Source of the DNA: Rosistilla carotiformis
GTDB taxonomy: Bacteria > Planctomycetota > Planctomycetia > Pirellulales > Pirellulaceae
Direction: 5' to 3'
DNA: 64,000 nucleotides
NCBI RefSeq assembly: GCF_007753095.1
Contig: NZ_CP036348.1
Coordinates: forward strand, 930,001-994,000
Shown in pieces: positions 1 through 64,000 of the stretch. Made by a program: the position numbers and the translations under genes. The notes under the pieces are model-generated. The model was not told the origin of the DNA and did not search any database. It was given only the letters and a program-made list of their open reading frames with translations. Each line of letters begins with the position of its first letter. Position 1 is the first letter of the stretch.

Positions 1-27
1 CAACTGTCGACGTGATGAAGTTTGCAT
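1..27 (-). CDS. 5' end of a probable DUF1501-type protein, cut by the window edge
   Basis: Only nine codons lie inside the window, reading M-Q-T-S-S-R-R-Q-L from an ATG at 27. The twin arginine followed by Q-L resembles the start of the Tat signal that begins planctomycete DUF1501 proteins (RRxFL type). Those genes usually follow a PSD1/DUF1549 gene on the same strand, as here, where the PSD1 gene ends 92 bases upstream. Seen: the start codon and the twin arginine. Known of the family: the PSD1-DUF1501 pairing. Inferred: the identity. No clear ribosome binding site was found, so confidence is moderate. Confidence 0.45.
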
Positions 28-119
28 GACAAATCAATCTCAGAGGGGAGCATTTTTTGGGGGATGGCTGCGGTCGGTCCAGCCGAACCGACGCGGGAGC
101 TCTTGCGAGCGGTTCCGAT

Positions 120-2909
120 CTAGGGGACGAAGACAAATTCGTTGGCGTTCAAGATCGCTCGAGCGAACTGTTGCCAGTCGTTTTGCTGGACAAAGGCGAG
201 CGCCGCAGCCGACTCTTCCGCATCGGGGAGCCGCGAGAAACAGAGCTGATAGGCCAGGGCGACTTTCGCCGCCGGATCGCTCACCTCGTTCTCGAGTCGC
301 TGGGCCAGGAAGTCGGCCTGCTGCAAAACGAACCGGCTGTTCAAAAGATTCAATGCCTGCAGCGGTGTCGTCGATCGATTGCGTTGTGGCACGACTTGAT
401 TGAAGTCGGGGCAATCGAAGACGCCAAAGACGGCATCGCGTTCTTGACGAACACGCGTCATATAAACCATCCGCCGCCAATCGGCTGGACCAAAGTCCTT
501 TTTGGGGAAGTAGTGCCGCACGTTTTCGGGTTCGACTTCGAACGCGCTGAATCCGGGGCCCCCTTGCTTCAGATCCAACTTGCCGGTGACCGACAGGATG
601 CTGTCGCGGATCGCTTCGGCCGACAGGCGTCGCGGCGGGAATCGCCACAGCAATCGGCTGCTCGCATCGATCGCCAGGCCTTGGTCGCGAGGAAGGCTAT
701 CCTGTTGCCAAGCCTTGGAGGTCAGGATCAGGCGGTGGATGTGTTTGGTCGACCAACCGCTGTCGAGCAATTCGGCGGCGAGCCAATCGAGCAGTTCGGG
801 ATGGGTCGGCGGAGTGCCGTTGCCGCCGAAGTCGCTGGGCGTGTCGACGATCCCGGTGCCGAAGAGGAACTGCCAAATCCGATTCACAAAGACGCGGGCG
901 GTCAACGGATTGTCGGCCGATGCGATCCAGTTTGCGATCGCCACACGTCGCTGTTGTTCGGGCGTGTCGTTGGCGAGCGATAAATCGGTCAGCGAGCGGA
1001 TCGCCGCGGGAGCGACCTGTTCGCGAGGCGATCCGATTTCGCCGCGGTTGAGCCGGTGTGTCGGTGCGGGCTGGCTGAACGTTCCGGCGTAAACCGTCGG
1101 CGTCTTTAAGAGCGATTCACGCAGCGAATTGAGTTCTTCCAACCGCTGCAATTGCTGGCGGCCCATCTCGGCTTCGGCCTCGGTTGCGTGGGCGAAGTCG
1201 TAGCGGTACGGAGTCTCGCTGGAATCGCCATGCGGCAACCGATCTGCGCCGTTGGCAACTTCTGTCCACGCATCGCCATCGGTCGAAATCTCGATTCGAT
1301 ATTCGGTCGCCAAGCGGTCGCGATACCTTCCGTCCGAATCGCGAGCCCATTGGATCCGGTCGATTGCGTGGGTTTTGGGAAGTTCGATCTGCACCCAACC
1401 TCCGGCCGCTTTGGCGGCGATCCAGCTGCGGGCGTTGCCAAACCGTCCGTCGTTGATGTGTTCCAACTTATGAAGCGGATGGACAAAGTCACCATTGGAC
1501 GTCGCGATCGCGCCGCCGCTGGCAAGGGCTACGTTTTGATCGCCGCTAAAGATTTCCAATTCATCAATGCAGGGCTGCGACTGGTTCGTTGCCTGGATCG
1601 TAAAGCGAACGAACCGCGCGTCGATCGGCTCCCAATTCTCCACGTTCCCTTTGGCGTCAACCGCTGGCCGCGATACATCCTTGGCGACGAATGGAGACAA
1701 ATGCTGGCGAGCGTCGGCGATCTGGCGATCGATTTCTTCCAGTTGCTTCTGCGCGTCGTCACGTAAAGGCAATGCCCGTTCGGCGTGGTTGACTCCCGAA
1801 AAGACCGCCTGCATCGCGTAATAATCGGTCTGAGAAACCGGATCGAACTTGTGGTTGTGGCATCGCGCACAACCTAGCGACAGCCCCAGGAAAGCGGTTC
1901 CCGTCGTGTTGACGATGTCAGCCAGTTCGTCCTGCCGCTGCGTCAGCCGCAACAACGGGTCGGCTCCTTTGACCAGATCGTACGGACCGCCGACCAAAAA
2001 AACCGTCGCCACATCGGCGCCGAGGGCGTCGCCCGCGATCTGCTGGCGAATGAAATCGTCGTAGGGCTGGTCAGCGTTAAACGCGTCGATCACCCAGTCG
2101 CGGTAATACCAAGCGTTCGGGCGTTCGCGATTGGTTTCAAAGCCATGCGTTTCGCCAAACCGGACCAGGTCCAGCCACTGCGTCGCCATCGCCTCACCAT
2201 ATCGCGGACTGGCCAGTAGCTCTTCCACCAGCAATTCCCAGGCGTTGTCGCGAGTATCGCCGACAAACGCGTCGACCTGCTGTGGCGTTGGAGGCAGCCC
2301 GTGCAGCACTTGATAAGCGCGGCGAACCAGTCGTCGACGGGGCGCGGTGGGAGACTGCGACAGCCCCGCTGCCGAGAGCTTCACATCGAGAAACGCATCG
2401 ATCGCATGAGCTTGCGAATCGGAGCCGCTGGGAACCGTGGGCCGTTGCAACGGCTGAAACGACCAGTGATCGATCGTCTCCTTAGCCAGTTCCGCCTGCG
2501 CTGATTGCCATAACTCGGCATCATCGATCCAAGCCTTGAACAGCTCAATTTGTGCAGGCGGCAAGCGGTCGCCGTCGGGAGGCATTTGGTGGGCCGCGTC
2601 GTCGCTGGTCAGACGGTGGATCAGATCGCTACCTTTGCTGTCGCCTGGCACGATCGCGGCTTCGCCCGAATCACCACCTCGCAGTGCGGTGAGCAAACTA
2701 TCGAGCCGGAGATCCGATTCGGCAGCATCGGGACCGTGGCAATCGATGCAGTGTTCTTGCAGGATCGGCAGGATGTCATTCTGGAAGTCAATCGTTTGAC
2801 CAGACGCCGCAACAGGACACAACAGCCCGCAAATAACCACCGCCGTCTTAAGCGTTCTGAGCGCTAAATCTCGAAAGAGGTCGTGGGGAATCAATTCACT
2901 CTCCGGCAT
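120..2909 (-). CDS. PSD1/DUF1549-DUF1553 planctomycete cytochrome c-like protein with a discoidin-like insert
   Basis: A 929-residue exported protein of the planctomycete PSC1-PSCyt2-PSD1 family. These are thought to be envelope proteins linked to polysaccharide or other catabolism; their biochemistry is poorly known. Residues about 15-37 form a hydrophobic signal segment. A C-I-D-C-H haem motif sits at 54-58 in the N-terminal PSC1 region, followed by DUF1549 (about 145-365) and a C-terminal DUF1553 domain (about 650-905). Between the two DUFs, around 430-575, is an F5/8 type C (discoidin-like) segment, recognisable by 'ARFVRFTI', 'CIDELEIF' and 'YRIEISTDG', suggesting carbohydrate binding. 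The start at 2909 was preferred to a longer reading from 3041, because the extra 44 residues overlap regulator-remnant and intergenic DNA and precede the signal segment. Confidence 0.9.
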   Translation of the reverse strand: MPESELIPHDLFRDLALRTLKTAVVICGLLCPVAASGQTIDFQNDILPILQEHCIDCHGPDAAESDLRLDSLLTALRGGDSGEAAIVPGDSKGSDLIHRLTSDDAAHQMPPDGDRLPPAQIELFKAWIDDAELWQSAQAELAKETIDHWSFQPLQRPTVPSGSDSQAHAIDAFLDVKLSAAGLSQSPTAPRRRLVRRAYQVLHGLPPTPQQVDAFVGDTRDNAWELLVEELLASPRYGEAMATQWLDLVRFGETHGFETNRERPNAWYYRDWVIDAFNADQPYDDFIRQQIAGDALGADVATVFLVGGPYDLVKGADPLLRLTQRQDELADIVNTTGTAFLGLSLGCARCHNHKFDPVSQTDYYAMQAVFSGVNHAERALPLRDDAQKQLEEIDRQIADARQHLSPFVAKDVSRPAVDAKGNVENWEPIDARFVRFTIQATNQSQPCIDELEIFSGDQNVALASGGAIATSNGDFVHPLHKLEHINDGRFGNARSWIAAKAAGGWVQIELPKTHAIDRIQWARDSDGRYRDRLATEYRIEISTDGDAWTEVANGADRLPHGDSSETPYRYDFAHATEAEAEMGRQQLQRLEELNSLRESLLKTPTVYAGTFSQPAPTHRLNRGEIGSPREQVAPAAIRSLTDLSLANDTPEQQRRVAIANWIASADNPLTARVFVNRIWQFLFGTGIVDTPSDFGGNGTPPTHPELLDWLAAELLDSGWSTKHIHRLILTSKAWQQDSLPRDQGLAIDASSRLLWRFPPRRLSAEAIRDSILSVTGKLDLKQGGPGFSAFEVEPENVRHYFPKKDFGPADWRRMVYMTRVRQERDAVFGVFDCPDFNQVVPQRNRSTTPLQALNLLNSRFVLQQADFLAQRLENEVSDPAAKVALAYQLCFSRLPDAEESAAALAFVQQNDWQQFARAILNANEFVFVP

Positions 2910-2924
2910 GGTTGCTCGACCTTT

Positions 2925-3080
2925 CATCGTCATCGATGGGCTGCTAAATGTCCGACGGGAGATCTCGTCATCGATGGGCTCTTCGCCCAATGGCGGTACT
3001 CTCAGCAAACTAACTTTCATTAGGAAATCCCGGGCTTTCATCGAACATCGCGGTCAAACGTTGCAAGACACTTTGTTCCA
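2925..3080. repeat. Diverged copy of the regulator-end/intergenic sequence also found at 7020-7180
   Basis: Two stretches share a run of local matches in the same order: TCGTCATCGATGRGCTGCTAA, then GATCT, then TTTCATCGA-CATCGC-GTCAAACGTTG-A. The first copy lies just upstream of the PSD1 start. The second spans the 3' end of the intact GntR gene and the DNA after it. The two have diverged and contain small gaps, so this is not a recent duplication. It indicates two related GntR-target cassettes. Confidence 0.55.
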
Positions 3081-3098
3081 GTCCACCGCGTCACTTCC
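3010..3098 (-). pseudogene. 3' remnant of a GntR/FadR-family regulator gene
   Basis: Read on the minus strand, this stretch encodes V-L-Q-R-L-T-A-M-F-D-E-S before a TAG at 3010-3012. The last helix of the intact GntR regulator at 7121-7846 reads V-L-Q-R-L-T-A-M-V-D-E-A. The frame closes upstream at a TGA near 3097, so only about 25 codons survive and there is no DNA-binding domain. The DNA beyond the stop also matches (see the repeat at 2925-3080). The remnant sits directly upstream of the PSD1 gene, where such a regulator would be expected. It is probably what is left of the PSD1 gene's own regulator. Confidence 0.6.
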
Positions 3099-3598
3099 GG
3101 TGGATCCTCTATACTTGTCCGAAAATAAACGTGTCTCGCAAATGTGGATAATGAATCCATCTCCACACCGTCGTGGACCGATCGTTGGAAACGAAACCTG
3201 GGGATACTTTGAAGTGTGGCGGAATGCTTAAGCCTAATTTATGTCACCTAACCACGCTTGGAATCTTCCCTCTCCCAGCTCAAAATGAAATCGTTTGGGA
3301 ACGCCAGCAACTGGTGGTTCCTGCTGCTCAATTAAAGTAGTCGCATATCGCGTCGGTACTTAAAGGAGCTGGCGAATTGCAGTCCCGCAACAAAATCAAT
3401 CGGCTAGTTCAAGGGCAACCTCGGCGTTTTCACCCGCCTGAACTGTTTGCTTCAAAGGAGTGCTTTTCAAGTCAGCATATTTTCCTGGAATTAGCGATTT
3501 GCGTTCCGCATATGGATCATTGATGTCCGCGGCTTCAATCTTCTGAACCAGAACTTGGTGCTCCCCCGCGAGTGCTCCATCGCCTGACACAAAAGTTG

Positions 3599-5417
3599 AC
3601 GGGGCGGCAAAAAGTCTCGCGTTTGGAGTTGCGTAAACCTGGGTTTGCGCTAAGTTTGCTTCATGCTAACTCTACGCGACCATCATACCGGTGACCTGTT
3701 CGATCCATGGGAATATCTGGGGCCCAAGCGAAGACGTTTGCTTGATCGGAGTTGGGCCGGAGTTTTTCGGGACTATTTGTTGGAGCAGCTTCCTGTCCGC
3801 GATCTTGCGACCGGGTTTCGCGATGATTTTGGGCGTCCGACGAAGGATATCTATGTCGCGATCGGTGCGTTGATTCTTCAGCAACTCCATGATTTCACCG
3901 ACCAGCAAACCACTGAAGCAATCGCGTTGAATATCGCTTGGCATTACGCGTTGGATATCAGGCACAATTCCGATGCATACATCTGCGAGCGAACGCTCCG
4001 CAACTATCGCAAGAAGGTGCTCGACGCTGGCCTTGATCAAGTTCTTTTCCGCACGCTGACAGACAAACTCATCAAGGAGATCGGTGTCGACACAAGCAAG
4101 CAACGCCTTGACTCGACCGCAGTACGATCAGCCATCCGTGGATTGACTAGGCTGGGAATATTAGTCGAGGCAACGTGCAAGTTTCTGCGGGAGCTCAAAC
4201 GAAAGCATCCGGAACAATATTCGTTGGTCGATCCAGAAATCATTCGCAAATATGTAACGCGAACAGGCGACGGTTGCTTTGGCGACACACGGCCCAGTGA
4301 GTCAAGAAAGCGGATATCGGAAGCCGCCGGAAATGTCTTTAAACTCGTTGAGTTCTTTCAAGAAACGGAATGCTCGACTTTAGAGAGCTACCAGTTGCTA
4401 CGGAAAATTTTTCACGAGCAGTGTGAGGTCTCTAGCACAGGTGAAGCACCCGTCACTGTGCGGCCACCGAGTAAAACGGGATGTGATGGCGTGATCAATC
4501 CGGCTGATCCCGATGCTCGCTACAACAAACATCGCGGCACGGGCTATCTCGTACAGATCATGGAAACGTATGACGAGGAAGATTCCGAGGAGCCAGATAC
4601 TTCAATCACTCCAAAACCTGATCTGATCACCCATGTGGCTGTGGACCCGTTAACAATGCACGACAAAGACGCACTGACTCCTGCATTCGATGACACTGAG
4701 CAGCGTGGCATCAAGCCGCAGGAACTTCTTGCCGACTCGCACTATGGATCGACTGAGTGCATCGAAAACGGAAATGGTCGCGATGTTGAAATCGTTGCTC
4801 CGGCGCAAACGCCTAAAGGAAAGTTGCAAGGCAAGTTCACGCTTGAAGACTTTGACGTCGATGACGAAGGACGCATTACACGGTGTCCTGCCGGACAGCG
4901 GCCTGCAGAGACGAGCGTCGCTGGCATTCGTCTTCAAGTCATTTTCATGACGGAAACATGTGAAAGTTGTCCTCACAAGGATCGGTGTCCAGCATCATCG
5001 GTAGGACGTAGTTCAGTTCGCTACCAATACACACACGATCGCGTGCGCCTTCGACTACGCAGATTGAAGGAAAGAGGCGACGAGTTCCGTGACCGTTATC
5101 GATGGCGTGCCGGAGTTGAGGCAACCATGTCAAGGCTCAAGTACCAGATGGGAATGATTCGATTGCGAGTCCGAAAGATGCTCAACATCACCTATGTGGC
5201 AACCCTGCGCGCGCTCGGGCTGAACATCCGTCGCGTTGCCGCCTACCGCTCGGCAGTTGGGTAAAGCAGGTGGTCTGCGCGGGCATCTGCCAGCAATGCA
5301 TCGGCGCCACGTCTCCCTGGCCCTAGCTGCGCATCGAGAAGGTCGGCGATTGCGTGAAAAAATACTGCTGATCGAAAATTCTTCATACCATTCGAGATGA
5401 CCTTTTTGCCGCCTCAT
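3599..5417 (+). mobile_element. Complete insertion sequence with 16-bp terminal inverted repeats and 9-bp target duplication
   Basis: The element is 1,819 bp. Its left end (3599-3614) and the reverse complement of its right end (5402-5417) match at 14 of 16 positions, sharing GGCGGCAAAAAG. It is flanked by direct repeats CAAAAGTTG at 3590-3598 and 5418-5426. One transposase gene fills most of it, transcribed opposite to the lipoprotein gene it interrupts. Excision with one repeat copy restores the host reading frame exactly, which confirms the borders. The transposase resembles the DUF772/DDE_Tnp_1_6 type (IS1182-like), but a 9-bp duplication is more typical of IS4-group elements, so the family assignment is open. 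Confidence 0.9.
3663..5264 (+). CDS. Transposase, DDE type (DUF772 N-terminal region, IS1182-like)
   Basis: A 533-residue transposase that would catalyse cut-and-paste movement of its element. The N-terminal region (about 20-130) looks like the DUF772/InsH N-terminal domain. A catalytic triad can be placed at Asp150 (Q-R-L-D-S-T), Asp358 (L-L-A-D-S-H-Y-G) and Glu486 (A-G-V-E-A-T-M-S-R-L). A cysteine cluster C-E-S-C-P-H-K-D-R-C lies shortly before the last catalytic residue, as in DDE_Tnp_1_6 proteins. The frame is intact and the termini are well preserved, so the element may still be active. It is the only transposase in the window. Confidence 0.92.
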   Translation: MLTLRDHHTGDLFDPWEYLGPKRRRLLDRSWAGVFRDYLLEQLPVRDLATGFRDDFGRPTKDIYVAIGALILQQLHDFTDQQTTEAIALNIAWHYALDIRHNSDAYICERTLRNYRKKVLDAGLDQVLFRTLTDKLIKEIGVDTSKQRLDSTAVRSAIRGLTRLGILVEATCKFLRELKRKHPEQYSLVDPEIIRKYVTRTGDGCFGDTRPSESRKRISEAAGNVFKLVEFFQETECSTLESYQLLRKIFHEQCEVSSTGEAPVTVRPPSKTGCDGVINPADPDARYNKHRGTGYLVQIMETYDEEDSEEPDTSITPKPDLITHVAVDPLTMHDKDALTPAFDDTEQRGIKPQELLADSHYGSTECIENGNGRDVEIVAPAQTPKGKLQGKFTLEDFDVDDEGRITRCPAGQRPAETSVAGIRLQVIFMTETCESCPHKDRCPASSVGRSSVRYQYTHDRVRLRLRRLKERGDEFRDRYRWRAGVEATMSRLKYQMGMIRLRVRKMLNITYVATLRALGLNIRRVAAYRSAVG

Positions 5418-5666
5418 CAAAAGTTGTCAATTGAAAGGTACCACCATCGTCGGTTGTCCCCGATGCGGGACGCCCGGCGGTTGGCGAAAAAGTGATGGTT
5501 GCATCTGCAACCGGAGCCCCTTGGTAAGTCACTGTCCCGCTGATCGGATAGGTCTCAGGAACGGAACTTCCAGAGCAGCCCAGTCCAAACGAAACGCAGG
5601 TGAGGCCTAAGACGAATTTAAACATATGAATCCCCTTGAAATTGAAATTGCGAATTTCTCAACGTC

Positions 5667-6635
5667 CTAGATTGGTCCAACCGGCTGTCCGTCGCGCCGA
5701 TCGCCGAGTCGTTGATAGGTGACCATATCGATAGTTTCGGAGAGAAATTGAATCGAGCCGTCGCACAAGACAAACATCGCCCCCCCAGGATGTATCGACT
5801 TGAATCCTTGCGACGCACCCCATTGTCCGGTGTGTTGATTGCACCCCGTTCCGCTTCCAGGTTCGCCTTCACAAGTGTTGAAATTAATGGTGATTCCCGT
5901 TCCCGTGTAGAGAGCGTTTTCTGCCATCCAGCCGTCGCGAGTATGCATTGCGCAATTGGGCCGAATCTCGCCAATTGCAATCGTGCTGGAGGTCCCATCG
6001 GTGATGTCTCGCAACCGCGCCGACCATGCCCAGTGCCCAAACACACCTGAAATTCGACTCGCATTCAAAGTGTCAGCACGAATATCAGGGCCGGTCCCAA
6101 AGTAGTTATTGTGTGTACCGCAAGGACTATTGGCCTGACTGCCCATGCTGCCTGAGTAGTTCGATAACGCACGATTCTGCCCGTTGGAATCGGCAGTGTG
6201 TGTGGCCCCGCCCATCCAGTGTCCTTGATGGTTGTCGCTGGGACAAATGAACCCTTCGACAATCACGGAATGAACAAATTCACCACTCGGTGTCACACTG
6301 TGCAGCACGGTGTCGCCCGTGAAATCGCAACTATCGTAAAGGGCTTGTTGTTCAATAAACGGCAGCAGTTTGACAAGGAAGCTGCCTTTATGTGAAACGT
6401 GATCCTGTCCCCAGGTTCCTGATGCAACGATGCAATTTGTTGGGAAAACTTTAAATGTGTCGTGATAGTTGTGAACGGCTAAACCAAGCTGCTTCAGATT
6501 GTTGCTGCACGACATTCTGCGTGCCGCTTCGCGCGCCGCCTGGACAGCCGGCAAGAGCAAGCCGACGAGAATTCCAATGATCGCTATCACAACCAATAGC
6601 TCAACCAACGTGAAACCCAATTTCCGACGTTTCAT
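5667..6635 (-). CDS. DUF1559 protein with prepilin-type N-terminus
   Basis: A 322-residue protein of the large planctomycete DUF1559 (SBP_bac_10) family. These are exported by the type II/IV pseudopilin route and are of unknown function. The N-terminus has the prepilin peptidase site [10 protein letters not shown] followed by a ~20-residue hydrophobic helix, then the usual [14 protein letters not shown] motif. The C-terminus carries [14 protein letters not shown], the H-x9-DG signature. The start at 6635 puts Met directly before K-R-R-K-L-G-F and has GAGG upstream; the frame is open further upstream but adds nothing family-like. The small lipoprotein gene downstream, now broken by the insertion sequence, is its usual partner. 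Confidence 0.93.
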
Positions 6636-7120
6636 CAGGAGACCTCTTTGTGAAATTAGGCTGCTGAAAATGCATGAAATTGTTCTGAACCCGGACAAAA
6701 GATCGATGGATACTTCCCACCGAATGGCCCCGAACCACTTAACGCAATCACGTTAAGTGCACTTGAACCGCCTTGCAGCCCTTGCAGCGGGAAGACGTCA
6801 GACATTCTACACCGCCCCTGGTGGCGGTCAAGCGAGCTCAACTCGGAGTGCCAGTGTTTTTACGTCCTGGCAACTCCTCCGTTGATATCGATGCCTGGTT
6901 TTGAGGTTTCGCGTTCCAGCGATTCCCATCGCGCCCAAAGTATTTTGAGCGTTTAGAAGTCTATATCCCGATAGGTTCGGGGAGATCAAGTGACGAACCT
7001 GGATGATTGTTTGTCGGTTCGATCGTCATCGATGAGCTGCTAATAGTTCGCCCCGTGATCTCTTTATGTTGTGGAAGGGCGGCACGCTCAATCGATGTGC
7101 GATTAGCAGTTTTCAAGCAT
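6636..7120. other. Gene-free stretch with hairpins between the DUF1559 and GntR genes
   Basis: No credible gene. It holds the upstream region of the DUF1559 gene, a perfect inverted repeat at 6736-6759, a second small hairpin around 6810-6827 (CCGCC/GGCGG arms), and at 7020-7120 the DNA shared with the PSD1 upstream region. The homology suggests a PSD1-like gene once followed the GntR regulator here and has been lost. Confidence 0.5.
6736..6759. promoter_or_regulatory. Perfect 9-bp inverted repeat upstream of the DUF1559 gene
   Basis: Arms CACTTAACG and CGTTAAGTG are separated by six bases, about 100 bp upstream of the DUF1559 start. The symmetry fits an operator for a dimeric regulator. It could also be an intrinsic hairpin; there is no T-tract, so a classical terminator is less likely. 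The binding protein is unknown. Confidence 0.35.
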
Positions 7121-7846
7121 TTAGCTTGCACTGGAAGCATGTGGGGCTTCATCGACCATCGCTGTCAAACGTTGAAGGACAATTTCCATGTGTTGTCGCA
7201 TCGCCAATTCGGCGGCATCGGGATCTCGAGCTTCGATTGCGTCGACGATCTCGATATGCAACTTGTGTCCCAATGCGTTGTCGGCAGGGGAAGGTGTCGT
7301 TTGTGCCATCTGTGTTAACACAAACTCATAGATCACTTCCATGATGTTCTGCATCAACACATTGTCGGCCGCTTGGAGGAGTCGACGATGGAAGCGGAAG
7401 TCCAATTCGAGCGACTTTTCGCATGGAAGATCGACGTTGACCAATCGCTCCAGGATGGCTCGAAGCTCTGCGACGTCCTCCGCCGTGCCACGTTGAGCGG
7501 CTTGACGGACGGCCTGGACCTCAATCGCCGTTCGCAGTTCGGTGTAGGAGAGCAGTTCGCGGGGCGAGATCGTGACGGCCGACCGCAACATCCGCACGCA
7601 ACTGGTCAACGAATCGGTCTCGGCGACAAAAGTGCCGTTGCCACGTTGGATCTCGACTAGCCCCAGCCCTCGCAGACGAGCCAGCGCTTCGCGGAGCACC
7701 GGTCGGCTAACTTCTAGTTGTTTGATCAGCTCCATCTCACCGGGCAACCGATCGCCCGACGTGAGCCCTTTGGACTCGATTTCATGTCGGATCCGCTCGA
7801 CCACTTCATCGACGGAAGAACGCCGCGGCACGGGTGTCAATTGCAC
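7121..7846 (-). CDS. GntR-family transcriptional regulator, FadR subfamily (FCD domain)
   Basis: A 241-residue ligand-responsive DNA-binding protein. Residues about 10-75 are the GntR winged helix, with G-D-R-L-P-G-E-M-E-L, S-R-P-V-L-R-E-A-L and the wing Q-R-G-N-G-T-F-V. Residues about 95-225 form an all-helical FCD domain with the metal-ligand set Asp149, His153, His197 and His219. FCD proteins usually sense small organic acids or sugar acids. The start is GTG at 7846 with AAGGA upstream. A perfect palindrome at 7985-7995, 139 bp upstream, may be its operator. The region after the gene resembles the PSD1 upstream region, so its original target was probably a PSD1-type catabolic operon. Confidence 0.93.
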   Translation of the reverse strand: MQLTPVPRRSSVDEVVERIRHEIESKGLTSGDRLPGEMELIKQLEVSRPVLREALARLRGLGLVEIQRGNGTFVAETDSLTSCVRMLRSAVTISPRELLSYTELRTAIEVQAVRQAAQRGTAEDVAELRAILERLVNVDLPCEKSLELDFRFHRRLLQAADNVLMQNIMEVIYEFVLTQMAQTTPSPADNALGHKLHIEIVDAIEARDPDAAELAMRQHMEIVLQRLTAMVDEAPHASSAS

Positions 7847-8408
7847 GATCGATTCCTTATTTGAGACAAGTGATTAGCGCTCGATCGGCGAGTTGCCGGT
7901 CGGGACCTTTGAGGCGTGAAGCCTAACGCTTCGCGGCTGGAAGGGGGAAATCCCTCCCGCCAAGTCGACGATTATACGCCCTACATGTCTGACATAATAG
8001 GCAGTAAAGCGGAGGCAGTAAACATGCGGCACCCACCTTTTGGTGTTTTGTTTTCCGCTTCCTATCGACGGGGGAGAGAGGAAGAGGTGCTATCGTCCAT
8101 CGGTCGGAACGAAACCGAGGGGCTAGAAACCATGGATTCATGCAAATCCGTGTATTCGCCGCCGTCTGATGGCACCGTTGGAGGGCAACGGCACAACGCC
8201 GATGCCGGGTGGATCCGACGCATCGGAGCGTGAATCACGCTCGAACCGGGCGATCGGGGGCGGGCGGAGAACTCGTGCGCGCGTGAGGTCGCCCGGAGGC
8301 GAAAGAAAGATCACCACGGGATCGCATGGGCAATCGCGTGGCGCACCAATGTCGTTCTTGCGCTTGTGCTGCAAGCGACTTGTTCATCGGACGCTGGAGG
8401 ACTGCGTC
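7847..8408. other. 562-bp non-coding stretch upstream of the GntR gene
   Basis: Open frames on both strands here have no start context and no recognisable family. Apart from the palindrome at 7985-7995, I see nothing I can name. It probably holds the promoter of the GntR gene and the 3' trailer of the FHA-EAL gene. Confidence 0.4.
7985..7995. promoter_or_regulatory. Candidate FadR/GntR-type operator palindrome
   Basis: ATGTC-T-GACAT is a perfect 11-bp palindrome with the TGTC..GACA core often used by FadR-subfamily GntR proteins. It lies 139 bp upstream of the divergent-free GntR gene start, in a stretch without coding potential. Autoregulation is inferred from position only. Confidence 0.35.
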
Positions 8409-9539
8409 TCAGCTACGATCGGTTGCCGATTCGATGGGGACGGGGCGCCCGAAGTAATAGCCCTGGGCGAGATCGAAGCCGATCTGCTGGCAGAACTCAG
8501 CTTCGGCTTTACTTTCAATTCCTTCGGCAAGCGCCTGGATGTCGAGGTCGCGGACCATTTTGACCAGGGCTTCCAGCATCCGTTGACGCTCGGGACTGGC
8601 GGTATCGATGCCACGGATCAAGGACATGTCAAATTTCACGAATTCGGGACGGGCCTGAACCAATTCGCTAAGTCGTGCTTGCCCGGATCCGAAGTCGTCG
8701 TATGCCAATCCGATTCCAAGCGACTGCAGTTTGGACTGTAGTTGGCTGAGCAATTCTGGGTTGGTGACTGCCGATTCGTGAATTTCCAGTACCAGTCGCG
8801 TGCTGCCCGCCATGTCGCGGAGCAGTTCCAGCGAGGCCTCGAGCCCTTCATTGGCGAGTTCGGCGGGATGGGTATTTACAAACAGGACCGGACATTGGGG
8901 AAGGCTGCGACCGACGCGGACCCCTTCCCAACGCAACATCTGGCTGAGATCGACTTCGAGATTCAATTGCGACGCCGCTTCGAACATCGCGCCGACCGAT
9001 TCCAATCCAAAGACGCGGCCACGGCCCAAAATTTCAAACCCCAGCATCTCGTTGTCGCTCATTCGCACGATCGGTTGGAAATGTGGAACGACCAAGCGTT
9101 CGCTCATCAACCGATCGAATTGAACCAGTGCCAATGCTTGATCGCAGACGTTTTGTGGGATCGTACCCGACATTGATGCGCCAATGCTTTGGCGGCGGAT
9201 TCGGAAGAGCGCTTCGGCAAAGTGAACGAGGTCCTCTTCGCCCAGTCGTACCGGTTGTGTGACCCGTTGTCCGTTTACGAAGGTGCCGTTGGTGCTGCCC
9301 AGGTCTTGCAGCCACAGTTGTCCCTCTTCGGTCCATAGGCTGGCATGGGCGCTACTAACGGTGTTGTATCCCAGAGTCAGGTTCACGTTGGGCTTGCGGC
9401 CGACGACGAACGGTTCTTCTTCGACAGGGATAAAACGCGACACATCCCCGGGCCGAGTCGGGCCGCTAAGGAACCATACATCACTGCCAATTTCTGTTGA
9501 CAGTGGGTTGGTAGCGATCATGTTCGGAGCGATTGTCAT
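8409..9539 (-). CDS. FHA-EAL protein (phosphothreonine-binding domain plus c-di-GMP phosphodiesterase domain)
   Basis: A cytoplasmic 376-residue protein. An FHA domain (about 20-115) shows V-V-G-R-K (45-49), V-S-S-A-H (61-65) and L-G-S-T-N-G-T-F-V-N-G, the phosphothreonine-binding set. The EAL domain (about 135-370) has the signature as F-E-I-L with Glu169, plus Asn222, Glu252 in L-E-I-H-E, Asp281-Asp282 in Y-D-D-F-G-S-G, Lys302 and Glu339. All metal and catalytic positions are present, so c-di-GMP hydrolysis is plausible. It probably couples Ser/Thr kinase signalling to c-di-GMP. The start at ATG 9539 is a choice: upstream in-frame codons and Met7 are alternatives, and no strong ribosome binding site marks any of them. 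It is divergent from the ATPase/kinase pair. Confidence 0.88.
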   Translation of the reverse strand: MTIAPNMIATNPLSTEIGSDVWFLSGPTRPGDVSRFIPVEEEPFVVGRKPNVNLTLGYNTVSSAHASLWTEEGQLWLQDLGSTNGTFVNGQRVTQPVRLGEEDLVHFAEALFRIRRQSIGASMSGTIPQNVCDQALALVQFDRLMSERLVVPHFQPIVRMSDNEMLGFEILGRGRVFGLESVGAMFEAASQLNLEVDLSQMLRWEGVRVGRSLPQCPVLFVNTHPAELANEGLEASLELLRDMAGSTRLVLEIHESAVTNPELLSQLQSKLQSLGIGLAYDDFGSGQARLSELVQARPEFVKFDMSLIRGIDTASPERQRMLEALVKMVRDLDIQALAEGIESKAEAEFCQQIGFDLAQGYYFGRPVPIESATDRS

Positions 9540-9745
9540 AATCAGTGCAATCCGCAAGAGGACGGTTTGTCCATTTTGGTACCTGTTGTGTTCTGAGATC
9601 TTTCGAAGTTTAGGACGTAAAACGAGGGGTTGGATCAAGCAAAACATCTTTTTCAGGAGTTTATCCGTTCTCGCTTCCCTGGTTGATCTAGCGAGCTAGA
9701 TTTCAGCGGAACGTCCGCAAACCAATATCGCTTGACCCTCGCTAG

Positions 9746-11077
9746 GTGAACTTAGTGACCGTACTAAATCAGACGCACAGCATCGATTCAGCGTTGTTGT
9801 CTGGCCTATTAGGTGGCGATACCTTTTGGCCGACCGAACCACGCAATCTGCACGAAACGGGACTTTCGGAGTCGTATATCGATGCGTTGATTCTAAAAAT
9901 ATTTCTGGGCACCGGAACGCTCAGTGGTCGGGCGATGGCCGAACGGACCGGACTTCCGTTTTGCGTGATCGAACCGTTGCTGGAGGCCCAGCGGACACGG
10001 CAGTTGATTACGCACGTTCGCCCTGCTGCCTTTAATGACTACTACTATTCATTATCCGAAAACGGCCAAAAGCGGGCGCAGACGCACATGAGTCATTGTG
10101 CCTACACCGGGCCGGCTCCCGTTCCATTGAGCGACTATGTGTTGAGTGTCGAAGCGCAAGCCGCGGGCATGGACCCGATTGGATATGACGACTTGCGCGC
10201 CGCGCTTGCTGGGATCTCTCACAACAACGAATTGTTAGACCAGTTGGGGCCGGCGATCAACAGTAACAGTGGAATGTTCTTGTTTGGTCCGCCGGGGAAT
10301 GGGAAGACCACAATCGCCCGCTGTCTAACGCAATGCCTTGGCCAAGAAATTTGGATCCCGCATGCGTTTTTAGATGATGGCAATCTGATCAAGATCCAAG
10401 ACGATGCTTTCCATCGTCCGATGCCGATTCCCCAAACCGGCGACGGGATTATCAAGGCTCAGCAATGGGATCACCGTTGGGTCCGGATTCAACGGCCGAC
10501 GGTTATCGTCGGTGGCGAATTGGTGATGGATAACCTCGAGGTGCGGCACGACCCCCGCTCGAACACTTGCGAAGCACCTCTGCAACTGAAAAGCAACTGT
10601 GGCTGTCTATTGATCGACGACTTTGGTCGGCAGCGGATCCAGCCCGAAGAACTGTTGAATCGTTGGATCATTCCGCTGGAAAACCGGATCGATTTTCTGA
10701 CGCTGCCATCGGGCAAGAAGATTGAGATACCGTTTGAGCAGTTGATCATTTTTTCGACCAACTTGAATCCCGACCAATTGGTCGACGAAGCGTTCCTGCG
10801 ACGCGTCCCCTACAAGATCATGGTCAACGATCCGGATCCTAAAGAGTTTACGCGGATCTTCAACCACAACGTCGAGAAGATGGGCTTTCCGCCAGTCAAA
10901 GGGGCTGCCGAGCATCTTCTGCGATTCTACGAACAGAGCGGTCGGTCGCTGCGTCGCTGTCAGCCACGCGACATCCTGACCCAAGTGAACAACTTTTGTA
11001 AGTACAAGAAGATCCCACCTCAATTGAGACCCGACTTCTTGGACCAAGCATGTAAGAGCTACTTCAGCGAACTATAG
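9746..11077 (+). CDS. AAA+ ATPase with N-terminal winged-helix-like region, partner of the kinase-tubulin protein
   Basis: A 443-residue cytoplasmic protein. The N-terminal ~130 residues look helical and winged-helix-like, including 'TGLPFCVIEPLLEAQRTR'. The AAA+ core has Walker A G-P-P-G-N-G-K-T-T (181-189), Walker B C-L-L-I-D-D (287-292), a sensor-1-like I-I-F-S-T-N-L and arginine-rich helices near the end. A long insertion between Walker A and B contains many His and Trp residues. It starts at GTG 9746 (a second GTG lies 9 bases in) and ends 12 bases before the ATG of the kinase-tubulin gene, so the two are almost certainly one operon. Its function is not known; the context suggests remodelling or loading of the tubulin-like partner. 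Confidence 0.85.
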   Translation: MNLVTVLNQTHSIDSALLSGLLGGDTFWPTEPRNLHETGLSESYIDALILKIFLGTGTLSGRAMAERTGLPFCVIEPLLEAQRTRQLITHVRPAAFNDYYYSLSENGQKRAQTHMSHCAYTGPAPVPLSDYVLSVEAQAAGMDPIGYDDLRAALAGISHNNELLDQLGPAINSNSGMFLFGPPGNGKTTIARCLTQCLGQEIWIPHAFLDDGNLIKIQDDAFHRPMPIPQTGDGIIKAQQWDHRWVRIQRPTVIVGGELVMDNLEVRHDPRSNTCEAPLQLKSNCGCLLIDDFGRQRIQPEELLNRWIIPLENRIDFLTLPSGKKIEIPFEQLIIFSTNLNPDQLVDEAFLRRVPYKIMVNDPDPKEFTRIFNHNVEKMGFPPVKGAAEHLLRFYEQSGRSLRRCQPRDILTQVNNFCKYKKIPPQLRPDFLDQACKSYFSEL

Positions 11078-11089
11078 AGTGTGGGCAAA

Positions 11090-14000
11090 ATGACGATTTC
11101 AGCATTAAAAATAGAATCCGGTACGGAAACCATCGCTGGCTACAAGGTCTTGCGCAAACTAGGGGCCGGTGGTTACGGCGAAGTCTGGAGCGCTGAAGCG
11201 CCCGGCGGGATGGAAAAAGCGATCAAGTTCGTCTTCGGTTCGCATGACAGCGAACGAGGGGCGCGCGAATTGCGCTCGTTGAACCGCATCAAAGGGGTCA
11301 ATCATCCGTTCCTTTTGTCGTTGGAACGTTTTGAAATTGTCAACGGTCAATTGATCATCATCACCGAATTGGCAAGTGGCAGTTTGGAGGATATCTACAA
11401 CAAGCATCGCGAGCGCGGATCGTGCGGCATTCCAAAGTCGGATCTGTTGAATTTCCTACACGACGCCGCCGATGGTCTCGACTACCTGCACGACGAATTT
11501 CAGCTGCAGCACTTGGACGTCAAGCCGGGAAACCTGTTGATCGTTGGAGGGCACGTCAAGGTTGGCGACTTTGGTCTGCTGAAAGATCTTGGCGATGTTG
11601 AATGTTCGATGGTGGGTGGTCTGACGCCAATCTACGCGGCTCCTGAGGTGTTCGATGGTCGGCCGCATCACAACAGCGATCAGTACTCATTGGCGGTCAT
11701 GTACCAGGAGTTGTTGACCGGGCACCGGCCATTCGCGGGACGCACGATCGCGCAATTGGCGACCCAGCACGTTCATAGCGCCCCGAACCTGGAATCGCTG
11801 CCCCCGGCGGATCGTCCCGTGATTGCACGCGCATTAGAAAAGGATCCTAATCGACGGTTTGCGAGCTGCCGCGAATTGGTCAGCCGTCTGCGGCAATCCA
11901 ATGAACGGCCGATTGCCATTCCCACCCAAGCGAACCCCGTCGATGGGACGACGCAGCAGTTTGGCGGTCTCGGCGGAGGACCCGCAGGCAGCAATCGTCC
12001 GGCCGTCGACAACCTGCCCCGCCTCGATTCTCAAGAACTGGCGAACCTTGGAACCAGCCAAGCCCTGGTGATTGGTCTCGGTGGCGTGGGGCGCAGTGTG
12101 ATGGAGCAGTTGTGCCTCAAGCAAACCAACACCAATAGTGCCGATTTCGATCTGCAGGGTTTGCTGATCGATACCGATGATGCCGAAATGTATCGGTTCC
12201 GCGAATTCGAAATTGCCAACAACTTGATTTGCAATGTGCAGCGGGCCTGCTTTCCGTTGAAGAGCCCTCACGACTACCGTGATTCGCACGGCGATCGTTT
12301 CACTTCGATCAGCCGCCGTTGGATCTACAACGTTCCCAAGACACGCCGCACCGAAGGGTTGCGTCCGTTGGGACGGTTGGCTTTGATCGATCATGCGAGT
12401 CATTTGAAACGCATGCTGACCCAGTCGATATCGGAATTGATCGTCGATCCCACGGGGACGTTGAAGCCACGTATCTATGTCGTTGGATCGCTGCTGGGCG
12501 GAACGGCTAGCGGGATGTTTCTGGACGTCACCTTTATGATTCGGAATCTGTTGGACGAACACAACTTTGCCGATGTCGAAGTGCGGCCGTTGATGTTGGC
12601 ATCGGTTCCCGAAAACGTTGAAAACGCAGATCCCCTGTCGGTCGCATCGACGCATGCGGCGCTCAGCGAAATGCACTACTTCTTGCAACCTAACAAAGGA
12701 TACCCCGAGGACCGCGCCAATACCTTGGCATCGGTGCCCGCAGCAAGGACCCCGTTGCCCGCAGCTTACGTCGCGGCGCCTACGAAGGATCAGGATGGCG
12801 TCCAATTGATCTCAGACTACCTTTGGAATGACGCGTTTGTCGCACCGGCCCTGATGGATCAGGCACGGAAGCGACCGGAAGTTGATAACGCGAATCGCAC
12901 CCAATCGACGATCCGCAGCTTCGGGACCGCACCGCTACAGGTCCGCCCAACGATCGATATCGAAAGCTTGAAGAAGCGTTCGATCGATCAAGTGATTCGT
13001 GGTTGGATGGGGGATCCCAAGACGCAGCACGCCAACCTGCCTCACGATGTGATCACGATGCTCAATCAGATTGGCGTTTCACCCACGCTCTGGGCGGCAC
13101 AACAAATCGAAGACGTCTTGCACCAAAAGCCGGAAGCTTGGTGCCGCGAACTGGAGCAAACGCTTGCGACGGAACTGCAGTCGCGGCGCGATCCCAAGGC
13201 GCCCATTGCCAAAGACGCGGTGCTCTGGGCGCGTGCGAAAGCACAGCCTCTACTCGCCCAGGCGGCGGAGGTCGAGGAGCTGAACAACGACCTGCCTCCC
13301 TTGGGGCAAGGAGCGATTCCCGCGCTGATGCGGTTGATTCGCGGCAAACTGCGTGACCAAAAGCTTGATCTGTTTCAGTCGGTCGGATTGTTGCGGGCGA
13401 TCACAAAACAATGCTTCGCGTACGCTCAAGAGAACGAACGCGAGATCACCTGTCTGAAAGAACGCGCCAACGACGCGTTGCATCACTTAATGAGCGACCT
13501 AACGTCGACGCGGATCAATCAAATCGATCTGTCGAAGCTGTCCGGTGCCATGATCGATCTGATGCGGGCCGATTTGCAAAAACCCAACGGCATCGTTTTT
13601 GAAGAAATCGGCGACCGGGTGAAACGACTCGAACAAGAACTGTTGGCACACGCCAATGAACTCGCCGACCTGCACCAATTATTGCTGGGGCTCGATTTGC
13701 CCAGCGGTGCGTCTTCAAATTTGACCGAACGGAAGATCCAGCCGATCATCGCGACGGCGCTGCACGATCAGTTCGCCGATAAGCTGTTGTTCCGTTGTCT
13801 GAACTCATCCTCCCCCACTGGGCCCGCCAAGATCGGTGAGATGCTCGACAGGATGTTGGCTGCCGCCACGGCCACCGCCAACGAAATGTTGAACGATACC
13901 AGTGGAGCGGGAGTGGTTTCCGCCGAAGAATTGCAAAGCCAAATCACCGCGGCGCTCAAACAAGCGTATCCCAAGCTGCTGCGGTTTGGTGGACGCCAAC

Positions 14001-14299
14001 GCGTGCTGTTGGTCGGTGACGACAAGCGACAGCTCGATTCGCTCAGGCCGGCGATTGAAGCGGCCGTTGGAGGCGAGATCACGACCGTCGTCGCTCCCAA
14101 TGCCAAGACGATGATCCTGCACGAAGCCTCCGATATCCCCGTCGATTCCATTCTGGGGAATTTGGTGGGAACGCTGGGGGCCGATCTGACGATCGCCGGC
14201 CGGCTGATGAGCCGCTGCGATATTCAGTGGAGCGAACCAACCGAAAGCAATTCGACCGCCAAGTCGATGACGTTTGGCAGCTCCAACGACGCCTATTGA
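11090..14299 (+). CDS. Ser/Thr protein kinase fused to a tubulin/FtsZ-like GTPase domain
   Basis: A very large protein (about 1,069 residues; numbering below counts from a possible GTG start at 11081, three codons upstream of the ATG). A Hanks-type kinase domain occupies about 20-270: G-A-G-G-Y-G-E-V, Lys49 in A-I-K-F, H-L-D-V-K-P-G-N (144-151, HRD written HLD) and D-F-G (163-165). A Gly/Pro linker follows (about 275-320). From about 327 there is a Rossmann-like start A-L-V-I-G-L-G-G-V-G, then G-L-L-I-D-T-D, and at about 467-479 V-V-G-S-L-L-G-G-T-A-S-G-M, matching the tubulin/FtsZ GGGTGSG signature as in the 'tubulin-like' Pfam family. The last ~450 residues are mostly helical and unrecognised. 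No membrane segment was found. Confidence 0.82.
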   Translation: MTISALKIESGTETIAGYKVLRKLGAGGYGEVWSAEAPGGMEKAIKFVFGSHDSERGARELRSLNRIKGVNHPFLLSLERFEIVNGQLIIITELASGSLEDIYNKHRERGSCGIPKSDLLNFLHDAADGLDYLHDEFQLQHLDVKPGNLLIVGGHVKVGDFGLLKDLGDVECSMVGGLTPIYAAPEVFDGRPHHNSDQYSLAVMYQELLTGHRPFAGRTIAQLATQHVHSAPNLESLPPADRPVIARALEKDPNRRFASCRELVSRLRQSNERPIAIPTQANPVDGTTQQFGGLGGGPAGSNRPAVDNLPRLDSQELANLGTSQALVIGLGGVGRSVMEQLCLKQTNTNSADFDLQGLLIDTDDAEMYRFREFEIANNLICNVQRACFPLKSPHDYRDSHGDRFTSISRRWIYNVPKTRRTEGLRPLGRLALIDHASHLKRMLTQSISELIVDPTGTLKPRIYVVGSLLGGTASGMFLDVTFMIRNLLDEHNFADVEVRPLMLASVPENVENADPLSVASTHAALSEMHYFLQPNKGYPEDRANTLASVPAARTPLPAAYVAAPTKDQDGVQLISDYLWNDAFVAPALMDQARKRPEVDNANRTQSTIRSFGTAPLQVRPTIDIESLKKRSIDQVIRGWMGDPKTQHANLPHDVITMLNQIGVSPTLWAAQQIEDVLHQKPEAWCRELEQTLATELQSRRDPKAPIAKDAVLWARAKAQPLLAQAAEVEELNNDLPPLGQGAIPALMRLIRGKLRDQKLDLFQSVGLLRAITKQCFAYAQENEREITCLKERANDALHHLMSDLTSTRINQIDLSKLSGAMIDLMRADLQKPNGIVFEEIGDRVKRLEQELLAHANELADLHQLLLGLDLPSGASSNLTERKIQPIIATALHDQFADKLLFRCLNSSSPTGPAKIGEMLDRMLAAATATANEMLNDTSGAGVVSAEELQSQITAALKQAYPKLLRFGGRQRVLLVGDDKRQLDSLRPAIEAAVGGEITTVVAPNAKTMILHEASDIPVDSILGNLVGTLGADLTIAGRLMSRCDIQWSEPTESNSTAKSMTFGSSNDAY

Positions 14300-14675
14300 A
14301 AGCTTGCCATTGAGACATCCGCGAAGTTCGCCGGCAGGTTCCGTCGACGCTACCGGTACGCAACGGCTGCAGCTACGCTTAGGCATCCATAGATTGCTAG
14401 CAATCTATCTCTCGGCTTGAGAATGCTATCGCGCTACTGTGGAAAACAACGCTGGGTGCAGAGTACGCCAGCGCGACTGGAGCCTAGGCGCATTGGCGAT
14501 GGATGCTAGCGTGGCTTAGGGCCGATGTTCCAGCGGCATCGCCGCCAGTAAACCCTTCAGAAACCGATGGTTTTCGCCATCGCGCGAGCACGTTCGCTCT
14601 ACCCTCATCTTCGATCAACCACTACGATTGCGCACGCTGCGTTGCGAACATGGAGCCGAGATCTTGGACGGTTTC
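14300..14675. other. Gene-free stretch after the kinase-tubulin gene
   Basis: No supported gene. It contains a perfect palindrome at 14389-14408. The remainder looks like a spacer plus the upstream region of the next gene. Short open frames (for example around 14503-14733) overlap the next gene out of frame and have no family character. Confidence 0.4.
14389..14408. terminator. Perfect 20-bp palindrome, possible hairpin terminator
   Basis: The two ten-base arms ATAGATTGCT and AGCAATCTAT are exactly complementary, with no spacer, about 90 bp after the kinase-tubulin stop codon. No T-run follows, so it may instead be a protein-binding site. Confidence 0.3.
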
Positions 14676-15998
14676 ATGGTCGGAGTCAATCAACCGATCG
14701 GTGCAAGGATGCACGAGAGAACTCGTCGAATGATATGTCAAATGGTGTTTGTGGTCGCGTGCGCGCTGCCCACACTGATGACGATATCAACCGTCTTGGT
14801 TCGCAGCACGCCGTGGTTCGATAACTGGCGTCGCGACCGTCTGGAGACAGAGCTTTGCGATCGTTTTGGGCTGCGATTTGAAATTGGCGTTCTGAAGGTG
14901 TTGGCTCCCGGCGCGATGCAACTGGAGCGGGTGCATGTTACCGATCCAGAAACGGGAGCCGATGTCGGCAGCATTCGCGTGGTGCAGTTCACGACCCGCG
15001 ATGGAAGGCTCGCGTTGCGGTTGGCGCAACCCGAAGTTCGGGCGGCCCAATTGCCTCACGCCTGGAATCTGCTGCACGATCGATTCTTGTGCCACCCCGA
15101 ACTGACGACCCATCCGGTCCGGATCGCGGCGGACGATCTAAGCATCTCGAGCACCAGCGGCGGAGTGACGCTGACCGATCTTCAGGCTTATGTGCAGCCG
15201 CACGACTTTGCCAACGAAACGATCATGCAGTTCAAAATTGCCGGTCGCGAGATGCCTTCCCCAGCCACGATTTCGATCACTCGCGATCGCAGTCGTCGGT
15301 ATCCCGAGACGGCTTGGAAGCTGCACACCGGAGGGACGTCGCTCCCCTATTCACTGCTCTCGGACTACTTCCCTCAGCTGCCTAAACTGGGGAATGGATG
15401 TGAATTTAATGGTCCGATCGGTTGTCGATTGAATCGCGAAGGATGGAACGTCGACCTGGGCGGTTCTTCGATCACGGGAATCGAAGTCAGTCGGGTGTTC
15501 GACAATCTGGCTCATAAGCTGACGGGAACCGCGGACGTTTGGTTGGGGCAATGCCGGATCGAGCGGGGACTGTTGACGGGCATCGCCGGCGGCGTGACGA
15601 TTCGCAATGGCCAGCTTGGAGACTCGCTGCTGCAATCGGCCCAGCAGCTTTTGGGCGTGCAATCTTTGGTCGGCAGCCATCGCCCGGCGCACCCGTTTGA
15701 TTTGATGCAATTCCGATTTGCGATGGACGATGCGGGGTGGCAGTTTGTCGGTGCCTGCGACACGAATCCCGCGGGCATCTTGGCGGTGCATGCCAGTCGC
15801 CCGATCGCCTTGCTGCGCACCCCGCAGCCGTTGGCGATCAGCGCCCCGAAGCAATTGGTGGCCCCTGAGTATTCGCAGCCGTTGTTTGCGGGCGAGGCCA
15901 ACAATTTGGTGTTGGATCTGTTGCCTTCACCTGCGCCGCCGGCACGGCAATCCAGTCCGCCTTTGGTGCCTCGCGTGACGATGCGAACGCAAGACTAG
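14676..15998 (+). CDS. Membrane-anchored hypothetical protein, AsmA-like in style
   Basis: I do not recognise a named family. The protein is about 440 residues. One hydrophobic segment near the N-terminus ('MVFVVACALPTLMTISTVLV') precedes a long extracytoplasmic beta-rich part with repeated 'LTDLQAYV', 'ITGIEVSRVFDNLAHKLTGTADVWLGQCRIERG' and 'GNGCEFNGPIGCRLNREGWNVDLGGS' segments. These recall AsmA/TamB-like envelope proteins, but the match is stylistic only. The start is uncertain: ATG 14676 has GGACGG upstream; ATG 14709 and 14730 are alternatives. The convergent sigma factor gene ends 29 bases away. Confidence 0.7.
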   Translation: MVGVNQPIGARMHERTRRMICQMVFVVACALPTLMTISTVLVRSTPWFDNWRRDRLETELCDRFGLRFEIGVLKVLAPGAMQLERVHVTDPETGADVGSIRVVQFTTRDGRLALRLAQPEVRAAQLPHAWNLLHDRFLCHPELTTHPVRIAADDLSISSTSGGVTLTDLQAYVQPHDFANETIMQFKIAGREMPSPATISITRDRSRRYPETAWKLHTGGTSLPYSLLSDYFPQLPKLGNGCEFNGPIGCRLNREGWNVDLGGSSITGIEVSRVFDNLAHKLTGTADVWLGQCRIERGLLTGIAGGVTIRNGQLGDSLLQSAQQLLGVQSLVGSHRPAHPFDLMQFRFAMDDAGWQFVGACDTNPAGILAVHASRPIALLRTPQPLAISAPKQLVAPEYSQPLFAGEANNLVLDLLPSPAPPARQSSPPLVPRVTMRTQD

Positions 15999-16027
15999 CG
16001 CGGCGGTTTCATCGGGCAGGCTCGGTC

Positions 16028-16636
16028 TTACGATGTGGCGGGCACGCCAAACCGAGACGCGAGCATCGGTTTCACTTTTTGATCGAAGAAGCGGCGGACC
16101 GTTCGCTCGGAGCACTGCATCTGCGTGGCGATCTCATCGATCGTGGCTCCCGCCAGTCGCAGTTCAAACATTGTTTGCTGCGCCGAGTCAAAGGAATCCA
16201 TCAGCAGGCCAATCTCTTCGCTGAGTGCGACTTCATCTTCAGGGGTCGGTTCGCTGGCGACCGCGTCGACCGAAAACGTGCAGCTGGAATCTCCAAGTTG
16301 CAATTGAATGCTGCATTCTCGATTTACCGAACGTTTGGCTGCCTTGTTCCGCTCCAGTTGGCGATGCAGTTTATTCATCGTGATCGCGGCCAGCAGTCGC
16401 CAGAGATCGCCGCTGTTTTGCAGCACAAAGCGATCGTCCTGGACGCCTGAAAAGAAGCTGCGGTAAGCCGATTGCACCACATCTTCGGCTTCGATGCGGC
16501 GGGCAAATTGCGGTGAGATGCGTTTTCGAACCAATCCCAAGAGTCGCACGACATAATGGTCAAACAGCTCGAACTGGGCCTCGCTTTCGCCTTCGCGAAC
16601 GCGGGCAAACAGATCGATCGAATCGTGTTCGTCCAT
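16028..16636 (-). CDS. ECF-type RNA polymerase sigma factor
   Basis: A 202-residue sigma-70 family protein without regions 1 and 3. Region 2 lies at about 20-95, with 'RIEAEDVVQSAYRSFF' as the core-binding and -10 recognition helices. Region 4 (about 140-195) has 'GATIDEIATQMQCSERTVRRFFDQ', a clear helix-turn-helix. This length and the R-I-E-A-E-D-V-V-Q-S pattern are typical of planctomycete ECF groups that work with Ser/Thr kinases or large membrane proteins. ATG 16636 has AGGAG eight to twelve bases upstream, so it was chosen over an adjacent GTG. No anti-sigma gene is adjacent. Confidence 0.92.
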   Translation of the reverse strand: MDEHDSIDLFARVREGESEAQFELFDHYVVRLLGLVRKRISPQFARRIEAEDVVQSAYRSFFSGVQDDRFVLQNSGDLWRLLAAITMNKLHRQLERNKAAKRSVNRECSIQLQLGDSSCTFSVDAVASEPTPEDEVALSEEIGLLMDSFDSAQQTMFELRLAGATIDEIATQMQCSERTVRRFFDQKVKPMLASRFGVPATS

Positions 16637-16852
16637 CACCTAGCTCCTGTGAGCGGAAAACCATTGTCACCTCTAATATAACCTCGCTGGCTGGCAACGA
16701 AACATTGCAAGCTCGAGAAGTTTTGAGGAAAGTTGGTTTCGGCCGCCGCGTCCAGCCGACGCGGCCTCACGCCTTCCGGAAGCGTCGTGCGGTGCGTCCG
16801 GCAACCGTGCGTCGGGCGACCGTCCGTACGATTCCGTTCCGTGGTGTTAGAA

Positions 16853-18481
16853 CTAGTTTTGCAACCATGCGGGCAATTGATCCGCTGGAGGCAGTTCGAT
16901 CACGCATACATGGTCGATCGCTTCGATCGCCTGCACCTCGTCCAGTGCCGCTTGCGACGGAACTCCGTCGAGATTCAACACGCCCACGGCACGTCCGCCT
17001 GGCTTGCCGCCAGCGCGGCCCACTGCCATCTGTCCGATGTTGACGTTGTGCTGACCAAACACGGTTCCCACGCGACCGATGATTCCTGGAACGTCGGCAT
17101 GGGTGAAAATTAACAGTTTGCCGTCGAGGTAGCTTTCCAAGCGATGGTCGTCCAGCATCACCAAGCGTGGCATGTTGTGCCCCAGCAAGGCACCCGATGC
17201 CTTAACGGTTCGGTCGGCACCCGAAACTTCCACGGTCATCGACGACGTGAACGATCCCATCTCATGGTGTTGTTGAGCGACCAGATCGATTCCGCGATCT
17301 CGCAACAGGACCTCGGCGTTGATCACGTTAACCTCTTCTTCCAACGCGTTCTCCAACAAACCGGCGCAGAACGCGCTGGTCAGCAGTTGGGTGCTCTTCG
17401 AAGCGATTTCGCCGCGGTAGTTCAAGCTGACCGAGGAGATTCCGCTGCCGTGCCATTGGGCCAACAGCACGCCCAAGCGATGCGCGACGTTCAGGAAGCC
17501 CTTCATGTCGGCGAGCGTTTTGGGGTCCAAGGCGGCGACGTTCACCGCGTGACGGATTTCACCTGTCTTCAGGAAATTGATTAACAAGTGAATACCTTCG
17601 ACAGCGACCTGGGTTTGTGCTTCTTCGGTGCTGGCACCCAAGTGCGGTGTGCAGATCACGTTGGGGCGGCCAAACAGTGGGCTGTCGATGCAAGGTTCGT
17701 TGGGGAAAACATCCAGCGCCACGCCGCCGATCTTTCCGCTTTCCAAGCCTTCAAGCAACGCTTCTTCGTCATAGATGCCACCGCGAGCGGCATTGATCAA
17801 GCGAACGCCGGGCTTCAGTTTGTCGAGGTTCGCCTTGCTGACCAGGTTGGTCGTTTCGGGGGTCAGTGGCGTGTGGACCGTCAGGTAATCGATTTGCGGC
17901 AACAGGTCGTCGACGGTCGCCGCGTATTCGATTCCTAGTTTCATCGCCTGCTCTTCGGTCAAAAACGGATCGTAACCGACGACCCGCATTTCGAAGGCTT
18001 TGGCGCGCGAAGCGACTTCGCGGCCAATCCGTCCCATTCCGACGATGCCCAAGGTTTTGCCCGCCAATTGACTGCCCATGTACAGCTTGCGGTCCCAGCG
18101 GCCTTCGACCAGGCTTTGGTTCGCTGCGGCAATGTTCCGCGACAGCGACATCATCAGAGCAAACGCATGTTCGGCGGTGCTGACGGTGTTTCCCGTCGGC
18201 GTGTTCATCACAACGATCCCTTGCCGCGTGGCTGCCGGTTTGTCGATGTTGTCGGTTCCCACCCCGGCTCGTACGATCGCCTTCAATCGCGTGTTACCGG
18301 CAACCGATTCGGGCGTGATCTTCACGCCGCTGCGGAGAATGGCGCCATCGTATTCGGACAGGGCTTGGCGGAGTTCTTCACCTTTGAGACCGGTGCGGAC
18401 GTCGTATTCGACGCCTGGTTCGGCATCCAAAATATCCAGGCCTTCTTGGGCGATACTGTCGAGAACGATGATTCGGTGCAT
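16853..18481 (-). CDS. serA: D-3-phosphoglycerate dehydrogenase
   Basis: A 542-residue long-form SerA. It oxidises 3-phosphoglycerate to 3-phosphohydroxypyruvate with NAD, the first step of serine synthesis. The NAD fold has G-M-G-R-I-G (148-153). Catalytic residues Arg233 (N-A-A-R-G-G), Glu262 (F-P-N-E-P) and His280 (T-P-H-L-G-A-S-T) are present. An intervening ASB-type domain (about 320-455) is followed by a C-terminal ACT domain from 'LLIFTHADVPGIIGRVGTVF', the site of serine feedback control in related enzymes. It lies downstream of serC on the same strand, 168 bp apart, so the first two pathway steps are probably co-expressed. serB is not in the window. Confidence 0.97.
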   Translation of the reverse strand: MHRIIVLDSIAQEGLDILDAEPGVEYDVRTGLKGEELRQALSEYDGAILRSGVKITPESVAGNTRLKAIVRAGVGTDNIDKPAATRQGIVVMNTPTGNTVSTAEHAFALMMSLSRNIAAANQSLVEGRWDRKLYMGSQLAGKTLGIVGMGRIGREVASRAKAFEMRVVGYDPFLTEEQAMKLGIEYAATVDDLLPQIDYLTVHTPLTPETTNLVSKANLDKLKPGVRLINAARGGIYDEEALLEGLESGKIGGVALDVFPNEPCIDSPLFGRPNVICTPHLGASTEEAQTQVAVEGIHLLINFLKTGEIRHAVNVAALDPKTLADMKGFLNVAHRLGVLLAQWHGSGISSVSLNYRGEIASKSTQLLTSAFCAGLLENALEEEVNVINAEVLLRDRGIDLVAQQHHEMGSFTSSMTVEVSGADRTVKASGALLGHNMPRLVMLDDHRLESYLDGKLLIFTHADVPGIIGRVGTVFGQHNVNIGQMAVGRAGGKPGGRAVGVLNLDGVPSQAALDEVQAIEAIDHVCVIELPPADQLPAWLQN

Positions 18482-18649
18482 GATTTAAGTCGGTTCTGAT
18501 GGGAGTCTGCGATGGAGGAAATTAGCAATCGTAAGGGCCAGCGGGGGAATGCCCTAACGCAAACGATTTCGCGAGCCGCAGGGATCCGCTGTCACCAGTC
18601 GATCTCTGCAGCGTCGTTGGCGGTAGCCCGTGAATTCACGGGGCCAGCA

Positions 18650-19762
18650 CTAACCGTTTTGAGCAACAAAATCTTTCATGAAATCGGCCAAGGCTGCAAC
18701 ACCTTCGCGAGGCATCGCGTTGTAGATGCTGGCACGGATGCCGCCGACGCTGCGATGACCCTTCAGGCTGCCGAGATTGTGTTTCGCCGCCTGGGTCAAA
18801 AACGCGGACTGCAATTCGTCGCTAGGCAATTTGTAGGTGACGTTCATCAATGAACGACATCCGGGGGCTGCGTGTCCGATGTAAAATTCGGGGTATTGAT
18901 CGATCAGGTCGTACAGGAGTGCTGCCTTCTCGCGATTGACGTCCTGCATGGCTTGCAGGCCTCCGATGTCGTCGCGCAACCAGTTCAATACCTTGCCCAG
19001 AACGTAGATCGCAAACGTGGGCGGGGTGTTCCATTCCGAATCGTTGTCGGCATGGTTCTTGTAGTTCAGGTAGCCAGGGAGTTCGGCTTGCGACCGTTCC
19101 AACAAGTCCTTGCGGATCACGGTCACGGTCACCCCTGCAGGGCCGGCATTTTTCTGAGCACACGCGTACAGGATGCCGTACTTTTCGATATCGACGGGGC
19201 GACACAGGAAATCGCTCGACGAATCGCAGATCAACGGCACGCCTTGTGGTGCGGTAGGTTCGGTTTGGAACTGAACCCCTTGGATCGTTTCGTTGCTGCA
19301 GTAATACAGGTAGGCCGCCGACGGATCGACCGAGTAGTCGGCGTCGCTGGGGATGTTGTTGTAATTGTCGGCTTTGCCGTCCCAGATAACTTCCGTTGGG
19401 CCTTCTTTCACCGCCTCGGCGACGGCCGATTTGCCCCAGCTGCCGGTGACGAGATACTGGGCCTTGCCGCTTTGGCCACGCAAAAGATTCGCTGCGATCA
19501 TCGAAAACTGCAGCCGCGCTCCCCCTTGTAGGAAGAGCACCGCGTAGTCATCCGAAACGTTCAACAGCGAACGGATGCCGTTTTCGGCGGCGTGCAAAAT
19601 GTCGAGGAAAGTCTTGTCACGATGCGACATTTCCATGATCGAACAGCCCGATCCAGGCAAGCACAGCAGTTCGTCTTGCACTTGTTGCAATACCGACAGC
19701 GGCATCGTTGCTGGACCTGGGGAGAAATTATAGATTCGCTCCTGGACAGCCTGGGCAGTCAT
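18650..19762 (-). CDS. serC: Phosphoserine aminotransferase
   Basis: A 370-residue PLP enzyme of the class V aminotransferase fold. It converts 3-phosphohydroxypyruvate and glutamate to phosphoserine and 2-oxoglutarate; SerC proteins often also serve pyridoxal phosphate synthesis. Visible family marks are the start 'YNFSPGPATMP', 'SIMEMSHRDK' (His47-Arg48, substrate phosphate binding), 'LFLQGGARLQFSMI' and the PLP lysine Lys204 in A-C-A-Q-K-N-A-G-P-A-G. The C-terminal 'KGHRSVGGIRASIYNAM' is also characteristic. Length is normal. It precedes serA in the same direction. Confidence 0.97.
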   Translation of the reverse strand: MTAQAVQERIYNFSPGPATMPLSVLQQVQDELLCLPGSGCSIMEMSHRDKTFLDILHAAENGIRSLLNVSDDYAVLFLQGGARLQFSMIAANLLRGQSGKAQYLVTGSWGKSAVAEAVKEGPTEVIWDGKADNYNNIPSDADYSVDPSAAYLYYCSNETIQGVQFQTEPTAPQGVPLICDSSSDFLCRPVDIEKYGILYACAQKNAGPAGVTVTVIRKDLLERSQAELPGYLNYKNHADNDSEWNTPPTFAIYVLGKVLNWLRDDIGGLQAMQDVNREKAALLYDLIDQYPEFYIGHAAPGCRSLMNVTYKLPSDELQSAFLTQAAKHNLGSLKGHRSVGGIRASIYNAMPREGVAALADFMKDFVAQNG

Positions 19763-20066
19763 CGTGATCTTCCTTTTCTAGATTTCTTGAAGTGCCTGGT
19801 TGCACACCAAGCTAGGCGGGAATTTTACGCCCCTGAGAGCTTCTGCGGAAGGTTGCTAAACCGCTCCCAAGGAAAGGTTGCGACGGATATTTTCGGAAAG
19901 CCGTTCAAACCGGCCGCGTTCGGCCAGCCGGAGCGATGCTCAAGCGATTTGTGGGGCGATTCGAACCCAATCCGGTTCGTCTCCGTAGTGCCTCAATGTC
20001 TCACAGCTCCCGCCAGCTGGTGGCGCGTTTGATCGACCACCGAATACAAGTAAGAGTCGCTTGATC
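19763..20066. other. 304-bp divergent intergenic region
   Basis: It separates serC (minus) from the next gene (plus), so it should hold both promoters. A short GATTCGAACC string at about 19959 resembles a tRNA T-loop on the minus strand, but the stem does not pair (see rejected list). No RNA gene or other site could be supported. Confidence 0.4.
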
Positions 20067-20795
20067 ATGGATTCCGGTTCGCCCAAAGTTGTTTTTTCAT
20101 CGGTTGAGATGGATCCGGACCAACTGCAAAGCCATCCATTGCGGGTTTCGGGGATCGTCTCGTTGCTGTTGGGACTGATCAGTGCCGTTGCTTTGGCTGG
20201 GCCCTATATGTGGGTTGTGCCGATTCTAGCGATTGCCGCCGCACTGATTGCCTTGCGTCCGTCGAAGCTACCGTATGCGGGGAAGACGCTCGCGATGGCG
20301 GGGCTTGGGCTGGGGCTGTTTTTCGGCAGCTGGGCCGTCGCGTCGCACAACGCTGCCGATCAGTTGCATTTGCAGACGGCCAAGGGCTTTGCGGTCGATT
20401 GGTTGAATTGCTTTCAAACCGGCCAAGCCGAATTCTGCTTCGAAATGATGCTACCGGAGAGGGACCGTCACTACAAACACGTCGATCTGGCAAAATACTA
20501 TGCCAATCAGCCGGCACCCGGGGGAGAACAGGACCTGCCGACCAGTGGACCCGTCTTCAGCGATTTTATCGCACAACCGCTCGTTAAGTCGCTGTTAAAT
20601 GCCGACAAGAAACCCCAGTGGGAGTTTGTTCGTATCGACAGCACGATGAGAACAACGGGACTTCGCCGTTGGACACTGCAATTTGAAGACGCGGCGGGGG
20701 TGATTGCCGAGCCGGTTTTGGTCAGGCTGGTCGCCAAAGAAACCCACGATGGCCAGATCCATTGGGAAATCAAGGACATCGCGAGACCGGAATAA
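20067..20795 (+). CDS. Hypothetical membrane protein with DUF4190-like N-terminal helices
   Basis: A 242-residue protein. Two or three hydrophobic helices lie between about 25 and 95 ('IVSLLLGLISAVALAGPYMWVVPILAIAAALIAL' region and 'GKTLAMAGLGLGLFFGSWAVA'), in the style of DUF4190 domains common in planctomycetes. The C-terminal ~145 residues are soluble and unrecognised, with paired Trp-rich strands near the end. The ATG at 20067 was chosen over a TTG two codons earlier. It stands alone between serC and rplU; the context gives no function. Confidence 0.75.
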   Translation: MDSGSPKVVFSSVEMDPDQLQSHPLRVSGIVSLLLGLISAVALAGPYMWVVPILAIAAALIALRPSKLPYAGKTLAMAGLGLGLFFGSWAVASHNAADQLHLQTAKGFAVDWLNCFQTGQAEFCFEMMLPERDRHYKHVDLAKYYANQPAPGGEQDLPTSGPVFSDFIAQPLVKSLLNADKKPQWEFVRIDSTMRTTGLRRWTLQFEDAAGVIAEPVLVRLVAKETHDGQIHWEIKDIARPE

Positions 20796-20872
20796 AGCCA
20801 AGCGAGCGTGCCAAGCCGCAGGAAAAGAACAGAAATTCTGGTCATCCGCGGCCCTGTGCTCTGTTTTAGCCC

Positions 20873-20901
20873 TTCAATAAAGACGACCCAGCGTCTATAG
20901 T
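20873..20901 (+). promoter_or_regulatory. Weak sigma-70-like promoter candidate for rplU
   Basis: TTCAAT and TATAGT are separated by 17 bases, about 97 bp upstream of the rplU start. The -10 element is good and the -35 is weak. This is a consensus match only. Confidence 0.25.
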
Positions 20902-20997
20902 CATCCAATCTCACGCAGCTAAACGTGCCCAATCCCCCGGCACGACAACGCACATTTAATCAGACACTAACGAATACGACACAGGAATCAATCTACG

Positions 20998-21309
20998 ATG
21001 TATGCAATTTTCGTGGATGGTGGCAAGCAATATCGTGCTGAGCCCGGCCAAGAAATCGATATCGATTACCGCGACGTCGAAAAAGGGGAAAGCCTTGATT
21101 TCCCCAAGGTTTTGGCGATCGGTTCGGACGATGGTTTCAAGCTTGGTTCGCCAACGGTCAGCGGTGCCACCGTCAAGGTTTCCGTTTTGGGACCGAAGCA
21201 GGGCGAGAAGGTTTACGTTGAAAAGTTCCGTCGCCGTCAAAGCTTCAAGCGCCGTACCGGCCATCGCCAGCTTTACACCCGCGTGCGTATTGAATCGATC
21301 GAAGTCTAG
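20998..21309 (+). CDS. rplU: Large ribosomal subunit protein bL21
   Basis: A 103-residue protein that binds 23S rRNA domain I/V surroundings in the large subunit. The start 'MYAIFVDGGKQYR', the middle 'VLAIGSDDGFKLGSPTVSGATV' and the basic tail 'EKVYVEKFRRRQSFKRRTGHRQLYTRVRIESI' are diagnostic for L21. An AGGA precedes the ATG. In most bacteria rpmA (bL27) follows at once; here a Ser/Thr kinase gene follows after 115 bp and no rpmA is present in the window. Confidence 0.97.
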   Translation: MYAIFVDGGKQYRAEPGQEIDIDYRDVEKGESLDFPKVLAIGSDDGFKLGSPTVSGATVKVSVLGPKQGEKVYVEKFRRRQSFKRRTGHRQLYTRVRIESIEV

Positions 21310-21424
21310 CGCGTCGTTTCCGCAAGGCGAAGCATCGTGATCTTCCGATGTGCGGTTCCGCGTCCCTCTCGATCATCGGGCGGCAGTTCCGATGGTCCGT
21401 TGCCTAGCGTGAAACGAGCCACCG

Positions 21425-22468
21425 ATGAAACAGATTCGGCTGGAAGACCTCCAGCTTGGAACGACGATCGGTGTTGGCACTGTCGGCACGATATGTGACG
21501 CGACCGATCCCCGCGACGGTGCCCGATACGCCGTTAAAATCTTACACCCCGCGGTTTCGCGGGATCCGTTGATTCGCGCTCGCTTCGAACGCGAGATGGC
21601 GATCCTGCAGCGGATGTCGCACCGCAACATCATCGAATATTACGGTGGTGGCGAGCACGACGGGCAACTGTATTACGTGATGGAGCTTGTCGACGGTGGG
21701 TCGGTCAAGGAGCTGTTTCACGGCGGCCAATGCCTCTCGTGGCAAGAAGTGGTTTCGCTGACGATTCAGATCTGTTCGGCGCTTCAGTACGCCCACAATC
21801 ACGGTGTCATCCATCGTGACATCAAGCCCGCAAATATTTTTCTGACCAGCGATGGGACGGTGAAGTTAGGCGATTTTGGCATCGCCCGCGACCTCCATAA
21901 CAGCGACCTCACGGAAGCGGGGATGACGGTCGGGACCCATGCCTACATGGCTCCGGAGCAAATTACCGGAGATGCATCGATCACCGGCAAAGTCGATCTG
22001 TATGCGTTGGGCTGCTGCCTGTATGAGATGCTGACGGGAGAGAAGGCGTTCAGCGGCGACAACTTCATGCAGTTGTTCGAAGCCCATTTGCATGGCACGC
22101 CCCCTCGAGTCCGCGACCGCATTCCCGGTTGTCCCTCAGCGTTTGACGAGATCATCGCACAACTGCTGGAAAAAGATCCAGAGAAGCGTCCCTTCAACGC
22201 ACGCCACGTGCAGGGTGTGATGCTGCAAATCGCCACCGAGCACAATGTTGAAGAATCGATTCTTGCCAACGCCAAAACGGAATCGGGACATCGCCCTGAC
22301 GTTGGCGCCGAAACTGCGATCGGGATTGGTCAAAACCGTTTGCGCGATCGCATCCGTCGTGGCGGCCAAGGGCTCGAGCGCCCCGAGGCATCCTGGACGG
22401 TGATGTTGGCCATTGTCTTGTTCGTGTCAGCGGTGTTGGGGTTGTTGCTGATCTTTCAGAAAGATTAG
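21425..22468 (+). CDS. Membrane-anchored Ser/Thr protein kinase
   Basis: A 347-residue Hanks-type kinase. The catalytic domain (about 10-275) has the glycine loop G-V-G-T-V-G, Lys38 in A-V-K-I-L, H-R-D-I-K-P-A-N (130-137) and D-F-G (150-152), with an M-A-P-E motif for substrate binding; all key residues are present. A charged linker leads to one C-terminal membrane helix (about 323-345) with almost no periplasmic tail, so it lacks an extracellular sensor domain. It is downstream of rplU and convergent with the SDR gene, with only 19 bases between the stops. Its substrates are unknown. Confidence 0.93.
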   Translation: MKQIRLEDLQLGTTIGVGTVGTICDATDPRDGARYAVKILHPAVSRDPLIRARFEREMAILQRMSHRNIIEYYGGGEHDGQLYYVMELVDGGSVKELFHGGQCLSWQEVVSLTIQICSALQYAHNHGVIHRDIKPANIFLTSDGTVKLGDFGIARDLHNSDLTEAGMTVGTHAYMAPEQITGDASITGKVDLYALGCCLYEMLTGEKAFSGDNFMQLFEAHLHGTPPRVRDRIPGCPSAFDEIIAQLLEKDPEKRPFNARHVQGVMLQIATEHNVEESILANAKTESGHRPDVGAETAIGIGQNRLRDRIRRGGQGLERPEASWTVMLAIVLFVSAVLGLLLIFQKD

Positions 22469-22487
22469 TCGCAGCGTTGGATTGCGG

Positions 22488-23264
22488 CTATCGCGCCGTC
22501 CAGCCCCCGTCGACTACCAGCAGGCTGCCGACCATGTAGTTCGACGCGGCGCTCGCCAGGTAGATCGCGGCCCCTTGGATCTCTTCGAGTTCGCCCCACC
22601 GTTTTACCGCAGTCGCACCCACGATAAACTGCTTTCCCTCTTCGGTATCCGCGATCGATTCGTTCATGGGCGTCAGGAACGGACCGGGACAGATCGCATT
22701 GACTTGGATCCCATCGCCGGCCAATTCCAGCCCCAGCGCTCGGGTCAGCTGGACGACGGCTCCCTTGCTGGTCGCGTAAGGGGTGCGGTTCGCCAGGCCC
22801 ACCAAGCCCAGGGTGCTGGCCAGGTTGATGATCTTGCCCGAACCCGCCTGTTTCATGAAAGGGACCACCGCCTTGCAGCAGCTCCACATCGCGTCGGTGT
22901 TGATCGATTGGACCTGCCGGAATTCATCGAGCGTTAACGATTCGATACTACCTCGGATATTGATCCCCGCGTTGTTAATCAAGATGTCGATCTTGCCAAA
23001 GCGGTTGATCGCTTCGTCGACCATGGATTGGACTTGTTCGGGTTGAGAGACATCCGCGGCGAATCCAAACGCTTGGTGCCCGAATTCGCTAGCGATCTTG
23101 GCCGCCGCGTCGGAGGCTTCTTGCTGCGATCGACTGACCAGCATCACGTCGGCACCAGCCGATGCCAGGCCCGCGGCCATCGCTTGGCCAAGTCCTTTCG
23201 AACCGCCGGTGACAATCGCCGATTTACCCGAGAGGTCGAACAGCTTGATTCCTGGTAGCGTCAT
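22488..23264 (-). CDS. Short-chain dehydrogenase/reductase
   Basis: A 258-residue classical SDR. The NAD(P)-binding motif T-G-G-S-K-G-L-G is at 19-26 and N-N-A-G at 97-100. The catalytic set is Ser150, Tyr163 and Lys167 (Y-A-T-S-K). The C-terminal '[15 protein letters not shown]' is typical of gluconate 5-dehydrogenase, KduD and 3-oxoacyl-ACP reductase-like members. Sugar acid reduction is the most likely role, given the strength of the 'NNAGINIRG' and '[16 protein letters not shown]' segments, but substrate cannot be fixed from sequence. It lies alone, 44 bases after the HD-domain gene on the same strand, so the two may be co-transcribed. Confidence 0.9.
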
Positions 23265-23308
23265 GGTGGGGTCTCCGCGTGAATGAAATGGAGCCCGACG
23301 CGGGCGTT

Positions 23309-24514
23309 CTACGCCTCAACCGCCTCGGGTCTCACGAAACAATCTTGATGGAGATATTCTGGCAGATCGCGATTGTCCATCAACCGCCGAAATTCGGGCT
23401 TCAGTCGATACTCTGGCGGGTCGTGGCGAAGGATGGGTTTGACGACCCGCAGGTCCTGCTTGGCAAGGTCCAATATTTCGCTGTTCATTAAGTCTTGGAC
23501 GATTGGCCGGCCATATTGTTTGCCATTGCTGCGGAGAACTTTGACCTGCCGAAAATCGCTCAATTGCAGCAGGCTGCCGATGGGGAACTGGGCCATCGCT
23601 TGCAAGAATCCGCGCACCGCGCGAGGGTCGAATCGCGATTTGCCCAGCTGTCCCACCAAGTAGGCAACCGCGTCGCAGGGAACGACCGACGGGAGGTCGC
23701 CCAGTGGTTCGGTCAGCGACAAATACGTATCGGCAACCGCCAGGATCCGCGCGAAAGGTTGGATCTGATCACCGCGCAGTCCCGTCGGGAAGCCGCTGCC
23801 GTCGAGCCGTTCATGTGTTTGTAAAACCGCTTGCACGACGGAATTCGAAACGTTGGTAATCGATCGCAGCAGATCGTAGGTGTGGAACGGATGACGCGTG
23901 TATTGGATGCGTTGGTGCAACGTCATCGCTGGGTGGATGAACCGCAGGTCGGTCGGTTCGCCAAACAGGCCCCAGTCGTGCATGACCCCCGCGGTTCCCA
24001 ATTGGATGAGATCATCCTTGGGAAGGTCCATCTCGATGCCGATCGCGATGCTGATCATTCCCATTCGAATGCAACGCGCTGCGAGACGTTGGTCTTCGGG
24101 AACTTCGCACAGCGCCGATAGGACCTGGTCCATATCGCGAGCCATCTCTTCGATGTAATCGCCGGCCAGTTCTCGCAGTCCCGCGTCCGATGTCAGCTTG
24201 CGTTGATTGAACGCTTCGGCCAGGTCGGTGACGGTTTCCGAAGCGGATTCAAAACGATCCTGCAAGCGTTGGATTTGTTGGGCGTCGTAGGGCTTGCACC
24301 CATGCCGCGAGCCGTTGGATCCGGGCAGCTTGGCGGTGTAGGGATCGCCCCACGCCGGGGCGGACGCCGTCCGCGAGGTGCTGCGTCGGCGTAAGCGATT
24401 GTAAACTTCTTCACTGATGTACGAGCCGCGGCGCAGCAGAAGCATTCCAGAATCGCTGTACAGCGATTCCTTGAGTACGGTGCCGACGCCCAGCCTTCCA
24501 AAATCCAGGGGCAT
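23309..24514 (-). CDS. HD-GYP-like domain protein with altered metal site
   Basis: A 401-residue cytoplasmic protein. The HD-GYP region (about 140-310) keeps His179-Asp180, His208, His211, His234-Glu235 and Asp262, and has [10 protein letters not shown] (234-243), GFP in place of GYP. The first histidine of the canonical metal site appears to be Cys148, the lysine after HD-x-G is absent, and the first His of the H-H-E motif is Thr233. The N-terminal ~60 residues ('[24 protein letters not shown]') look like the small beta domain found before many planctomycete HD-GYP domains. c-di-GMP binding or a changed metal site is possible; activity is uncertain. Confidence 0.82.
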
Positions 24515-24778
24515 TTGGATTTCCGATGAACAAGGGGATCGAATAGACGAACTTGATAGTTCTGTATCAAGTCTCTGTTAAGATCGAATTCGGTATTCCA
24601 CCGCAGAAAGTTCCGCCGGACCCGGAATAGGTGCGAAGAAACCTGTCGCGACGACGTGACTGCCGTCGACTGTAGCTTCTGTGACGACTGGGGGATCGGA
24701 GATGCCTACGAAAAAGCCGCCATTGGCACAAAGTCCCAAGGCGGCAAATGTGGAATCAAAGCGAAGGGTCGGTAGAGC

Positions 24779-25267
24779 CTATTGTGGACGCCGCGTGGGA
24801 GCGAACTTGATTTTATCGATCAGCTTGATCGTCTCCTTGCCACGCTTTTCGCCCGTCACCATCGTGATCGCTTGAATCGTGTATTCGTAACGCAAGTTGT
24901 AATCGGCATCGATCTCGACCTCTTGGCCATCTTCGCCTTCGGTAGGACCACCTCCGGCACCGACCAGACCCACCACGGTCTGCCGCAGTTTTGAGAAATC
25001 GGTTCCCAGGTCGATCTCGTTTAATCGCATTCGTATCAGTCCGCCACTGGAGTCGGATTCCATTCGGACCTTCAGAGGGATGTTCAGGTCATCGCTTTGC
25101 GATTGCTTGTTCTGCGATGCCAGCGGCATCTTGATATTGAAGTCACCTTCTTGTTCGACGATCTTGAAGGTCATGATAAAGAAGACCAGCAGCAGGAACA
25201 CGATGTCGATCATCGAGGTCATCTGAAGTTCGTTCTTGATTCCTTCGGCACGGTTGCGAATTTTCAT
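24779..25267 (-). CDS. ExbD/TolR-family protein (second of two)
   Basis: A 162-residue inner-membrane protein with a short cytoplasmic N-terminus and one membrane helix from 'MTSMIDIVFLLLVFFIMTF', containing the aspartate that carries protons in ExbD/TolR. A periplasmic domain of ~120 residues follows. Its start overlaps the stop of the upstream exbD by four bases (ATGA), so the two are translationally coupled. It would form the stator with the ExbB/TolQ protein encoded upstream. The periplasmic part is longer and more charged than usual, including a Gly/Glu stretch 'GAGGGPTEGEDGQEVEIDADYNLR'. Confidence 0.92.
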   Translation of the reverse strand: MKIRNRAEGIKNELQMTSMIDIVFLLLVFFIMTFKIVEQEGDFNIKMPLASQNKQSQSDDLNIPLKVRMESDSSGGLIRMRLNEIDLGTDFSKLRQTVVGLVGAGGGPTEGEDGQEVEIDADYNLRYEYTIQAITMVTGEKRGKETIKLIDKIKFAPTRRPQ

Positions 25268-25701
25268 AGCACTTCCTCCTTGGCTCGAAGCAGGAAGTTC
25301 TCAAAGCCGACCTCTTGGCAGACGCTGATGATTTCCTGGGCCTTCCCCGTCGCCGCATCTTTATGGGCGCGGATGATGATGTTCGCATCCTCGGCGGTCT
25401 TGCCGCTGGATTTCAGGACGCTGATCTCGCGATTCAGGATCGGTCGCATCGTGTCGACCGAGATTTCCTCGGCCCCGATGATCGCGGTTCCGTCGGCAGC
25501 GACGTGGATGATGATCGGTGATTCGATCTCGCCCTCGGGGGGACGCGCCAGTTCGCTGCTGGGCAGCTGAACCCGTTCGTTCGCTTCGGTTTGCGAGAAA
25601 TTGATCAATACCATGAAGAACGCGATCAATTGAAATGTCATATCGATCATCGGCGTCAAATCGCCTTCTACGATCTCGGGTTTCTTTGATTTCACGCGCA
25701 T
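25264..25701 (-). CDS. ExbD/TolR-family protein (first of two)
   Basis: A 145-residue proton-channel stator subunit. The membrane helix 'LTPMIDMTFQLIAFFMVLI' holds the conserved aspartate. The periplasmic domain has 'PIIIHVAADGTAIIGAEEISVDTM' and 'IIIRAHKDAATGKAQEIISVCQEVGFENF', the normal ExbD fold. It follows the ExbB gene by about 100 bp and overlaps the second ExbD gene. Two different ExbD proteins with one ExbB is a common planctomycete arrangement and suggests a heterodimeric stator. Confidence 0.93.
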   Translation of the reverse strand: MRVKSKKPEIVEGDLTPMIDMTFQLIAFFMVLINFSQTEANERVQLPSSELARPPEGEIESPIIIHVAADGTAIIGAEEISVDTMRPILNREISVLKSSGKTAEDANIIIRAHKDAATGKAQEIISVCQEVGFENFLLRAKEEVL

Positions 25702-25803
25702 GTTTGTGCTCTGGGGTCAGTGAGCCAACGCAATGCGTTGGCGAACATGGGAATAGGACCGGCGTCGCCGGTCTTCGGCAATTTGGACCAGCCGGGCGAT
25801 CGC

Positions 25804-26673
25804 CTATTTGGCGCCTGGCTTGATGTCTTCAAAGCGACTCATCAGATCTTCGCTGGTCACACCGACTTCCAGCAGCAATCGCGTCACGCGGTTGCGCAAG
25901 ATGTTGTAGGCTGCGATGGCGGGAATCGCGATCGCCAGACCGACAAGCGTCGTGAACAACGCCGTCGAGATACCGCCGGCCAGTTCGCTGGGCTTCGGCG
26001 TCGAACCGCTGGTCGCGATTACCTGGAACGATCGAATCATTCCGTCGACCGTTCCAAACAGACCGATCATAGGGCTGATGTTGCCGATCAATGCCATGTA
26101 ACTCAAGCGGTGCTCCAGCTTCATGCTCTCCTCTTCGCCCACTTCTTGCATTCCTTCGAGCGCTTTGTTGTAGCCCTTGGACAATTTCGCCAGGCCGGCC
26201 GACAGCACGTGTCCCAGCACCGATTCGTCAGCGCGGGCCAGGTCGTAGGCTTGCTGGAAGTCCTTGCCGTCCAGTTTCTCTTCAAAGCTGTCGACCAATT
26301 CCTGAGGGCACAACGTATCGCGGCGGGCGGTCAACAGATTCATCACCAGTAAGGAGACGAACGTGAACGACAGCGCCAAAAAGACCAGCAGGTAGGTCAG
26401 GCCTAGCGATTGATAAACCCAACCCAGCAAGCTTTGATCACTAGCGTCGGGAGCAGCCGCTGCGGGCGCGGCCGCTGGCGCGGCACCTCCGTCTTCGGCC
26501 GGAGCGGCTGCGACGGGTTCTGCGGGCGCGTCGGCGAATTCATCGGCCGCTTCGTCCTGCGCCGAAACTGGCGTGACAACGGCGAACAGCGAGAAGGCCA
26601 GGGCGATAAAACACCACCCGAAAAGGCCCACTGCAGGCCGCTTGGCATTGGTCAGGTTCGACAATCGGGTCAT
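25804..26673 (-). CDS. MotA/TolQ/ExbB proton channel protein with signal peptide and Ala/Pro-rich linker
   Basis: A 289-residue protein. The N-terminal hydrophobic segment ends with V-S-A-Q, like a cleaved signal. It is followed by an acidic Ala/Pro-rich stretch of ~50 residues, then a first membrane helix ('LTYLLVFLALSFTFVSLLVM'). The ExbB core has 'LSYMALIGNISPMIGLFGTVDGMIRSF' and 'LAGGISTALFTTLVGLAIAIPAIAAYN', which form the proton path with ExbD. E. coli ExbB/TolQ lack such an N-terminal extension. The start at 26673 has GGAG upstream; an upstream in-frame codon at 26703 is unlikely. Confidence 0.93.
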   Translation of the reverse strand: MTRLSNLTNAKRPAVGLFGWCFIALAFSLFAVVTPVSAQDEAADEFADAPAEPVAAAPAEDGGAAPAAAPAAAAPDASDQSLLGWVYQSLGLTYLLVFLALSFTFVSLLVMNLLTARRDTLCPQELVDSFEEKLDGKDFQQAYDLARADESVLGHVLSAGLAKLSKGYNKALEGMQEVGEEESMKLEHRLSYMALIGNISPMIGLFGTVDGMIRSFQVIATSGSTPKPSELAGGISTALFTTLVGLAIAIPAIAAYNILRNRVTRLLLEVGVTSEDLMSRFEDIKPGAK

Positions 26674-26850
26674 CAAAGGTTCTCCAGCACAGTGTGATTG
26701 CATGGTTGGGTTGGTTTGTTCAAGAAGTGATATTGTAGACAGAGCAAGGCAATTGTCCGCGAAGTTTTTTCGCAGCCCCGCAGCGATTCAAGCCGCCCCG
26801 ACGCGGTGCGGATCCCGTTCGCAACCGGTTCTGAGTCGGCGGTTTGGAAA

Positions 26851-27885
26851 TCAGTTTCGCCCCGGGTAGCGGGCTTGCAGGATTGTGCGGGCTTCATTGG
26901 CACGTTCGGGATGCCCGACCTGTGGCCATAACTGTACCAATTCTGCGAGCGCTTCGGCGTGCGAATCGGGGTCCGATGGGAACAAAAGGTGGGTTTTCAA
27001 ATAAGCCAACACCGCCCCCTCGGGATCGCTCTTGGCGGCCAGGCACGCTCCTTGGGCGTTGTACAATCGGCCGAACAGTTCGGCGTCGGCCGGATCGCTC
27101 TCTTCGATCAACTTGTTCAAGCTGTCCAGGCCCTGGTCGGCTTGTCCCTTGGCCGCAGCGATTGCCGCTTGCCCCGCGATCGAAAGCTTTTGATAACGTA
27201 ATTGTTCGGGGGAATTGACCGTTGCCGACGCGACCGCGGCGAACGCTTTCTCCGCCTCATCGAGCTGTTTCTGCTGTAAATACGACCAACCGACCAGGTA
27301 CCGCGACTGCAGTTGCAAGTTGGCATCGCTTGCCCGCGCCAACGCGCCGTAGTACTTCACCGCGTTGTCGTAGCTGCCGACGGCCAACGCCAGGTCACCG
27401 AGCGTTTTGGCGGCGTCATAGAAATGGAAGCTGTTTTTTCCTGCCGTCGTGACAAAACCATACATGTTTTTTACGGCCGAATTTTTATCCCCCTGCCCCG
27501 CCAACGCCACCTTGGCTTGGCAGTAGGCCAGGTAGAACATGGCATCGGCTTTGATGAAATCGCGATCGATTTCCGAAATGTTGATTTGCGACAGCTGCGC
27601 CAGGGCGGCTTCATATTGTTCCTGACGGACTAGGCTACGCCCTTCGGTCAGTGGGCCCGGTTCCCGGTTGAATACGACCCTGTCGATTTTGTCGAGCGTG
27701 AACTTCCGCTCCGCGCCGCCCACCTGAATCACCACTCCGTCGGGCTGGGCCTGAGAGATCGTGCCACTGACCACGGGACCTTGGGTTGGGTAGACGCGAT
27801 CCAGTTGAGCAAACGCCTCGGGGCAAATCTGGATCCACAGTGCGAAGACGCCAGCAATGATCGTTCGATGGAGGATTTTATTCAT
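26851..27885 (-). CDS. Secreted TPR protein upstream of the ExbBD genes
   Basis: A 344-residue exported protein with a signal peptide (cleavage probably after A-F-A-Q). Residues about 30-85 form a small beta domain ('GPVVSGTISQAQPDGVVIQVGGAERKFTLDKIDRVVF') and the rest is TPR-like helical repeats, including 'YEAALAQLSQI', 'YDNAVKYYGALARA' and 'LDEAEKAFAAVA'. It lies between the 1017-residue TPR gene and the ExbB gene on the same strand. By position it resembles CpoB/YbgF, the periplasmic TPR partner of the Tol system, but the sequence is not an obvious CpoB homologue. Confidence 0.85.
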   Translation of the reverse strand: MNKILHRTIIAGVFALWIQICPEAFAQLDRVYPTQGPVVSGTISQAQPDGVVIQVGGAERKFTLDKIDRVVFNREPGPLTEGRSLVRQEQYEAALAQLSQINISEIDRDFIKADAMFYLAYCQAKVALAGQGDKNSAVKNMYGFVTTAGKNSFHFYDAAKTLGDLALAVGSYDNAVKYYGALARASDANLQLQSRYLVGWSYLQQKQLDEAEKAFAAVASATVNSPEQLRYQKLSIAGQAAIAAAKGQADQGLDSLNKLIEESDPADAELFGRLYNAQGACLAAKSDPEGAVLAYLKTHLLFPSDPDSHAEALAELVQLWPQVGHPERANEARTILQARYPGRN

Positions 27886-27975
27886 GGGTTTATTCGGTTC
27901 CGGAATCGGATAGTTTTGAGAACAGAGGGTGCTACCGCCGCGCGGGGCTGGCAGGGGAAGGGAATCAGGTTCGGC

Positions 27976-30900
27976 CTACTTCGGAAGCCCCGTCGGTGAT
28001 TTGGATTGCGCCTGCTGAGCCTGGCGAATCAGTTGATCGTTGCGTTGAACGTCTTCGGGGCCGCCCAGCTTGGGATACAATTGCAGCGTTCCCAAAATGA
28101 CTTTCTCTGCTTTCTCCCCGTAGGTTGATTTGTCGCTCGGGTTGGGCGAACGTTGGCCGGTCAGATACAGACACTCTGCAATCCGATACCGCGCGTCGAA
28201 GAACGTCGCTTCGAAGGCTGGTTTGCCTTGCGCCAACTTGGCCAGTTTTCCCCAGCCCCAGATCGTGTTCTTCTTCGTCGCGTCGGGACGTGCGCCCGAC
28301 ATCGCGCTGTTCAACGCATTCTTGACGTACTTGGGATTGAATCCGGGCGAGAGCGCCCATTGTTGGTAGCTCAAGGCAGCTTGGATCTGCGCGTCGATCA
28401 TGCTGTTCTTCTCTATTAAGATCTGTTCCAGCTGATTGATCGCCTCTTTGTAGTCCCCCATCATCCGGGATGTGGTCGCCAGTTCGAATCGGATTTGACG
28501 AACCGCATCGGGGTCTTCCGATGGGGTGTCGATCAACGCTTGCAGCTGTTTCGCCGCTGCTTCGAGCAAGTCTTTCGCTTGTCCGGTCGCTGGTGGCGGG
28601 ACATCCCCCATCGCCGATTCGCCCATCTCGATAAAGGTTTGGGCGACCCAGTGGATCGTCGCGGGGTCGCTCGATTGTTCGCCCACGTTTCCAAGGAACA
28701 GCTTGACTGCGTCGATCAGTTTTGCCTTTTCATTGGGCTTGGCCTGTTCGATCTGTTGGCGGATGTCTTTGGCCAACGAGTAATAGATGCCGATCAGTTT
28801 CTTGTTCGCGTCGGGTTCCGATTCCAAGGCCGTTCGCAGGTCGGACATCATCCCCTTGGCTTTGGGCAGCAGTTCGCTTCCATCGCCCCCATCTTTTAAT
28901 TGGCTGACCACCGCCTGGAGCGCCGTGCGGTAGGTATCCGGGACAAAACCTTGGCCTGGAGATTTTAGGGCACCCTCGCCTTTCATCCGGACCAGCGGGC
29001 CATAGGTCTCGTTTTCCAAGATGCTTAACGCGGCCTTCGCGTCGTCGTTTTGTAGCTTGGCTTTTGACAGCAGCAGCGCCGACAAGAGTGTGGTGTTGTC
29101 GACGTCGTCGCGTTGCACCAGCTTCAAGCCCGCATCCAATTGCTCGATGCTTCGCCGCAGCGTCGCCGCCGCTTGTTCGGTTTGTTCGTCCTTGGTCTGC
29201 TGTTGATATTCATTCCAAAGGAACTGCCCCAACAGGTTCTGGAACTTGGCCCGCGATGGAGACTCCGACGGGATCTTTACAAGGTACTTTTCTACGTCGT
29301 CCCAGCGTTTATCCAGCATGGAGATCTGTACCAACAGATTGGCCGCCGAGGCGGAATTCGGATCGTCGGGCCATTGTTCCGATAGGAACAACGCCAGCGG
29401 TTCGATCTTTCGCATCAACGCGGCTTGCTTCGTATTGTCAGCCGCTTGCAGCATTGATTGGTAAGCGTTTAATGCGACCAATCCACATTGCAACGCCAAC
29501 GCATCGGTGGGGAAGCGTCGCGCGACGAATTCACCAACGACGGCCGCTTCCCAATAGCGTGCCCGTTGGGATTCGAGCCACGCCAGGAAGAAGCGTCCTT
29601 GATTGATCGACTCCTGCGTGTCTTCGGGGGTCGTCATCGCCAGCCCTTGTTGGATCGTGCTGGAGGCGACTTCGTAGCGTTTGTCGATATCCGCTTGGCC
29701 CTCGTCGAGTTGTTTTTTCAGCTCGGCAACGTTCTCACCACCGCGGGCGATCTCATCTTTGAGAACTTGAATCGGCAGCGCCGCCATCTTTGCAGCGTCC
29801 ATCATTTCACGGCAGGCAGCCAACGCTTCGGCGAATGATTTGGGAGCTTCCACGGGAGCGGCATCCGCGTCGGCGACATCGATTCCGATGTTTGCCAACA
29901 GTTCCCGCGCCTCGTCGACATGCGGCCCGGGCACCTTCGTCGCGGCAACCAACAGCGAACGGGCGTTGCTTTTGGTTTTCCGCGCGTCGGCCGGTTTTTC
30001 CGACGACGCCGTCGCGAGGTAGGCTTTGGCCAAAGCCGTTCGCAAGACTTGCCATTCGGGGAGCGAGCGTTCATTGGGACGCAAGCCGCCCATCCAAGGA
30101 GCGGCGATCGCGATGGCTTCTTTCAGTTTGGGAGGACTCTTCGACATCAAGATATCGACCGCCCGAGCGGCCGCTTCGGTCTTGGCCGGTCGCAGCGCTT
30201 CAACATCGGGCTGTCGCATCGTATTTTCGTAAGCGATCAGGGCTGCGTCGGCATCCCCTTTCTTTTCTTGCACGCGACCAATGAAGAAGGCCGCCTGGGC
30301 GCCCGGTAGCAGCGAGCTGTACTTCTCGGCTAGCTCTTTGTATTTGACCAGCGCCGCATCATAGCGTTTGGCTCGTTCGGGCGAATCTTTGGGGAACGTG
30401 TCGCCGGCCCTCTCGCGGACATCGCCGCCCAACAGGTTGGCTCCTAAAAACTCACCGCGATAACGCTCTCGCAACGCTAACGCCGCTGCGTCGCCCGGAT
30501 CGATCTTGTTCCCTTGCATCTCTTTCAGCTTGCCGCGAAGATCCTCCACGATCTGGTCGAATACGGTTGCCGCAGCATCCAATGACCCACGCGCAGTGTC
30601 GCGTTTGGCATCGTCCAGGTCGCGACCTTCCAACAGCACCACCGCTCGCGTTAACAACAGCTTGCCCAGTTGCATCCGAGCTTCGGCGACGCGGGGATGA
30701 TCCTTCTTTTGGTCGACAAACGATCGCAAGGCGGCTTCCGCTTTCAAGAAGTTCTCGTCGCGAACGGTGGGCACTCGGGTCGTGCCGGCAATTTCCAAGA
30801 AGGTTTGGGCGCGTTCCAGGTCGAGTGCCGATCGGATCTCATCGGGGGCGGGGGCCCCTTTTTCGATCCGATCCAGATAGATTAACGCCATGTCGAAATA

Positions 30901-31029
30901 GCGGTTCGCACGCAGCTGTTTCAAATACATTTCAGCAGGTTCGCTACCGGAGACTCGCTGCGGTACCGAGACGACAGCAAATCCAATCGCGAGCAGTCCC
31001 GTCAGGACCATCTTGGTTTGGTGGATCAT
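27976..31029 (-). CDS. Large secreted TPR protein
   Basis: A 1017-residue protein with an N-terminal signal ('MVLTGLLAIGFAVVSVP') and helical repeats throughout, many of TPR type ('YDAALVKYKELAEKYSSLLPGAQAAFFIGRVQEKKGDADAALIAYE' region; 'MGDYKEAINQLEQILIEKN' near the end). No enzyme motif is visible. It is the first gene of a minus-strand block with the smaller TPR protein, ExbB and two ExbD proteins, so it is probably the periplasmic effector or scaffold of that energised complex. Such giant TPR-plus-ExbBD operons are widespread in planctomycetes, with unknown cargo. Confidence 0.87.
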   Translation of the reverse strand: MIHQTKMVLTGLLAIGFAVVSVPQRVSGSEPAEMYLKQLRANRYFDMALIYLDRIEKGAPAPDEIRSALDLERAQTFLEIAGTTRVPTVRDENFLKAEAALRSFVDQKKDHPRVAEARMQLGKLLLTRAVVLLEGRDLDDAKRDTARGSLDAAATVFDQIVEDLRGKLKEMQGNKIDPGDAAALALRERYRGEFLGANLLGGDVRERAGDTFPKDSPERAKRYDAALVKYKELAEKYSSLLPGAQAAFFIGRVQEKKGDADAALIAYENTMRQPDVEALRPAKTEAAARAVDILMSKSPPKLKEAIAIAAPWMGGLRPNERSLPEWQVLRTALAKAYLATASSEKPADARKTKSNARSLLVAATKVPGPHVDEARELLANIGIDVADADAAPVEAPKSFAEALAACREMMDAAKMAALPIQVLKDEIARGGENVAELKKQLDEGQADIDKRYEVASSTIQQGLAMTTPEDTQESINQGRFFLAWLESQRARYWEAAVVGEFVARRFPTDALALQCGLVALNAYQSMLQAADNTKQAALMRKIEPLALFLSEQWPDDPNSASAANLLVQISMLDKRWDDVEKYLVKIPSESPSRAKFQNLLGQFLWNEYQQQTKDEQTEQAAATLRRSIEQLDAGLKLVQRDDVDNTTLLSALLLSKAKLQNDDAKAALSILENETYGPLVRMKGEGALKSPGQGFVPDTYRTALQAVVSQLKDGGDGSELLPKAKGMMSDLRTALESEPDANKKLIGIYYSLAKDIRQQIEQAKPNEKAKLIDAVKLFLGNVGEQSSDPATIHWVAQTFIEMGESAMGDVPPPATGQAKDLLEAAAKQLQALIDTPSEDPDAVRQIRFELATTSRMMGDYKEAINQLEQILIEKNSMIDAQIQAALSYQQWALSPGFNPKYVKNALNSAMSGARPDATKKNTIWGWGKLAKLAQGKPAFEATFFDARYRIAECLYLTGQRSPNPSDKSTYGEKAEKVILGTLQLYPKLGGPEDVQRNDQLIRQAQQAQSKSPTGLPK

Positions 31030-31270
31030 TCGAACCCTGAATCAATCAGCTTGGGGAGGCGTTAGGCATGAACTATGCCCATCTCGGAAAAGGTACGTTC
31101 GAGCTATTTCTGGTAACATGAAGGTGGAGCGTGGAGGGGAAGTGCTCAACCTGGTCGTTAGGGCGGAATCTGGTCCTGTATCGCCTTTGTACTGCCTAGC
31201 TTCCGCGTCTATTCAATATAAAGACCCTCTGTCGGCTTACAACAGGCAACCGCCGGGATACCGGAAAACC

Positions 31271-31276
31271 TATAAT
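31271..31276 (+). promoter_or_regulatory. TATAAT box upstream of the tandem paralogue pair
   Basis: A perfect TATAAT lies 30 bp upstream of the ATG at 31306. No convincing -35 element stands 16-18 bp before it, so this is only a candidate -10 box in the 276-bp divergent region between the TPR operon and the paralogue pair. Confidence 0.3.
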
Positions 31277-31305
31277 CTATTGTATCTCCTGTACCGATCA
31301 TCCCA

Positions 31306-32505
31306 ATGAAAATCCGCAGTTCACTGACTGAACGCTCGCTGTATCGTCAGCGGAACCATCCCCAATCGACGGCCCGATCCAACGGGCGGCGGCTGAGCAC
31401 GCTGACGCTCGCCTTGGTTCTGGTCCTGTTGTTGATGCAGCAGGCTGGGGATCCCGAAGTCTACCGCAAGATTTTTGCGCGGTTGGGAGTTCCGATCACA
31501 ACTCCCGCGGGAATCGAAATTCCCAGCCAGCCGACCTTTTTGCCCGCGGTGCCATCGCAGTCTGCCGAGACGCACGACTTTCGGAAGTTGGTGGCGCTGC
31601 TGAGTCCCGAAGAACGCGACGCGTTGACTCGTCGCCTGGCGGCGATCCGCCATCCTTCGAATCCTGCCGACGATGCGCCCGACGACACGCTTGGTGCGTC
31701 CGTTGCCAGTGCGGCTCGGCAAGCGGGTTTCCCAGACCCGACGGAATTCGAATCCATGCTGGCCATCACGGCCGATTCCGAACCTGGCGATGCCGGATGG
31801 AAGGCGAGTGAATCGACGTATTTGGACGCGTTGCAAGCCGCGCTCGATGCGACCTACTTCGACACGATCGAAGATGGCACGGTCTGGAATGGTGGGGATT
31901 TCAAAGCGTTTTATCGCACGTTGGAACGGGTGGCTGCGAACGATTCGTTCTCGGACGATCCGGTCTACATCGGCGTCGTCCCGTTGATCGAGCAATCGGT
32001 GATCTATCGCGGGCGACATGTACGGATGTATGGTCGCGCCGTTCAGGCCACGCGGATCGATGCCAAATCGAACTCGTTTGGAATCGATCACTACTGGATG
32101 GTTTGGTTGCGACCGATCGATGGATCGGAGCGACCGGTCGTCGTCTACAGTCCGGAGGTTTCCGAACAGGTCGCTGCGCTTCCGGAAACGGGAGTCGACG
32201 ACAGTGGGCCGATGGTCGATATCGACGGTCTGTTCCTGAAACGCTACTTGTACCGGTCGGCTGGTGGGTACGATCAAGCGCCGTTGTTGGTCGCCCGAAT
32301 TCAACCGGTTCCGCAGGCCACCTCGTCGCGCTCCGTCGCGCCGCCGCGATCGGCGATCGCAATGGCTGTTGCCGCCGCGGCGCTGATCGCCATCGCCGTC
32401 ACGGGGCTCTGGTACTGGAGTGTTCGCCGCAACGAACGGCACTCGCGGCAGCTGCGTCAAAAGCGAACCCAACCCGATCTGAAGCTGTTCGACAAACTGG
32501 AGTGA
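31306..32505 (+). CDS. Hypothetical membrane protein, first of two diverged tandem paralogues
   Basis: A 399-residue protein with one N-terminal membrane helix ('LSTLTLALVLVLLLMQQ'), a large extracytoplasmic part and a C-terminal helix ('IAMAVAAAALIAIAVTGLWYW') followed by a basic cytoplasmic tail. I do not recognise a named family. A segment 'GDFKAFYRTLERVA', 'YRGRHVRMYGRAVQA', 'GIDHYWMVWLRPID' and 'MVDIDGLFLKRYLYRSAGG' has clear counterparts in the next protein, so the two share a fold. The stop overlaps or abuts the start region of the second gene. The context (TPR/ExbBD block before it) suggests an envelope role. Confidence 0.78.
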   Translation: MKIRSSLTERSLYRQRNHPQSTARSNGRRLSTLTLALVLVLLLMQQAGDPEVYRKIFARLGVPITTPAGIEIPSQPTFLPAVPSQSAETHDFRKLVALLSPEERDALTRRLAAIRHPSNPADDAPDDTLGASVASAARQAGFPDPTEFESMLAITADSEPGDAGWKASESTYLDALQAALDATYFDTIEDGTVWNGGDFKAFYRTLERVAANDSFSDDPVYIGVVPLIEQSVIYRGRHVRMYGRAVQATRIDAKSNSFGIDHYWMVWLRPIDGSERPVVVYSPEVSEQVAALPETGVDDSGPMVDIDGLFLKRYLYRSAGGYDQAPLLVARIQPVPQATSSRSVAPPRSAIAMAVAAAALIAIAVTGLWYWSVRRNERHSRQLRQKRTQPDLKLFDKLE

Positions 32506-32515
32506 TGTGAACGAA

Positions 32516-33907
32516 ATGAAAACCCGCACTGTCGCGTTAACCTTGCTGATGGTCTTAAGCTTCGTCGGGGCCGATCCAGGTCTTGCCCAATCGAACGACC
32601 CCGCGATCGATTCGACCATTCCAGGAGTTACCGAAGCGGACCTGCAAGCGGTGCGACAGTGGTGGATAGCACAATCCGAGACCAGTGCTGTGCCGACCGA
32701 AGCGGCCCGCGTGATGTGGCGGATTGGTCGGATCGGCGATCGCCAACTTTCCGAGCTGTTGGAAAAGCCCTCGTCCCCTGCCCCGAATCTGCCCCATGCG
32801 GTGGCCGTTCAAGGTGAAGCCGTTGCGGTGCAGAAGATACCGATCCCCCCGCGGCTCGCCGAATCGTTGGACTTTGACACGATGTGGCTTGTCAACGTTG
32901 TGGTCGAGGACGAGGAAATGGGGCTGCTGTGTCAGCAGATTCCGTCGCAATGGAAGACCGCTAAAACGTTGCGTCAACCGATGGGGGCACGCGGATTTCT
33001 GATCGCCAGTCCCTCTCAGGCAGCTCCGGGGCTTTTGGTCTGCGGCCACGTGCAATGGTTTCCGACCGAGTCGGATCCCGACATGTCGATGCCCGCTGGC
33101 TGGTTGATGCTCAGTCAAGCCGGGTTTAATGTCGGGCAGATGGGGTTGATCCAACAGCGGAACCGATCGGCGCTCTCGGCAGCGGAATCGACGGCGTTTT
33201 ACGACTTTCTAAAAGCTGCCGCCGCGGTGCCCGACGACGCTACGCATGTTCCCGAATCGATTCGGCCGCAGGTCTTGTTAAGCACAGCGGAATCGCAAAA
33301 GCTGATCGGCCAGTTCATTCGTGTCCGTTTGGAAACGGCGCGGATCCAACAGATCGTCGCCCCGTCGCTGATGTCACAGATCGGGCAAGATCATTATTGG
33401 GAGATCGATGCGTTTGGCGACCTGGATAACGCCGAAGTACGAATCCAGCCCAAAGAGGGCGGCGATCCGATCACGTTCGGCAATCGCTATCCGGTCACCT
33501 TGGCGATGCTCGAGTTGCCGCCGTTCTTGAACGAACTGGTCAGCCAGGATGGCCGCGTGACCAAGGCGATGCTGATGCATAAGGCAATGATCGACGTCGA
33601 CGGTTTCTTCTATCGGTTATGGACCTACGAAACCGATTTCGTCAGCAGCAAGGGGGGCGATCGGCAGATCGGACCCTTGATCGCTGCCACTGCTATCAAA
33701 ATGAAGCCGCCCGGGTCGGCCAAGGCAAGCCTCGCCCGAATCGGTTGGCTGATCGCGATTCTGTTTTTGGGTGGCCTGCTTGCCACGATTGCCTATTTGA
33801 CCAAGGCGGCGCGTGCGGACCGCCAGAGTCGGGCAAAACGGAATCGTTCGCTTCCCGATGTCATTCCCAGCTTGGACGACAGCAAGCCTTCTGCGCCGAC
33901 GGGTTGA
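32516..33907 (+). CDS. Hypothetical membrane protein, second of two diverged tandem paralogues
   Basis: A 463-residue protein with a signal-like N-terminus ('VALTLLMVLSFVGADPGLAQ'), a periplasmic part and a C-terminal membrane helix ('IGWLIAILFLGGLLATIAYL') with a basic tail. Segments 'STAFYDFLKAAAA', 'IGQFIRVRLETARIQ', 'GQDHYWEIDAF' and 'MIDVDGFFYRLWTYETDF' line up with the preceding protein. Its first half ('DTMWLVNVVVEDEEMGLLCQQIP', 'APGLLVCGHVQWFP') may be a further internal copy. The start could also be GTG 32507. No enzyme motif is visible; the two proteins are probably co-transcribed and may interact. Confidence 0.78.
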   Translation: MKTRTVALTLLMVLSFVGADPGLAQSNDPAIDSTIPGVTEADLQAVRQWWIAQSETSAVPTEAARVMWRIGRIGDRQLSELLEKPSSPAPNLPHAVAVQGEAVAVQKIPIPPRLAESLDFDTMWLVNVVVEDEEMGLLCQQIPSQWKTAKTLRQPMGARGFLIASPSQAAPGLLVCGHVQWFPTESDPDMSMPAGWLMLSQAGFNVGQMGLIQQRNRSALSAAESTAFYDFLKAAAAVPDDATHVPESIRPQVLLSTAESQKLIGQFIRVRLETARIQQIVAPSLMSQIGQDHYWEIDAFGDLDNAEVRIQPKEGGDPITFGNRYPVTLAMLELPPFLNELVSQDGRVTKAMLMHKAMIDVDGFFYRLWTYETDFVSSKGGDRQIGPLIAATAIKMKPPGSAKASLARIGWLIAILFLGGLLATIAYLTKAARADRQSRAKRNRSLPDVIPSLDDSKPSAPTG

Positions 33908-34010
33908 GATCGTAGTTCAAGGGGTTCGTCCTCCCGCTGGCTGTTCTAAGGTAATGTGTGGGGAACGCTTTTCGTGGTGCTGTGCCAAAGCTTGCCCCGA
34001 CGCGTTATAA

Positions 34011-35030
<1,020 letters not shown>

Positions 35031-35218
35031 TTGCCATTGGACAAGCCGCCACGATTGCCGGCATGGTTTTTGTGGTCCGTGGAATCGGGATGTTAATCGC
35101 TGGCTCTTGGGGCGTCGAAGCGCTCGCGGGAACGACCAAGAGCGGCGATTTGATATCTAATCTTAGTGTTGACAGATACACGAAGGAAATCTAAAACGTT
35201 CCGATTCTCGCGAGCTGA

Positions 35219-36046
35219 ATGGCCGTCCAGGCCTTTCCCTTTCTCGGTCCCCAGGACATGTCGACTATGAACCGTCTTTGGTCTGAAAACGCTTCGGCGA
35301 GTGGTAACTTCTCATGGGCAAAAAAGCAGCACTCGCAGTCCGCAGTGACGCTGGAAACCTGCGGCCGATCCTCCTTCTTCCTTCCCGTTCAATACGAACC
35401 CAATTACCAATACCCGCTGGTAATCTGGCTGCACAACGAAGGCAGCGATCAATCGCAGATGTCCAGTGTTGTTCCTGCCATCAGCATGCAGAACTACATC
35501 GGCGTCGGTGTCCGAGCGCCACGTGCCACCGATTCGCAGGGGCACGGTTTCTCATGGTTGCAGAGTGAATCGGGGATCGCGATCACCGAACAATCTCTGT
35601 TCGATGCGATCGATCTCGCCAGTACGCGTTACAACATCAATCGCGACCGGGTTTGCGTGGTTGGTTATCGCGAAGGGGGCACGATGGCTTTGCGAACCGC
35701 CTTGCGTCATCCCGCCGCCTTTGCTGGAGCGATCTCTTTGGGAGGCCGCTTTCCGACAGGCTCGCGTCCGCTGGCGAATCTCGCCGCGGCCCGCAAGTTG
35801 CCGATGATGATGGCCTTGGGAACCGACGAATCCACCTACCCCACCAACGATCTCTGCCGCGACCTGCGACATTTGCATGCCGCTCGGGTTGGATTGGATC
35901 TACGACAATACGATGTTCGCAACGAACTGCACCCGCAGATCCTCAGCGATGTGAACGAATGGATCATGGCGCTGATCACAGGAATCGACACGCTACGGAC
36001 CGCGACGATGTGCGACACCGAACCGGTTGAGTTCTCCGCAAACTAA
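35219..36046 (+). CDS. Alpha/beta-hydrolase-fold protein lacking the nucleophilic serine
   Basis: A 275-residue protein of the phospholipase/carboxylesterase or dienelactone-hydrolase fold. The strand-nucleophile elbow reads V-V-G-Y-R-E-G-G-T-M-A (147-157), where active members have G-x-S-x-G: the serine is Arg151. The acid position (Asp203 in G-T-D-E-S) and the histidine (His238 in N-E-L-H-P-Q) are present. An oxyanion-type 'LVIWLHNEGSD' segment is also kept. The protein is thus probably not an esterase; a binding or regulatory role is inferred. The start at ATG 35219 is followed by an alternative at 35258. Confidence 0.85.
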   Translation: MAVQAFPFLGPQDMSTMNRLWSENASASGNFSWAKKQHSQSAVTLETCGRSSFFLPVQYEPNYQYPLVIWLHNEGSDQSQMSSVVPAISMQNYIGVGVRAPRATDSQGHGFSWLQSESGIAITEQSLFDAIDLASTRYNINRDRVCVVGYREGGTMALRTALRHPAAFAGAISLGGRFPTGSRPLANLAAARKLPMMMALGTDESTYPTNDLCRDLRHLHAARVGLDLRQYDVRNELHPQILSDVNEWIMALITGIDTLRTATMCDTEPVEFSAN

Positions 36047-36070
36047 ACAAAGCTCGAACTAGGCCTTTCA

Positions 36071-38578
36071 TTGGACGAAACGACGGCCGAAAACGAAGTA
36101 ACCGCCAAGCCGGTGAGTCCCTGGAGGATGGCCAGCATCGCGGTCCTCGCCCTGGTTGCGTTGGGTACCTTCGCGACTTTGTTCGCCACCTTCACCCAGC
36201 GCTCCGCTGTCAACGTGGATGCCACGCTCAAGCTTGCCCGGGAAGAATTCAACGAACGCCGTTGGAAGGTGGTCAGTTCCCTCACCAACGCGCTGACTGC
36301 CAGCCCCGATTGGACCGACGATCAGCGTCAACTGCACGCTTTTCTCGATGCCGCCGCCGCGGTCCAGCAAGCGTTCGAAGTGCCCGAACTCGACGCGCGA
36401 CGCGTTCAGTTGAGCCAGGTCGTTGGCAAGCTGAAGCATGCCGAATTGATCGGATTCCCCAAGAGCTATGCCCGCGAAGGGACGCTGTTGCTGGCCCACG
36501 CGGACTATCGTACCGGTGATTTTGCGGGGGCTGCCAAGGGGTTTGAACAGGGCATCCAGAATCGTGTCGATGCGCAGCGGAAGTTCTTGCCACCGCTTGC
36601 CGATTCCCAATTGCGGTCAGCTGAGTATTCCTCCGCGGCGGCTTTGTCGACGATCGACAAATATCTGACGCTGCAGACGCTCGACAGCGTCGAACGCGCC
36701 GAAGGCAATTTGTTGCGAGCGAGAATTCTTCGCGAGCAAGGTGCCTGGGACGCCGCCCTTGCAGCAACCAAGCAGGCTGCGCTAGAGCCCAGTTTGGGAG
36801 CCAAGCCGCAGTTGGAGGTGACGAAGATTCAGCTGGGTCGGGCCTCGGAAATGATCCGCGAGCGCCGGCGGGGGGCCCCTGCTGCCAAAGCGCTTTCACC
36901 CGAAGCGCGGCAGATCATCGAAGACGCATTGGGGCAATTGGTTGAGATTGCGCGGACCGCTGATGAACGCTTGGGACTCGACGCGATGTTGGTCGCCGGT
37001 CAGGCGCAACGGTTGCTGGGGGAATATGACAAAGCTCTGGGGTTGTTTGGAGCGGTCCGTCAGAATCACGTCGACCCCGCAGTCTCTTTGGCGGGAGCGA
37101 TCGAAGAGCTGGAGATCCTTGTGGATCATGGCACGGCCGAAGAGTGCATCGGGACATCGACGTATCTCGCCCGCGACTTGGGAGATCCGACCGGCTTCGA
37201 TCCGCGGTTGATTTCGTTGGATGAATTCCGCCGCCGGCTGAGCAGCGTGGTCGATAATCTCCGCCGGCAGCAGCGTTTTGAAACCGCGATCGAAGTGACG
37301 CAGGAACTACGCCCGATTTTTGAGCCCGCCGATACGCTGCGGATGGAGGCGGCCAGCTATGCCGCTTGGGGAAAGTCGCACTTGGAACAAAACCTCCGCG
37401 CCGATTCCACTGCCGATCGGGCAACACTCGAACGCTCGAAAGAATTGCATGCCCTCGCCGGCAAAGCCTACGCTCAAGCTGCTGAGTTGTGGTTTACTTC
37501 GCCACAGTATCCCGACTTGTTGTGGGACGCGATTCAACAGTACGACCTCGGCCATTTGTACCAGCCCTGTTTGGATCTGCTGGAACCGTATTTGAAATAT
37601 CAACGCCGCGATCAACTGCCGCAGGGGATGATCCTGCAGGCCAAAGCGCTGCTCGCGCTGCGCGACTTTGCGACCGCGATGCGGGTCTGCGACGCCTGTA
37701 TCGCCGAGTTCCCGCGCGACAGCCTCTCTTACGAAGCGCGTATTTTGGCAGCCCAAGCGGCTCGCGAGCTGGGAGATGTTAGCGCCGCGCAAGCTTTTCT
37801 AGAGGCCAACCTGCACGATGGCTTGCTGGCTCCCGACAGCCGGGCTTGGCGCGATTCGTTGCTCGCGTTGGGGGAGTTGTTGTACGCCGAGGCGCTCGCA
37901 AATCACTTTGCCCTGACAACGCCCAAACCGAATCAAGCCACCCCGCCAATCGAAGATCAGGCTCCTTTGTATCGCAAAAACCAAGCGGTTTTCGATGCCG
38001 CCATCCGCCGGCTTGAAGAGGCGGACACGCGTTATCCCGGCCTTCGCGAATCGCGACGGGCGGTCTATCTGGCGGCGCAGGCGCATCGTTATGCCGCCGT
38101 TTGGCCCAAGTTGCGCGCCGAGATGGCCGACACGCTTGATTCCAGTCGCCGCGAACAAAATTTGATCCATTCCCAGCATCTGGCGGCGGCGGCGCAAACG
38201 TTCCGCAAACTGCGCTCCGACCTCAACAGCGTCAACGACGACGGTGCGCTGACCGATTTGGAGCAAGCGATGTTGCGGAACTGCTATTTGGGCGAAGCCG
38301 ATGCGCTGCTGGGGCTGCGAAAATACGAAGACGCGATCACGGCGTACAGTGCGACGATCAATCGCTTCATCAACGAACCGATCGCGTTGGAGGCGTTGGT
38401 TCAACAATCGCGTTGCTTCGATGCCTTGGATCGCCAGTCCGACGTGCAACGGATCTTGAAACAAGCCCAACAGATTCTCGACCGCATTCCACCGGAATAC
38501 GACGATCGCTTCGCGCAAACGACACGTTATGATCGAGCCGGATGGTCGCAGTTCCTGCAATGGCTGCTGAACGGTTGA
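36071..38578 (+). CDS. Membrane-anchored TPR protein
   Basis: An 835-residue protein, probably initiated at TTG 36071 (the next ATG is 57 bases in, at the edge of the helix). One N-terminal membrane helix ('MASIAVLALVALGTFATLFA') is followed by ~780 residues of TPR-like helical repeats ('YDKALGLFGAV', 'LRDFATAMRVCDACIAEFPRDSLSYEARILAAQAARELGD' region, 'YEDAITAYSATINRF'). No catalytic motif is visible. It sits 24 bases after the pseudo-hydrolase and 58 bases before the flagellar chaperone gene, so it could belong to either group. A role in envelope or flagellar assembly is inferred from position only. Confidence 0.83.
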   Translation: MDETTAENEVTAKPVSPWRMASIAVLALVALGTFATLFATFTQRSAVNVDATLKLAREEFNERRWKVVSSLTNALTASPDWTDDQRQLHAFLDAAAAVQQAFEVPELDARRVQLSQVVGKLKHAELIGFPKSYAREGTLLLAHADYRTGDFAGAAKGFEQGIQNRVDAQRKFLPPLADSQLRSAEYSSAAALSTIDKYLTLQTLDSVERAEGNLLRARILREQGAWDAALAATKQAALEPSLGAKPQLEVTKIQLGRASEMIRERRRGAPAAKALSPEARQIIEDALGQLVEIARTADERLGLDAMLVAGQAQRLLGEYDKALGLFGAVRQNHVDPAVSLAGAIEELEILVDHGTAEECIGTSTYLARDLGDPTGFDPRLISLDEFRRRLSSVVDNLRRQQRFETAIEVTQELRPIFEPADTLRMEAASYAAWGKSHLEQNLRADSTADRATLERSKELHALAGKAYAQAAELWFTSPQYPDLLWDAIQQYDLGHLYQPCLDLLEPYLKYQRRDQLPQGMILQAKALLALRDFATAMRVCDACIAEFPRDSLSYEARILAAQAARELGDVSAAQAFLEANLHDGLLAPDSRAWRDSLLALGELLYAEALANHFALTTPKPNQATPPIEDQAPLYRKNQAVFDAAIRRLEEADTRYPGLRESRRAVYLAAQAHRYAAVWPKLRAEMADTLDSSRREQNLIHSQHLAAAAQTFRKLRSDLNSVNDDGALTDLEQAMLRNCYLGEADALLGLRKYEDAITAYSATINRFINEPIALEALVQQSRCFDALDRQSDVQRILKQAQQILDRIPPEYDDRFAQTTRYDRAGWSQFLQWLLNG

Positions 38579-38636
38579 GCGCCGCGCCGCTTTTATTCTC
38601 CCCCCTCCCCTTCTTTGCAATCGCGATGCTAACCCC

Positions 38637-39095
38637 ATGACCTTGCACCCCCACGCCGATGCCGCCTCACGTCTGAGCCAGCTGGTCGACGAAAAGTTTC
38701 ATTTGCTGGTCGCGCTGTTGGAGAAAGGGGAACAGCAACGGCAGATGATCGAGACGGGAGATGCCACGGCGCTACTGCATTTGCTAGCTGAAAAGCAGAC
38801 CTTGATCAGCGATCTGCAGCGACTGCAGGATGCGATCTCCACGATCCAATTGGCGGGTGAACTGGTCTGGCCTTCGCCGGAGCTTCGCGGCCGTTGCCAA
38901 GCGGCGGCCCAGCAGTGCAACGCGTTGGGACAACAGGTTTTGGAGATGGAAGCGGTGTGTGAACGGCAAGCCACGACGCAGCGCGACGCGATGGCGAAAC
39001 AAATTCAGGAATTTTCCAACTTTAATTCAAGATCTTCCAATTCTTATTCACTTGACGACGAGACTCACCTTGCTGAGTTCGACGAATCTTCGTAA
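38637..39095 (+). CDS. FlgN-like flagellar export chaperone
   Basis: A 152-residue, mostly helical protein with heptad-like leucines ('LVDEKFHLLVALLEKGEQQRQMI', 'LLAEKQTLISDLQRLQDAI'), an acidic Ser/Asn-rich tail and no membrane segment. Length, helix pattern and position before flgB/flgC fit FlgN, which chaperones hook-filament junction proteins, but the sequence family is fast-evolving and the call rests mainly on context. Its stop is 38 bases before the next gene. Confidence 0.6.
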   Translation: MTLHPHADAASRLSQLVDEKFHLLVALLEKGEQQRQMIETGDATALLHLLAEKQTLISDLQRLQDAISTIQLAGELVWPSPELRGRCQAAAQQCNALGQQVLEMEAVCERQATTQRDAMAKQIQEFSNFNSRSSNSYSLDDETHLAEFDESS

Positions 39096-39133
39096 TCAAG
39101 CTTCTTGGATTCTCAATGCAAGGAGCAGCAGCG

Positions 39134-39538
39134 ATGCCCAAGTTTCGAAAAGTGCCAGCGTGCTTGGCCGATGTCGTCCATCAAGTGATCAGTGATCTGG
39201 AGCTGGAACAGCGATTTTCGGTGGAAGTCGATATTCCGGGCGAGATTCCGATGCCGGCCCCGATGCGGCCGCTGGCTGAACTTGTCTGTGCGTTGACCGA
39301 ACAAGCGACCGCGTCGATGGAAGTCGGGGGCGAATTGGCCTTCGTGGGCTGGGATTCTCCGGACGCTTGCGAACTGGAGATCGCCGACACGGGGCGCGGC
39401 GTTCTCGAACGGCAATGCACGCTTCCCGTGTCGACACAGTTGACCGGGGCGGAATTAAGCTGGCAAGACTGCGCTCAAGGCGGGGCAGCCGTCACCGTTC
39501 GGTTTGCCAAACAGCAGATCTGTCGACAAGCCGCTTAG
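39134..39538 (+). CDS. Solitary HATPase-like (GHKL) domain protein
   Basis: A 134-residue protein that appears to be only a GHKL-type ATPase domain. It has D-T-G-R-G (85-89), the G1 box of histidine-kinase ATPases, and a Gly-rich 'QGGAAVTVRFAKQ' segment near the end as in the G2/last-strand region. The N-box asparagine expected in 'L-A-E-L-V-C-A-L-T-E-Q-A' is missing. It lacks dimerisation, sensor and membrane parts. AGGAG stands upstream of ATG 39134, which was chosen over an upstream in-frame ATG at 39116. It lies between the FlgN-like gene and flgB with short gaps, so it is likely in the flagellar operon. It could be an anti-sigma factor or a binding module. Confidence 0.72.
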   Translation: MPKFRKVPACLADVVHQVISDLELEQRFSVEVDIPGEIPMPAPMRPLAELVCALTEQATASMEVGGELAFVGWDSPDACELEIADTGRGVLERQCTLPVSTQLTGAELSWQDCAQGGAAVTVRFAKQQICRQAA

Positions 39539-39565
39539 TGGGCTCGGGAAGTTCAAGAGGTTCCG

Positions 39566-39970
39566 ATGCTGAACATCTTTAATCAGACCACGTTACCGGC
39601 GTTGGAACAGAGCGCCATCTTTGCCCAGCGTCGGCACAATGTGCTGGCCGGTAACATGGCCAACATCGACACGCCCGGCTACCAGGCGCGGGACCTGTCG
39701 ACCGAAGAATTTGAAACCGCGTTGGCCGAGGCGATTGAAGCGACGCGGAATCCGTCTCCCGGTTACAACCTGGGCGACGCCGCTGATGTCGATCCGATGG
39801 ATGGTCCGCGGCGGGCGATGGAAAACCTGTTGTACCACGATGGCAGCGAAATCAATCTGGAACGCCAGGTTACCGAAATCGCCAAGAACCAAAACCTCCA
39901 CAACACCGCGATTGCGTTGATGAAGAGTCAATTCGAGACGTTGCGTGTGGCGATCAGTGAACGTGTTTAA
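39566..39970 (+). CDS. flgB: Flagellar proximal rod protein FlgB
   Basis: A 134-residue rod subunit exported through the flagellar type III apparatus. The N-terminal 'RRHNVLAGNMANIDTPGYQARDL' is the flagellar rod/hook signature, and the C-terminal helix 'EIAKNQNLHNTAIALMKSQFETLRVAISE' pairs with it in the rod coiled coil. Length is typical for FlgB. It is followed by flgC after 22 bases. Confidence 0.95.
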   Translation: MLNIFNQTTLPALEQSAIFAQRRHNVLAGNMANIDTPGYQARDLSTEEFETALAEAIEATRNPSPGYNLGDAADVDPMDGPRRAMENLLYHDGSEINLERQVTEIAKNQNLHNTAIALMKSQFETLRVAISERV

Positions 39971-39992
39971 TCAATCGAAACGAGGCAGCTAA

Positions 39993-40415
39993 ATGATCTC
40001 CGCTTTAGACATCAGCACCAGCGCGCTGGTTGCCCAACGCGTCCGTTTGAACACGATTTCGGGCAACATCGCCAACATGTCGTCGCTCAAAGACGAAACC
40101 GGCAAAGCGGCACCGTACAAAGGACGCAGCGTGGTCTTCCAAACCGACAACTCGGTTTCGACCAACCCAGGCGTATCGGGAGTGAAAGTCGATTCGATCG
40201 AGATCAGCGATGCCGAACCAATCTATCGCTATCAACCTCAACATCCGTTGGCGATCAAAGAAGGCAAATATCAAGGTTACGTCGCCTATCCGAATATCGA
40301 CATGACGACCCAGATGGTCGACGCCTTGGAAGCCACACGCTCCTACGAAGCGAATATCGGTGTCATGGAGATCACCAAAAATCTGGGGCGTGAAAGCCTT
40401 TCGATCATCGCCTAA
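39993..40415 (+). CDS. flgC: Flagellar proximal rod protein FlgC
   Basis: A 140-residue rod protein. It begins 'MISALDISTSALVAQRVRLNTISGNIANMSS', the FlgC form of the rod signature, and ends with 'DMTTQMVDALEATRSYEANIGVMEITKNL', the conserved terminal helix. It assembles next to FlgB in the proximal rod. A strong terminator-like hairpin lies 25 bp after its stop, before fliE. Confidence 0.95.
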   Translation: MISALDISTSALVAQRVRLNTISGNIANMSSLKDETGKAAPYKGRSVVFQTDNSVSTNPGVSGVKVDSIEISDAEPIYRYQPQHPLAIKEGKYQGYVAYPNIDMTTQMVDALEATRSYEANIGVMEITKNLGRESLSIIA

Positions 40416-40440
40416 CGAGCGTTTGCGAATGAACCAAACC

Positions 40441-40468
40441 GGAGGTCCAACCTCGGGCCTCCCTTTTT
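40441..40468 (+). terminator. Intrinsic terminator-like hairpin between flgC and fliE
   Basis: Arms GGAGGTCC and GGGCCTCC pair over eight bases with one G-U wobble around a six-base loop, followed directly by CTTTTT. This is the clearest intrinsic terminator in the window. It would end or attenuate transcription before fliE. Confidence 0.7.
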
Positions 40469-40485
40469 GATATTCGACCGAACTT

Positions 40486-40791
40486 ATGAACCCTGTCTCG
40501 CTGCGAATTCCAGCTCCACAACTGCCGCTCGCCCCGGCGGTTCCCGGTGCGCAACCAGCGGAACCGGGCTACAAGCAGTTTGCGGACCTATTGATCGAAG
40601 GGTTCCAAGAGGTAAACGCGACTCAAAACTCTGCCAACGCATCGGTGCACGACCTGTTGACGGGAAAAGATGTCGATCGGATCGAAGTGCTGACGTCGGT
40701 GCAAAAGGCCGATATGTCGTTCCGCTTGATGCAGCAGATCCGCAATAAATTGGTCGAAGCGTATCGCGAGATCAACCAGATGCAAATCTAA
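40486..40791 (+). CDS. fliE: Flagellar hook-basal body protein FliE
   Basis: A 101-residue protein connecting the MS ring to the rod. The C-terminal half 'LTSVQKADMSFRLMQQIRNKLVEAYREINQMQI' is the FliE signature, and the middle 'DLLTGKDVDRIEVL' fits. The N-terminus is Pro-rich and variable, as usual. It lies between flgC and fliF, the normal order. Confidence 0.94.
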   Translation: MNPVSLRIPAPQLPLAPAVPGAQPAEPGYKQFADLLIEGFQEVNATQNSANASVHDLLTGKDVDRIEVLTSVQKADMSFRLMQQIRNKLVEAYREINQMQI

Positions 40792-40855
40792 TCCTCACGC
40801 CGCTCCATGCGTTGGGATGTTGTTTCATCACTAGTCCATTCACCTTCACGGCACC

Positions 40856-42517
40856 ATGAACACCTTCGGCAACTTCTGGAATCAGATCCGCGACAACTTC
40901 ACCGCCATGCCGCTGCAATCGCGGATGATCGCGGGGATGTTGGTGGCTGTGATCGTTGTCGGGGTGGGACTGTTGTTGAAGTCGGAAAGCTCCGAAGCAA
41001 AGCAGTATCTGTTTGGTGGGCGGTTGTTGACCGATGAGGATATTCGCAAGGCGGAGATCGCGTTTGGAAATGCGGAGCTGCGCGATTACGAATTTGTCGG
41101 CAGCCGGATCGCCGTTCCGGGAGAGACACGCGACGTCTATCTGCGGGCCTTGAGCGATGGGAACGCGATCCCTTTGGAAGAAGCCGCCGCGACGCAAGAT
41201 GCACTTTATAATTCGAGTCCCTTCGCGTCGAACAATCTGTTGGAAAAACGGATCATGAAGGGGAAGGAGATCGATCTTTCCGGGCGGATCATGCAGTTTC
41301 CCGAAGTCCGCAAGGCTTCGGTCTTTTACGATTCCCAGCGGCAGGGATTTGCTTCCAAACCAAAACAATCGGCATCGATCGTGATCGTTCCCCACGGCAA
41401 TGATCCGCTGTCCCCCTACACCAAAAAGGAGATTGCCGATCTCGTGCGGGCGGCCTTCGCTGGCATGGAAGCGTCCGACGTGACGGTCACCGATACCAAT
41501 GCACGGGCTGCGACCGAAGATCCCTGGATCGATGAAAACAACCCACACTACCGCACCAAACGTCACTACGAACGCGCCTGGGAAACCAAAATCCGTCATG
41601 CGTTGGCGGGCTACGGAGCGCCGCGGGTCGTCGTCGACGTTGAACTGGATCCGACGATGGATTCCGAATCGACCGAGCTGAAGTACGATTCCAACCCGGC
41701 AACGCTCAAAGAGCAGAGCAGTTCCCGTTCGGTGGAATCGACCCGTCCGCAATCCGGTGGAGTACCGGGTGTCGCGTCGAATGCCTATGGCAACCAAGCG
41801 GCCCGAGTCGAAGAACTAGCCGACCGCAACAAGGAAACCGAAACCAGCGAGCAGACCGAAAAAGTGGTCGGCACCACCCACACGCAAACCAAGCTGGCCG
41901 GCTTGCGACCGATTCGCGCCTCGGTCGTGATCAGTCTGCGAGGCAGCTATTACGACGAATTGTGGAAGAGCTCCTGGCTGGCCGAAAATCCCGATAAAGA
42001 ATCGGACGACGTGCCGCCGTTGTCGGCGGCCGATCGCGAACGATTGCGAACGTCCACCAAAGAGGAGATCACCAGCGCGGTGACCACGATCATTCCGCGA
42101 TTGCGTGCCGGCGATGATCGTTCGCCGCTGGTCACCGTGATCGATTATCCCGACCTGGCCAGCCCAACGGAATTGATTCCCGAAACCACAAGCCGGGCGA
42201 CCGCATGGTTGGCTTCCTCCTGGCAATCGATCGCGCTGGTCTTACTCGCATTGGTTGCACTGCTGGTCGCCCGCAGTGCACTCAAGGCGCCGCCGGCAAG
42301 GCCTACCGCCGACTTCGCCGATGGTTTCGGTTTGGAGATCCCGCAGTTGCCCGAGGATGAATTGGCCCTGCACGACGAACAACCTGTTGCCGGTTCGACG
42401 GCCCCTTCGCTGGAGGTCACTGGAACGAATCTCCGCGATGAACTGAATTCGATCGTCGAAAGCAATCCCGACGCGGCAGCCAATGTGCTTCGCAGCTGGC
42501 TTAGCGACGCCGCTTAA
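40856..42517 (+). CDS. fliF: Flagellar MS-ring protein FliF
   Basis: A 553-residue inner-membrane protein that builds the MS ring, the base of the flagellum. A first membrane helix ('MIAGMLVAVIVVGVGLLL') and a second near the C-terminus ('SIALVLLALVALLVARSAL') bracket the periplasmic ring-building region with 'IMKGKEIDLSGRIMQFPEVRKASVFYD' and 'SIVIVPHGNDPLSPYTKKEIADLVRAAFAGME'. The C-terminal cytoplasmic tail ('NLRDELNSIVESNPDAAANVLRSWLSDA') is the FliG-binding part. Unusually, fliG, fliH and fliI do not follow; the next gene is the PVC-type CxxCH protein. Confidence 0.95.
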   Translation: MNTFGNFWNQIRDNFTAMPLQSRMIAGMLVAVIVVGVGLLLKSESSEAKQYLFGGRLLTDEDIRKAEIAFGNAELRDYEFVGSRIAVPGETRDVYLRALSDGNAIPLEEAAATQDALYNSSPFASNNLLEKRIMKGKEIDLSGRIMQFPEVRKASVFYDSQRQGFASKPKQSASIVIVPHGNDPLSPYTKKEIADLVRAAFAGMEASDVTVTDTNARAATEDPWIDENNPHYRTKRHYERAWETKIRHALAGYGAPRVVVDVELDPTMDSESTELKYDSNPATLKEQSSSRSVESTRPQSGGVPGVASNAYGNQAARVEELADRNKETETSEQTEKVVGTTHTQTKLAGLRPIRASVVISLRGSYYDELWKSSWLAENPDKESDDVPPLSAADRERLRTSTKEEITSAVTTIIPRLRAGDDRSPLVTVIDYPDLASPTELIPETTSRATAWLASSWQSIALVLLALVALLVARSALKAPPARPTADFADGFGLEIPQLPEDELALHDEQPVAGSTAPSLEVTGTNLRDELNSIVESNPDAAANVLRSWLSDAA

Positions 42518-42627
42518 AAGGTCGGCGTGGCGCATAAATCGCTCTTGCCTTGGTTTCCGAGATTCGGGTAACGTCGAACGACAATTCACTCAAGAATCTC
42601 GAAGGACCTGAGAGAGAAGAGCCAGCC

Positions 42628-45600
42628 ATGAACGGCAATCGAATCATCCGCAATCGCCTTTGCGTTCTTATCAGCTCGCTGATCCTTGCTTCTGCCAGCG
42701 GTTTGTCCGCGCAGGAAGCCGAATGGATCTGGGCTCCGGGATTCAAGCAAGATAGCATCCCCGAAGGGCGTGAATGCTACTTCCGCAAAAGTTTCAACGT
42801 TCGCGCTCAGGTCACCGGTCGCGTCACGATCGCGGCCGACGACGAATATGAGCTGTATGTCAACGGACGCTTGGTCGGATCGGGCAGCAGTGCCCGCAAG
42901 TTGGACGAATTCAACATCACGCGTTTCTTGGCAATCGGTCGCAATGTGGTTGCGGTCAAGGTCAGCAATCTGCGTGGATCGACCGCCGCGTTGGCAGCTC
43001 GCGTGCAAATTCAAGCGGCTACCGGTGGCCAATGGTTTTCGTTCTCTAGCGACGAAACGTGGGTTGTCGCCAATGCCGCGCAACCAATGTGGCAAACGGC
43101 ACTGTACAACGATCGTCGTTGGTTGAAGGCGCAATCGTTTGGCCAGCTGGGCAGCACGATTCCTTGGGATCGCCAAGCCGATGTGGTCGCGGAGAAGTCG
43201 CATCACGATAGCGAACGCTTCATGATCCAGCCCGGCTTCACCGTCCAACGCGTGTTCGACAGCAAAGAGGTCGGTTCGGTGATCGCGATGGCGTTCAACG
43301 AATTTGGACATATCATTGCCTCGCAAGAAAACGGTCCGCTGCTGCTGATCTTCGACCGCGATGGGGATTCGATTCCCGAAGAGGTTCGCACCTATTGTGA
43401 CAAGGTCGAAAGCTGCCAGGGTATTTTGGCGCTCAACGGCGAAGTCTTTGTTACAGGTTATGGTCCCGAAGGAGCGGGCATGTATCGCTTGAGCGATCGG
43501 GACCGCAATGGAACGCTGGAAGAGGTTCGTCTGATCGTCAAGTTCGAAGGTAGCCCCGGCGAACATGGTGGCCACGGGTTGACCTTGGGCCCCGATGGCA
43601 TGATTTACTGCGTCGTTGGAAATCACGTGCAAGTCAAGGCCGACAAGGGCCCTGGCACGACGCTGAAGACCAGCTACGAAGGAGATCTGGTTCCCAAATA
43701 TGAAGATCCCGGTGGACACGCATTGGGAGTCAAAGCGCCCGGCGGGATCGTCTTCCGTACCGATATTGAAGGCCGCAGCGTGCAACGTGTCGCTGGTGGC
43801 TTGCGAAACGCCTACGACCTGGCGTTCCATCCTGATGGTGGATTGTTTGTTCACGACAGCGACATGGAATCGGACATCGGGGCGCCCTGGTATCGGCCGA
43901 CGCTGTTGTTTGAAGTCGCCGAAGGAGCCGAGTTTGGCTGGCGCAGCGGGTGGTCGAAATGGCCTGAACATTACCTTGACCGCGTTCCCAGCGTGCTCGA
44001 AACCGGGCGTGGTTCGCCTACCGGAGCCACGGTCTACGACCACTTCATGTTCCCCGCCAAATATCAAAACTCACTGTTCCTGGCCGATTGGTCCGAGGGA
44101 CGCATTTTGTCGGTCAATTTGAAGAAGCAAGGAGCAGGTTACACCGCCGACAGCGAGGTCTTTTTGCAAGGCCAACCGTTGAACGTGACCGACCTGGCGG
44201 TCGGACCGCAGGGGGCGCTCTACTTCGCCACCGGTGGACGTGGGACTGCGGGCGGGATCTATCGCGTTTTGTGGGATGGCGACGTTCCCGATCGCGTAAA
44301 AAATCTTGGCAGCGGGGTCGCCGCGGCAATTCGCCAACCACAGTTGGATTCGGCCTACGCACGGCAGAAGATCGCCGGCGTACAAAAAGAACTCGGTTCG
44401 GAATGGGGTGAACTGGTTGCTGGGGTTGCCTTTAGCGACGACAACCCACCGCATTATCGAACCCGTGCGATGAATCTGATGCAGTTGTTTGGACCGCTGC
44501 CTAGCGAAGAATTGATCCTGGAACTGAGCCATGCGAAAAGCGAGGCAGTTCGGAGCAAAGCGGCTGAAATGATGGGATTGACCCCAGGCCAAGAAACCGC
44601 ACAACGCTTGGTCGAGATGCTCGCCGATACCGATCCCGGTGTCTGCCGTTCCGCATGTGAAGCGCTGTTGCGATCAGGGGAGACGGCTCCCGTGGAACAA
44701 CTGCTTCCTTTGCTCGCCGATCACGATCGCCAGCTAGCGTTTGCCGCGCGGCGATTACTGGAACAGACCCCCGTCCACCAGTGGCAAGATCTTGTGCTGC
44801 AGTCGGATCAACCGCGCATCGCCATCATGGGTGGTTTGGCGCTGGTCACCCGTTCGACCGACAAAGCGGTCGCGACCGCTGTGCTCGCCAAGATGACAAA
44901 TCTGATGGAAGACTTCCTCAGCGACGGGGACTTTATCGATCTACTGCGTGTGACCGAAGTCGCGCTGCATCGTGGCAAGATCCGGCCTGCGGATGTGCCT
45001 GGCTTGCGCGATCGAATCGCCGAAGAGTTTCCAACAGGTGAACCGCGGATGAATCGCGAGATCGTCCGTCTGTGTGCCTACCTGCAAGCGACATCGATCG
45101 TCGATCGCGCGATGGAGTACCTCCGCAGCGACGCGCCCGAAGAAGACCGCACACATGTCGCGATGCATTTGCAGTTCATGGACTACGATTGGACGCCCGA
45201 ACAGCGGTTCGAATTGATCCGTTTCTACGAAGAGGCGGCGTTGGCTCAAGCCGGCGGCAGTTATCCGTTGTACATGATGAATGTAACCCGCGACTTTGGG
45301 AAACATCTGACCGAACAAGAAGCCCGCGTGATCCTGGAAGAAGGGGACAAGTGGCCCAACGCGGCCTTGGCGGCAATCTTCAAATTGCCGCGTCCAATCG
45401 ATGCCGAGACCGCCGAGATGCTTCGCGACCTAGACATTTCGATCAGCACCGATCGTCACACCAGCGACGTTTATCGCCGCTTGCGAACGGGCGTCGTTGC
45501 GATGTTGGCGATGGCCGGGGACGATCAGTCCCAAGCTCATCTCCGCAAGATTTGGCGTGAAGAACCCGAACGCCGAACCCCTGTCGCGATGGGATTGGCA

Positions 45601-46431
45601 CTGTATCCCGATGGCGAAAACTGGGACTACTTAGTTCGCTCGCTGAACATCCTCGAACCCGCGGCCGCGGTGGACGTTTTGGCGCAATTGACGACCGTTG
45701 AGATCGCGACCGATGACCCGGAAGCGTTGCGGCAAGTGATCCTGTTAGGATTGCGAGCGATCGAAAATGGGGCTTCGCCGAAGCAATCGTTGGCGCTACT
45801 GGAACATTGGACCGGATTCCAACCGCCACGCGACGAAAAGGAACCGATGCGTCCGTGGCAGGACTGGTATGCCCGCAGCTATCCTAGTAAGTCAGCCGCG
45901 GAACTGCCGGGCGAAGACGAATCGAAATGGGACATGGAGCAATTGCTCGATTACTTGCGAACCGAACAGGGACGCGTTGGCGATCCCACCAAGGGACGCG
46001 AGCTGTTTACATCGGCCCAGTGTGCCAGTTGTCACCGGTTTGGTGGTCAAGGCCAAAGCGTGGGACCCGATCTAACGCAAACCGCACGTCGTTTCACCAA
46101 GCAAGAAGTGGTCGAATCGATTTTGTATCCATCGCACGTGATCAGCGACCAATACCAGTCCAAGCGAGTGATGACGCTCGATGGCAAGGTATATAACGGT
46201 CTGATGTCTTCCAGCGATGGGGATCAGGTGACGATTCGTGACGCGAAGAACCAAGTCACCACGATCGCGAAACGGGACATCGATCAGATCCAACCAAGCA
46301 ACACCAGCACGATGCCCTCAGGGCTGCTCGATACGTTGTCGCTGTCGGAGATCAGCAACCTGTTGAGCTACTTGGGTGTCCTGCCCGCGGTGGAAGTCGC
46401 CGAAACCAGCGATGGGACAAAGCAGCGTTGA
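42628..46431 (+). CDS. PVC-type CxxCH 'membrane-bound dehydrogenase' protein
   Basis: A 1267-residue exported protein. After a signal peptide (ending 'SGLSAQ') comes an N-terminal jelly-roll-like domain (about 25-160, 'ADDEYELYVNGRLVGSG'), then a beta-propeller of the membrane-bound-dehydrogenase type (about 200-560, with 'GEHGGHGLTLGPDGMIYCVVGNH', 'GGLRNAYDLAFHPDGGLFVHDSD' and 'LFLADWSEGRI'). HEAT-like helical repeats follow (about 580-1080). A C-terminal cytochrome-like domain carries C-A-S-C-H (1132-1136) and 'SVGPDLTQTARRFTKQEVVESILYPSHVIS'. The family is abundant in planctomycetes and thought to act in periplasmic oxidative catabolism of carbohydrates; the substrate is unknown. ATG 42628 has AGAGAAGAG upstream. 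Confidence 0.94.
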   Translation: MNGNRIIRNRLCVLISSLILASASGLSAQEAEWIWAPGFKQDSIPEGRECYFRKSFNVRAQVTGRVTIAADDEYELYVNGRLVGSGSSARKLDEFNITRFLAIGRNVVAVKVSNLRGSTAALAARVQIQAATGGQWFSFSSDETWVVANAAQPMWQTALYNDRRWLKAQSFGQLGSTIPWDRQADVVAEKSHHDSERFMIQPGFTVQRVFDSKEVGSVIAMAFNEFGHIIASQENGPLLLIFDRDGDSIPEEVRTYCDKVESCQGILALNGEVFVTGYGPEGAGMYRLSDRDRNGTLEEVRLIVKFEGSPGEHGGHGLTLGPDGMIYCVVGNHVQVKADKGPGTTLKTSYEGDLVPKYEDPGGHALGVKAPGGIVFRTDIEGRSVQRVAGGLRNAYDLAFHPDGGLFVHDSDMESDIGAPWYRPTLLFEVAEGAEFGWRSGWSKWPEHYLDRVPSVLETGRGSPTGATVYDHFMFPAKYQNSLFLADWSEGRILSVNLKKQGAGYTADSEVFLQGQPLNVTDLAVGPQGALYFATGGRGTAGGIYRVLWDGDVPDRVKNLGSGVAAAIRQPQLDSAYARQKIAGVQKELGSEWGELVAGVAFSDDNPPHYRTRAMNLMQLFGPLPSEELILELSHAKSEAVRSKAAEMMGLTPGQETAQRLVEMLADTDPGVCRSACEALLRSGETAPVEQLLPLLADHDRQLAFAARRLLEQTPVHQWQDLVLQSDQPRIAIMGGLALVTRSTDKAVATAVLAKMTNLMEDFLSDGDFIDLLRVTEVALHRGKIRPADVPGLRDRIAEEFPTGEPRMNREIVRLCAYLQATSIVDRAMEYLRSDAPEEDRTHVAMHLQFMDYDWTPEQRFELIRFYEEAALAQAGGSYPLYMMNVTRDFGKHLTEQEARVILEEGDKWPNAALAAIFKLPRPIDAETAEMLRDLDISISTDRHTSDVYRRLRTGVVAMLAMAGDDQSQAHLRKIWREEPERRTPVAMGLALYPDGENWDYLVRSLNILEPAAAVDVLAQLTTVEIATDDPEALRQVILLGLRAIENGASPKQSLALLEHWTGFQPPRDEKEPMRPWQDWYARSYPSKSAAELPGEDESKWDMEQLLDYLRTEQGRVGDPTKGRELFTSAQCASCHRFGGQGQSVGPDLTQTARRFTKQEVVESILYPSHVISDQYQSKRVMTLDGKVYNGLMSSSDGDQVTIRDAKNQVTTIAKRDIDQIQPSNTSTMPSGLLDTLSLSEISNLLSYLGVLPAVEVAETSDGTKQR

Positions 46432-47140
46432 TAGCCACCGCAGCCGAATGCCTTCGGCTGTGTTGCCAAAATCATGCTTCGGGTCGCCCGATGGGGACGC
46501 TGTGTGATGTAAGTCCCTTCAGTTGTCAATCCCGTGATGGCATCGCGGCTCGCCCGTCCGACCTGGATAACTGGTTAACTGGAAGGTAGCCAAGGCGAAC
46601 GAGCGAGCGATGCGAAACAGGCCAAATCCTTGACAAAAGCGTCTGTGCAACCCTACACGGCAACAAGGCAGCCTGCCATGGAAACGTGGAATGCCGAAAG
46701 GCATTTGCGGTAAATACTATCGGGAAGTTTTTTGCCTTGACCACCGCTTGGAGCGAACCCAGCTCTCGCAGTGATTTGTGGCCCCCAGTAAGTACCGTTT
46801 CGAACCTCTCTTCCTTTGAGGTGTAGAACGTCTTGGTAACAGCGTAGGCGTTGGAGTCAAGGCTTCAGGCGATTCGTTCCCCGAAACGGCTTCGCATTCG
46901 CCCCTTCCTTGATCGGCGCTTGTCCGCTAGCCCTGGGGTGTGTTGCATGTCCCTTTCTCGCGGTAAATGCGGCGACATGCTTCTTGTCGGCATCCAGCAC
47001 GACCGGTGAAGCGTTAGGACGAGCGTGACAAAGATTATTCAATGAGTGGGTAGCGGCGGTGACCTGCGGAGACGGGCGAACGACTTGCATGCACAAGAGG
47101 AAACAGGCCACCCGTATTCCGTTGCATCACATGGTCATCG
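46432..47140. other. 709-bp stretch without a supported gene
   Basis: After the hairpin at 46441-46460, the DNA contains only small open frames on the minus strand, such as 46857-47111. These have planctomycete-intergenic character (Arg/Cys/His-rich, no start context) and match no family I know. The stretch 46530-46700 has the look of a dispersed intergenic repeat, but no second copy occurs in the window. Confidence 0.4.
46441..46460 (+). terminator. Hairpin after the CxxCH gene
   Basis: CAGCCGAA and TTCGGCTG pair perfectly around a TGCC loop, 10 bp after the stop codon. No T-run follows. It probably acts as a transcription end or mRNA-stabilising hairpin. Confidence 0.45.
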
Positions 47141-47719
47141 CTACCAATATCCGGCCCGATGATACGCGATGTTTGCCGATGGATCAAAGTAGTACGTCGC
47201 CCCACCACCATCGCCTTGGATCGGGCTGTAAAATCGTATCGCGGTTGAAAGTTTGGGCCAGTTGAGTCCGTCGAAGTCGTGTGCAATCTGGTCGAACGGA
47301 ACTGAAGAGCCGTCATCAAGTTCTTCGCGTGAGATAGCGGAGTATCGACCAGCCTTGAGCCATAGCGTATCCAGATAAGACGTCAATTCCGTTTTGGTGA
47401 TCGCATATTTCGCCCTATGCCCCATCGCAAATTTGTCGAGCGTGATCTCGCGTGCGGATGTCGGTAGGTAACGTTCGATGCGAAAGTCTTGAACCTCGGA
47501 ATAGGTGCCGTAGCTGAAGACTCCAAAGCGTTGGGCATCGAGGACTGCCATGATGCCAGCACAGGAAGGAATGAATGCTAGACACGCAAGCAAAGACGCG
47601 ATCAAGAATGTTTTACCGCGTTTCCATTTCAGGACGGGAGAAAGAAGAGTCAATAGCGAGACGAGCCCTGCAAGCGACCAGAATGTGATCTTGAACGGCA
47701 ATACAATTGGCCACAACAT
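47141..47719 (-). CDS. Small hypothetical membrane protein
   Basis: A 192-residue protein with two N-terminal membrane helices ('ITFWSLAGLVSLLTLLSPVL' and 'TFLIASLLACLAFIPSCAGIMAV') and a ~125-residue exported or cytoplasmic domain with many aromatic residues and a C-terminal 'YYFDPSANIAYHRAGYW'. I do not recognise the family. It stands alone in a gene-poor region with no clear operon partner. Composition and the helix pattern support a real gene, but it could be strain-specific. Confidence 0.6.
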   Translation of the reverse strand: MLWPIVLPFKITFWSLAGLVSLLTLLSPVLKWKRGKTFLIASLLACLAFIPSCAGIMAVLDAQRFGVFSYGTYSEVQDFRIERYLPTSAREITLDKFAMGHRAKYAITKTELTSYLDTLWLKAGRYSAISREELDDGSSVPFDQIAHDFDGLNWPKLSTAIRFYSPIQGDGGGATYYFDPSANIAYHRAGYW

Positions 47720-48182
47720 TTACTTCGATGCGATAACTTGTTTACAAGAGTCGCGGTCAGCGAGGAATTCGTCTCTTTGTCCTCTTCTCACCGAGAGATT
47801 CATTGGTTTACGTCTCGATCTACGGACGCCTGATAATTCATCGAATCACCAGTTTGCTAGGGGGATTCTGTCGTCAGCGTATTGTCTTGCCGGGAGGCTG
47901 TCAATCTTTGCGACGGTTCTCGTTTCGTCGCCCCCTTAGCGTGAGGACACGAATAAGGTTCAAGGTCATAGTCGACCTGTGAGCGTTGGAAGATTGCGGG
48001 TTGGAGCGAGGGAAACGTTCATTCGGTCGACGGCAAATTGCCGGACCGTTGGTTCTTGGGTTGATCGCCGCGGATACGTTCCCCAGGCCTGCACTTCGCT
48101 CGCGGGGCTCGCTCCGCTTGACCAGGGATGCGCAGGCCGGCGTGTGCCGCTGGCAAGCCAGTGGCACACGGCGTTGTGGCTT
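47720..48182. other. 463-bp stretch without a gene
   Basis: No coding signal on either strand. It includes a strong hairpin at 48142-48169 just after the helicase gene, and otherwise nothing I can name. Confidence 0.4.
48142..48169 (-). terminator. Strong hairpin downstream of the helicase gene
   Basis: The arms GTGTGCCGCTGG and CCAGTGGCACAC pair over 12 positions with one mismatch around a CAAG loop. It lies 14 bp past the helicase stop. There is no T-run. Short 'GTGGCACAC' hairpins of this kind recur in planctomycete intergenic DNA (general recollection). Confidence 0.45.
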
Positions 48183-50657
48183 TTAGCCCTTCTCTTTGCG
48201 TCGGACGACTGGTGGCAGAAGGTCGTCGCCGACGGTGGCGTTTTCGATCGCTTCGTCGGTGCTCTCGGGATCGACACGGCGGCAGATCTCGGTCAGCCGA
48301 TCGGCGATGTCGTCCAGGATGTCTTCCCAGGTTTCCGGCGTGCTGCCAAGTGGCGGGATCTCGGCCATCTCGTCGATCAACATGATCAAACGCAACAGGT
48401 GCCGGAACAGGATCCCCTCCTGCTTCTGCAGCTTTTTGGCGAGGATGTATTTGTTGAAGTCGCCGTATTCGAGGACCTCTCCCGCGATCCAAACCGGGTT
48501 CACGCGAACGTCGTGCACGCCGGGGACGTCGGAATGGAACATCCGGTACAGCTTGTCGCCGAGCGTTAATACGCGGACCGGTGGTTCGTCGTAATACTTC
48601 CGCCCGCGCGGACCGGAGTCCTCCTCTTCATCATCCCCGCCAGCTCCCAGCTCCTCCGCCGTCGCCAGTCCCAGCTTCAACAGCCGCGGATCGAGTACTT
48701 CGGTTGCCAGCGGCCCCGGCGGCAGCTCGTCTTTGCCCGGCACGCGGACCGATCGAGCGACGTTGCCGGGGATATCCAACACGCTTTCCAACGCCAACAG
48801 CTTCTCGTTGGTGTCGGCCTTGAGCATGTGGTCGGCCATGTAGACGCCGTACAGCGGATGGATGCTCCGCAACCGGACCAACAGCTCCAACGTCGGCGTT
48901 GGCGTGGCGGTCAGCGGTTTGTAGTTCTCGTAGTCGTAGCCTCGCGCGATCGCCGCTTCATCGGGCGCTCCGTCGTCGGCAGCGGCTGGTTTTGCATCGG
49001 TCTCCGGTTTCGGTTCGGATTCCATTTGCTGCAGGATCTCGCCGAACAGTCCTTGCGGTTTGGGAGCCTCCGGTTTTTCGCCCGACTGTTTGTCGCTGGC
49101 CTGTTTCTTTGGCGGCGCATCGGCGCTGGCGTAGGCTGGCTTGGGATCCAGTTCGATATATTTGGCCGACCACAACACGACCAGCATCCGATTCAGCTGC
49201 GTCTGAGCATTCTTGAGTTCTTTGTCGTTCATCAACCGCCGGCCGACGAAATCTCGCAGCGGTTGGATGTCGGACGAATGGCCTAACAGATACGCCATCA
49301 GACGCCACGGCATCTGCCCGCGGCTGGCCAGTTTCGCGGGCGCTGCGTTCTGCAGCTGTTCGAACTGCGTGAGGTTCCAATAGGCTTCGTCCTGACGCCG
49401 CTTGGGCATCTTTTTCTTCAGCTGTTTCTTGGCTTTCATCAGCCCCGGATCTTTGGTGTCCTCGGGGATCTGATCGTACTTCTCTTTCCAACGCAAGATC
49501 TTCACGTCGTCTTCGTGAGCCAAGGCGAAGACATGCCCTTCGGTATCGAACTGTGGACGCCCGGCGCGGCCGAAGATCTGATGCGCCGAACTCGGTTCGA
49601 CAACCTTCTTCTTCCCCTTGGGACCTTTTAACAGCGACGGCAACACGACCGATCGCGCGGGCAGGTTGATCCCGGCCGAAAGCGTTTCGGTGCAGACGCA
49701 AACGCTCAACAGCTTCTTCTGGAACAGCGACTCCACCAAACGACGGTAGCGCGGCAGTATCCCCGCGTGGTGGATGCCGACGCCTCGCATCAAGATCTGC
49801 TTCATCTTCGGGCCGGCACCTTCGGAGAGATCTTCGGCGTTGAGGATGTTTGCGAGTTCGGTCTTTTGCGCCGCGTCGACCAGCCCCTTCCCCTTCAGTT
49901 GTTCGGCGGTCAGCCAGCAGTGATCGCGATTGAAACAGAAGATCAGCGATGGCGTCCGCCGCACCTCGGGCGGTCCCTCGGTGATCTTCTCGGCAAACTC
50001 GCCGATCAATTGATCGTCGACCCACCAGTATTGCAGCGGAATCTTTCGCTCGGTCCCCTGCACCAAGCGCAGCCGGCGGTTGTGCGACCGGTACAGCCAC
50101 GAAACGAACTCGACCGAGTTGCCGACGGTGGCACTCAACAGCAGCGTCCGCACATGCTCGGGCAACATCCCGAGGGTCAATTCCCAGACGATGCCGCGCT
50201 GCGAATCGTTGAAGCTGTGGAATTCATCCATCACCACCGAGGTGACGTCGGCAAAATCGAACGCCTCGCGGTTGAGTAATCGGTTCAGCAGGATCTCGGC
50301 GACGACGACCAGGATCGGAGCGTCGGGATTGACGCGGCGGTTGCCGGTGACAAGCCCCACCGATTCGGCGGGATAGCCCCAGCGGACGACCGTCTCCTGC
50401 AGCTCGACCAGCTTCTGATCGGTCAGCGCGATCAGCGGCGTCGTATAATACATCTGCTTGCCCGTCTTCAGGGCTTCGTAGACGGCCGCCTCGGCGATCA
50501 GCGTCTTGCCGGTCCCGGTCGGCGCGGCGACGAGGACCCCTTGGGGCTCGGAGAACCACGCCAGCAAAGCCTCCTCTTGAACGGGATAGGGTTCGTAGGG
50601 GAGCAGTTCCAAATATTCGACCGCCAATTGGTCGCGATCGATTGGTGATTCTTGCAT
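48183..50657 (-). CDS. Ski2-like DEAD/DEAH-box helicase
   Basis: An 824-residue cytoplasmic superfamily-2 helicase. Motif I is A-P-T-G-T-G-K-T (45-52), motif II is D-E-F-H (144-147, DEVH-like), motif III S-A-T (175-177). The second RecA domain has 'GIHHAGILPRYRRLVESLFQ', 'CTETLSAGINLPAR' and motif VI 'QIFGRAGRPQFDTEGHVFAL'. This is the Ski2/Mtr4 group of RNA helicases. A charged Lys/Glu/Pro-rich insertion (about 520-600) and a C-terminal helical domain follow. An RNA-processing or -decay role is likely but unproven. The gene is divergent from the 73-residue protein. Confidence 0.93.
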   Translation of the reverse strand: MQESPIDRDQLAVEYLELLPYEPYPVQEEALLAWFSEPQGVLVAAPTGTGKTLIAEAAVYEALKTGKQMYYTTPLIALTDQKLVELQETVVRWGYPAESVGLVTGNRRVNPDAPILVVVAEILLNRLLNREAFDFADVTSVVMDEFHSFNDSQRGIVWELTLGMLPEHVRTLLLSATVGNSVEFVSWLYRSHNRRLRLVQGTERKIPLQYWWVDDQLIGEFAEKITEGPPEVRRTPSLIFCFNRDHCWLTAEQLKGKGLVDAAQKTELANILNAEDLSEGAGPKMKQILMRGVGIHHAGILPRYRRLVESLFQKKLLSVCVCTETLSAGINLPARSVVLPSLLKGPKGKKKVVEPSSAHQIFGRAGRPQFDTEGHVFALAHEDDVKILRWKEKYDQIPEDTKDPGLMKAKKQLKKKMPKRRQDEAYWNLTQFEQLQNAAPAKLASRGQMPWRLMAYLLGHSSDIQPLRDFVGRRLMNDKELKNAQTQLNRMLVVLWSAKYIELDPKPAYASADAPPKKQASDKQSGEKPEAPKPQGLFGEILQQMESEPKPETDAKPAAADDGAPDEAAIARGYDYENYKPLTATPTPTLELLVRLRSIHPLYGVYMADHMLKADTNEKLLALESVLDIPGNVARSVRVPGKDELPPGPLATEVLDPRLLKLGLATAEELGAGGDDEEEDSGPRGRKYYDEPPVRVLTLGDKLYRMFHSDVPGVHDVRVNPVWIAGEVLEYGDFNKYILAKKLQKQEGILFRHLLRLIMLIDEMAEIPPLGSTPETWEDILDDIADRLTEICRRVDPESTDEAIENATVGDDLLPPVVRRKEKG

Positions 50658-50753
50658 CGTGGGTCTCGTGAGTTGATCTGGGGCACGCGACAGACGATAC
50701 TGCCACGCATCGAATTTAACCAGTCGTGCGTCGCCGAGAACCGGACGGAACTA

Positions 50754-50975
50754 ATGCAACAGGTCAAGATCTTCAAAAGCATCGAAAGCGAATTGGACCA
50801 ATTGGAGGTCGAGATCAATCGGTGGATCGCTCGACTGCATAAAAAAGGGGGCAAGGTCGTCAAGCTCGAAGGGAATATCGCCCCCAAGAGCGGTGGCGGT
50901 GGCAGCGGACCGATGAGTTCGTTCTCCGCGTCGGACGTGATGGTGATCATCTTGTTCGAGATCGACGTTCCGTGA
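50754..50975 (+). CDS. Small conserved-looking protein divergent from the helicase
   Basis: A 73-residue protein: a helical N-terminus ('MQQVKIFKSIESELDQLEVEINRWIARLHKKGG'), a glycine-rich centre and a hydrophobic C-terminus ('SASDVMVIILFEIDVP'). The ATG at 50754 has GGACGGA upstream and fits the start of the helix better than an upstream in-frame codon at 50652, which would overlap the helicase gene. I recall similar small proteins in planctomycetes but cannot name a family. No function can be given. Confidence 0.6.
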   Translation: MQQVKIFKSIESELDQLEVEINRWIARLHKKGGKVVKLEGNIAPKSGGGGSGPMSSFSASDVMVIILFEIDVP

Positions 50976-51521
50976 TTCGGCGACAAAACTGAGTCCAGCT
51001 GGCCACGGAACAAGCCGGTTGTAAGAAATTGTTTTTGGGCGACCAATGCGACGTAAGTATCGATCTTGCAACGCATTGGGGATTCGATCAGGCCGACCAC
51101 TCAGCCCCCCCACCCAAATTCCATTTGCCTTTTTGAACCCACCCGCCAATCCTGAATATGTTGGGTCGCGATTTACGCGTCGCGACGATTAACTTCCGAG
51201 CAGATCAAGCGGTCCACTCTGGTTGGCCCCGGACCGCTTCTGCCAAACCAGGTTTATCTGAAGGGAGGTGTTCAAGTGGAATATTGCTGTACTTGCCAAC
51301 GGGGTGGTAACCCGTAGCTCAGCCGGCGGGCTGCCAGCTCAGGCAGCCACCCCACTCGCGAATCACCTTTCGGCTGATCAGCCGATAGCGAATTCGGTAG
51401 ACAACGGTGTTCGTTATTGAGAACACGAAGAGGTTGCCTTCTGCCGAGTCGCATGGTCCTGAGCGAGATAAAACTCCCGCCCGTCAGGTTCACCTTGTGC
51501 CTGGCGGGCGGGTTTTCTTTT
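50976..51521. other. 546-bp gene-free region with hairpins
   Basis: No supported gene. It contains a hairpin with 9-bp arms AAGCGGTCC/GGACCGCTT at 51207-51239 and a compact one with arms GGCTGCC/GGCAGCC at 51329-51348. Both are terminator-like but without T-runs. The end of the stretch leads directly into the first tandem-repeat array. Confidence 0.4.
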
Positions 51522-52660
51522 GCGCCCGCCCGACGAAGCCTGGAGCGACGGAAAACGAGCGTTCAGCGATGTTTTTCGGGGAGGGCTTACCCGCTGGATC
51601 GAACATGTGTGACCGCCGCGCGACGCCCCCTCCCCGAACATTGCTTCGCTCGTTCGACCCTCCCTGCAAACTGCGTTTGGGGGAGGGTGAAGCAACGCGA
51701 CTTCACCCGCTCGGCGGAGCCGGGAGGGTCGGAAAACGAGCGTTCAGCGACGTTTTTCGGGGAGGGGCTGCCCGCCGGATCGAACATCAGCGACTGCCGC
51801 GCGAGTCCCCTCCCCGAACATTGCTTCGCTCGTTCGACCCTCCCCTGCAAACTGCGTTTGGGGGCGGGTGAAGCGATGCGTCTTCACCCGCTCGGCGGAG
51901 CCGGGAGGGTTGGAAAACGAGCGTTCAGCGACGTTTTTCGGGGAGGGCCTGCCCGCCGTATCGAACATCAGCGACTGCCGCGCGACTCCCCTCCCCGAAC
52001 ATTGCTTCGCTCGTTCGACCCTCCCCTACAGACTGCGTTTGGGGGCGGGTGAAGCGATGCGTCTTCACCCGCCCGGCGGAGCCGGGAGGGTCGGAAAACG
52101 AGCGTTCAGCGACGTTTTTCGGGGAGGGCTGCCCGCCGTATCGAACATCAGCGACTGCCGCGCGACTCCCCTCCCCGACCTTTGCTTCGCTCGTTCGACC
52201 CTCCCTGCAAACTGCGTTTGGGGGAGGGTGAAGCAACGCGTCTTCACCCGCTCGGCGGAGCCGGGAGGGTCGGAAAACGAGCGTTCAGCGATGTTTTTCG
52301 GGGAGGGCCTGCCCGCCGGTTCGAACATCAGCGACCGCCGCGAAACTGCCCTCCCCGAACGACGCTTCGCTCGTTCGACCCTCCCCATCCAAACTGCGTT
52401 TGGGGGCCGGGTGAAGCAACGCGACTTCACCCGCCCGGCGGAGCCGGGAGGGTCGGAAAACGAGCGTTCAGCGACGTTTTTCGGGGAGGGCCTGCCCGCC
52501 GGTTCGAACATCAACGACCGCCGCGCGACTCCCTCTCCCCGAACATTGCTTCGCTCGTTCGACCCTCCCCATCCAAACTGCGTTTGGGGGCGGGTGAGGC
52601 AACGCGCCTTCACCCGCTCGGCGGAGCCGGGAGGTTTAAAAAATCAAGCGTTTAGCCGAC
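51522..52660. repeat. Tandem array 1: six ~181-bp units plus a partial unit, hairpin-rich
   Basis: The anchor GGAAAACGAGCGTTCAGCG recurs at 51551, 51732, 51913, 52094, 52273 and 52456, spacing 179-183 bp, with a decayed copy near 52638. Each unit folds into nested hairpins. In the unit at 51722-51889, the outer arms are 51722-51742 with 51827-51844. The inner perfect 12-bp arms are 51756-51767 with 51807-51818 (TTCGGGGAGGGG/CCCCTCCCCGAA). Two small hairpins follow, CAAAC-tgc-GTTTG and GGGTGAAG/CTTCACCC. The open frames seen through it in several phases are by-products of the repeat. It ends about 190 bp before the sialidase-like gene. Confidence 0.92.
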
Positions 52661-52847
52661 AACGGGACACTCCCTCTCGCAGCAGCGGCAACTGAGTCTA
52701 TCTAATTGCCATTGCCGCCAGTCCCAAGGTCTCGAATTGTCCTTTCTCTGCGTGTATCATCAAATCCCACCACAGGCGTTTGCTCTCACCCCAACGATTA
52801 CGGCAGCAAGCGTTTCCCCGCCTCTCCACAAAAAAATACCCCCACCG

Positions 52848-54452
52848 ATGAATCACCTCATGACACGCTTGACGCTTTGCTTGCATTGCACGCTCCCCCT
52901 GTTGTTGACGCTGGTCTGCTTCGGCAGCGTTGGCCTAGCCGATGAAAGTTTCCTCAAAGCTCCCGCACACGTAGGAGCTCCGTTGCCCAAGGACCACGCG
53001 GTCACCAACCGCGCGTTTCAAGGCATTCCCAGTTTGGCCGTCGCGCCGGGCGGGCGGATGTGGGTGAACTGGTATGCCGGGATCACGCCGGGCGAGGACC
53101 ACAACAACTATGTCGCCGTCAGCACCTCCGGCGATGGCGGAGCGACATGGAAAGAGGTGTTGATCGTCGATCCCGATGGCAGCGGTCCGGTTCGCGCTTA
53201 CGATCCCGAACTGTGGATGGCCCCGGACGGTCGGTTGTTTGTGTTCTGGGCTCAAGCGGTTGGCCACGGTGGCAGCATCGCCGGCGTTTGGTGTGTCTCG
53301 ACCGATCAACCGGATTCCGAAAACCCGACCTGGAGCAAACCGCAGCGGTTGACCGACGGGATCATGATGTGCAAGCCGACGGTGCTGAGTTCGGGCGAGT
53401 GGGTGTTGCCGGCATCGACGTGGCGAGAGACCGATGAAAGTGCCCGAATGATCGTATCGGAAGACGAAGGGAAAACGTGGGCGTTGCGCGGTGCCTGCAA
53501 TGTGCCGGTGAAAGACCGCCAGTTTGATGAGCACATGTTTGTCGAACGCAAAGACGGTTCGCTGTGGATGCTGGTCCGTACCAATTACGGAATCGGGGAA
53601 TCGGTTTCCAAAGATCGCGGCAAGACCTGGCCCGAACTGACACCTTCGACGATCCAGCACCCGAGCGCTCGCTTTTTTGTACGTCGATTGGCGTCGGGGA
53701 ATCTGTTGTTGGTAAAACACGGTCCGGTCGACCGGCGGACGGGACGATCGCATTTGATGGCGTTTGTCTCCAGCGACGATGGCGCCAGTTGGGGCGGAGG
53801 GTTGTTGTTGGATGAGCGCGGTGGCGTCTCGTATCCCGATGGCCAGCAGACCGCCGACGGGATGATCCATATCGTTTACGACTTCAGTCGCACCGATGCA
53901 CGTCAGATCCTGACGGCTCATTTTCGCGAACAGGATGTCGCTGCCGGACGCGATGTCAGCGGCGACGTTCGTCTGCGGCAAGTCGTCAGCCAAGCCTCCG
54001 GTGGGAAAGAGAAACCTCCGGTGACCGTGCGAGCTAATCCCGATGGCGTGCCGTTGAGCAAAAGCAAGCCGGGACAATGGGCCGGCGGATCGTTTGCAGC
54101 CCAACCTTTTGTAGGCGGCGTCGATCTCTTCACTGATCGCAGCTATACCGCGGCGGAACTGCCAACCGGCCTGCCGGAGGTCTCGTTCCTGAAGGTGCCG
54201 CTGGTAGGAGAGAAAACGGTCACGTGTGAGACTGCGGGAACGGTTTGGTTTCTCACACCGGCCCCCGATCGCAACCGGGATTCCCAATCGAAGCGTCTGA
54301 TCGAACAAGGCTTCCGAGTGGTCGCGGTTCCCGAAATCCGACTCTTCGATCCTAAATCGCCCGCCAATTTCTGCACGCTGTATCAAAAGGATTGCTCCAA
54401 AGGGGAGACGATTAAATTTGGCAAATGGGCCGTTCCGGTCTTCTATCGCTAG
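52848..54452 (+). CDS. Secreted sialidase-like (BNR/Asp-box) glycoside hydrolase family protein
   Basis: A 534-residue exported protein with an N-terminal signal ('LPLLLTLVCFGSVGLA'). The six-bladed propeller has at least four Asp boxes, S-x-D-x-G-x-T-W type: 'STSGDGGATW', 'SEDEGKTW', 'SKDRGKTW' and 'SSDDGASW'. An arginine-bearing 'RAFQGIPSLAV' stands near the first blade, in the position of the sialidase FRIP motif. A ~130-residue C-terminal extension after the propeller ('FAAQPFVGGVDLFTDRSYTA', 'FGKWAVPVFYR') is unrecognised. Family members cleave sialic acid or related sugars, and planctomycetes encode many. The stop is 8 bases before the transporter gene, so the three genes form a cassette. 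Confidence 0.9.
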   Translation: MNHLMTRLTLCLHCTLPLLLTLVCFGSVGLADESFLKAPAHVGAPLPKDHAVTNRAFQGIPSLAVAPGGRMWVNWYAGITPGEDHNNYVAVSTSGDGGATWKEVLIVDPDGSGPVRAYDPELWMAPDGRLFVFWAQAVGHGGSIAGVWCVSTDQPDSENPTWSKPQRLTDGIMMCKPTVLSSGEWVLPASTWRETDESARMIVSEDEGKTWALRGACNVPVKDRQFDEHMFVERKDGSLWMLVRTNYGIGESVSKDRGKTWPELTPSTIQHPSARFFVRRLASGNLLLVKHGPVDRRTGRSHLMAFVSSDDGASWGGGLLLDERGGVSYPDGQQTADGMIHIVYDFSRTDARQILTAHFREQDVAAGRDVSGDVRLRQVVSQASGGKEKPPVTVRANPDGVPLSKSKPGQWAGGSFAAQPFVGGVDLFTDRSYTAAELPTGLPEVSFLKVPLVGEKTVTCETAGTVWFLTPAPDRNRDSQSKRLIEQGFRVVAVPEIRLFDPKSPANFCTLYQKDCSKGETIKFGKWAVPVFYR

Positions 54453-54460
54453 TGAAGAAC

Positions 54461-55894
54461 ATGGTGACGGAAGAAGCCGCCAATCGTGAATCCGCTGCTG
54501 GCCTGTGGTGTAAATCCCCCTTGAAGCTTTTGTTTTCGGAACGTGAGACCTTTCGACTCGCTCGCTTTTTTTGCGCCGCGTTGGTTGCGGTTTCGTGTCT
54601 TGTTGTGGGCTGTGGCAGCGATCGCGAATTTCCTTCGCGACCGCTGACGTTGATCTGCCCTTGGTCGGCGGGAGGTGGCACCGATCGGATCGCGCGGCAG
54701 GTGGCGGTGCAGTTGGAAGAAGAGTTGGGTGTTCCGGTGAACGTCGTCAACGCAACCGGCGGTGGCGGCGTGACGGGGCATTCTCGCGGCGCGTTGGCCA
54801 GTCCCGATGGATACACGCTGACCCTGGCGACGGTCGAATTAAACATGCTGCATCATCGCGGCTTGAGCGCCATCGGCCCCGATGATTACCAACCGCTGGG
54901 ATTGCTGAACCGCGATCCGGCGGCGTTGTTCGTTCACAAGCGTTCCGACTGGCACAGCTTGGCCGATGTGGAAGCCGCGTTGGCCGAGAGAGCTGAACCG
55001 ATGAACGCTTCCGGCACCGCAGCGGGTGGAATTTGGCATGCAGCTCTGATTGGCTGGGTCGCCCAGTGTGGATTGCCAAGCGAATCGGTGAACTGGATTT
55101 CGATCAACGGTGCGGCCCCGTCGCTGCAAGAGCTGATGGCCGGCGGCATCGATCTGGTCTGCTGTTCGATCCCCGAAGCCCGTGCGATGCTCGATGCTGG
55201 CGAAATCCGCTGTCTCGGACTGATGGCCGACGAGCGATCCCCCGCGGCTCCCGATGTGCCGACGTTTCGCGAGCAAGGAGACGATTGGAGTCTATCCAGT
55301 TGGCGCGGCCTGTTGTGCCCGCACGGCGTGCCGCCAGAGCGGGTAGCGGTGCTGGAAGCTGCGGTCGACAGACTCTCTCGCAGTCCGAAATTCGCGGAGT
55401 TCATGGACTCTGGCGGGTTTCAGACGTCGATCGCCGACGCGTCGGAGTTTACGGAGTTCTTGAGTCGATCGGATCGACAATTTGCCGAGACGCTCGGCAG
55501 CCCCGCGTTTGTCCAATCGCAAACAGCGGTGGTCCGTCCCTATTTCTTTCCGATCTGCTTGGGGATTCTAGGGCTGATCTTTGTCGTGCCGGCTTGCCGC
55601 AGCCAAGCCGCGGTTGCAACCGAACCGTCGGTGGCGGAGGAAAGCGACGACAGTTCGCCATCGCGTTGGATTCGCCCGGTCGTTGTGATCTTGGCGGTGA
55701 TCGCTTTTGTCGCGACCTGTGAAACGATTGGTTATGTGTTGGCGACCGCTGTGTTGATGTGGCTGCTTGCGATCGTCTTTGGTGCGACGCGGCGGCAGAC
55801 CGTCGCAGTGACGCTGTTGGCCGCACCACTGCTGTATCAATTGTTCGCTCGGACGTTGGGCGTTCCGTTGCCCTGGGGGTGGCTGGGGTGGTAG
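54461..55894 (+). CDS. TctC-TctB fusion: lipoprotein solute-binding domain joined to the small membrane subunit
   Basis: A 477-residue protein. The N-terminal ~50 residues end in a lipobox V-V-G-C (Cys51). Residues about 55-350 are a Bug/TctC solute-binding domain ('RPLTLICPWSAGGGTDRIARQVA', 'NVVNATGGGGVTGHSRGA', 'PDVPTFREQGDDW'). The C-terminal part (about 365-477) contains four hydrophobic helices like TctB, the small membrane subunit of tripartite tricarboxylate transporters. In most bacteria these are separate proteins. The start at 54461 follows the sialidase stop closely; the frame is open from 54425, overlapping the sialidase end. Its stop overlaps the TctA start. Confidence 0.88.
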   Translation: MVTEEAANRESAAGLWCKSPLKLLFSERETFRLARFFCAALVAVSCLVVGCGSDREFPSRPLTLICPWSAGGGTDRIARQVAVQLEEELGVPVNVVNATGGGGVTGHSRGALASPDGYTLTLATVELNMLHHRGLSAIGPDDYQPLGLLNRDPAALFVHKRSDWHSLADVEAALAERAEPMNASGTAAGGIWHAALIGWVAQCGLPSESVNWISINGAAPSLQELMAGGIDLVCCSIPEARAMLDAGEIRCLGLMADERSPAAPDVPTFREQGDDWSLSSWRGLLCPHGVPPERVAVLEAAVDRLSRSPKFAEFMDSGGFQTSIADASEFTEFLSRSDRQFAETLGSPAFVQSQTAVVRPYFFPICLGILGLIFVVPACRSQAAVATEPSVAEESDDSSPSRWIRPVVVILAVIAFVATCETIGYVLATAVLMWLLAIVFGATRRQTVAVTLLAAPLLYQLFARTLGVPLPWGWLGW

Positions 55895-57447
55895 ATATCG
55901 GAGCATTCACCGAAGCCGCGGCGCAAGTCTTTGCCCGCGGCGATGTCTGGTTGATCGTGATCGCTGCTGCGTTGTACGGCGTGTTTGTCGGCGCGATCCC
56001 TGGACTGACGGCAACGATGGCGGTGGCGTTGTTTGTGCCGATGGCCTATTGGTTGGATCCGATCGCGGCGATTGCGGCGATCATTACGATGGCCGCCTGT
56101 GCGATCTTCGCCGGCGATCTTCCGACGGTGCTGCTGCGGATTCCCGGCACCCCCGCGTCGGCCGCTTATGTCGACGACGCTTACGCATTTACGCGTCGCG
56201 GCGAAGCGCAACGCGTCTTGCGTTTGGGACTGGTCTGCAGCGTGATCGGCGGAATCTTTGGGGCGATCGCGATGATGATGCTTGGCGGCTGGCTCGCTCA
56301 AGCCGCGGGTTGGTTCTCCGTCACCGAGTACTTTTGGTTGTTCCTAATCGGACTGACGTGTGCGGTGATCGTCGCCGAGGGGCCTCGCAGCAAAGCGGTT
56401 TTAAGCCTGTTGCTGGGTTTGTTCTTTTCGACGATCGGGCTGAGTGCGGCGCATCAAGAACCTCGCTTCACGCTGGGGATCGCTTCGCTCTATTCCGGGA
56501 TCTCCTTTATCCCTGCGATGATCGGACTGTTTGGAATGTCCGAAGTGTTGCTGAACCTTGTCGACGGTGCGGCGCCCGCCAAGCCACGTCCGCCAGTCGA
56601 GTCGGCGTTGCAACGATCCACGCATTCGCTGGCGCTCACTTTGCAAGAAATCGGCGACCGCCTGCGACGACGCAAAATGTCGACGTTACGGTCCGGAGGG
56701 ATTGGCGTTCTGATTGGGATGCTTCCCGGGGCCGGATGTGACATCGCGTCGTGGGTTGCGTTTGCTGCATCGCGGCGGATGCAGCAGAAAGCTCCAACGG
56801 TCACTGGCGACGAGGGCGAAGTCGAATCGCAGCGTCGCTCGCTCGATTCGATCGGCGATGCAACGACGGCTAACAACGCTTCGCTGGCGGGCAGCTGGAT
56901 CCCGGCACTCGTCTTCGGGATCCCGGGCGATTCGATTACCGCGATCGTGATCGGTGTTCTGATGATGAAGAACCTGACTCCTGGGCCTCAGATTTTCGAC
57001 GAACAACTGCCGCTGGTCTATTCGATCTACCTGCTGTTCATCCTCGCCAACCTAGTCCTGCTGCCTGTCGGTTTGTTGGCGATTCGTGTCAGCGGGACGA
57101 TCGTGCAGATTCCCAAAGCGGTCCTGTTTCCATTGATCGTCGCGTTTTGCGTGACCGGTTCGTATGCCCTCAACGGCAGCCTGTTCGATGTCTTAACGAT
57201 GTTGGCGATGGGCATCTTGGGTTTTGTCTTGGTCCGGTTGCAAATGCCAACGGCTCCGGTCGTGTTGGGAATCATCTTGGGCGGACCGCTGGAAGAACGC
57301 TTGGTTCAATCGCTAACCGCAGCCAACGGGAACATCGCCGGTCTCGTCCAACGACCGCTCTCGATCGCCTTGGCCACCCTGTTTGTCGTTTTGGTTGGCT
57401 CGATGCTCGTCGAATCCTTCCGCCGCCGCGATCGCCAAGCGACGTAA
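55888..57447 (+). CDS. tctA: Tripartite tricarboxylate transporter large subunit TctA
   Basis: A 519-residue inner-membrane protein with about 12 hydrophobic helices. The family signature 'GAIPGLTATMAVALFVPMAYWLDP' is at the first helices, with 'VLLRIPGTPASAAYVDDAYAFTRRGEA' close to the usual 'LNIPGTPAS...DGY' and a second 'GIGVLIGMLPGAGCDIASWVAF' repeat half. The GTG start at 55888 overlaps the stop of the TctC-TctB gene by seven bases and has GGGGG upstream. Transport of a carboxylated compound, driven by the proton or sodium gradient, is expected; the neighbouring sialidase suggests a sugar acid. The gene ends 20-30 bp before array 2. Confidence 0.93.
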   Translation: MVDIGAFTEAAAQVFARGDVWLIVIAAALYGVFVGAIPGLTATMAVALFVPMAYWLDPIAAIAAIITMAACAIFAGDLPTVLLRIPGTPASAAYVDDAYAFTRRGEAQRVLRLGLVCSVIGGIFGAIAMMMLGGWLAQAAGWFSVTEYFWLFLIGLTCAVIVAEGPRSKAVLSLLLGLFFSTIGLSAAHQEPRFTLGIASLYSGISFIPAMIGLFGMSEVLLNLVDGAAPAKPRPPVESALQRSTHSLALTLQEIGDRLRRRKMSTLRSGGIGVLIGMLPGAGCDIASWVAFAASRRMQQKAPTVTGDEGEVESQRRSLDSIGDATTANNASLAGSWIPALVFGIPGDSITAIVIGVLMMKNLTPGPQIFDEQLPLVYSIYLLFILANLVLLPVGLLAIRVSGTIVQIPKAVLFPLIVAFCVTGSYALNGSLFDVLTMLAMGILGFVLVRLQMPTAPVVLGIILGGPLEERLVQSLTAANGNIAGLVQRPLSIALATLFVVLVGSMLVESFRRRDRQAT

Positions 57448-57469
57448 ATTTGATTTGCTTCGCTGGTTT

Positions 57470-58838
57470 GCGTCCCCTTTCAAACTTCGTTGCGAGAGCG
57501 AAGTGACAGGGCTTCACCCTCCCGGCGAAGCAGGGAGGGTCGGAAAACGAGCCTTCCAGCGAGTTTTCTGGGGAGGGCCTACCACAAGGTTGGGCCGGCC
57601 CGGATTTGCCGCGCGTCGCCCCTCCCCGAACTTCGCTTCGCTTGTTCGACCCTCCACTGTCAAATTCGTTTGCGGGAGGGTGAAGTGTTAGGAACCTTCA
57701 CCCGCCCGGCGAAGCAGGGAGGGTCGAGAAACAAGCGTTTAGCGGGTTTTCCGGGGAGGGCCTACCACGAGGTTAGACCGGCCTGGATTTGCCGCGTGCC
57801 GCCCCTCCCCGAACTTCGCTTCGCTCGTTCGACCCTCCCCTACCAAACTTCGTTTGGGGGAGGGTGAAGCGTTAGGAACCTTCACCCGCCCGGCGAAGCA
57901 GGGAGGGTCGAGAAACAAGCGTTTAGCGGGTTTTCCGGGGAGGGCCTACCACGAGGTTAGACCGGCCTGGATTTGCCGCGTGCCGCCCCTCCCCGAACTT
58001 CGCTTCGCTCGTTCGACCCTCCCCTACCAAACTTCGTTTGGGGGAGGGTGAAGTGTTAGGAAACTTCACCCGCCCGGCTAAGCAGGGGGGGCAAAAAGCA
58101 AGCGTTTAGCGAGTTTTTCGGGGAGGTCCTACCACGAGGTTAGACCGACTCGGATTTGCCGCGCGTCGCCCCTCCCCGAACTTGGCTTCGCTCGTTCGAC
58201 CCTCCCCTACCAAACTTCGTTTGGGGGAGGGTGAAGCGTTACGAATCTTCACCCGCCCGGCGAAGCAGAGGGGGTCGGAAAACAAGCGTTTAGCGAGTTT
58301 TTCGGGGAGGGCCTACCACAAGGTTGGGCCGGCCCGGATTTGCCGCGCGTCGCCCCTCCCCGAACTTCGCTTCGCTCGTTCGACCCTCCCCTACCAAACT
58401 TCGTTTGGGGGAGGGTGAAGCGTTACGAATCTTCACCCGCCCGGCGAAGCAGGGAGGGTCGAAAAACAAGCGTTTAGCGAGTTTTCCGGGGAGGGCCCAC
58501 CACAAGGTTGCACCGGCCCGGATTTGTCGCGCGTCGCCCCTCCCCGAACTTCACTTCGCTCGTTCGCCCCTCCCCTACCAAACTTCGTTTGGGGGGGCGG
58601 GTGAAGTGTTAGGAATCTTCACCCGCACGGCGAAGCAGGGAGGGTCGGGAAACAAGCGTTTAGCGAGTTTTCCGGGGAGGGCCTACCACAAGGTTGGACC
58701 GACTCGGATTTGCCGCGTGTTGCCCCTCCCCGAACTTCGCTTAGTTCGTTCGACCCTCCCCTGCCAAACTTCGTTTGGGGGAGGGTGAAGTCATCAGTGC
58801 TTCACGCGGCGAAGCTGAAGGGGGCGATGAGCGAGCGT
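57470..58838. repeat. Tandem array 2: seven ~184-bp units, same architecture as array 1
   Basis: The anchor GAAACAAGCGTTTAGCG (with variants) recurs at 57543, 57728, 57912, about 58096, 58278, 58461 and about 58647, spacing 182-185 bp, with a truncated copy running into the queC stop. The arms match array 1: GGGAGGGTCG with CGACCCTCCC, the CGGGGAGG/CCCTCCCCGAA inner stem, CAAAC-ttc-GTTTG and GGGTGAAG/CTTCACCC. The loops differ (for example 'CCTACCACGAGGTTAGACC'). The two arrays are therefore diverged relatives with conserved folding, one on each side of the sialidase/Tct cassette. Confidence 0.92.
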
Positions 58839-59525
58839 TTAGCCAGCGAGGCTGGGGTCGGTGAGGTCGTTTTCGGCAAAGCCTTTGTTGCGCAGCAGGC
58901 AGGCGTCGCAGTGGCCGCAGGGCTGGCCGTCGGCGGGATCGTAACAGCTGAGCGTCAGGCCGTAGTCGACGCCTAACTTAAGTCCCTGGGCGATGATCTC
59001 TGCTTTGGTCAAATCGATCAGCGGCGCATGGATCTTGATCGCGTCGTCCGCGGATTCGACGCCAACTTTGGTCGCCAAGTTGGCCAGCCGCTGGAACTGT
59101 TCGATAAACGCGGGGCGACAATCGGGATAGCCGCTGTAGTCCAATGCGTTGACGCCGATGTAGATGTCGCGGGCGTCGAGCGTTTCGGCCCAGGCAAGGG
59201 CCAGCGACAGGAAGACCGTATTGCGGGCGGGGACATAGGTGACCGGAATCGCATCGTCGATCTGATCGATCGAATCGTGTTTGGGGACCGCGATCTCGCT
59301 GGTCAGGGCCGATCCGCCGAACTGCCCCAAGTTGATATCGACGACGACATGCTTGGCGACGCCTAGATGATCCGCGACGCGGCGGGCGCAATCGAGTTCG
59401 TTTTCGTGACGCTGGCCGTAACGGAAACTGATCGCATGCGGATCGAAGCCATCGCGGCGAGCGATCGCCAGACAGGTGGCGGAATCGAGTCCACCGGACA
59501 AGAGGACAACGGCTGGTTTCGTCAT
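58839..59525 (-). CDS. queC: 7-cyano-7-deazaguanine synthase QueC
   Basis: A 228-residue enzyme that turns 7-carboxy-7-deazaguanine and ammonia into preQ0 with ATP, for queuosine synthesis. The PP-loop is S-G-G-L-D-S (10-15). The zinc ligands are Cys194, Cys203, Cys206 and Cys209 ([16 protein letters not shown]). '[18 protein letters not shown]' is also diagnostic. The TAA stop lies inside the last, degraded repeat copy of array 2, which supplies the final few codons. ATG 59525 was chosen; a GTG two codons upstream is possible. Other queuosine genes are not in the window. Confidence 0.96.
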
Positions 59526-59558
59526 TTGCACTGCTTTCTAAAACGCGTCGTGATTCGA

Positions 59559-61040
59559 TCAGCGAGCGGTCGAGGCATCGGCGGCATATTGCTGCAGATA
59601 CTTTTTCACTTTCAGTTTCCGCGCCGTGTTCTCGCTGCTCATAAAACGTATCTTGCCGAAAACATCCCGTTCTTGCCAGGCGCGGTCGTAACGCCCCAAG
59701 ACCCAAAAGATGCCCGAATACGAATTCGGATCGCGACCATCGACAGCGTATTTGTTGTTCAATTCAAGCATCACCTGCAACGCGGCCTGCGGTGTGGGGG
59801 TCCATTCCAAAATCTTCTTGCCCCACAACATCCGCAAATAATTGTGCATCCGCCCCTCGCGAACCAATTGCCGCTGAGCCGCGTTCCAGAGGTCGTCGTG
59901 CGTTTTCGCAGCTTCGAATTCCTCTAGCGAGTAGATGAATTCACGCTCGTCGTCGGCGTGTTCTCCCAGCGTTTGTTGAGCCCAGTCGGGGAGCGATTCG
60001 TAGCGATCGTAGTCGCGGCGGTGGGTGCAAAAATTGAAACCGACCTCGCGCCATGTGATCAATTCGTCCAGAAAGCTCTCCGCCTCTTCGCTCATTCCCC
60101 ACCAACCCTCGCGCGATCCGCTCGCCTTCGCAGCCAAGCGATCGGGAGACCATTGTTCGCGCTCGACGATGGCGGCAAAGACATCGTGCGTCGAGATCTG
60201 GCCAAAGTGCAGGTAGGGGGAGAGACCGCTGGACGCGTCGGATTCGGGTTGGTTGCGATCCTCACCGTATCGCGGCAAGCGTTGCGAGATGAATGAATCG
60301 AGCGTCGCCGCGGCGGCGGCAGAACCTCCGTCGAACGCGGCCGGTCCGACCTCGTGATCGATCGGCAGCGCGGACAACTGTTCCGGCGACGCTTCCAGCA
60401 TCGTATCGGTCGCTTCGGGCCAACGCTCAAGAATCGCGTCGGGGATCGGTGGCGGTGGGGACAATCGGAAGCCTTGCAGCGGCGCCAGCTTGGGCATCTC
60501 GCTCAGATGCGGCTTGAGATTCTTTTGCAGGAAGCGACGGAAATCGTGCGCTCTGGCAAAGACTTTTTCGGTGGCGCGGATCGGCAACAGGCCGTTGGAA
60601 TCGACAGCTTGCATCGCCACATCGACCTGCCGCGAGACCAACCGCAACATCGCGGGGATGAAGAAGCAGGGAAAGTCATCGGTCACGATCGCACAAGCGT
60701 CGCGAGCGAACTGTTGGAGCAGTCCTCGTCCCTCGCCGACGCTTGGTTCGACGTAGGCGTAGTAGCGGAGATTGGCATCGGCCAGGGCAGCGCGGTTGTC
60801 GGCCATCCCCTGCAAGACGAAGCGGTGCAGCCGGTCGCTGGCACAGGGGTAATCGCAACGCAAGGCTTCGAGCACGATCAGCGGCCGGCCGAGTTCTTGC
60901 GCGAGAGACGCCGCGTGTTGCAGCGAAAAGTTATAGCGAGTCCGCCGGTTGGCGATCATCCAATAGAGGACAAACTGTCCGTCGGGGCGGACCGATTTCG
61001 CGTTGAGGTCGCGGATACGCAGTTCGGGGATGCGGGTCAT
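59559..61040 (-). CDS. Class II CPD photolyase
   Basis: A 493-residue FAD enzyme repairing UV-induced cyclobutane pyrimidine dimers with blue light. Class II marks: the N-terminal 'GQFVLYWMIANRRTRYNFSL', the FAD-binding 'SGLSPYLHFGQIS', 'SFLDELITWREVGFNFC' and the C-terminal 'EGRMHNYLRMLWGKKILEWT' and 'NNKYAVDGRDPNSYSGIFWVLGRYDRAW'. This class occurs in plants and animals but also in planctomycetes. The gene is 33 bases upstream of queC and 46 bases downstream of hemB, all on the minus strand, so a loose operon is possible. Confidence 0.94.
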   Translation of the reverse strand: MTRIPELRIRDLNAKSVRPDGQFVLYWMIANRRTRYNFSLQHAASLAQELGRPLIVLEALRCDYPCASDRLHRFVLQGMADNRAALADANLRYYAYVEPSVGEGRGLLQQFARDACAIVTDDFPCFFIPAMLRLVSRQVDVAMQAVDSNGLLPIRATEKVFARAHDFRRFLQKNLKPHLSEMPKLAPLQGFRLSPPPPIPDAILERWPEATDTMLEASPEQLSALPIDHEVGPAAFDGGSAAAAATLDSFISQRLPRYGEDRNQPESDASSGLSPYLHFGQISTHDVFAAIVEREQWSPDRLAAKASGSREGWWGMSEEAESFLDELITWREVGFNFCTHRRDYDRYESLPDWAQQTLGEHADDEREFIYSLEEFEAAKTHDDLWNAAQRQLVREGRMHNYLRMLWGKKILEWTPTPQAALQVMLELNNKYAVDGRDPNSYSGIFWVLGRYDRAWQERDVFGKIRFMSSENTARKLKVKKYLQQYAADASTAR

Positions 61041-61086
61041 TCAAGGCTTTCGGTGCACGAGCTGGTCGACTTGCCTCGCAAAACAA

Positions 61087-62437
<1,351 letters not shown>

Positions 62438-63178
62438 ATGTTTGGCTGGCGATTACTCACGATTGCTGCGATCGCAATCACAAGCTGTCTTCTTCCGCGC
62501 CAGTTGAGTAGTGCGGGGACGGGCAGTCGGCCGGGCCAAAACAGTGGCAGCGATCTGCGGATCGCCTCCCCCGACATCAGCTCCGCCGGCTGGAAACCGA
62601 TGGTTGAACTCGTCGGTCTGCTCGGCTGGGTGCCGCGCAACGGAACCGCAACCTACCACAATGACGGTGGGCAGATCGTCGGCCGGTCGGTTGTTGGCAG
62701 CCCGACGTCGCTGCTGTGCACCGAAAAGGAATACGCCGATTTCGAACTGACGTTTGAAGTCCTGCTGGACGACAAATTGAACTCCGGCGTCCAGGTTCGC
62801 TCGTTCAGCAAGAAGGATGTCAACGGCGGACGCGTTTGCGGGCCTCAGATCGAGATCGAAGCGTTGTCGGACGATCCGAACAACGCGTGCGAATCGGGCT
62901 ACATCTACAGCGAAGGGACCGGCCGCGGTTGGCTGAGCGAAAATCGAATCATCGACGACGTGATGATCAACGGCCAGTGGAATCGATTTGTAATCCGTGT
63001 CGTTGGACCGCGAATTCAGACGTGGGTCAACGGCCGCAAAGTCGAAGATCTGTTGGACGAGAACTCACCCGCAACCGGCTTCATCGGCTTGCAAGTCCAC
63101 AGCGTCCCCAACGGCACTCCGCCGCTGGAAGTCCGCTGGCGCGATCTGCGAATCCGCGAACTGCCCACCGGCGGCTGA
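62438..63178 (+). CDS. DUF1080 (3-keto-disaccharide hydrolase-like) protein
   Basis: A 246-residue exported protein. A signal segment ('LLTIAAIAITSCLLP') precedes a concanavalin-like jelly roll. The DUF1080 marks are 'TEKEYADFELTFEVLLDDKLNSGVQVRSF', 'VCGPQIEIEALSD', 'GQWNRFVIRVVGPRIQTWVNGRKVEDLLD' and 'GFIGLQVHS'. The family, very common in planctomycetes, includes 3-keto-disaccharide/glucoside hydrolases. No oxidoreductase partner is adjacent, so the substrate is open. Confidence 0.93.
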   Translation: MFGWRLLTIAAIAITSCLLPRQLSSAGTGSRPGQNSGSDLRIASPDISSAGWKPMVELVGLLGWVPRNGTATYHNDGGQIVGRSVVGSPTSLLCTEKEYADFELTFEVLLDDKLNSGVQVRSFSKKDVNGGRVCGPQIEIEALSDDPNNACESGYIYSEGTGRGWLSENRIIDDVMINGQWNRFVIRVVGPRIQTWVNGRKVEDLLDENSPATGFIGLQVHSVPNGTPPLEVRWRDLRIRELPTGG

Positions 63179-63285
63179 GTTTGCACGGGTGGCCACTCGA
63201 CTCCGCCGAGCGCCTTTTTTCAATAGCTTCGTAGACCAACAAACGGTCCACGCCACCAAAGCAGCAAGCAACAACTCAACCTCTC

Positions 63286-64000
63286 CTAAACAACCGACGT
63301 CGCGATTGCCGCATCTTCGTTGATCTGGCAGATCAATTCCTCTAGCACGCGAGCGGCGTCATCGTGAGCGACCTGGCAGGTTCCGGCAGCGGTGTGCCCG
63401 CCGCCGTTGTACTTCAGGCACAGCTCGCCAACATCGGTGCTGCAGCTGCGGTCGAAGATCGACTTGCCGATCGTAAAGACAGTATTCTGCTGCATCTTTC
63501 CCCACAGCACGTGCATCGAAATATTGCACTCGGGAAACAGCGAATAGATCGTAAAGCGGTTGGTCGCATAGATCGTCTTTTCATCGCGGAGATCCAAGAC
63601 GACGAGATTTCCATAGACGGTCGAACATCGTCGGATCTGCTTCTTCGCTTGCGATTCATGCGCGCGGTAAATGGTGATTCGCTCTTGGACATCGGGAAGC
63701 GCAAGGATTTGGTCGATTGAATAGCTTTTGCAACAATCGATCAAATCCATCATCAATTGATAGTTTGATATCCGGAAGTCGTGGAATCGTCCAAGCCCGG
63801 TACGGGCATCCATCAGGAACGACAGGAGTCCCCAACCGCTCGGATTCAAAACCTCCTCGAGATCAAATTTTGCCGAATCGGCTTTGTCGACCGCCTGCAT
63901 CATGTCTTCGCCAATTTCGGGAAAGCGTTGCTTGCCGCCGTAGTAGTCGTAGACGACGCGTGCCGCGGAATCGGCCCCAGGAATCAAAATGTAGTCGTCG
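63286..64000 (-). CDS. DHH-family phosphoesterase, C-terminal part (cut by window edge)
   Basis: Only the C-terminal ~238 residues are present; the frame stays open to the last base. The end carries the DHHA1 signature 'YNGGGHTAAGTCQVAHDD', which binds substrate in DHH phosphoesterases such as oligoribonucleases, exopolyphosphatase-like proteins and RecJ-like nucleases. The DHH catalytic domain must lie outside the window. The segment 'VVLDLRDEKTIYATNRFTIYSLFPECNISMHVLWGKMQQNTVFTIGKSIF' region is typical of exopolyphosphatase-like members. The substrate cannot be chosen from this half. Confidence 0.85.
   Translation of the reverse strand, partial: DDYILIPGADSAARVVYDYYGGKQRFPEIGEDMMQAVDKADSAKFDLEEVLNPSGWGLLSFLMDARTGLGRFHDFRISNYQLMMDLIDCCKSYSIDQILALPDVQERITIYRAHESQAKKQIRRCSTVYGNLVVLDLRDEKTIYATNRFTIYSLFPECNISMHVLWGKMQQNTVFTIGKSIFDRSCSTDVGELCLKYNGGGHTAAGTCQVAHDDAARVLEELICQINEDAAIATSVV

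Follow-up and report, generated by a model that had tools for sequence, protein, structure and literature searches.

A kinase-tubulin fusion protein with conserved FHA-EAL and AAA+ gene neighbors in planctomycetes: a possible signaling module

Proteins that combine a protein kinase with a tubulin-like domain have been described previously. The available text of a 2010 study reported an N-terminal kinase in four FtsZl1 proteins of planctomycetes (PMC2875224), the same kinase-FtsZl1 fusion was repeated in the accessible part of a later paper (PMC9871819), and, according to the sections available of a third, the tubulin-like domain was the commonest among the domains exclusive to cytoplasmic kinases in a planctomycete set (PMC11032199). 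As far as the 2010 text is available, Makarova and Koonin were unable to find the T6-H7 elements of the FtsZl1 family, and they listed vWA, GTPase, OmpA-like and kinase genes as neighbors; a reviewer pointed to one case, in Pirellula staleyi, of a diguanylate phosphodiesterase next to FtsZl1 (PMC2875224). The words FHA and EAL had no match in that text, and its single mention of AAA concerned chelatases (PMC2875224). No description of a trio of FHA-EAL, AAA+ and kinase-tubulin genes was found in the literature searched, which for the 2010 study was the available main text, and within these partly available sources the remark on P. staleyi is the nearest published one. The kinase-tubulin fusion is therefore already known; what is new is the breadth of its conserved company.

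Here, we analyzed a 64,000-nucleotide stretch of the Rosistilla carotiformis genome (referred to as the window). A sequence-only reading of this DNA had proposed two plus-strand genes, for an AAA+ ATPase and for a Ser/Thr kinase fused to a tubulin/FtsZ-like domain, next to a divergent FHA-EAL gene. Both open reading frames were found, and Pfam searches confirmed the divergent neighbor (FHA, 1e-17; EAL, 4.5e-42). The features of the locus, in window coordinates, are as follows.

8409..9647, minus strand: FHA-EAL gene, 412 aa as called (ORF list and Pfam).
9219..9407, minus strand: FHA domain, residues 81-143 (Pfam), with phosphopeptide residues G83, R84, S98, H101, N120 and N125.
8442..9113, minus strand: EAL domain, residues 179-402 (Pfam), with the catalytic set complete in this protein.
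9746..11077, plus strand: AAA+ ATPase, 443 aa (ORF, conserved motifs, predicted model), with an insert separating Walker A and Walker B.
11081..14299, plus strand: Ser/Thr kinase-Tubulin_2 (FtsZl1) fusion, 1072 aa (Pfam, predicted model, Foldseek).
11141..11875, plus strand: kinase domain, residues 21-265, with K49, HLD 144-146, N151 and DFG 163-165.
11876..12064, plus strand: kinase-tubulin linker, variable and rich in Thr in many relatives; a candidate phosphothreonine docking stretch, as a lead only.
12065..12793, plus strand: Tubulin_2 nucleotide-binding domain, residues 329-571 (Pfam, model, Foldseek).
12074..12091, plus strand: T1-like loop GLGGVG, residues 332-337 (sequence, alignment).
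12497..12514, plus strand: T4-like glycine loop GGTASG, residues 473-478; the consensus of 22 relatives is GGTGSG.
12794..14296, plus strand: C-terminal 501 residues of the fusion, fast-evolving, with a strand at ~610-618, long helices at ~709-962 and an alpha/beta end at ~972-1031.

The proposed gap of 12 bases between the ATPase and the fusion holds if the ATG at 11090 is the start of the latter, but shrinks to 3 bases with the GTG at 11081. The true start of the FHA-EAL protein is probably further in than called, because among the listed matches the alignment starts no earlier than query residue 21, and mostly at 30-75, in all but two relatives of the same genus. A transposase-like ORF (recognized by eye only) is located at 3663-5264, some 3 kb away from FHA-EAL.

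The union of a kinase and a tubulin-superfamily domain in one chain was borne out by Pfam (Pkinase, 4.6e-32; Tubulin_2, PF13809, 2.9e-20, with 73.3 bits vs. a cut-off of 27) and by Foldseek. As the earlier reading had it, the kinase is a complete Hanks-type enzyme in which the Lys, Asp, Asn and DFG Asp are all present. In an alignment of 70 fusion proteins, K49, N151 and D163 occurred in every sequence and D146 in 69, and the HRD motif took the form HLD, with L145 in 70/70. The two glycine motifs quoted earlier are also present; G334 and G473 were found in 70/70 fusions, G474 in 69/70 and G478 in 66/70. We then modeled residues 321-1072 using 22 sequences (mean pLDDT 81.3, pTM 0.65). The best 50 of the 64 Foldseek matches at E <= 0.001 were all tubulin-superfamily proteins by title, which agrees with the tubulin-like fold that had been predicted; the best match was CetZ2 (9.8e-06), TubZ followed with 2.1e-05, and FtsZ and tubulin entries were also present. 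Normalized to the whole query, TM-scores were low (0.19-0.24), which would be expected with the long C-terminal part left unmatched; this part follows the FtsZ-like domain with long helices at model residues 389-642. Additional invariant or near-invariant residues among the 22 sequences were clustered around model residues 106-117, and inspection of these sequences by eye revealed no near-invariant acidic column of the FtsZ-type T7 motif after the FtsZ-like part.

The tubulin part is divergent, showing 20-35% identity to 21 named relatives, with 9-25% beyond it. When this divergent part was used as query, a scan of genome contigs yielded zero relatives and a phmmer search of PDB sequences nothing meaningful. 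In the linker, the motif DT[KRQ][TS] was present in 8 of the 41 non-redundant linkers from the order set vs. 0.36 expected from shuffling, in 0 of 17 linkers of other families and not in the window's own linker; it was chosen after inspecting the linkers and is a lead only. Two kinase-tubulin genes in tandem were observed in three loci of family f109 (L202, L205 and L235), many f109 genomes had three Tubulin_2 matches, and kinase-less Tubulin_2 proteins occurred in more distant planctomycetes (L222, L223, L224 and L226).

The AAA+ protein reached no Pfam cut-off, the best E value being 0.0017 for the Walker A stretch only. Walker A, Walker B, an S-T-N stretch and several arginines were near-invariant in 39 AAA+ sequences (the window's included), and the predicted elements of the N-terminal part have a winged-helix-like look. 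With a model built from 40 sequences (pLDDT 84.7, pTM 0.83), Foldseek detected 8p49, an uncharacterized Pyrococcus protein (4.8e-11), BchI (3.8e-07) and many MCM chains, and further matches to Lon, ComM and sigma-54 activators, all with low TM-scores (0.25-0.39 by query length among the 50 matches listed). We take MoxR/Mg-chelatase/MCM to be the appropriate class name for these fold neighbors. The unusual long insertion noted earlier in the ATPase appears, judging from the model, to be compatible with this insert-bearing class. A spastin-type severing ATPase was also considered; the top PDB sequence matches of the AAA+ profile (spastin and VCP chains) reach little beyond Walker A, and the idea was dropped because the fold search groups the protein with 8p49, BchI and MCM.

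The nearest AAA+ relatives among 80 named loci came from Rhodopirellula and Ca. Laterigemmans (67-70% identity). The same genome has a second AAA+ copy (G000:C1:1345705, 46% identical), and no kinase-tubulin gene was found in the stretch around it (L182, G000:C1:1337000-1356900); comparable unlinked copies are present in many genomes of the family. In a Rubripirellula record (L287, 4706-11260), this AAA+ type lies inside an open frame of 2185 residues. In Obscuribacterales (L316, L317 and L305), far AAA+ relatives adjoin DUF58 and/or TgpA-transglutaminase genes, and such a neighborhood is a known context of MoxR ATPases.

The divergent gene was proposed to encode a reader of the phosphothreonines made by the kinase. 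FHA proteins of the mycobacterial type are known to read Ser/Thr kinases. We divided 65 distinct FHA-EAL proteins into type I, with at least 34% identity to the window's protein (n=50), and type II, with lower identity (n=15). Six FHA residues (Gly-Arg, Ser, His, Asn), which we assumed to be the relevant phosphopeptide-binding positions, were intact in 65/65. Ten EAL positions, presumably the catalytic and metal-binding set, were all present in the window's protein and all intact in 49/50 type I proteins, with L168 departing at two of them and counted as is, vs. 0/15 type II proteins (L262, which ends at a contig edge, was also counted as is). Mean column conservation, calculated on the set before duplicate removal, was 0.57 for FHA vs. 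0.63 for EAL in type I and 0.66 vs. 0.42 in type II. Judging from these residues, the EAL domain of type II is degenerate and could have only a binding or scaffold role left. The FHA residues were retained even where the EAL catalytic set was lost. This conserved neighbor looks fit to read phosphothreonine and to break down a signaling nucleotide. That the phosphothreonine reader is the part kept throughout argues that the product of the kinase ties the pair together.

We next analyzed 119 genomes of the window's family, 78 of which had a Tubulin_2 match (a single one in 72) and 41 none. The association with the ATPase gene, on which the earlier reading depended, is conserved: an AAA+ relative (at least 48% identity in these linkage counts) lies close upstream on the same strand in 58 of the 78 genomes. 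In 51 of these it precedes the Tubulin_2 match by 0.97-1.5 kb, a spacing that roughly equals the extent of the kinase part, and in the other 7 by 4.1-4.8 kb. G682 carries its AAA+ gene on the opposite strand, and G712 has it 31 kb away; the remaining 18 genomes have no linked AAA+ relative, and 10 of these 18 still hold all three genes, with contig ends possibly hiding some linkage. In 56 of the 78 genomes, an FHA-EAL gene was located no more than 6 kb upstream (47 on the opposite strand, 9 on the same). The search that caught these 56 gave no match in this interval in the other 22, but four of the latter have degenerate FHA-EAL relatives below the search cut-off (L170, L171, L172 and L174), which raises the count to at least 60/78. 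In the co-occurrence counts, AAA+ proteins (at least 50% identity) were present in 70/78 genomes with Tubulin_2 vs. 1/41 without, and FHA-EAL proteins in 69/78 vs. 5/41, where Fisher p values ignore genome kinship.

A second set comprised 52 loci hand-picked from the Tubulin_2 matches (the window and 51 others); 51 belong to the window's own order and one (L175) to family f3. The fusion was present in 50 of them, accompanied by FHA-EAL in 46 and by AAA+ in 40. Among 80 named loci drawn by AAA+ similarity, 24 had a kinase-tubulin frame, which in every case came immediately after AAA+. The window's own order has the trio regularly; beyond this order, FHA-EAL is not tied to the fusion. In family f3, 58 genomes have an FHA-EAL protein, 24 with a Tubulin_2 match and 34 without, and in a tree the fusion protein of the f3 trio representative (G291) is placed next to L144, within the clade of the window's order. 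In the loci examined from families f109, f110 and f112, neither FHA-EAL nor AAA+ accompanied the fusion.

Four gene orders were observed. The FHA-EAL gene was divergent from the AAA+-fusion pair in 26 loci (order 1); FHA-EAL, AAA+ and fusion followed each other in the same direction in 2 (order 2); FHA-EAL directly preceded the fusion in 14, where AAA+ was either further upstream or outside the stretch examined (order 3); and AAA+, fusion and FHA-EAL were arranged in this sequence in 4 (order 4). The other fusion loci had neither partner (3) or AAA+ alone (1). On a quick tree of 70 kinase-tubulin proteins, at least three changes among these orders were required, and order 3, which has the degenerate EAL, was confined to one branch with a support of 88; in two of its 16 rows, no partner is linked.

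That relatives usually keep the trio together suggests one signaling machine. We regard the module as well supported as a functional unit, and its chemistry is what we infer below. There is, in our view, about an even chance that the three proteins constitute one signaling module of Pirellulales (the order to which the named relatives point) that works in the following way. The kinase-tubulin protein would serve as a nucleotide-dependent scaffold, whose fused kinase may phosphorylate either the fusion protein's own threonines, with the Thr-rich linker as a possible site, or those of a close partner. By binding this phosphothreonine, the FHA domain would keep the FHA-EAL protein attached to the scaffold. 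The common type of EAL domain, with its catalytic residues, might lower cyclic di-GMP locally; the degenerate EAL of the other type might have no function beyond binding or scaffolding. Finally, the MoxR/Mg-chelatase-like ATPase may assemble, remodel or dismantle the complex using ATP. The phosphorylation target, FHA docking, GTP hydrolysis, filament formation, any control of these two by phosphorylation, the role of the ATPase and the cellular output are all putative in this scheme. A more far-reaching version, which we consider rather improbable, is that in these FtsZ-less bacteria a kinase-bearing tubulin-like filament, once assembled, marks itself with phosphothreonine and recruits a cyclic di-GMP phosphodiesterase; the state of the filament would then become readable through a local decrease in cyclic di-GMP, the MoxR-like ATPase would reset the filament, and in a sister lineage the enzyme would have decayed to a pure phosphothreonine-reading scaffold.

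An alternative possibility is that the kinase-tubulin protein organizes a membrane-remodeling or secretion-type complex whose assembly is regulated by FHA-EAL and AAA+. A membrane complex was argued for FtsZl1 by Makarova and Koonin, in the available text, from its vWA, GTPase and OmpA-like neighbors (PMC2875224), and the resemblance of our AAA+ model to the MoxR/Mg-chelatase class, together with the three far AAA+ relatives beside DUF58 and/or transglutaminase genes, fits this idea. However, when we compared the neighbors by clustering, no fixed vWA or OmpA-like partner was apparent, because the next commonest family beyond the trio occurred in 9 of 41 loci and the others shuffle. We regard a membrane complex as unlikely.

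The three genes could also be co-inherited neighbors that share no mechanism, in which case FHA-EAL would serve some other kinase and the ATPase would have a client of its own. Planctomycetes are rich in kinases, and FHA-EAL and AAA+ relatives also occur apart from the fusion. Against it speak at least three changes of order during which the partner was retained, the shuffling of other neighbors, and the persistence of all three genes in 10 of the 18 genomes that lack a linked AAA+. We regard this explanation as quite unlikely. A defense or conflict system is very unlikely: its kinase, NTPase and second-messenger parts would resemble those of NTP-dependent conflict systems, some with tubulin homologs, and tubulin-bearing GTPase-centered systems are described in the available text of PMC7159879, but the matches of our kinase domain to PADLOC mad6 (8.8e-46) and PD-T4-6 are, in our judgement, what any Hanks kinase would give, the weak best profile matches of the AAA+ protein to anti-phage ATPases (PADLOC IetA, 2.5e-10; NCBIfam IteA, 1.6e-08) fall far short (34.1 bits for IteA vs. 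a curated cut-off of 510), and a single Tubulin_2 gene in 72/78 genomes with a trio recurrent across the whole order is unlike patchy defense islands.

The mode of division of FtsZ-less planctomycetes and their kin was called a major mystery in the accessible part of a published account (PMC5147048). The window genome (7.4 Mb, single contig) had one Tubulin_2 match and zero PF00091 (FtsZ/tubulin) matches in a search whose control was positive in 13 of 14 genomes, as well as two EAL and ten GGDEF matches. The Tubulin_2 gene is thus the one tubulin-superfamily gene from the two Pfam searches, and it comes together with a kinase and an ATPase, and with both a reader of phosphothreonine and a cyclic di-GMP enzyme. 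The 41 of 119 family genomes without a Tubulin_2 match indicate that the fusion is no general FtsZ replacement. The fusion and its neighbors make it directly testable whether phosphorylation, cyclic di-GMP and a tubulin-like protein are linked.

In comparison with known systems, the window protein resembles FtsZl1 (Tubulin_2, PF13809) in its N-terminal kinase, FtsZ-like domain, long helical C-terminal part and phylum. Its conserved neighbors are FHA-EAL and AAA+; those given in the available 2010 text are vWA, GTPase, OmpA-like and kinase genes. Its predicted fold matches those of CetZ, TubZ, FtsZ and tubulin, from which it differs by the lack of a recognizable T7, a different long C-terminal part and the fused kinase. 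Similarly, the predicted fold of the AAA+ protein matches MoxR, Mg-chelatase (BchI) and MCM, yet with low TM-scores and with no Pfam cut-off reached. The FHA-EAL protein keeps the key residues of FHA readers and the catalytic set of EAL phosphodiesterases, but is distinguished by having both domains in one chain beside a kinase-tubulin fusion, and by a second type with a degenerate EAL.
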